IMG/VR virus record: IMGVR_UViG_3300009610_000095
Coordinates: 1 to 22,871 of that record
From: a virus
DNA: 22,871 bases
Strand: one strand, 5' to 3'
Shown here: positions 1 to 22,871 of the stretch, piece after piece
Numbering within the stretch: the stretch's first letter is position 1
How the letters are laid out: each line of letters begins with the position of its first letter
Notes under the pieces: generated by a model
Seen by the model: only the letters and a program-made list of their open reading frames with translations
What the model was told of the DNA's origin: nothing
Database searches by the model: none
Made by a program: the position numbers and the translations under genes

Positions 1-1
1 G

Positions 2-712
2 GTAGCTAAGAGTAGATATAGTGAGGATGATGCTCCAGAGGTACTTCATTGGGTACTTGATGATATGAGTTTGAAGATGCTATCCTTGAACCAGAAGAAC
101 AAGGATATGCTAAGGAATAGTAGGATAGGGCTATATGTAGCTAATTCTGCTAAGGATGAAGATGCTAAGAATGCAATAGTTAATCTAGCTCAAGCTGCTA
201 TGCAGAATGATAAGGCTACTCTGGGAGATATTATTAAGGTTATGAAGTCTAATAGTCTACAAGATGTAGAAGAACAATTAGCTGTAGCTGATGCTCATGC
301 ACAGCAGAGAGAAGATGCAATAGCTAAGAGACAGCAACAGCATGAGAAGGAAATGCAAGCTATGGTTGCACAGGCTGAGACTGATAGACATAAGAATGCT
401 ATTGATGAGATAATAGTGAAGGCTAGAGAAGATAGGCAGACTAAGAAGGAAGTAGGAGCTATTACTGCTTTAGGCTTTGCAGAGGATAAGGATGTGAATG
501 ATAATTTAATACCAGATGTATTGGAAGTGGCTAAGATACAGGGAGACTTGGCTATTAAGGGCCAGAAGGCAGCAACAGAAGAGAGGAGTCAGTCATTGGA
601 AGAGCAGAAATTTCAACATCAGAAGGCTCAGGATGAGCATCAGAAGAAGATAGATAAAGAGTATGTTGAAATTGATAGGAAGAAAGCAAGCAAACCTACT
701 GGTCAAAAATAG
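2..712 (+). CDS. Portal protein, C-terminal part (5' end outside window)
   Basis: The reading frame is open from base 2 without a stop, so the ATG at 65 is an internal Met and the real start lies upstream. The visible 236 residues are mostly charged helix and probable coiled coil: Gln/Glu/Lys/Ala-rich, with runs such as KRQQQHEKEMQ, and a basic, Gln-rich tail. An acidic loop at 485-526 (DKDVNDNLIPDVLE) resembles a degenerate EF-hand/dockerin-type calcium loop. As I recall them, portals of crAss-like phages carry a long helical C-terminus with a similar D-x-N-x-N...D-x-LE segment, and the gene lies just before the scaffold and capsid genes, as here. The portal would form the DNA channel at one capsid vertex. 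The diagnostic core is outside the window, so the call rests on position, the helical tail and this loop. It ends in TAG, with a TAA in frame five codons later (725-727). Confidence 0.55.
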   Translation, partial: VAKSRYSEDDAPEVLHWVLDDMSLKMLSLNQKNKDMLRNSRIGLYVANSAKDEDAKNAIVNLAQAAMQNDKATLGDIIKVMKSNSLQDVEEQLAVADAHAQQREDAIAKRQQQHEKEMQAMVAQAETDRHKNAIDEIIVKAREDRQTKKEVGAITALGFAEDKDVNDNLIPDVLEVAKIQGDLAIKGQKAATEERSQSLEEQKFQHQKAQDEHQKKIDKEYVEIDRKKASKPTGQK

Positions 713-741
713 GTGTTTGCTCTATAATCATTTAATCAAAT

Positions 742-780
742 AGTTCAGTTTCAATCTGAATAAAAGTTCAGTTTAAATCT
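742..780 (+). repeat. Imperfect 16-bp direct repeat in the 84-bp gap before the scaffold-like gene
   Basis: AGTTCAGTTTCAATCT (742-757) recurs as AGTTCAGTTTAAATCT (765-780), 15 of 16 bases identical, spaced by seven bases. The first copy also forms a small hairpin with the spacer (TTCAG at 743-747, CTGAA at 755-759). The repeats end 16 bases before the ATG at 797 in an AT-rich gap. This gap is one of the few in the window long enough for a promoter or a regulator site; the repeat could be an operator or a leader element, but no protein partner can be named. Confidence 0.5.
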
Positions 781-796
781 TAAATTACAACAGGTT

Positions 797-2182
797 ATGG
801 CAAAGAATGTACTAGCTACCTTCCCACTTGACGATGGGGAAGAGAGCTTCTTCGGAGTAAAGGCTGATGCAGGGTTCAGCCAGAGTCACATAGACAAGAT
901 AATCAAAGAGGTAAAAGAGGAAGGAGATGTTACAGAGGATGAAGATGATGATGCAGGGGAGAAAACTAGGTTAGACGATGACAAAGCTAAGGCTAAGAAG
1001 GCTAAGGCTAAACCAGAGGATGAAGGTGAAGAAGAGGAAGAGGAAGATGTGGATTTCACCTTTGATGATAAAGAACCTAGTACAAAACCTAAAGCTAAGT
1101 CAGATGAAGAAGACAAAGCAGAGAAGAAGAAAAGAGAAGCTGCTAAGAGAAGAGAAGAGATTGAGGAAGATGATGATGAGGAAGATGATGATGATAATAA
1201 GGATAAGAAGGAAGATGGAAGAGCTAAGGATACCGCTAAGCCTAAGGCAAAGGCTAAAACTGATGAAGAGGATGATGAAGGAGACAGAGATGTAGATGAG
1301 GAAGAACTGAAGCTATTTACAGCTTTAGCTGAGGATTTGAAGGATAGGGGATTCTTCAAGGCTGTAGAAGTTAAGAAGAATACTAAGTTCGATGAAGAGA
1401 ATTTCTTTGAAGCTGTAGATGGTGAAGTAGAAGGTAGAGTACAAGAGACCTTTGAGGCTTTCTTTGAGGAAATGAGTGATGATGGAAAAAGGTATCTAAA
1501 GTTCCTTAGAGATGGTGGTAATGAGGTAGATTACATTAACCACATGCGTCAGCCTCTGGATTTTAGTAAGTTTGATGAGAACAATAAGAAGCATGTTGCT
1601 AATGTGCTTCGGTACTATATAACAAATGTTGAGCAATTAGAGGCAGATGAGCTGGAAGATAGGATAAAATACATACAGGAGAGCGGAAAAGAGAGGGATT
1701 ATGCTACAAGATGGAATAATAAGCTAAAAGCTACACATGAAAAGAAGGTTAAAGCCATAGAGGATGCTGTAAAGGCTAAGAAAGCCCAAGAAGATGCAGA
1801 TACTCTGGAGTTTAACAAGGAAATTAAGGAAGTTCTTGATAAAAGCGATGAAATTAATGGTATAGAGATAGCTGATAAGAAGAAAATCAACGACTATATC
1901 ACTAAACCTACTGTAAAGGTTGGAAAGAACAGGTTTGTACCACAGTTATTTGTGGATATACAGAAGGTACTAGCTGCTAACACCCAAAAAGACAAGAGAA
2001 AGTGCATCCTACTGGCACAGATACTCACTAATGACTTTGATTTCTCTGATATAGTGGCAGAAAAGGAGACAAAGACCTTGAAGAAGGCACAATCTAGAGT
2101 GAAAGAAGCCAGAGTAAGTGGGTTTAAGGGTGGTAATCTAAGAACAAATGGTGTTAAATCATTAAGTGATTACATAGATTAA
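797..2182 (+). CDS. Acidic coiled-coil protein, probable capsid scaffold
   Basis: A 461-residue protein between the portal and the major capsid protein, the usual place of a scaffold gene in tailed phages. Residues about 40-165 are low-complexity, alternating runs of Asp/Glu with Lys/Ala/Arg-rich stretches (for example EEEEEEDVDFTFDDKEP). The rest is predicted mainly helical and highly charged, with an F-rich patch near residues 205-225 and a conserved-looking end (KSLSDYID). Such acidic, helical, elongated proteins fit an internal scaffold that fills the procapsid and leaves it before DNA entry. No protease signature was seen, so a fused maturation protease is not supported. The start at 797 follows an AT-rich gap without Shine-Dalgarno. 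Alternatives are an internal DNA-mimicking or ejected protein. No specific family was recognised by sequence. Confidence 0.5.
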   Translation: MAKNVLATFPLDDGEESFFGVKADAGFSQSHIDKIIKEVKEEGDVTEDEDDDAGEKTRLDDDKAKAKKAKAKPEDEGEEEEEEDVDFTFDDKEPSTKPKAKSDEEDKAEKKKREAAKRREEIEEDDDEEDDDDNKDKKEDGRAKDTAKPKAKAKTDEEDDEGDRDVDEEELKLFTALAEDLKDRGFFKAVEVKKNTKFDEENFFEAVDGEVEGRVQETFEAFFEEMSDDGKRYLKFLRDGGNEVDYINHMRQPLDFSKFDENNKKHVANVLRYYITNVEQLEADELEDRIKYIQESGKERDYATRWNNKLKATHEKKVKAIEDAVKAKKAQEDADTLEFNKEIKEVLDKSDEINGIEIADKKKINDYITKPTVKVGKNRFVPQLFVDIQKVLAANTQKDKRKCILLAQILTNDFDFSDIVAEKETKTLKKAQSRVKEARVSGFKGGNLRTNGVKSLSDYID

Positions 2183-2198
2183 TTAAAAATAAATAACA
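2183..2198 (+). promoter_or_regulatory. A-rich, SD-less translation leader of the capsid gene
   Basis: The 16 bases between the scaffold-like gene and the capsid ATG are TTAAAAATAAATAACA: only A, T and one C, with no GGAGG-like motif. Bacteroidota translate efficiently from unstructured A-rich leaders, so this is likely the ribosome entry site that fixes the start at 2199. A similar leader precedes the gene at 5298. Confidence 0.5.
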
Positions 2199-3662
2199 AT
2201 GGCGAGACTAAACAACAAACTTATCACTAAGCAGATGCCTTGGCACGCTAATATGACAGAGTTAAACCACTTAGGGGCTGCTCTATTGGCTAAGCCTACA
2301 GTATTTGAGGGTAAGATGAACCAGTTATTTACCGCTACAAGATACTCTGACAATCCATTGTCAACACTTCTGGCAGGTAAAGCAGAGAAGACAATTACAA
2401 CAACACAGTGGGAATGGGATATGAAGGGAGCTTCTGTAAGACCACTGGTACTTGTTGAGAATGTTGAGCCTGATAGTAATACTACACCGGGAAAATGGAA
2501 GCAGAACTTCAAGATGAAACTTGATGAAGACTGGTACATTCCAGGTGATGTTATCCATCCAGGTACTTCTAACAAGAAGTTACAGGTTAGGATACAGAGT
2601 CAATCATTTAAGCATGGTAATGGGCATATCTATGAGGTTAGAGGTATGAGTGACGACCCTCAATGGTTTATGCCACCACAATACCTACAGCCCGGACAGC
2701 AATGGGCTAAGTTGTTCTCACAGTATGAAGAAGCTGCTGAACAATCAGGTAGCACACAGTATAGCCTTCCTATTAGCTTGGCTAGCAGGATGGGTAGGTA
2801 CAGAAAGAAATATCGTGTAACAGGTGATGCTGCACAGGAAGTTCTTGCTGTAAAGATACCCGATAATAAGGGTAGACTGCATGATAGCTGGATTAAGTAT
2901 GCAGAAGTGGAATACTGGGAACAATGGTATAGAGAGCTTGAAAGAGGCTACTGGTATAGCCGTAGTACAGATACTGTATTAGGTGCTAATGGTAGACCTA
3001 TTTACTCTGGTCCAGGGGTACAAGAGTACCTTGAGGATAGCCATGTACACTACTATTCTGTTCTTACAGCTAGACTTGTAGAGGAATATCTTATGGATAT
3101 TTTCTACTCTAGGGTGAAACCTGGGAAGGCTAGGCATATTAAGGGCTTTAGTGGGGAGTATGGAATGATACAGTTCCACAGAGCTATACAGGATTGGAAT
3201 GAGAAGAGGAAAGGGTTTATTCAGGTAGTTGACCAAGTATTTATCAATAAGACTACTTCTGCCTATCATACTAATGCTTTGGAAGCAGGCTTCCAATATG
3301 TGAGGTATCGTATGGCAAATGGAGCAGAACTTGAGTTAATTCATAATCCACTCTATGATGATAGGGAAATTAACTTTGCTATTGACCCTGTTACTGGGTA
3401 TCCAGAAGAGTCACAGAGGATAACATTCCTTGACTTTAGTGGACAGGGTACAGACTTTGGTTCCGGTAACATTGCTATTATGCACAAAGCTAATAGCTTG
3501 AAGTTAGCTTATGTGTGTGGTTTGCAGACACCTTATGGCCCAGCTAACAAGGGACAGCAGGCACACTCTGGTGACTACTATGAGATGCACGTTCAAAAGC
3601 AGTGTGGATTACACATTGAAGATATAAGTAAGTGTGGAGAGTTAATCTTAGCACGAGCTTAA
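2199..3662 (+). CDS. Major capsid protein, crAss-like phage type
   Basis: The 487-residue product matches the crAss-like major capsid protein in length, context and several stretches I recognise, such as GRYRKKYRVTGDA (about residue 200) and the Trp/Tyr-rich central region (EVEYWEQWYRELERGYW). The family has an HK97-type fold and forms the icosahedral shell. The C-terminal part (YGPANKGQQAHSGDYYEMH) is also typical. The start is set by an A-rich leader after the preceding stop. The gene is preceded by the scaffold-like gene and followed immediately by a strong intrinsic terminator, which fits high, separately controlled expression. Arg codons are largely AGA/AGG and CG dinucleotides are rare. 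No signs of truncation or cleavage signal were seen. This is the main anchor for assigning the window to a crAss-like phage. Confidence 0.8.
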   Translation: MARLNNKLITKQMPWHANMTELNHLGAALLAKPTVFEGKMNQLFTATRYSDNPLSTLLAGKAEKTITTTQWEWDMKGASVRPLVLVENVEPDSNTTPGKWKQNFKMKLDEDWYIPGDVIHPGTSNKKLQVRIQSQSFKHGNGHIYEVRGMSDDPQWFMPPQYLQPGQQWAKLFSQYEEAAEQSGSTQYSLPISLASRMGRYRKKYRVTGDAAQEVLAVKIPDNKGRLHDSWIKYAEVEYWEQWYRELERGYWYSRSTDTVLGANGRPIYSGPGVQEYLEDSHVHYYSVLTARLVEEYLMDIFYSRVKPGKARHIKGFSGEYGMIQFHRAIQDWNEKRKGFIQVVDQVFINKTTSAYHTNALEAGFQYVRYRMANGAELELIHNPLYDDREINFAIDPVTGYPEESQRITFLDFSGQGTDFGSGNIAIMHKANSLKLAYVCGLQTPYGPANKGQQAHSGDYYEMHVQKQCGLHIEDISKCGELILARA

Positions 3663-3667
3663 ACAAG

Positions 3668-3698
3668 AAGGGGGATTCGTGTGGGTCTCCCCCTTTTT
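3668..3698 (+). terminator. Intrinsic terminator after the major capsid gene
   Basis: AAGGGGGA (3668-3675) pairs with TCCCCCTT (3688-3695), eight base pairs around a 12-base loop, and runs into TTTTT (3694-3698). It starts six bases after the capsid stop codon. It should end or reduce transcripts at the capsid gene. Confidence 0.85.
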
Positions 3699-3736
3699 AA
3701 TAGGTTGAAACTACAGGTACAGGTTAAACTACATAT

Positions 3737-4546
3737 ATGATTAAGACAGACACTTTGGTAGAGGTACGCCCTCTAGATACAGAGAAGTGGCATGGCAAGA
3801 AGGGTAAGGAGAACTTTGCCCAGCCAAAGACACTAGAAGTTCTTTTTGATAGGAAAACAGGTGGATATGCTACTGGACTTACACCTGAAGAAGCAGAGCA
3901 TTATGGTAAGATACTAGGAGTAGACTTATCAAATGTTTTCAGTCCAGATAGTCCACATCCTTATTGGAGTAGTAAGGCTTCATGGATACCATTACCTAAT
4001 CATACTAAGGTTTTTGATATGAAAAAACCTGCTGAGTATGTGAAGATAAAGAACATGAAGGCTTCAAGTAGGGTAGCTAATAGCTTAAAGGACTATGAAG
4101 ATGGTCTATATCCAGAGGCTACTCACTACATAGTAGATGAGGTAGAAGAGATAGCTGGTAAAGCTATTATGGCTAACCATAGGAAAGAAGCTTATCTTAT
4201 GCTGGATAAGATGACTGATACTGATAAGACTTCTATGATACAGATACTATCTAAGAAGAACCTCAAGGGTAGGACAGCAGACTTTATCAATGCAGAGATA
4301 GACGAGATACTGCTAGATAAGGAGAGATTAGAGCCTTTCTTGAGATATGCTAAGATGGGTAGAGAAGAAGTCAATTTAAGAGCTACATTACTGGTTGGTC
4401 TATCACAGAATGTACTTACTAAAGAGGGAGAATCAATATTCTATATGAGTGAGTTACTAGGTATAGATATTGACCAAGCTATTAAGTGGTTTAAAGACCC
4501 AAATAATCAGAAGCTTAAAGTGGCGATATTGGATAAAATAAAGTAA
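3737..4546 (+). CDS. Conserved structural-block protein downstream of capsid gene, function unknown
   Basis: A 269-residue protein in the slot right after the capsid gene that crAss-like phages usually fill with a conserved protein of unknown role. The N-terminal third looks beta-rich (LEVLFDRKTGGYATGLTPEE, residues about 33-52), and includes a Pro/Trp segment (SPHPYWSSKASWIPLP). From about residue 100 the protein is helical and charged (AEYVKIKNMKASSRVANS; ATHYIVDEVEEIAGKA). No enzyme motif, signal peptide or membrane segment was seen. It starts 74 bases after the capsid stop, beyond the terminator, without Shine-Dalgarno, and is separated by only one base from the next gene (TAA-C-ATG). That coupling suggests the two products are made together; a role in neck or head completion is inferred from position only. 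Confidence 0.6.
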   Translation: MIKTDTLVEVRPLDTEKWHGKKGKENFAQPKTLEVLFDRKTGGYATGLTPEEAEHYGKILGVDLSNVFSPDSPHPYWSSKASWIPLPNHTKVFDMKKPAEYVKIKNMKASSRVANSLKDYEDGLYPEATHYIVDEVEEIAGKAIMANHRKEAYLMLDKMTDTDKTSMIQILSKKNLKGRTADFINAEIDEILLDKERLEPFLRYAKMGREEVNLRATLLVGLSQNVLTKEGESIFYMSELLGIDIDQAIKWFKDPNNQKLKVAILDKIK

Positions 4547-4547
4547 C

Positions 4548-5270
4548 ATGACTATTAGGGAGATGCAATTTGACTTCAAAATGAAGTACAATAGTGTAGA
4601 TAGTCAAAGAGATGAAGACTTTGAAATCCCTGAGATGGACTGGTTACTTAATGAAGCTCAAGAGGTATATGTTAAGATGAGGGCAAATCCAAAGATAGGA
4701 GCTGAATATGGATTTGAGGTTAATCAGAGAGGTATAGATGATTTAAGGACAATAGTAATAGACCAGAAGAAGGGAGTAGGGCAGGGTGTGGTAGCTTATG
4801 ATACTGGGAGTGTATTGGCGGCTTTGCCACCAGATTACTGGTTTCATCTTAATAGTAAGGTATATGCTTCAAAGGATGGTTGTGAAGATAGGAGATTGTT
4901 CACTAAGGAGATACAGCATGATGATGAGCAGGATATGTCACCTTTTGACAGAAGTTCTTTCAGATGGAGAGTAGCTAATATAAGGTTCAATGATGGTGGT
5001 ATAAGGATATTCAATAATAATGGTGAGTTTATAGTGAATGAACTATGTATAGAATATCTAAAGAAGCCTGTAGAGATGCACAATGCTGCTGATTGGATAG
5101 GTGGGACTTATAATAAGCTAGATGGAACTGTCTTAACTGGTAGGGCAGATTGTAAGTTACCAAGTAACACACATAGGGAGATAGTTGATTTAGCAGTAGT
5201 AATAGCTGCTAATGGTAAGAGTTCCCCTTACTATAATGTGAAGATGAACAAAATGAGTTTTGCAAGATAA
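4548..5270 (+). CDS. Probable head-to-tail connector (neck ring) protein
   Basis: A 240-residue protein with the look of phage neck/adaptor proteins. It has an amphipathic N-terminal helical part with the pattern MDWLLNEAQEVYVKMR (residues about 28-43), a central beta-rich region (PPDYWFHLNSKVYAS, later FIVNELCIEYLKKPVEM) and a closing helix (LPSNTHREIVDLAVVIAAN, about 205-223). A 'Leu-Pro...His-Arg-Glu-Ile-Val-Asp-Leu-Ala' end helix after a beta domain recurs in connector-type proteins of crAss-like and other short-tailed phages. No catalytic motif is seen. It follows the previous gene by one base and is followed by a 27-base A-rich leader. The ring role is an inference from architecture and neighbourhood, not from a specific match. 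Confidence 0.5.
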   Translation: MTIREMQFDFKMKYNSVDSQRDEDFEIPEMDWLLNEAQEVYVKMRANPKIGAEYGFEVNQRGIDDLRTIVIDQKKGVGQGVVAYDTGSVLAALPPDYWFHLNSKVYASKDGCEDRRLFTKEIQHDDEQDMSPFDRSSFRWRVANIRFNDGGIRIFNNNGEFIVNELCIEYLKKPVEMHNAADWIGGTYNKLDGTVLTGRADCKLPSNTHREIVDLAVVIAANGKSSPYYNVKMNKMSFAR

Positions 5271-5297
5271 TTACATAATTAATTAAATAGATAAAAA
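5271..5297 (+). promoter_or_regulatory. A/T-rich, SD-less leader of the 479-aa structural gene
   Basis: The 27 bases before the ATG at 5298 hold only one G and one C and end in AATAGATAAAAA. Like the capsid leader at 2183-2198, it has no Shine-Dalgarno and is A-rich just before the start, the arrangement associated with strong translation in Bacteroidota. Confidence 0.45.
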
Positions 5298-6737
5298 ATG
5301 GCAACAGAAAATCCTGTTTCACAAGTACTAGTAACTAGTGGTAATCAAGCTATCCTTGGACCTGGTTTGAGGGTTGATTCATTGAAGAATGGGCAGATTG
5401 GAATATTCAACTACCATACAGGGCTATCAGTTAATGGTTCAGTACTGGGAGACTGCCAAGACATTTTTATAGCTTTAGGTATCAATAGAACAAGTGGTGG
5501 TACTGCTAACATGGAAGACCTACGAAAATCAGCAGGTCAAGTCATACAAGCAAGGAACACAAAATCAATAACTGTTAAAGGTCATGTTGTTGAGATACCA
5601 AAGATAGTTGATGTTAGTGGCTATAGTGCCAAGTGTGATACTGACTACATACTTAAAGTAGAGTTTAGGTCTGTAGCTGCATACATGACTAATGGTTACA
5701 ATAATGTGACTAAGAGTTATGCTTATCATACAGCTTGCTGTGCAGATGAGTGTGCAGATTGCCCTACAGGTGATTGTACAGAGTTGGCAGCAGGTTTAGC
5801 TGCTGCTATTAATGCTGACCCTGATAAGTTGCTTACAGCATCATTGTTATCAAATCAGATAGTAACTACTGTTACAGGACCGGCTTCAGCTACAGGTTCA
5901 CTTGGATTTACAGTTGGAGCAGAGGCATTTACTGCTGCTGTTACATCTGCTGATACTGCTACTGTGATAGCTACTGCAATGAAGAATGCTATCAATGCTG
6001 TTTCTACTAGTAATTTCAGAGCTACTAGTTCAGGTGCTGTTCTGACTATAAGGAAGAAAAGTGGTAATAGCACAAATACAGAAACAATAGTGATTACTGC
6101 TCCAGTTACAGGTGTAGCTTTAACTGGTACTGCATTGACAAATCAAGTTGTAACTGATATTCCTACTTTCAAGACTACTTATCCAGGAGCTTGTCTTAAT
6201 CTTAGGCTTACAGGTACTTCGGAAGTAAGACCTACATTTGGTCAGATAAATGTTAAGTACCATAAGACAGGGATGAACTTCATTGTTTCTTTGTCAGAAG
6301 GATTTATATGTAATGGAGTTGTTACTGTGTTTCAGGAATTGCAGTACTTAGAGGGTAGTGGCTATGACCTGAAACAAGAGGAATATGTAGCTGGTGGACA
6401 GAATGGTAATCCAGGTGTATATAGGATTACTATGAGTACTGGCTTTCCTAAGAATATTGAGTATCTGGCTGTAGAGTCAGCAATGTATAATACTGTAGCA
6501 CTTGCCTATGACCAATTTAGCGTGGGTGGATGGCTGGAGTATCTCAATAACCTAAGAACTGTAATTGGAATACCATGTGCTGATAGTGCTACCTTAACAG
6601 GTTTAATTGGAGTCTTAGACCTTATCTTTGCAAATAGGTTTGGAGCTTTGACTGATGATGTATCTGCTATGGATTGTACAAATACTAGGACAGGCTTATT
6701 GCTTCCTGCTACAGATGGTATTGAGAGTCTTGCGTAA
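5298..6737 (+). CDS. Structural protein, probable auxiliary capsid protein with sheath-like insert
   Basis: A 479-residue protein. Residues 1-145 are beta-rich (ALGINRTSGGTANMEDLRK; VKGHVVEIPKIVDVSGY). Residues 147-160 hold five cysteines, CCADECADCPTGDC. A Thr/Ala/Val-rich domain spans about 190-290 (AEAFTAAVTSADTATVIATA, then AVLTIRKKSGNSTN). It resembles the small 'sampling' domain found in phage sheath and baseplate proteins, in which helices with Ala-Asn follow Gly-rich strands. The C-terminal half returns to beta structure and ends with a helical segment. In crAss-like phages a protein of this slot and style is an abundant virion component, and the A-rich leader and the dedicated terminator just downstream suggest high expression here too. 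The capsid-decoration role is inferred. An alternative is a major tail or collar component. Confidence 0.5.
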   Translation: MATENPVSQVLVTSGNQAILGPGLRVDSLKNGQIGIFNYHTGLSVNGSVLGDCQDIFIALGINRTSGGTANMEDLRKSAGQVIQARNTKSITVKGHVVEIPKIVDVSGYSAKCDTDYILKVEFRSVAAYMTNGYNNVTKSYAYHTACCADECADCPTGDCTELAAGLAAAINADPDKLLTASLLSNQIVTTVTGPASATGSLGFTVGAEAFTAAVTSADTATVIATAMKNAINAVSTSNFRATSSGAVLTIRKKSGNSTNTETIVITAPVTGVALTGTALTNQVVTDIPTFKTTYPGACLNLRLTGTSEVRPTFGQINVKYHKTGMNFIVSLSEGFICNGVVTVFQELQYLEGSGYDLKQEEYVAGGQNGNPGVYRITMSTGFPKNIEYLAVESAMYNTVALAYDQFSVGGWLEYLNNLRTVIGIPCADSATLTGLIGVLDLIFANRFGALTDDVSAMDCTNTRTGLLLPATDGIESLA

Positions 6738-6784
6738 CCTGTAGTTTTTCAAGAAATATTAAACCTAATGGTTTGATCTGTAAG

Positions 6785-6808
6785 AGGTGGTTTCAACCAC
6801 CTTTTTTT
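6785..6808 (+). terminator. Intrinsic terminator after the 479-aa structural gene
   Basis: AGGTGG (6785-6790) pairs with CCACCT (6797-6802) around TTTCAA, followed by seven T residues (6802-6808). The loop edges can pair further. It lies about 50 bases after the stop at 6737 and before the tail/adhesin operon that starts at 6831. Confidence 0.85.
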
Positions 6809-6830
6809 GTAACATAGAAAATAGGATGAC

Positions 6831-7400
6831 ATGACAATAACTTATATAAGTAGTGATGATGTTCTAGTAGCTCAGTCAGATGAGATAACTAATCTTATAG
6901 CTACTATAGTAAGTAGTCCTCCATATAGTAGTGTTAAGGTTACAGGTACTTTAACCTGTGGGACAGAGTTTACACAAGAATATACTATTGCTGAACTAGC
7001 TGCTCCAGTAGTTACTAATAAGTGGTATTTAGACTTGAGTAATGGGTTATTAGTAGTGAATCCTCTATTCTTTGGTCTATCTACTTATACTGATGGGATA
7101 TATAAGCTGCAAATAACATACTTCAAAGTAAATAATGGTGGCTACTTCCAAGAAATGAACTGTATATTTGTAGATATTACATACAGATGTAAGGTAGCTA
7201 CCTTCTTAGGGGACTTGGTTGAAGAGACAAAAGACCCTTCAAAAGAGAAGATAGCTAGCAATATAATGTTACTACATTACGCATTAACTACTAGTAGTAA
7301 CTGTAATTGTAACTGTACAGAGATGTGTGACGCATTTAATCAATTAACTATATTATTATCGGGAATAGACCCTCAAATATTAACTGATTGTGGCTGCTAA
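6831..7400 (+). CDS. Small structural protein with Cys-rich C-terminus, first gene of tail/adhesin run
   Basis: A 189-residue protein, mostly beta-strand in character (MTITYISSDDVLVAQSDE; GIYKLQITYFKVNNGGYFQE), with no signal peptide. The last fifty residues include the unusual cluster SNCNCNCTEMCDAF and end in DCGC. Similar short proteins with a beta fold and a Cys-Asn-Cys tail head the fibre cluster of several Bacteroidota phages. I infer a linker or tail-tip role only from position. It begins 22 bases after a strong terminator, so its promoter must lie inside the previous gene or transcription reads through. The next gene overlaps it by 11 bases. Confidence 0.5.
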   Translation: MTITYISSDDVLVAQSDEITNLIATIVSSPPYSSVKVTGTLTCGTEFTQEYTIAELAAPVVTNKWYLDLSNGLLVVNPLFFGLSTYTDGIYKLQITYFKVNNGGYFQEMNCIFVDITYRCKVATFLGDLVEETKDPSKEKIASNIMLLHYALTTSSNCNCNCTEMCDAFNQLTILLSGIDPQILTDCGC

Positions 7401-7914
7401 ATCAAGTGCAAATATAATACTTAGAGGATACATTAGATATGTGAACTGTCCTAGTATGTATCTTAATAGTAGTGATTGTTATAGCACAGAGCCTTGTGAA
7501 GAGACTACAATAGACTTTGTGTGTAACATGATAGCTACAGAGATGGGCTTCACAGTACATGATGATGAAGTTACTGCTACATTTGATGTTACAGACCTTA
7601 CAGGATACACAGACCCTCTTACTTACTTGTGGAGTTATGATACTAGTGTATTTGTAGCTACCTCTCCAATTAATCAGCCTACTATAACCTTGAAGCTACA
7701 GGCAGGGAAGTCATTTGACTATGTAGTAACTCCTCTTACACTTACAATAACAGATGCTAATAGATGTACAGTTACTAAGACATGTTACTTAGTAGCAGGT
7801 ACTATGAATTGTACAGATGGTTATGTACCATGTCCTAACCCTAGAGGGTTAGTTGTAACTAACAAGTTTGTACAATGTTCTGGCCCATCTGGACTTATAG
7901 TTAAAAAGAAATGA
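7390..7914 (+). CDS. Small tail-associated protein with PKD/Ig-like domain
   Basis: A 174-residue protein read from a GTG at 7390 that overlaps the end of the previous gene by 11 bases; the next in-frame ATG (7456) would remove 22 residues. Residues about 58-140 look like a PKD or other Ig-like beta-sandwich (TYLWSYDTSVF, then PTITLKLQAG and LTITDANRCTVTKTCYL). Cysteines recur at both ends (CTDGYVPCPNPRGLVV and a repeat of the GL-V-V pattern near the C-terminus). No enzyme motif is present. Such Ig-like domains serve as spacers or weak glycan-binding units on virions. The start is uncertain. Confidence 0.5.
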   Translation: MAAKSSANIILRGYIRYVNCPSMYLNSSDCYSTEPCEETTIDFVCNMIATEMGFTVHDDEVTATFDVTDLTGYTDPLTYLWSYDTSVFVATSPINQPTITLKLQAGKSFDYVVTPLTLTITDANRCTVTKTCYLVAGTMNCTDGYVPCPNPRGLVVTNKFVQCSGPSGLIVKKK

Positions 7915-7915
7915 T

Positions 7916-8551
7916 ATGGCACAATTTGATCTTACATGGGATAGTGATAATGTGGCAAGTAACCCAAATGCTACTGGTCAAACTGTATCCTATAGATATA
8001 AGGGAGATACTACTTGGATAACTACTGGATTTACGCCCCCTAATCCACTAGGGTTAGCCGTAGGAGCAGTAGTATCTCCTATACTTACTGATAATAGGGT
8101 AATAGAGTTTAAAGTAGAGGCTTTATGTACAATTAATGGACCAACTGGTAATGATAATGGAATACAGGAAGAGATTAACTTTGTATGTATAGCTGTTACT
8201 ACAAGTGGAATTACTCACCTTCAGGCTACTGCTACTGTAAGTTTACTAAATACTAGCATAACTAAGGTTAGATTTACACTAAAGAAGTCAAGTGATAATA
8301 GTGTTATTGTAGTTCCTACAATAGTAGTTAGGACTGGAGATAGTGCTACTATCACAAAGACAGGCTTAATTCCACTTACAAACTACTATTGGCAAATAGA
8401 GCTATATGCTAATGTACAAGCTGTGGAAGTTAAGAGTTCAGATACAGGGTATTTGGGAGTAGCCTGTTCACCATATCCTTTTGTAACTAGTCCTGACCCT
8501 GTATGTGACCCAATAACAGCAGGTACAGTATCATCAATAGAAATACCTTAA
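7916..8551 (+). CDS. Tail-associated protein with two FN3-like domains
   Basis: A 211-residue protein that begins one base after the previous stop (TGA-T-ATG). Residues 1-90 match the FN3-like pattern common in Bacteroidota phage fibres: VSYRYKGDTTWITTG, then a loop and VIEFKVEALC. Residues about 97-190 could form a second FN3-like unit (TKVRFTLKKSSDN; GLIPLTNYYWQIELY). FN3 domains in phage structural proteins are exposed spacers or carbohydrate contacts. The gene has the AT-rich, CG-poor composition of the phage core. No catalytic residues are recognisable. Confidence 0.55.
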   Translation: MAQFDLTWDSDNVASNPNATGQTVSYRYKGDTTWITTGFTPPNPLGLAVGAVVSPILTDNRVIEFKVEALCTINGPTGNDNGIQEEINFVCIAVTTSGITHLQATATVSLLNTSITKVRFTLKKSSDNSVIVVPTIVVRTGDSATITKTGLIPLTNYYWQIELYANVQAVEVKSSDTGYLGVACSPYPFVTSPDPVCDPITAGTVSSIEIP

Positions 8552-8555
8552 TAAT

Positions 8556-9830
8556 ATGGTACAAGTAACAATACCAAGTTTAACGCCAGCTACTTTACCT
8601 GCTGATGGTTGGAAGGTAAGATATAGGAAGAAAGGAAGTACGGGTGGATATACTATACCTACAGGTAGTCCTTTTACTGCTTTACCTATTATATTTACTA
8701 CTCCTGATGATGCTGGGACTCTGTATGAGGTTCAGGTAGCTAGGGATTGTGGTAGCATAGAGAGTACCTACTTTAACTTGGTTACTGCATGTAATTGTGC
8801 AGGGGTAGGCTTTACTCCTACAACTAATGATGATTGTAAGAAGACTACTACAATAGCTGCTACGGTTTCTGCTTCAGACTATTGCTTTATTGCTAATCCA
8901 TATCCCCCATACTCTTCTTATGGTAGTAGGATATACAAGCCAGGGTTTAGTAATAGTAGTATATTTCTACCTCCGGGTACTGTTAATGCCTTTGTATATG
9001 GGGAGATGACACTAACTCCTCAATGGTGTAACTCTCTAGGTAATTATGTAGATGGTCCAATGAATAGGGAGTGTGTCTTTGCTGACCAAGGTTGTGATGG
9101 TACTAAAAATAGTTTAATGTCTGGTGTAGCTTCACTTAATAATATAGTAGGTGGTACTGGATATGTAACTGGGTCTTATGTTAATAAGCCATTTACAGGT
9201 GGCTTAGGTACTGGAGCTACAGGTACTTTTGTAGTTGATGCAATAGGAGTTGTTATTAGTGTAAGCTTAGTCAATCCAGGAACTGGATATGCAATAGGAG
9301 AGATACTTACTGTAAGTAATACTCACTTAGGGGGCACAGGTTCTGGATTTAATTGTAGAGTAAATACTTTAGGTGGCACTGATATGACAGTATCATTTAT
9401 GTATAATAATGCAGGTGCAGCAAGAACTGTACATATGGGTATAGGAGCAGATAATAGATTTAAGCTTTTAGTTAATGGTACTATGATAGCTGATAGTGCA
9501 GCTGCTGGAGCTGAAGTTATAGAATTTAAAATGTGGCATATCTTTCCAGTTACTATTGCACCTGGAATAAACTATGTAAATGCTGTTCTATATGGGTCTG
9601 GTACTATAAATGATGCTATAGCTATAGTAGGGTATGATAATACTGCTGCTCAGATATTTGCTGCTACAGATGATGATGACTTGAATATTATGTTTAGAAG
9701 TGGTTTACTAAGAGGTAGTGCATTTGAGATAGCTACTTGTCCAACAGGATACTCACTTGATGTTAGTGGTGGAGTTGGTGCTTATACTTGTGTTAAAGTT
9801 GAAACTAAACCTTGTAATACTCTTGTATGA
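8556..9830 (+). CDS. Tail fibre/adhesin: FN3-like, lectin-like and Gly-rich phage repeat domain
   Basis: A 424-residue protein. Residues 1-78 form an FN3-like unit (WKVRYRKKGSTGGY ... TLYEVQVARDCGS). The rest appears to be a jelly-roll, lectin-type domain interrupted by a Gly-rich insert at about 195-270. The insert carries the pattern GGTGY-V-T-G-SY ... GGLGTGATGTFVVDAIGV ... NPGTGYAIGE ... GGTGSGFN, which I recognise as a module repeated in many phage fibre proteins. After it, residues 280-400 resume the beta-sandwich (TVHMGIGADNRFKLLVNG; FPVTIAPGINYVNAVLYG), a form seen in host-binding fibre proteins. Cysteine pairs occur at about 77-95 and 400-420. The product is probably a receptor-binding part of the tail. 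Its stop overlaps the next start (ATGA). Confidence 0.6.
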   Translation: MVQVTIPSLTPATLPADGWKVRYRKKGSTGGYTIPTGSPFTALPIIFTTPDDAGTLYEVQVARDCGSIESTYFNLVTACNCAGVGFTPTTNDDCKKTTTIAATVSASDYCFIANPYPPYSSYGSRIYKPGFSNSSIFLPPGTVNAFVYGEMTLTPQWCNSLGNYVDGPMNRECVFADQGCDGTKNSLMSGVASLNNIVGGTGYVTGSYVNKPFTGGLGTGATGTFVVDAIGVVISVSLVNPGTGYAIGEILTVSNTHLGGTGSGFNCRVNTLGGTDMTVSFMYNNAGAARTVHMGIGADNRFKLLVNGTMIADSAAAGAEVIEFKMWHIFPVTIAPGINYVNAVLYGSGTINDAIAIVGYDNTAAQIFAATDDDDLNIMFRSGLLRGSAFEIATCPTGYSLDVSGGVGAYTCVKVETKPCNTLV

Positions 9831-10276
9831 TAGACATAGCTAAATGGAAGAACTGTGGCTCTGCTAGCTCACTATCTAGTGGTAGTGGTAGTGGTGGCGC
9901 ACCTATACCTAGCCTAACATTCAATATAAGGATTATAGGAGTTAATCTTGATGGTTTAGGTATGGTATTGACTACAGGGCAGAAAGGTTATATAAGGATA
10001 CCATATAGTGCTGTAATTACAGGATGGGATATTATAGCTGATGTAGCAGGTACTTGTGTCTTTGATATATGGAAGAAAGCAGGAGTTAAGCCTACAGTAG
10101 TAGATACTATTACAGGAGCTAGTAAGCCTACACTTGCAGGCACAGATATAGCTAGTAGTACTACTCTTACTGGTTGGAATGTGAATATAAATGCTAATGA
10201 CTATATAGGGTGGAATTTAGATAGTGTTACAGTAGTTACATCAGCAATCTTACAATTAACCTTACGTGCATTATAG
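9827..10276 (+). CDS. Short fibre adaptor/tip protein ('MIDIA-W' type), one stop codon before a giant adhesin
   Basis: A 149-residue protein. It starts MIDIAKWKNCGSA, a motif repeated at the start of the gene at 13446. A Ser/Gly linker (LSSGSGSGG) leads to a beta domain (about 28-149) of a type frequent in phage fibres: LTTGQKGYIRIPYSAVITGW, FDIWKKAGVKPTVVDTITG, WNVNINANDYIGWNLDSV. The start overlaps the previous stop (ATGA). It ends with a TAG at 10274-10276 that directly abuts the next ATG in the same frame, so readthrough would add this protein to the N-terminus of the 787-aa solenoid. It may be a docking or tip protein. Composition is of the phage-core type, unlike the next gene. Confidence 0.6.
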   Translation: MIDIAKWKNCGSASSLSSGSGSGGAPIPSLTFNIRIIGVNLDGLGMVLTTGQKGYIRIPYSAVITGWDIIADVAGTCVFDIWKKAGVKPTVVDTITGASKPTLAGTDIASSTTLTGWNVNINANDYIGWNLDSVTVVTSAILQLTLRAL

Positions 10277-12640
10277 ATGGCTAATTTATATTTTAGGAAT
10301 GCAGGCAGCTCAAGCTGGTCACTGGCTACCAACTGGTCACTTACCAATGGTGGACCTGGGGATGGCTATATGCCTACTGCTGCTGATAATGTATTTGTAA
10401 CCTCACTTTCTTTCAATACTATAAATATAGGCACTTCTGGTGTTTGTGCATCTATTGACTTTACAGGATATTCAGGTACGGTTACTGGTGCATCTGGTTT
10501 AACAGTTTCCGGGAATGTTACGCTTAGTGCCACCATGACAATCACATGGACAGGTGCTTTGATAGTAAATGCAACAGCATCACTAAGAAGTAATGGTAAG
10601 ACATTGAATGGCGGTTTTACTTTTAATGCAGCAGGCACTTATACGCTTTTAGATGATTGGAGGACAACTGCTGGCTTTACCAGTACTGTTGCATCAAAGG
10701 TGATAAATGGCTTTACCATCTATATAGGCGGCGGGCTTACTCATACTACTACTTCAGTAAATACATCAGGCACAACAAACCTTGTACTTAATGGTACAGG
10801 TACATGGAGCAGCTCTAATAGTTCTCCTATTCAGAACAATCTTACTATTGACACACTGGGAACCATTACACTGGGTACTAATGTAGCCTATAACACTGGC
10901 ACACTTAGATATGTGAGAGGTACAATCATAAGCACAGGCAATACCCTGACCTGCCCTGCTGCTGCTATACCTACCACGACCTTTGATACCAATACAATGG
11001 TATGGAACAATGTAACCCTTAGTGGAACCGGCCCTTATACGCTGCTTTCTGATATGCGTATGGCAGGTACTTTTGCAAGTAACACCAATAGTAAAGTAAT
11101 CAATGGTTTTACCATGTACATAGGAGGTGGCTTTAGTGTTATTGCTTCCTCTACTACCACATCAGGCACAACCCATATGATACTGAATGGTACGGGTTCT
11201 GTCCCATCAGGTAGCGCATCTTCCATCCTGCAAAATAACCTTACTATCAATACCACAGGCACGATAACCTTTGTTGGCATATTTGCTTATAATACCGGTA
11301 CACTGACATATATAGCCGGAACTGTTATTACAACAGGTTCAACACTTAACTGTTCTGCACCTACAACCCTGAATACCAATGGTATTACATGGAACAATGT
11401 GACCTGGCAGGGAACCGGAACTTATACCCTGCTTTCCAATATGACCATTGCAAATACGTTTGTATGCAATACTTTAAGTAAGACAATCAACGGCTTTACT
11501 ATTTTCATTGGTGGCAACTTTACCTGTACTACAGGTGCTACCATACACGATGGAACAACAGTACTTTATTTCAATGGCACAAGCACACTGAGTAACACAG
11601 GCACGAGTACCCAACTCCGGCTTAACATCATTATAGACACAACGGGTATAATAACCATTACTTCACAACTTGTATTTAACGGTGCAACCTTAAAATATAT
11701 CAAAGGGACAGTCATAACAACGGGCAGCACTCTGACCTGTAGTACTCTGGATACTGTTCTGGATACCACCAATACTGCAACAGGAGATAAGATAACATGG
11801 AACAATGTAACCCTTGGTGGCAATGGTTTTACTCATACATTGCTTTCTGATTTGTGGATGACAGGACTCCTTACCAGTACCGGTAATGGAACAAGAACAA
11901 TAAACGGGGCCACATTATACCTGGGCGGCAACCTTACGTTTTCAACTAATAACAGCATTACAGAAGGCACCACGCATATTGTTATAAATGGTGATTGTGT
12001 GTGGACTTCCGGTAATTCTACTTCAAGAGTACTTAGGAACAACCTTACCATTGATACACTTGGTAGTTTTGGATTAGGCACCAATGTAGGATACAACACA
12101 GGAACAGTCAGGTACATAAAAGGCACCATTAACCATACTGCCGATACCACAATGGGTGTTGCAGCCAATACTACGTTTGATACAGGTGGTATGCAATGGG
12201 TAAGAATATCAGTTACTACTACGGTTACATTAACACTGCTTTCCACACTGAACATGATTAGTCTGTTTTGTACCAATAATGGTATGGTAACCTTTGCAGG
12301 TGCCTTTGGATTTGTTACTGACAATATTAGCTTCACCGCTACCACAGCACAATGTGGGCTTATTCTTACGCCCGGTAACACCTACAGAATGACTACTGCT
12401 TTTGGCTCGAATAGCCAGAAGATAACATTAAGTGTAATAAAATCTGCTGTACCAGGTACAAGAGCCACTTTCTTTATGGATGAAGGAGCAGCCTGCAAGA
12501 TGGGTTTTATTACCCTTACCGATATAGACGCCTCTGCCGGAAGGCCAATAAATACTTATATGGGTATAGTCACCAACTGCATCAATGTAAATGCATATGG
12601 TGACCCTATAATTACAATCGCTAAATCATTTGCCGCATGA
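10277..12640 (+). CDS. Large beta-solenoid adhesin with four to five repeats of about 132 residues
   Basis: A 787-residue, Thr/Ser/Gly/Asn-rich protein. The N-terminus (LYFRNAGSSSWSLATNWS ... PTAADNVF) has the 'YFRN-G-SW--NWS---PT--DDVFF' pattern that begins many Bacteroidota surface and adhesin proteins. From about residue 120 a unit of about 132 residues recurs, each with YTLLSDM, INGFT-YIGG, SGTT---LNGTG, NNLTI-T-GTIT, YNTGTL-Y--GT and WNNVTL in the same order. This suggests a long right-handed beta-helix spike. The C-terminal 110 residues (FVTDNISF, PGTRATFF, DIDASAGR) are shared with the product of the next gene. No catalytic residues are evident, so binding is favoured over depolymerase activity. 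The gene has many CG dinucleotides and C-ending codons, unlike most of the window, so it was probably acquired recently. Confidence 0.65.
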   Translation: MANLYFRNAGSSSWSLATNWSLTNGGPGDGYMPTAADNVFVTSLSFNTINIGTSGVCASIDFTGYSGTVTGASGLTVSGNVTLSATMTITWTGALIVNATASLRSNGKTLNGGFTFNAAGTYTLLDDWRTTAGFTSTVASKVINGFTIYIGGGLTHTTTSVNTSGTTNLVLNGTGTWSSSNSSPIQNNLTIDTLGTITLGTNVAYNTGTLRYVRGTIISTGNTLTCPAAAIPTTTFDTNTMVWNNVTLSGTGPYTLLSDMRMAGTFASNTNSKVINGFTMYIGGGFSVIASSTTTSGTTHMILNGTGSVPSGSASSILQNNLTINTTGTITFVGIFAYNTGTLTYIAGTVITTGSTLNCSAPTTLNTNGITWNNVTWQGTGTYTLLSNMTIANTFVCNTLSKTINGFTIFIGGNFTCTTGATIHDGTTVLYFNGTSTLSNTGTSTQLRLNIIIDTTGIITITSQLVFNGATLKYIKGTVITTGSTLTCSTLDTVLDTTNTATGDKITWNNVTLGGNGFTHTLLSDLWMTGLLTSTGNGTRTINGATLYLGGNLTFSTNNSITEGTTHIVINGDCVWTSGNSTSRVLRNNLTIDTLGSFGLGTNVGYNTGTVRYIKGTINHTADTTMGVAANTTFDTGGMQWVRISVTTTVTLTLLSTLNMISLFCTNNGMVTFAGAFGFVTDNISFTATTAQCGLILTPGNTYRMTTAFGSNSQKITLSVIKSAVPGTRATFFMDEGAACKMGFITLTDIDASAGRPINTYMGIVTNCINVNAYGDPIITIAKSFAA
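10634..12222 (+). repeat. Four tandem ~132-codon repeats inside the solenoid gene
   Basis: The motif 'T-L-L-(S/D)-(D/N)' begins units near 10634, 11031, 11417 and 11825, and a degraded fifth starts near 12223, giving periods of about 129-136 codons. The units have diverged at DNA level, although phrases such as 'tggaacaatgt' and 'aatggcttta'-like strings recur. The pattern suggests growth by internal duplication followed by drift. Confidence 0.7.
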
Positions 12641-13449
12641 ATTACTACTTTAGAAATACAGGCAATTCATGGGCAGACCCGAATAACTGGTCGGATACGG
12701 ATGGCGGGGCAGCTCACCCTTCAGGAGTAATACCTACGACCACAGATGATGTGTTCTTTACGGCTAATAGCGGCGATGTAATTCAGGACACGGGTGTAAA
12801 TACTATTATAGGAAACCTTGACTGTACCGGATATACAGGCACCATGTCACTTACTGCTGCTGAAGGCATTCCATGTAGTTTAACGATGGGTGGCAACATC
12901 ACTTTTAGCAGTACGATGAGCCTTGTTTTTGGGAGTTCCACATTAGGGATTATTAATGCCACAGCATCAACGATAACTACCAGCGGTCATATCATAAGGT
13001 CTTTTGTAATCAATGGTACTACTGCTCCGGTAATTACCTTGATGGATACACTTAATGCAGATCAGATAACATTTAATACCGCTACTACTGCTGTTACATG
13101 GACAGGCAGCTTTGGATTTATTACAAACAACCTTGTTAGTTCGGATAACATAGGCAAGACAATAACCTTTGAGGCAGGCAATGAATATAAGACAAGCAGC
13201 TTTACCGCTATAGCCAACGATGGTGCTTTGCATGGTAAAATAGTGTCTTCTGTACCTGGTACAAGGGCCAGGTTTACGGTTACGGGAGAGGAACAGGTTG
13301 CTTTTATGGACTTTACCGATATTGACGCTTCGGGTGGGAGAACCATTTACACTTTTAATGGCGTAGTAACAAACTGTATCAATGTTTATTCATTTGTTGA
13401 ACCTATAGCCATACCTGATAGTACAGTAGCAAGTTCATTTGCAATATGA
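12637..13449 (+). CDS. Short paralogue of the solenoid adhesin, lacking the internal repeats
   Basis: A 270-residue protein whose start overlaps the previous stop (ATGA). Its N-terminus (YYFRNTGNSWADPNNWSD ... PTTTDDVFF, CTGYTGTM) aligns with residues 1-75 of the 787-aa protein. Its last 120 residues (TWTGSFGFITNNL, AGNEYKTSS, VPGTRARFTV, DFTDIDASGGRTIYT, GVVTNCINV) align with that protein's end. The four central repeats are absent. It shares the CG-rich codon use of its neighbour, so the two probably arrived together. It may be a minimal, stub-length version of the spike or a co-assembling partner. Its stop overlaps the start of the second 'MIDIA-W' adaptor. Confidence 0.65.
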   Translation: MNYYFRNTGNSWADPNNWSDTDGGAAHPSGVIPTTTDDVFFTANSGDVIQDTGVNTIIGNLDCTGYTGTMSLTAAEGIPCSLTMGGNITFSSTMSLVFGSSTLGIINATASTITTSGHIIRSFVINGTTAPVITLMDTLNADQITFNTATTAVTWTGSFGFITNNLVSSDNIGKTITFEAGNEYKTSSFTAIANDGALHGKIVSSVPGTRARFTVTGEEQVAFMDFTDIDASGGRTIYTFNGVVTNCINVYSFVEPIAIPDSTVASSFAI

Positions 13450-13829
13450 TAGATATAGCCACATGGAATAGATGTACTTCTGCTGAAGTACCACTCTTTA
13501 CAGCTATTGATGTAGGTTGGAAGGATACACCATTTAGTATATATGAGTTAGTCAATTTCTTATATCAGGAATCAGAGTTAATACGTACAGATACTATGGT
13601 TAGTTATAATGCTAATTACACTAATGCAGGGCCAAATAGGTACTTGGCACTTAGGTATCCTAATTACTTAATTAGGTTTAATAATTGGGTAAATACTGTA
13701 GGATGGAATTATGGTATAACTATACCTGACCAAGTATTTGACATATATAGGGATAGTAGCTACTTCTATATATACTCAATAGTTAAGCCAGCATTAGACC
13801 CTGTTAGTAGAATCATTCAATTTAGTTAA
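13446..13829 (+). CDS. Second 'MIDIA-W' adaptor protein, one stop codon before the 946-aa fibre
   Basis: A 127-residue protein starting MIDIATWNRCTSAE, a repeat of the N-terminus of the product of 9827, while the remainder is different: Tyr/Asn/Ile-rich with beta character (RYLALRYPNYLIRFNNWVN; FDIYRDSSYFYIYS). The AT-rich core composition resumes exactly here. The gene overlaps the previous stop (ATGA) and ends in TAA at 13827-13829, which directly abuts the ATG of the next gene in the same frame. The shared N-terminal peptide may be a docking tag to a common tail part, and the variable body a fibre base. No known domain was recognised. Confidence 0.55.
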   Translation: MIDIATWNRCTSAEVPLFTAIDVGWKDTPFSIYELVNFLYQESELIRTDTMVSYNANYTNAGPNRYLALRYPNYLIRFNNWVNTVGWNYGITIPDQVFDIYRDSSYFYIYSIVKPALDPVSRIIQFS

Positions 13830-16670
13830 ATGTCATATAATCCAGAAGCACATACTAGAACAAATAAGGCTATAGGTATAGCACAAGCTAACCCAACAGA
13901 TGCTAGGAGTTACTGGAGTGACAATATTATATATAGGTTATATAATAGTACTACTGAAGTGCTATTACACTTAGATAAGCCAGAATATAGAGTAGGGCAT
14001 TTCTCTGTTTATGTGAAGGATGGTGCAACAGTTAAGGAGTATTGGTTTCCTAATGTGACAGTAGATAGCCCACTTAATGATGCTGACTTAGTGGAAAAGA
14101 GTGGTGGAATACCAACACTAGATGCAGTATTAGGTGCCGGTGATACAGCTATAGGTAAGAATATAATATTAAAGAATACATTTGGTACTCCAATTATACA
14201 GTTAGATACAGATGCGTGGTTGGGGATAGTGTTAAAGTCAAATGCTGTTGCAGACCCTAGTTTTCACTATGTAGACTATAGAGGAATATCTATAGGTAAT
14301 CAGTATGGTTATTCTTCAGCATTATGGGGGCCAATTACAGATATAGAACAGAACCAACAGCTTAGGATGCCTAACCTAAATGGTGGTATAAGAACAATGC
14401 CTGTATCAATTAATGGTACATTTGCAGATGGTAATGGTAATATTATTGTTCCTACTGGTACTCCTGTTCTTACAGCTACACAGGTAGGATTTGGTAGTGG
14501 TGCTAATCTACTTACAGGTTCACCTAATCTTACATGGACAGATAGTATTAAACAGCTAAAGGCTTCTGGCTCATTTGCGGGGGTATCAGGTACGGAAGGG
14601 CCGATACTACTTATTGAGGGAACGATTAATCAGGGGAGTACAGCAGGATATAACCTACTTAGAGTTGATGCTATCTTAAATACCATAGGGGCGGCAAGTT
14701 CAAATATTGTCGAATTTCAGGTAAACGGTATGAATAGATTTTCAATGAATAGTTTAGGGTCGTTTGTATTCAGCGGTGACCATAAACCTACCTTTTCGGG
14801 TTCAGGTGCTATATTAAACCTTATTCCTAAAGTAGTTATTGAGATACCTACCAAAACACACCTTTACGGGATAAATTCTAACGTAGAATTTACAACTACT
14901 GCCCCTGCTTTAACCAACTATTATGCCTTTCATGCAAGGGCTGACATGAATGCAAGTTTTACTGGAGTGATAACAGACTTTGTATTATATAATGCAGTTA
15001 ATGGTATAAAAGGTGGTTCGACTATTACCAACGCTTACGGCTTTAAGGTTTCTGGCATAAGTCAAGGCATAAATAACTTTGGTTTTCATAGCAATTTGGT
15101 AGCGGCGGCAAACAAATGGAATTTATATATGGAAGGTACGGCAGCTAACTATCTTAATGGTAGTACATTGATTGGTAGTACCACTGACACAGGAGAGAAG
15201 CTGCAAGTAACAGGTAATGCTAAGATAACAAGTGTAGCTACATATGCTACTGGTAGCTATAAGGTAATGGTACATAATGCAACAACCTTTAGAGTGGAAT
15301 CGGTAGATGCTTCTGCGTTACCTACCACACTTACAGCTACACAGATAGGCTATGGTAGTGCGAGTAACCTGCTTACTGGTTCACCTGACCTTACATGGGA
15401 TGATACTGCCAAAATGCTGACAGTAAATGGTGCATTAAGAACCTTTACTACATCAGACGCTGCTAACTTATGGGTTAGTAGTGGTTCAGCCGGGAATGGT
15501 AGTAATATAGCAGCATACCAGTTTGGTGGGGCTACCAATATAATGCTCAGGATTGGTATGCGTGGAAGTACATCAGCACCTAACATTATACCGAGTTCAA
15601 ACTATGGTTCACTGATAATAGGTACACAGGATACAACAGTGTACCCTGCTGGTGGTACTCATGGGATATTCTCACAGTTGGTAATAAAGCCTTTGACCAT
15701 ATCAGGTACAGGTTCTACAGTAACCAATTCAGCTACTCTTTATATAGCAGGAGCTGCAACAGGTGCTACTCAAAACTATTCCTTATGGATACCTGCAGGG
15801 TTGAACCGTATTGATAACAAGCTGACAGTTGGTGGTGTCCTTAATACAGATGCAACTAACCTTGGAAGAATAAATTCACATAGCGATGCAAGTATCTATG
15901 GTCTTTATGTGAAAGCTTATAATAGTACTTACGCTGCCCGGATAGAAGGCGATGTGTATAGTAATCGTAATACGGGTGTATATGTCAATAAATGCTCACC
16001 TGCTATCAGGATAGAGAACTCAACACTTGGTCTTTACTATTATACCAATGTTTACCCACTTGCTTTTGACCCAGCTATAGAGACCTCTTGGGCTTTAGAG
16101 TTGTATGTGACGCCACCTGCATATGGAGTAGATTATCCTACACTTGTTCATGCCGCTTTGAAGATAAGGGAATATACACCTAACTATGCAGTGAGCATAG
16201 GAACGATAGAAGGCTTGAATGTTGAGGTGCGATATCAGGGAATAGATACCATTACTGTTGGCGGTGCAAGAGTAAGCTTACGCAAAATGTATGGTATTAA
16301 CCTAGCAATGAGCACAACTAATGGAACAGGGGGAGCTACACCCGGTTATGTGACTGATGCTTATTTTATTTATATGCCTGCTGGAGCGCTCATGGACAAC
16401 CCTACCTACTATACTAATGTGTGGGGCATTTATTCAGCTACACCGAGAGCTATGCATTACCTGAATAGTAGAGTAGGTATTAAGATACTGCCTGTAGAGG
16501 GAGCTAGTGGTTATGACCTTCATGTTAATGGTACTAGTAAGTTTGTTAATACAGTAAATCTTGCTACTAGTACAGCACCTGCATCTCCTGTTAATGGTGA
16601 TATATGGTATGATGGTACAAACTTGAAGATGCAGTTAGGTGGTACAACTAAGACATTCACAATAATATAA
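13830..16670 (+). CDS. Large tail fibre protein, mosaic, probable host-range determinant
   Basis: A 946-residue fibre. Residues 1-95 form an AT-coded base domain (VLLHLDKPEYRVGHFSVYV). Residues about 94-205 share a module with the product of 17320 (VLGAGDTAIGKNIILKN ... MPVSINGTFADGNG). A 28-residue unit, LTATQ-G-GS--NLLTGSP-LTW, occurs at residues 214-241 and again at 501-528. Between and after these are fibre repeats of known style (NLYMEGTAANYLNGSTLIGS ... EKLQVTGNAKI; ATLYIAGAATGATQNYSLW). The end (TAPASPVNGDIWYDGTNLKM) is the usual Bacteroidota-phage fibre terminus. No intramolecular chaperone protease was seen. Base composition changes along the gene: about 14566-15125 and parts of 15300-16480 are CG-richer than both ends, implying domain swapping. 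It lies in the same frame as the gene before it. Confidence 0.7.
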   Translation: MSYNPEAHTRTNKAIGIAQANPTDARSYWSDNIIYRLYNSTTEVLLHLDKPEYRVGHFSVYVKDGATVKEYWFPNVTVDSPLNDADLVEKSGGIPTLDAVLGAGDTAIGKNIILKNTFGTPIIQLDTDAWLGIVLKSNAVADPSFHYVDYRGISIGNQYGYSSALWGPITDIEQNQQLRMPNLNGGIRTMPVSINGTFADGNGNIIVPTGTPVLTATQVGFGSGANLLTGSPNLTWTDSIKQLKASGSFAGVSGTEGPILLIEGTINQGSTAGYNLLRVDAILNTIGAASSNIVEFQVNGMNRFSMNSLGSFVFSGDHKPTFSGSGAILNLIPKVVIEIPTKTHLYGINSNVEFTTTAPALTNYYAFHARADMNASFTGVITDFVLYNAVNGIKGGSTITNAYGFKVSGISQGINNFGFHSNLVAAANKWNLYMEGTAANYLNGSTLIGSTTDTGEKLQVTGNAKITSVATYATGSYKVMVHNATTFRVESVDASALPTTLTATQIGYGSASNLLTGSPDLTWDDTAKMLTVNGALRTFTTSDAANLWVSSGSAGNGSNIAAYQFGGATNIMLRIGMRGSTSAPNIIPSSNYGSLIIGTQDTTVYPAGGTHGIFSQLVIKPLTISGTGSTVTNSATLYIAGAATGATQNYSLWIPAGLNRIDNKLTVGGVLNTDATNLGRINSHSDASIYGLYVKAYNSTYAARIEGDVYSNRNTGVYVNKCSPAIRIENSTLGLYYYTNVYPLAFDPAIETSWALELYVTPPAYGVDYPTLVHAALKIREYTPNYAVSIGTIEGLNVEVRYQGIDTITVGGARVSLRKMYGINLAMSTTNGTGGATPGYVTDAYFIYMPAGALMDNPTYYTNVWGIYSATPRAMHYLNSRVGIKILPVEGASGYDLHVNGTSKFVNTVNLATSTAPASPVNGDIWYDGTNLKMQLGGTTKTFTII
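14469..14552 (+). repeat. 84-bp fibre repeat unit, copy 1
   Basis: Codes for LTATQVGFGSGANLLTGSPN and the following LTW-containing residues of the 946-aa fibre. It is the same length as, and about three quarters identical to, copy 2 at 15330-15413. It lies at the junction where the composition of the gene changes (about 14566). Confidence 0.65.
15330..15413 (+). repeat. 84-bp fibre repeat unit, copy 2
   Basis: Codes for LTATQIGYGSASNLLTGSPD and the following LTW-containing residues. It corresponds codon for codon to copy 1 at 14469-14552, 861 bases upstream. It is again close to a composition change, so the pair brackets an exchangeable segment of the fibre. Confidence 0.65.
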
Positions 16671-16671
16671 T

Positions 16672-16959
16672 ATGAAACTAGACTTTAATGTACCCATATA
16701 TGGGTTAGATGGACAGGCATTACCTAATGCTAATTTAGGTAAGTTATTAGCAGAGACTTTAGTACATCAACCAGAAGGTGATGTTATCAAGCTATATGAC
16801 TGGGGACTCAAGTTATATAATGGGGGTGTTATTGAAGTTGATAGAGCAGATCAACAATACCTTGAGAACTTCATTAAGAGTAGTAAGCAGATTACTCTGC
16901 TAGGTAAGAAGCAATTATTAGATATTGTTAATAGTACCAATGGTACTGAAAAAACTTAA
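16672..16959 (+). CDS. Small conserved phage protein after the tail fibre, function unknown
   Basis: A 95-residue protein, starting two bases after the fibre stop. It reads MKLDFNVPIYGLDGQALPNA, then NLGKLLAETLV, KLYDWGLKLYNGGVIEVDRA and a helical end (QQYLENFIKSSKQITLLGKK). I recognise this shape (short beta hairpin, 'N-L-G-K-L-L-A', 'L-Y-N-G--I-E-V-D') from small proteins found near tail genes of many phages; their role is not known to me. No signal peptide or membrane segment. It might be a chaperone or a small virion part. Confidence 0.55.
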   Translation: MKLDFNVPIYGLDGQALPNANLGKLLAETLVHQPEGDVIKLYDWGLKLYNGGVIEVDRADQQYLENFIKSSKQITLLGKKQLLDIVNSTNGTEKT

Positions 16960-16963
16960 TACT

Positions 16964-17323
16964 ATGAACTGTTATCCACCTTTAGATCAACAGCTTAGGA
17001 TGGTAAACTGGGAGATATGTAGAGCAAAGGAAGTAATTGCTCAAGCTAATAATACTATCGCTTATGGTAAGTACCTACAGATGGAAGTAGGAGTACATCC
17101 TAATGTGGTAGTAGGTGGTACTACTATCTCACTAGCTGGGTACAACATTAAGTCTGATACTATAAGAGTAGCGTTAGATGGTACTGCACTAATGAGAGAT
17201 AGGAATGATAGGATAACTTATGCTACACCTATATATGGTACTACTAACATAGTGTTGCACTTTAACCAGTTCTTTAACTTAGGACAGATATACGTAATAG
17301 AATTTACATACTACAATACATGA
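16964..17323 (+). CDS. Small beta-rich tail-region protein, unknown function
   Basis: A 119-residue protein starting MNCYPPLDQQLRMVNWEICR. The frame is open further up to an ATG at 16925, but that start would overlap the previous gene by 35 bases; the ATG at 16964, five bases after the preceding stop, fits the packing of the cluster better. A short helix is followed by a Gly/Val-rich stretch (GVHPNVVVGGTTISLAGYN) and beta strands to the end (NIVLHFNQFFNLGQIYVIEF). It may be a fibre-attachment or tip protein by position. The stop overlaps the next start (ATGA). Confidence 0.5.
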   Translation: MNCYPPLDQQLRMVNWEICRAKEVIAQANNTIAYGKYLQMEVGVHPNVVVGGTTISLAGYNIKSDTIRVALDGTALMRDRNDRITYATPIYGTTNIVLHFNQFFNLGQIYVIEFTYYNT

Positions 17324-18117
17324 AAAAGCTCCTTAGCGTCTTAGCCTTCTTTTTGAAGCTCTTCATAATAGGTGAAGTACTAGCTCAGTCTCCAGTAAAC
17401 TTTCCGGTAGTCACTAGTAATGGGTACTATAAGTATGGGTTTGTGGGAACAGATAGTGGATTTATATTTAAAGAAAGAGATACCTTTAGGACCAAATATC
17501 CTACTCTGATTAAGCACATAAATCATAGGTTCTACTATACTAATGGACTTGATAGCTCTTGGCATGAGCTTATAGGTAGTGGTATTGGTAGTGGTGGAGA
17601 TGACTGTGCTATACCATTGGATGAGGTATTAGCGGCAGGTAATACAGCTACAGGTAAGGATATAATATTAAAGAATGGAAGTGGTAAGTCAATCATAGTA
17701 GCCAATGCTACTTATGAACAACTAAATGTATATTCCAGTGATGACTATTCAGCGACATTAAGTAGCTATGAGTTGATGTTTGGAAATAATACAGGTGGCA
17801 TTATTAGTTTGAAGATGCCAGTCACTATAAATAATAGTGCTACACTTAGGCTACCAAGTTTACCTAGTTTTGCTACACGGACAATACCTATATCAGTCAA
17901 TGGACTATTTGCTGATGCTAATGGTGCTATAACAGGTGCTACTTTAGTATCTTCCCAAGGAGGTCTTTTACTACCTAAGATGACTGCTATACAGGCAGAA
18001 GCTATAGTCTCTCCAGAAGAAGGACTTATGATATATATTACAGGTGGTACTGGAACTACTATAATATCTAAAGGATGGTGGGGATTTGATGGTACTACAT
18101 GGGTAAAACTTAATTAA
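17320..18117 (+). CDS. Fibre-like protein with an N-terminal signal peptide
   Basis: A 265-residue protein. Residues 1-23 (MKKLLSVLAFFLKLFIIGEVLA) form a textbook Sec signal peptide, with likely cleavage before Gln-Ser. Residues about 98-203 share a module with the 946-aa fibre (VLAAGNTATGKDIILKNGSG ... IPISVNGLFADANG), evident also at DNA level (17611-17676 against 14110-14177). The C-terminus (GGLLLPKMTAIQAEAIVSPE ... GWWGFDGTTWVKLN) is the trimer-type end common to Bacteroidota phage fibres and surface proteins. A virion protein assembled in the cytoplasm should not need export. Either the protein goes to the cell envelope, for example to block superinfection or release polysaccharide, or the hydrophobic N-terminus serves as a membrane or tail anchor. 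Confidence 0.55.
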   Translation: MKKLLSVLAFFLKLFIIGEVLAQSPVNFPVVTSNGYYKYGFVGTDSGFIFKERDTFRTKYPTLIKHINHRFYYTNGLDSSWHELIGSGIGSGGDDCAIPLDEVLAAGNTATGKDIILKNGSGKSIIVANATYEQLNVYSSDDYSATLSSYELMFGNNTGGIISLKMPVTINNSATLRLPSLPSFATRTIPISVNGLFADANGAITGATLVSSQGGLLLPKMTAIQAEAIVSPEEGLMIYITGGTGTTIISKGWWGFDGTTWVKLN

Positions 18118-18118
18118 C

Positions 18119-19825
18119 ATGAGGATTATTATTCTACTTCTGCTTTGTTATAGTAGTTATAGTCAGGTAGGTACTTATGGATGGACTGGTGATATAGAAA
18201 TTTCACAGCGTGATTTAACAGATAATATACACCAATATAAGGTACTAGGCTATAAGGGAGTTAAATTCATATCTAGATGGACAGATGACCAACCTACTCT
18301 AGCAGATGAATCTCATACTCTGTTATTAACTAACTTGAAGATAATAACTGACTCTGGGCTTGAGGTTGTACTTCATACTTGGAAAGGGGACTATGCCCCT
18401 ATAGTATCTCCTAATAACTGGTTAGTAGGAGCAGGAGTACCTATATTCTTTACTACAGGTGGAAGCAAAGCTGGACCTTGGCCTGACTACTATGATGCAG
18501 ACTATATCTTCTACTCTGACAGATATGATAGAACTCTAGCTGATAGTTTGAAAGCTTATATAATTAGGTATCCTACTTTCGCTAGTAGGTTTAAAGGATG
18601 GTTTAGTAGTCATGGTAGTACAGGAGATGAAGGGCCAATTAAAGGAGTTGCTCCACCACCTTATGATGATATAGATAATGATGCTACATGGTTTCTATAT
18701 GTACAGGATAGACTGGACTTGACTTTTGCTAGGCTAGCTGGAGTTAGACCTTTAGCTCTTAATCCAGGTAATGATGCAGAGAATCTTCTAGTGTATCACA
18801 CTAGATACCCAGGAGTGATATTCAAGCATGGTGATGCTTCACATGGTTATCCTGTTAATGGAGAGACTTATAGTATTAACTGGCTACCTAGTAACTACTT
18901 TGGAGAGTTTGATATACCAGTAAAGAATAGTCCTTACCCTGCTGACCAGTTTCAATGTATAAGAAGCTTCTTATCTTTGAAGAGGGCTAATGGACAGTTC
19001 TTTGATACTTGGGCATATCTTAGTCATACACCTTATATGGCAGCCTTTCTTAATAAGTACTCTAATCAGTTTAATCCTGTAACTGCTAATAAGGGATTTG
19101 TGGCACTTGCAGAGAAGGTTAACTTCTTAGATAGTGTGAACTATCCTGAATCCACATGGGGACAAGTCTTTACTGATGATGCTACTTATTGGGGGCAAAT
19201 AGCCTTTGTTAATGGTAGTGCTGATGATACCTTTCAGAAGCAAATTAGATATGTGAATGTAGCTTATAATAATAGAAACTTATCTAGGGTAGCTGCATTT
19301 CAGGCAGCAGGGTATAAGTTATTACCTATACCTATAGTTAGTGAAGACCAGTTGAACTACGATAATGATATATGCTGGTACTGTGTTCAGAACTATAGTT
19401 TGAATATGACACAGATGTTAGTGTTTGAGACTTCTACTGGAGCATTAAGGATAGATGGTGGTAGCCTATTTGGAAGGAATGCTAGGATACCTAAGCTGTA
19501 TGATGGGAAGACAGCATTATACTTTGATATTGATGATAACCTTATAGTTACTCCTGGGAGTGATGTTATACAAGTTAAGGTAACTTATAAGGATAGTGGT
19601 TATGCAGAGTGGGGAATAGGGCAAGCATCTAGGTGTGGTACTACTAATTATACAGTAATTAATACTAATACTAACCTATGGAATACTGTAACCTTTAACC
19701 TAGGTAGTTTTAGGAAGGGTAACAAGATGCCTAGGGTGGTAGCTGCTGATTTGGTTATAGAGGTATTTAGTGGTGGTGCTTTCCCAATAGATATGGTGGA
19801 AGTTGAAAACCTATCTAAGCCCTAA
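18119..19825 (+). CDS. Probable secreted TIM-barrel glycoside hydrolase with C-terminal beta domain
   Basis: A 568-residue protein starting with a short hydrophobic signal peptide (MRIIILLLLCYSSYSQ). Residues 18-340 follow the strand order of clan-A-like barrels: GVKFISRW (48-54), LEVVLHTWKGD (81-91), a strand ending in SSHGSTGDEGP (163-173), PLALNP (211-216), VIFKHGD (233-239), then NYFGEFD (259-265). Glu171 and Glu263 are candidates for the acid/base and nucleophile, by analogy with beta-galactosidase or related families. Residues about 430-568 form a beta-sandwich typical of carbohydrate-binding domains (FDIDDNLIVTPGSDVIQVKV). It may degrade capsule or surface glycan. It starts one base after the previous stop. 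The family is not identified, and the fold assignment is from pattern only. Confidence 0.5.
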   Translation: MRIIILLLLCYSSYSQVGTYGWTGDIEISQRDLTDNIHQYKVLGYKGVKFISRWTDDQPTLADESHTLLLTNLKIITDSGLEVVLHTWKGDYAPIVSPNNWLVGAGVPIFFTTGGSKAGPWPDYYDADYIFYSDRYDRTLADSLKAYIIRYPTFASRFKGWFSSHGSTGDEGPIKGVAPPPYDDIDNDATWFLYVQDRLDLTFARLAGVRPLALNPGNDAENLLVYHTRYPGVIFKHGDASHGYPVNGETYSINWLPSNYFGEFDIPVKNSPYPADQFQCIRSFLSLKRANGQFFDTWAYLSHTPYMAAFLNKYSNQFNPVTANKGFVALAEKVNFLDSVNYPESTWGQVFTDDATYWGQIAFVNGSADDTFQKQIRYVNVAYNNRNLSRVAAFQAAGYKLLPIPIVSEDQLNYDNDICWYCVQNYSLNMTQMLVFETSTGALRIDGGSLFGRNARIPKLYDGKTALYFDIDDNLIVTPGSDVIQVKVTYKDSGYAEWGIGQASRCGTTNYTVINTNTNLWNTVTFNLGSFRKGNKMPRVVAADLVIEVFSGGAFPIDMVEVENLSKP

Positions 19826-19900
19826 AAATGTGTGCATATATAATATGGTGTAAGAAAAATAATTATATTTAGTTATAGACTAAATCAGAAATCTAATTAT
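19826..19900 (+). promoter_or_regulatory. 75-bp AT-rich gap with hairpin, flanking direct repeats and promoter-like box
   Basis: The longest gap in the right half. TTTAGT (19868-19873) and ACTAAA (19879-19884) form a perfect six-pair hairpin around TATAG. TAATTATAT occurs on both sides, at 19860-19868 and 19894-19902, the second covering the next start codon. TATAAT lies at 19839-19844. No T-run follows the hairpin, so it is not a clear terminator. A promoter or translational operator for the gene at 19901 is possible. Confidence 0.35.
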
Positions 19901-21013
19901 ATGAAAGTGAGAACCTACAGAGTACACCCATTTGTTGAGGTAAAAATAGTAGAGCAGGATTGCTCTGGAGATGTAACTGCTAAACCACCACTTGCAGGGT
20001 TATGTATAAGGCAAGATGAATGGTTTAACAGTGAGAATCCTAATATTGAATTTCTTACTAACGTAGATAATGTAGTGATAAGGCAATACATGAAAGATGT
20101 GTGGCCAGATGAAAATAGGTTTAACTTTAGTGTACTGAATGAGTGGAGAGAATGGAGAGAAGCAATGAAGTTAAGAGGTCTGGATATACACTTCAAACTA
20201 AGGCTTATATCAGGAGTGTTTGCGCCTAACTGGATGATGACTCAATGTGGGAAGTTTCCACTAGAAAAGAGTGGCTTTGAAACTACACCTGGATTTGAGG
20301 ATGCTAGTGACTATTGTGTTAAGTTCTGGACTGATGAATATATGACCTTGTGGGAAAGGTTGATGCAGGAGTTATCTACTCAATTTGATGATGCAGAGTT
20401 TCTAAGTGAAGTAATCATGACAGCTTCAGGGCCAGGTACAGGAGAACCTATGATCTTTGGAATAGGTAATGATGGAGATGACCTAGTAAGACTAAACCAA
20501 TATATAAGTGCTGGTTTAACAAGTGAGAACTTGGAAGCTTGCTTATATAGAAGCATAGATAGTATGGCTGCTTTTCAAAGAACTAATATAGGTATGGCAC
20601 TTACTCAGTTTGAACATATAACTATTCCATTCTTCAAAGAGATAGAGACCAGTAAAGAGATAGGGGACTATATGGCTAATAGGTATGGGAGTAGGTGTAT
20701 ATTAGGAAATAATGGGTTAAGGACAGATCATGGTCCAAATGGACCTGCTTGGACTGCTCCTCATGGAGATATGTGGAAGTTACAGATGTTCTATATTAAG
20801 ATGGCAATAAAGTATGGTAGTAGGATATATAATCAGACAGCCTCTGTTAATAATATGGGTGGTTGGGAAAATATGGTTGAGGTTCTAGATAGGGGACTGA
20901 CATTTCAGGACTGCTTGCTAGAACTACCAAATCAGGAAGCAGATATAAAGAAACATCTTACACCACAACAGCTTAGTTACTATAGTAGAGAATATAAAGC
21001 TAATGTTGTATGA
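19901..21013 (+). CDS. Putative TIM-barrel glycoside hydrolase-like protein, no signal peptide
   Basis: A 370-residue protein with barrel-like features: DIHFKLRLISGVFAPNWM (95-112), a strand ending in TASGPGTGEP (174-183) and a later strand with ALTQFEHI (233-240). Glu182 in 'SGPGTGEP' parallels 'STGDEGP' in the protein of the preceding gene, so both may share the site of a catalytic acid. An N-terminal 30-residue extension (VRTYRVHPFVEVKIVEQD) could be a docking strand to the virion. Trp/Met/Gly-rich surfaces (MGGWENMVEV) suggest a sugar-binding groove. Unlike its neighbour it lacks a signal peptide, so it may be virion-bound. It starts after a 75-base gap and its stop overlaps the nuclease start (ATGA). 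Confidence 0.45.
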   Translation: MKVRTYRVHPFVEVKIVEQDCSGDVTAKPPLAGLCIRQDEWFNSENPNIEFLTNVDNVVIRQYMKDVWPDENRFNFSVLNEWREWREAMKLRGLDIHFKLRLISGVFAPNWMMTQCGKFPLEKSGFETTPGFEDASDYCVKFWTDEYMTLWERLMQELSTQFDDAEFLSEVIMTASGPGTGEPMIFGIGNDGDDLVRLNQYISAGLTSENLEACLYRSIDSMAAFQRTNIGMALTQFEHITIPFFKEIETSKEIGDYMANRYGSRCILGNNGLRTDHGPNGPAWTAPHGDMWKLQMFYIKMAIKYGSRIYNQTASVNNMGGWENMVEVLDRGLTFQDCLLELPNQEADIKKHLTPQQLSYYSREYKANVV

Positions 21014-21750
21014 TTAATACAAAGCAAATAGGGACTAATGCAAAGAAGATGTTCTCACCACTTAAGTTTGAGGCAAAGAGACACCTCTACTATATCATGC
21101 ACAGCAATGGATATATGGAGTATCTACCTTCTGTATCTAGTAAGGTAGAGAGCTATGTACCACCATTTGATATGAATAAGTGGCTACCACTATGTGCTAG
21201 GAAGGAAGGTATGAGTGAAGCTGAACTAGCTCATAAATGGCAGACTATAAATAAGTTAGCCTGTGACTTAGGTACAGAGACACATAAATGGCTAGAGAAG
21301 TGGGATGGGTTTAAGACTCCTAATACGCCACAAAAGGAAGCAGGAGTATTATTCTTGAAGTCAATTCAGAATAGATATACTATTATAGCTAAAGAGTTAA
21401 GAATGTATCACAGGAAGTACAAGTATGCGGGGACTTGTGACTTACTCCTGTATGATAGATATAGTGATAGCCTAGTACTTGCGGACTATAAGACAAATGG
21501 AGACTTATTCAAGACCTTTGATATGATGAATGCTCCTTTCGGTTATCTGCAATCTCACCCATATAATCATTACCAGATACAGTTATCCCTATATAACATC
21601 CTTCTGGAACAACTAGGCTATCCTGTTTCTAATAGGTTGATAGTACACCTAGACTCATTAGGACAGTATAGGACTTATGATGCCTATTACTTTAGGAATG
21701 AGCTTGTAGGTGAATTAGATAGAAAACTTAAAACCAAACTGGCAGCATGA
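21010..21750 (+). CDS. PD-(D/E)XK nuclease of the RecB/Cas4 type
   Basis: A 246-residue protein with the ordered motifs of this nuclease superfamily: GTETHKWLE (G88, H92), a Glu at 129 in KELRMY, the metal-binding Asp144 in GTCDLLL, the D-x-K pair Asp159/Lys161 in ADYKTN, and the downstream Q-x3-Y (Gln191, Tyr195) in QIQLSLY. This full set (H, E, D, D-x-K, Q-x3-Y) supports an active enzyme. RecB-family nucleases act in recombination or DNA end processing. The position inside the structural block suggests a role in genome packaging, head completion or degradation of host or competing DNA. No Fe-S cysteines of Cas4 type are seen. Overlaps on both sides are ATGA. Confidence 0.75.
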   Translation: MINTKQIGTNAKKMFSPLKFEAKRHLYYIMHSNGYMEYLPSVSSKVESYVPPFDMNKWLPLCARKEGMSEAELAHKWQTINKLACDLGTETHKWLEKWDGFKTPNTPQKEAGVLFLKSIQNRYTIIAKELRMYHRKYKYAGTCDLLLYDRYSDSLVLADYKTNGDLFKTFDMMNAPFGYLQSHPYNHYQIQLSLYNILLEQLGYPVSNRLIVHLDSLGQYRTYDAYYFRNELVGELDRKLKTKLAA

Positions 21751-22505
21751 TCTTAATAGAAGAAGCCATACAAACAATACAATCTATTTATAGTAAGGGA
21801 TTGCAGAGTAAAGATACTAGGCTGGTTAGCAGGCATATATATAGTGCTGCTATATCAGCTAGAGCTACACTTATCAGGCAGAGAAGTAACAATGGACAAG
21901 CTATAAATAGTGAGTGCTATCAGGTATTAACTTGCGTAGAGATGGAACAAGCAAGTGCTACTGAATGTAACCTTATACCTGCTTCAAGTTCTGTAGTATT
22001 GCGGAGCAAGCTCCGACTTCCTGCATTTATTACAGACTTGAGCAGGGATTTAATTAGAGACATATATGCAGCAGATAGTGGTAGTGGCTTTGATATAATT
22101 GAATATGAGGCTAGTAAGTATAGGAAAGGTAATAAGTACACTTCTAATAAGCCTGTAGTCTTCTTGAGAGATGGGAGATTATATATTACTGTACTTACTC
22201 AACCTACTACTCTTGTAGTAGATGGGCTATTCCAAGACCCATTGGAAGTACACGAGTTTAGAGAGAAGACTGATTGTGCTAGTTGTAAGTGTATGAGTGC
22301 CTATGAGGTAGATTTTGCCTTTGATAGAGAGCAAATGAAAGCTCTAGGTCAGCTAGCTATGCAAGAACTAGTAATACTATTTACTCAAATGAAAGAAGAT
22401 AAGGTTAATAATGCTAGTGATGATATTACCATATCTGGTAATATGGTTCATCAGCCTCAACAATATCAGCAACAACAAAGAGAACAAGATGATAGACAAG
22501 CTTAA
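21747..22505 (+). CDS. Probable head-to-tail connector (neck ring) protein
   Basis: A 252-residue protein built like phage adaptor/ring proteins: helical N-terminus (residues 1-45), beta-rich region with a 'LPAFITDLSRDLIRDIY' helix (91-107), a strand pair PVVFLRDGRLYITVL (136-150), and TTLVVDGLFQDPLEVHEF (154-171), which is the 'v-G-lf-dP-ev' signature common in such proteins. A closing helix (QMKALGQLAMQEL) follows. Residues 177-182 (CASCKC) hold three cysteines. The tail is Gln-rich (QQYQQQQREQDD) and disordered. The start overlaps the nuclease stop (ATGA) and the end overlaps the next gene by 17 bases. Together with 4548-5270 it would give two neck components. Confidence 0.5.
   Translation: MILIEEAIQTIQSIYSKGLQSKDTRLVSRHIYSAAISARATLIRQRSNNGQAINSECYQVLTCVEMEQASATECNLIPASSSVVLRSKLRLPAFITDLSRDLIRDIYAADSGSGFDIIEYEASKYRKGNKYTSNKPVVFLRDGRLYITVLTQPTTLVVDGLFQDPLEVHEFREKTDCASCKCMSAYEVDFAFDREQMKALGQLAMQELVILFTQMKEDKVNNASDDITISGNMVHQPQQYQQQQREQDDRQA
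22002..22015 (+). repeat. GC-rich 5-bp inverted repeat inside a coding region
   Basis: CGGAG (22002-22006) and CTCCG (22011-22015) frame CAAG. It encodes Arg-Ser-Lys-Leu-Arg with the Arg codons CGG and CGA, both scarce in this CG-poor phage. The hairpin is small but stands out against the local AT-rich sequence. Confidence 0.4.
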
Positions 22506-22871
22506 TATTAGGGATGATGCCTATGGGTACTATCTTAAGAACTATCCAGAGAAGGTAGGACAGGAAGTATATGCAAAGATAGTATATGGTATGATGAAGA
22601 TGATAGTTGATAAGATGTTTGATGAGGCTACTGATATAGTCTTACCTTTCAGGCTAGGTATGTTTTGTATAAGAGGAGAACATATAAAGCCTATTATAGT
22701 TAAGGAAAAGGTTAAGAAGATGGTAGTGAATGAGAATGGAATAGAGGAAGAGATAGAAGTAGAAGAAGAAAGGATAAGAGGTATAGCTCCTGATTGGGGA
22801 GCTACCCGGAAGCTATGGAGAGAGAACCCGGAAGAAGAGAAAAAGAAAACTAGAATATTCTGCTTTAATGA
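22489..22871 (+). CDS. Small conserved phage protein, C-terminus cut by window edge
   Basis: Not closed by a stop within the window. ATG at 22489 gives MIDKLNIRDDAYGYYLKNYP, a middle region 'DIVLPFRLGMFCIRGEHIKP', an acidic insert (VNENGIEEEIEVEEERIRG), and 'APDWGATRKLWRENPEEEKK' just before the edge. The 'LPFRLG' core followed by 'DW--T--LW' is a pattern I recognise from a family of short conserved proteins in crAss-like phages; its biochemical role is unknown to me. It overlaps the previous gene by 17 bases, so the two are probably translated in a coupled way. The reading frame runs on beyond base 22871. Confidence 0.55.
   Translation, partial: MIDKLNIRDDAYGYYLKNYPEKVGQEVYAKIVYGMMKMIVDKMFDEATDIVLPFRLGMFCIRGEHIKPIIVKEKVKKMVVNENGIEEEIEVEEERIRGIAPDWGATRKLWRENPEEEKKKTRIFCFN

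Follow-up and report, generated by a model that had tools for sequence, protein, structure and literature searches.

Fibres of tailed phages are taught as cytoplasmic products. What, then, are two adjacent tail-region genes of a crAss-like phage doing with export signals at their starts? The original prediction for this locus was that the two products, one fibre-like and one hydrolase-like, stay out of the virion and act at the surface of the infected cell. We examined the signals, the proteins that carry them, and comparable genes in related and in cultured phages.

Phage Identity and Gene Landmarks

The window (the whole stretch analyzed, 22,871 nucleotides of IMG/VR record IMGVR_UViG_3300009610_000095) is a fragment of a crAss-like phage and its sequence recurs unchanged within a 101,130-base IMG/VR contig, IMGVR_UViG_3300027533_000014 (hereafter G001). 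A CrAss ring protein, a crAss-like capsid protein, and the gene order place it among Crassvirales-like phages. The signal-bearing pair has a tail fibre gene (13830-16670) on one side and, on the other, the genes for the exonuclease and the ring protein (21010-22505), and the landmarks of the window are as follows.

2199..3662, + strand: major capsid protein, 65% identical to that of Flavobacterium phage FpV4 over 100% of the query and more weakly similar to those of crAss phages, placing the phage near Flavobacterium phages FpV4/Fpv1
13830..16670, + strand: ORF, 946-aa unsignalled tail fibre-like protein that shares a module with the 265-aa protein
14109-14444: shared module in the 946-aa fibre (residues 94-205), matching the 265-aa protein
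17320..18117, + strand: ORF, 265-aa signal-bearing fibre-like protein with a Q-rule signal peptide; no database family
17320..17385, + strand: MKKLLSVLAFFLKLFIIGEVLA, the signal peptide predicted for the 265-aa protein, with the cut before Gln23
17611..17931, + strand: residues 98-204 of the 265-aa protein, a fibre module with a paralogous counterpart in the 946-aa fibre
18119..19825, + strand: ORF, signal-bearing protein of 568 aa that resembles a glycosidase by eye only and matched nothing in the databases
18119..18163, + strand: MRIIILLLLCYSSYS, the signal peptide predicted for the 568-aa protein, with the cut before Gln16
21010..21750, + strand: PD-(D/E)XK exonuclease-like gene, border of the interval (phrog_298, E 3.8e-27)
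21747..22505, + strand: crAss-like tail ring protein 2, anchor of the locus comparison (PF25702 CrAss_Ring_2, E 1.9e-30)

The next gene after the pair (19901-21013) encodes a 370-aa protein without a signal. A relative with 54% identity to it is encoded on an unrelated phage contig (L100:3791-4900), between terminase-looking and portal-looking genes. No homology was found between the 568-aa and 370-aa proteins.

Export Signals on the Two Proteins

Both genes do start with Sec/signal-peptidase-I signals, and each product has the features of a Q-rule substrate, namely a basic n-region, a hydrophobic h-region, a small residue at -1, and Gln at +1 (EVLA/QSPVN and SSYS/QVGTYG, the slash marking predicted cleavage). 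It is this Gln, the Bacteroidetes “Q-rule,” that bears out the description of the signals as Bacteroidota-style; in Porphyromonas gingivalis more than 60% of signal-peptidase-I substrates carry Gln at +1 (PMC5837995). The N-termini read MKKLLSVLAFFLKLFIIGEVLA/QSPVNF for the 265-aa protein and MRIIILLLLCYSSYS/QVGTYG for the 568-aa protein, and the predicted pyroglutamate N-terminal peptides of the mature pair are pyroQ-SPVNFPVVTSNGYYK and pyroQ-VGTYGWTGDIEISQR. Scored with our own rule-based predictor rather than SignalP, both proteins were positive and far above shuffles, the observed score being reached by 5 (265 aa) and 0 (568 aa) of 20,000 whole-protein shuffles.

Chance hydrophobic starts or wrong start codons might be suspected from the 265-aa protein, whose signal is the weaker of the two, its hydrophobic core being interrupted by a Lys and its cleavage site preceded by a Glu. 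Against this stand the shuffle tests and the tight coupling of both starts to upstream stops, start 17320 overlapping the upstream stop (ATGA) and start 18119 lying 1 nt past the preceding one. We consider this explanation barely credible and rejected it on the shuffles and the gene spacing.

The only further Q-rule start found in G001 belongs to an 81-aa ORF (L006:8455-8700), which lies outside the tail region and has a weak match to phrog_16207.

A T9SS sorting domain (PF18962/TIGR04183) was matched neither in G001 as a whole nor in either window protein, and no proper or convincing lipobox was seen on the pair by eye; T9SS and lipoprotein routing of the pair were rejected on these grounds. 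Sec export alone would therefore leave both proteins in the periplasm until lysis, so that the case for action at the infected-cell surface is weak for this pair.

Nature of the 265-aa and 568-aa Proteins

The 265-aa protein earns the term fibre-like through its sequence relation to the phage’s own 946-aa fibre. Residues 98-204 align with residues 94-205 of the latter at 42% identity (113 columns, E 5e-13), and the shared stretch retains 79% DNA identity over 78 bp. The C-terminus, GLLLPKMTAIQAEAIVSPEEGLMIY followed by GWWGFDGTTWVKLN, resembles a fibre end as judged by eye only.

The 568-aa protein shows no such relation to a phage fibre, and its earlier designation as hydrolase-like did not find support, with no match in Pfam, PHROG, NCBIfam, PDB, phages, or plasmids, and no glycoside hydrolase family profile among them. 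A single-sequence fold prediction had a pLDDT of 29 and was discarded. Judged by eye, the protein could be a TIM-barrel glycosidase with a beta-sandwich behind it, which is a lead and not a result. Its role may be glycan-directed. For both proteins, searches of viral and genome contigs returned only the identical contig; phage relatives were found for neither, nor were plasmid relatives of the 568-aa protein, the one used in that search.

Signal-Bearing Genes in Related crAss-Like Loci

Searches with the ring protein brought together about 50 crAss-like loci, and positions were counted over the 19 non-redundant ones with 10 kb upstream of the ring gene. At least one Q-rule gene was present upstream of the ring gene in 6 of these 19 loci and downstream in 0 of 19. 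Among 548 non-redundant genes from the window phage and the related loci, 17 have Q-rule starts, against a shuffle mean of 0.88 and a maximum of 3 in 50 shuffles of the gene set.

Some of these signals are carried by proteins with clear phage fibre domains. A signal-bearing 841-aa protein (L021) has parts that match tail fibres of Vibrio and actinobacterial phages, and a signal-bearing 1029-aa protein (L040) ends in a C-terminal 48-residue module common in tail proteins of Klebsiella and Acinetobacter phages. On the 100.7-kb contig that holds L021 (G005), seven consecutive genes are signal-bearing (327, 624, 82, 841, 643, 121, and 91 aa) and make up the entire fibre interval (16676-24885; L021, L077-L078). 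A PKD-like lipoprotein is included in this run.

T9SS cargo does occur among the relatives. A 774-aa protein (L053:3154-5478) has a Q-rule signal and ends in a T9SS type A sorting domain that scores over the cut-offs of both Pfam and NCBIfam, and a second T9SS protein (L046:1-2298) likewise has a sorting domain over the cut-off.

Thioredoxin-like signal-bearing proteins, possibly serving periplasmic folding, are found in the tail interval of three crAss-like contigs (L053:2803-3153, L048:24-377, and L063:277-630), and a signal-bearing 345-aa protein in such an interval (L053:384-1421) resembles an outer-membrane beta-barrel. In another locus (L051:521-1235) the ring-protein match is broken by a frameshift, the direct translation having 13 stops.

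The main rival to the reading that we prefer, in which the fibre-like protein is exported and later ends up with the particles, is the original prediction. It holds that the pair is secreted and never becomes part of the virion, stripping or masking glycans and so aiding release, blocking re-adsorption, or excluding other phages. The export signals are real, T9SS cargo domains or outer-membrane and thioredoxin-like exported proteins share the interval in some relatives, and phage-encoded T9SS enzymes have been proposed to act in this way in Cryophage (PMC7468147). The window pair, lacking T9SS and lipoprotein signals, would have no route to the cell surface before lysis. Weighing this with the virion data described below, we regard secretion without virion entry as rather unlikely, although masking or superinfection exclusion by the pair is possible.

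Virion-Noted Cassettes of Cultured Cellulophaga Phages

Equivalent proteins occur in cultured Cellulophaga phages, which belong to other families than the window phage and for which virion detection consists of the submitters’ GenBank notes. The note “structural protein, experimental MS/MS proteomics” is attached to phi10:1 gp091-094, phi19:1 gp101-104, and phi18:3 gp085-087. A Q-rule signal is present on phi10:1 gp091-094, phi19:1 gp101-103, and phi18:3 gp085-087, and phi19:1 gp104 has a signal-like start but Lys at +1. Predicted mature N-termini include pyroQ-TTDVVK for phi10:1 gp091 and pyroQ-TVEGTVGSDGSLIPYNVSGGLDETAVDTK for gp094. None of the other MS-noted proteins checked in these three phages has a Q-rule signal, nor has any of those checked in phi4:1, phi14:2, and phi46:1. 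MS-noted proteins are enriched in signal-bearing genes (Fisher p 0.002 for phi10:1 and 0.02 for phi18:3). With signal-bearing fibre-module proteins noted in the virions of three cultured phages, absence from virions is not the best reading, and secretion without virion entry loses ground accordingly; caution is due in that secreted proteins can co-purify with particles.

Virion detection could be reconciled with classical cytoplasmic assembly if the hydrophobic N-terminus were neither cleaved nor exported and instead served as an assembly anchor on cytoplasmically built virions. An anchor has no need for Gln at +1, the hallmark of Bacteroidota signal peptidase I (PMC5837995), yet this residue recurs across unrelated N-termini, which makes the anchor improbable.

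In the Cellulophaga cassette proteins, the signal and the domain that follows it are constant and the C-terminus is variable. In one cassette family, pairwise codon differences within the signal peptide number 74 synonymous and 0 non-synonymous, and this one peptide is under purifying selection. The same finding bears on the idea that the genes were captured from secreted host proteins and that the signal is a relic without function in the phage. Hypervariability of the interval and swapping of its domains would suit such an origin, but the strict conservation of that signal peptide and the retention of signals on proteins with clear phage fibre domains (L021 and L040) speak against it, and we hold it to be very improbable.

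The same domains occur in unsignalled and exported forms. Residues 117-774 of phi10:1 gp093 align at 44-50% identity with MS-noted proteins of phi14:2 and phi4:1 that have no signal, and in phi46:3 gp083 a 16-residue signal-containing start is fused directly to a domain that shares 87% identity with the C-terminal part of phi4:1 gp048. The signal-bearing forms have the N-terminal regions of the unsignalled versions replaced, which is a point against the preferred reading. In the window, such a pairing is found inside one genome, between the 265-aa and 946-aa proteins.

Phages phi19:1 (Assiduviridae) and phi19:3 (Pachyviridae) were grown on one host strain and have in common a run of three cassette proteins that are 98-99% identical (KC821607 47016-53153 and KC821608 33899-40126, respectively); beyond these, the best matches between the fetched regions of the two families include only a few small hypothetical proteins. 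This sharing fits host-range parts and is awkward if docking is virion-specific. The cassette may bring an adaptor with it; otherwise its proteins would act unattached to virions and co-purify with them. The movement of a cassette between unrelated virion types on one host is a point in favor of secretion without virion entry.

Periplasmic O-glycosylation was considered as a reason for export and rejected, the D[ST][AILVMT] motif numbering 68 in the signal-bearing fibres as a whole against an expected 64.0, which is no enrichment.

A Proposed Route from Export to Particle

Export is probably real and under selection, and we infer that it operates in the window phage itself, in which export with signal cleavage is predicted as very likely from the Q-rule, the recurrence of such signals, and the selection on them. 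What stands of the original prediction is that the phage has real signals of the Bacteroidota style, probably in use, and that the pair belongs to a class in which fibre domains and glycan-active ones (beta-helix “pectate lyase”) predominate; staying out of the virion did not find support, and action at the infected-cell surface is a weak case for this pair.

Under the preferred reading, the pair would belong to the variable cassette of fibre genes in a crAss-like phage that infects Bacteroidota, namely to a version made as Sec precursors. The host would export these precursors, signal peptidase I would cut before the Gln, the Gln would probably cyclize to pyroglutamate, and the proteins would fold in the periplasm. 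When lysis breaks the inner membrane and wall, the exported proteins would come into contact with the new particles, and the fibre-like member, at least, would most likely join or travel with them as an adsorption or depolymerase part, the attachment itself being presumed. Behind this reading stand the signals, their recurrence and position, the selection on one peptide, the occurrence of domains with and without signal, and the MS/MS notes for cultured relatives. We give this fate of the fibre-like protein about an even chance. Receptor binding need not fall to the 265-aa protein, since this phage encodes an unsignalled fibre as well.

A broader proposal, which we put forward tentatively, is that several families of Bacteroidota phages may use two-compartment assembly, the capsid and tail being built in the cytoplasm and the receptor-binding fibres and depolymerases being Sec-exported, matured in the periplasm, and joined to the particle only at lysis. 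Exported fibres need not dock in the cytoplasm, which would explain why cassettes are mobile between unrelated virion types that share a host.

If true, there would be a recurrent class of fibres and depolymerases with selected, host-specific export signals, already recorded in the virions of cultured phages. Such a class would alter views on how the phages of a phylum dominant in gut and ocean build and exchange their receptor-binding parts. For annotation, the warning is that signal-bearing phage proteins should not be labeled “secreted, non-virion” by default.

Comparison with Known Systems

Earlier reports describe Q-rule proteins of phages (PMC10367356) as well as T9SS cargo that phages encode (PMC7468147, PMC6949934); in the open-licence literature we found no paper linking Q-rule signals to virion tail fibres. 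Phages of P. gingivalis encode proteins without assigned function for which the Q-rule is predicted to hold (PMC10367356), but these phages are prophages inserting at tRNA-Pro, and their Q-rule proteins are not described as tail fibres or virion proteins. Cryophage (PMC7468147) and the crAss-BACON phages (PMC6949934) resemble the window phage in having variable genes for exported, sometimes glycan-active proteins, the T9SS cargo gene of the latter lying upstream of the head genes (PMC6949934). Their cargo carries a C-terminal T9SS sorting domain, unlike the window pair, although the relatives L053 and L046 have one.

Unsignalled virion fibres, namely phi4:1 gp051/gp052 and phi14:2 g086, have the same beta-helix domains as signal-bearing proteins and are MS/MS-noted as structural, but differ in having another N-terminus and no signal. 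Signal-bearing fibre cassettes are found in Cellulophaga phages phi10:1, phi19:1, phi18:3, phi19:3, phi46:3, phi13:2, Nekkels, and Ingeline. Like the window pair, these consist of consecutive genes located in the structural region, here for fibre and beta-helix proteins, all of which start with a Q-rule signal and have domains that occur elsewhere without one. They belong to other virus families and have no sequence homology to the window pair, and the entire fibre module is signalled in these cassettes, whereas in the window two genes are.
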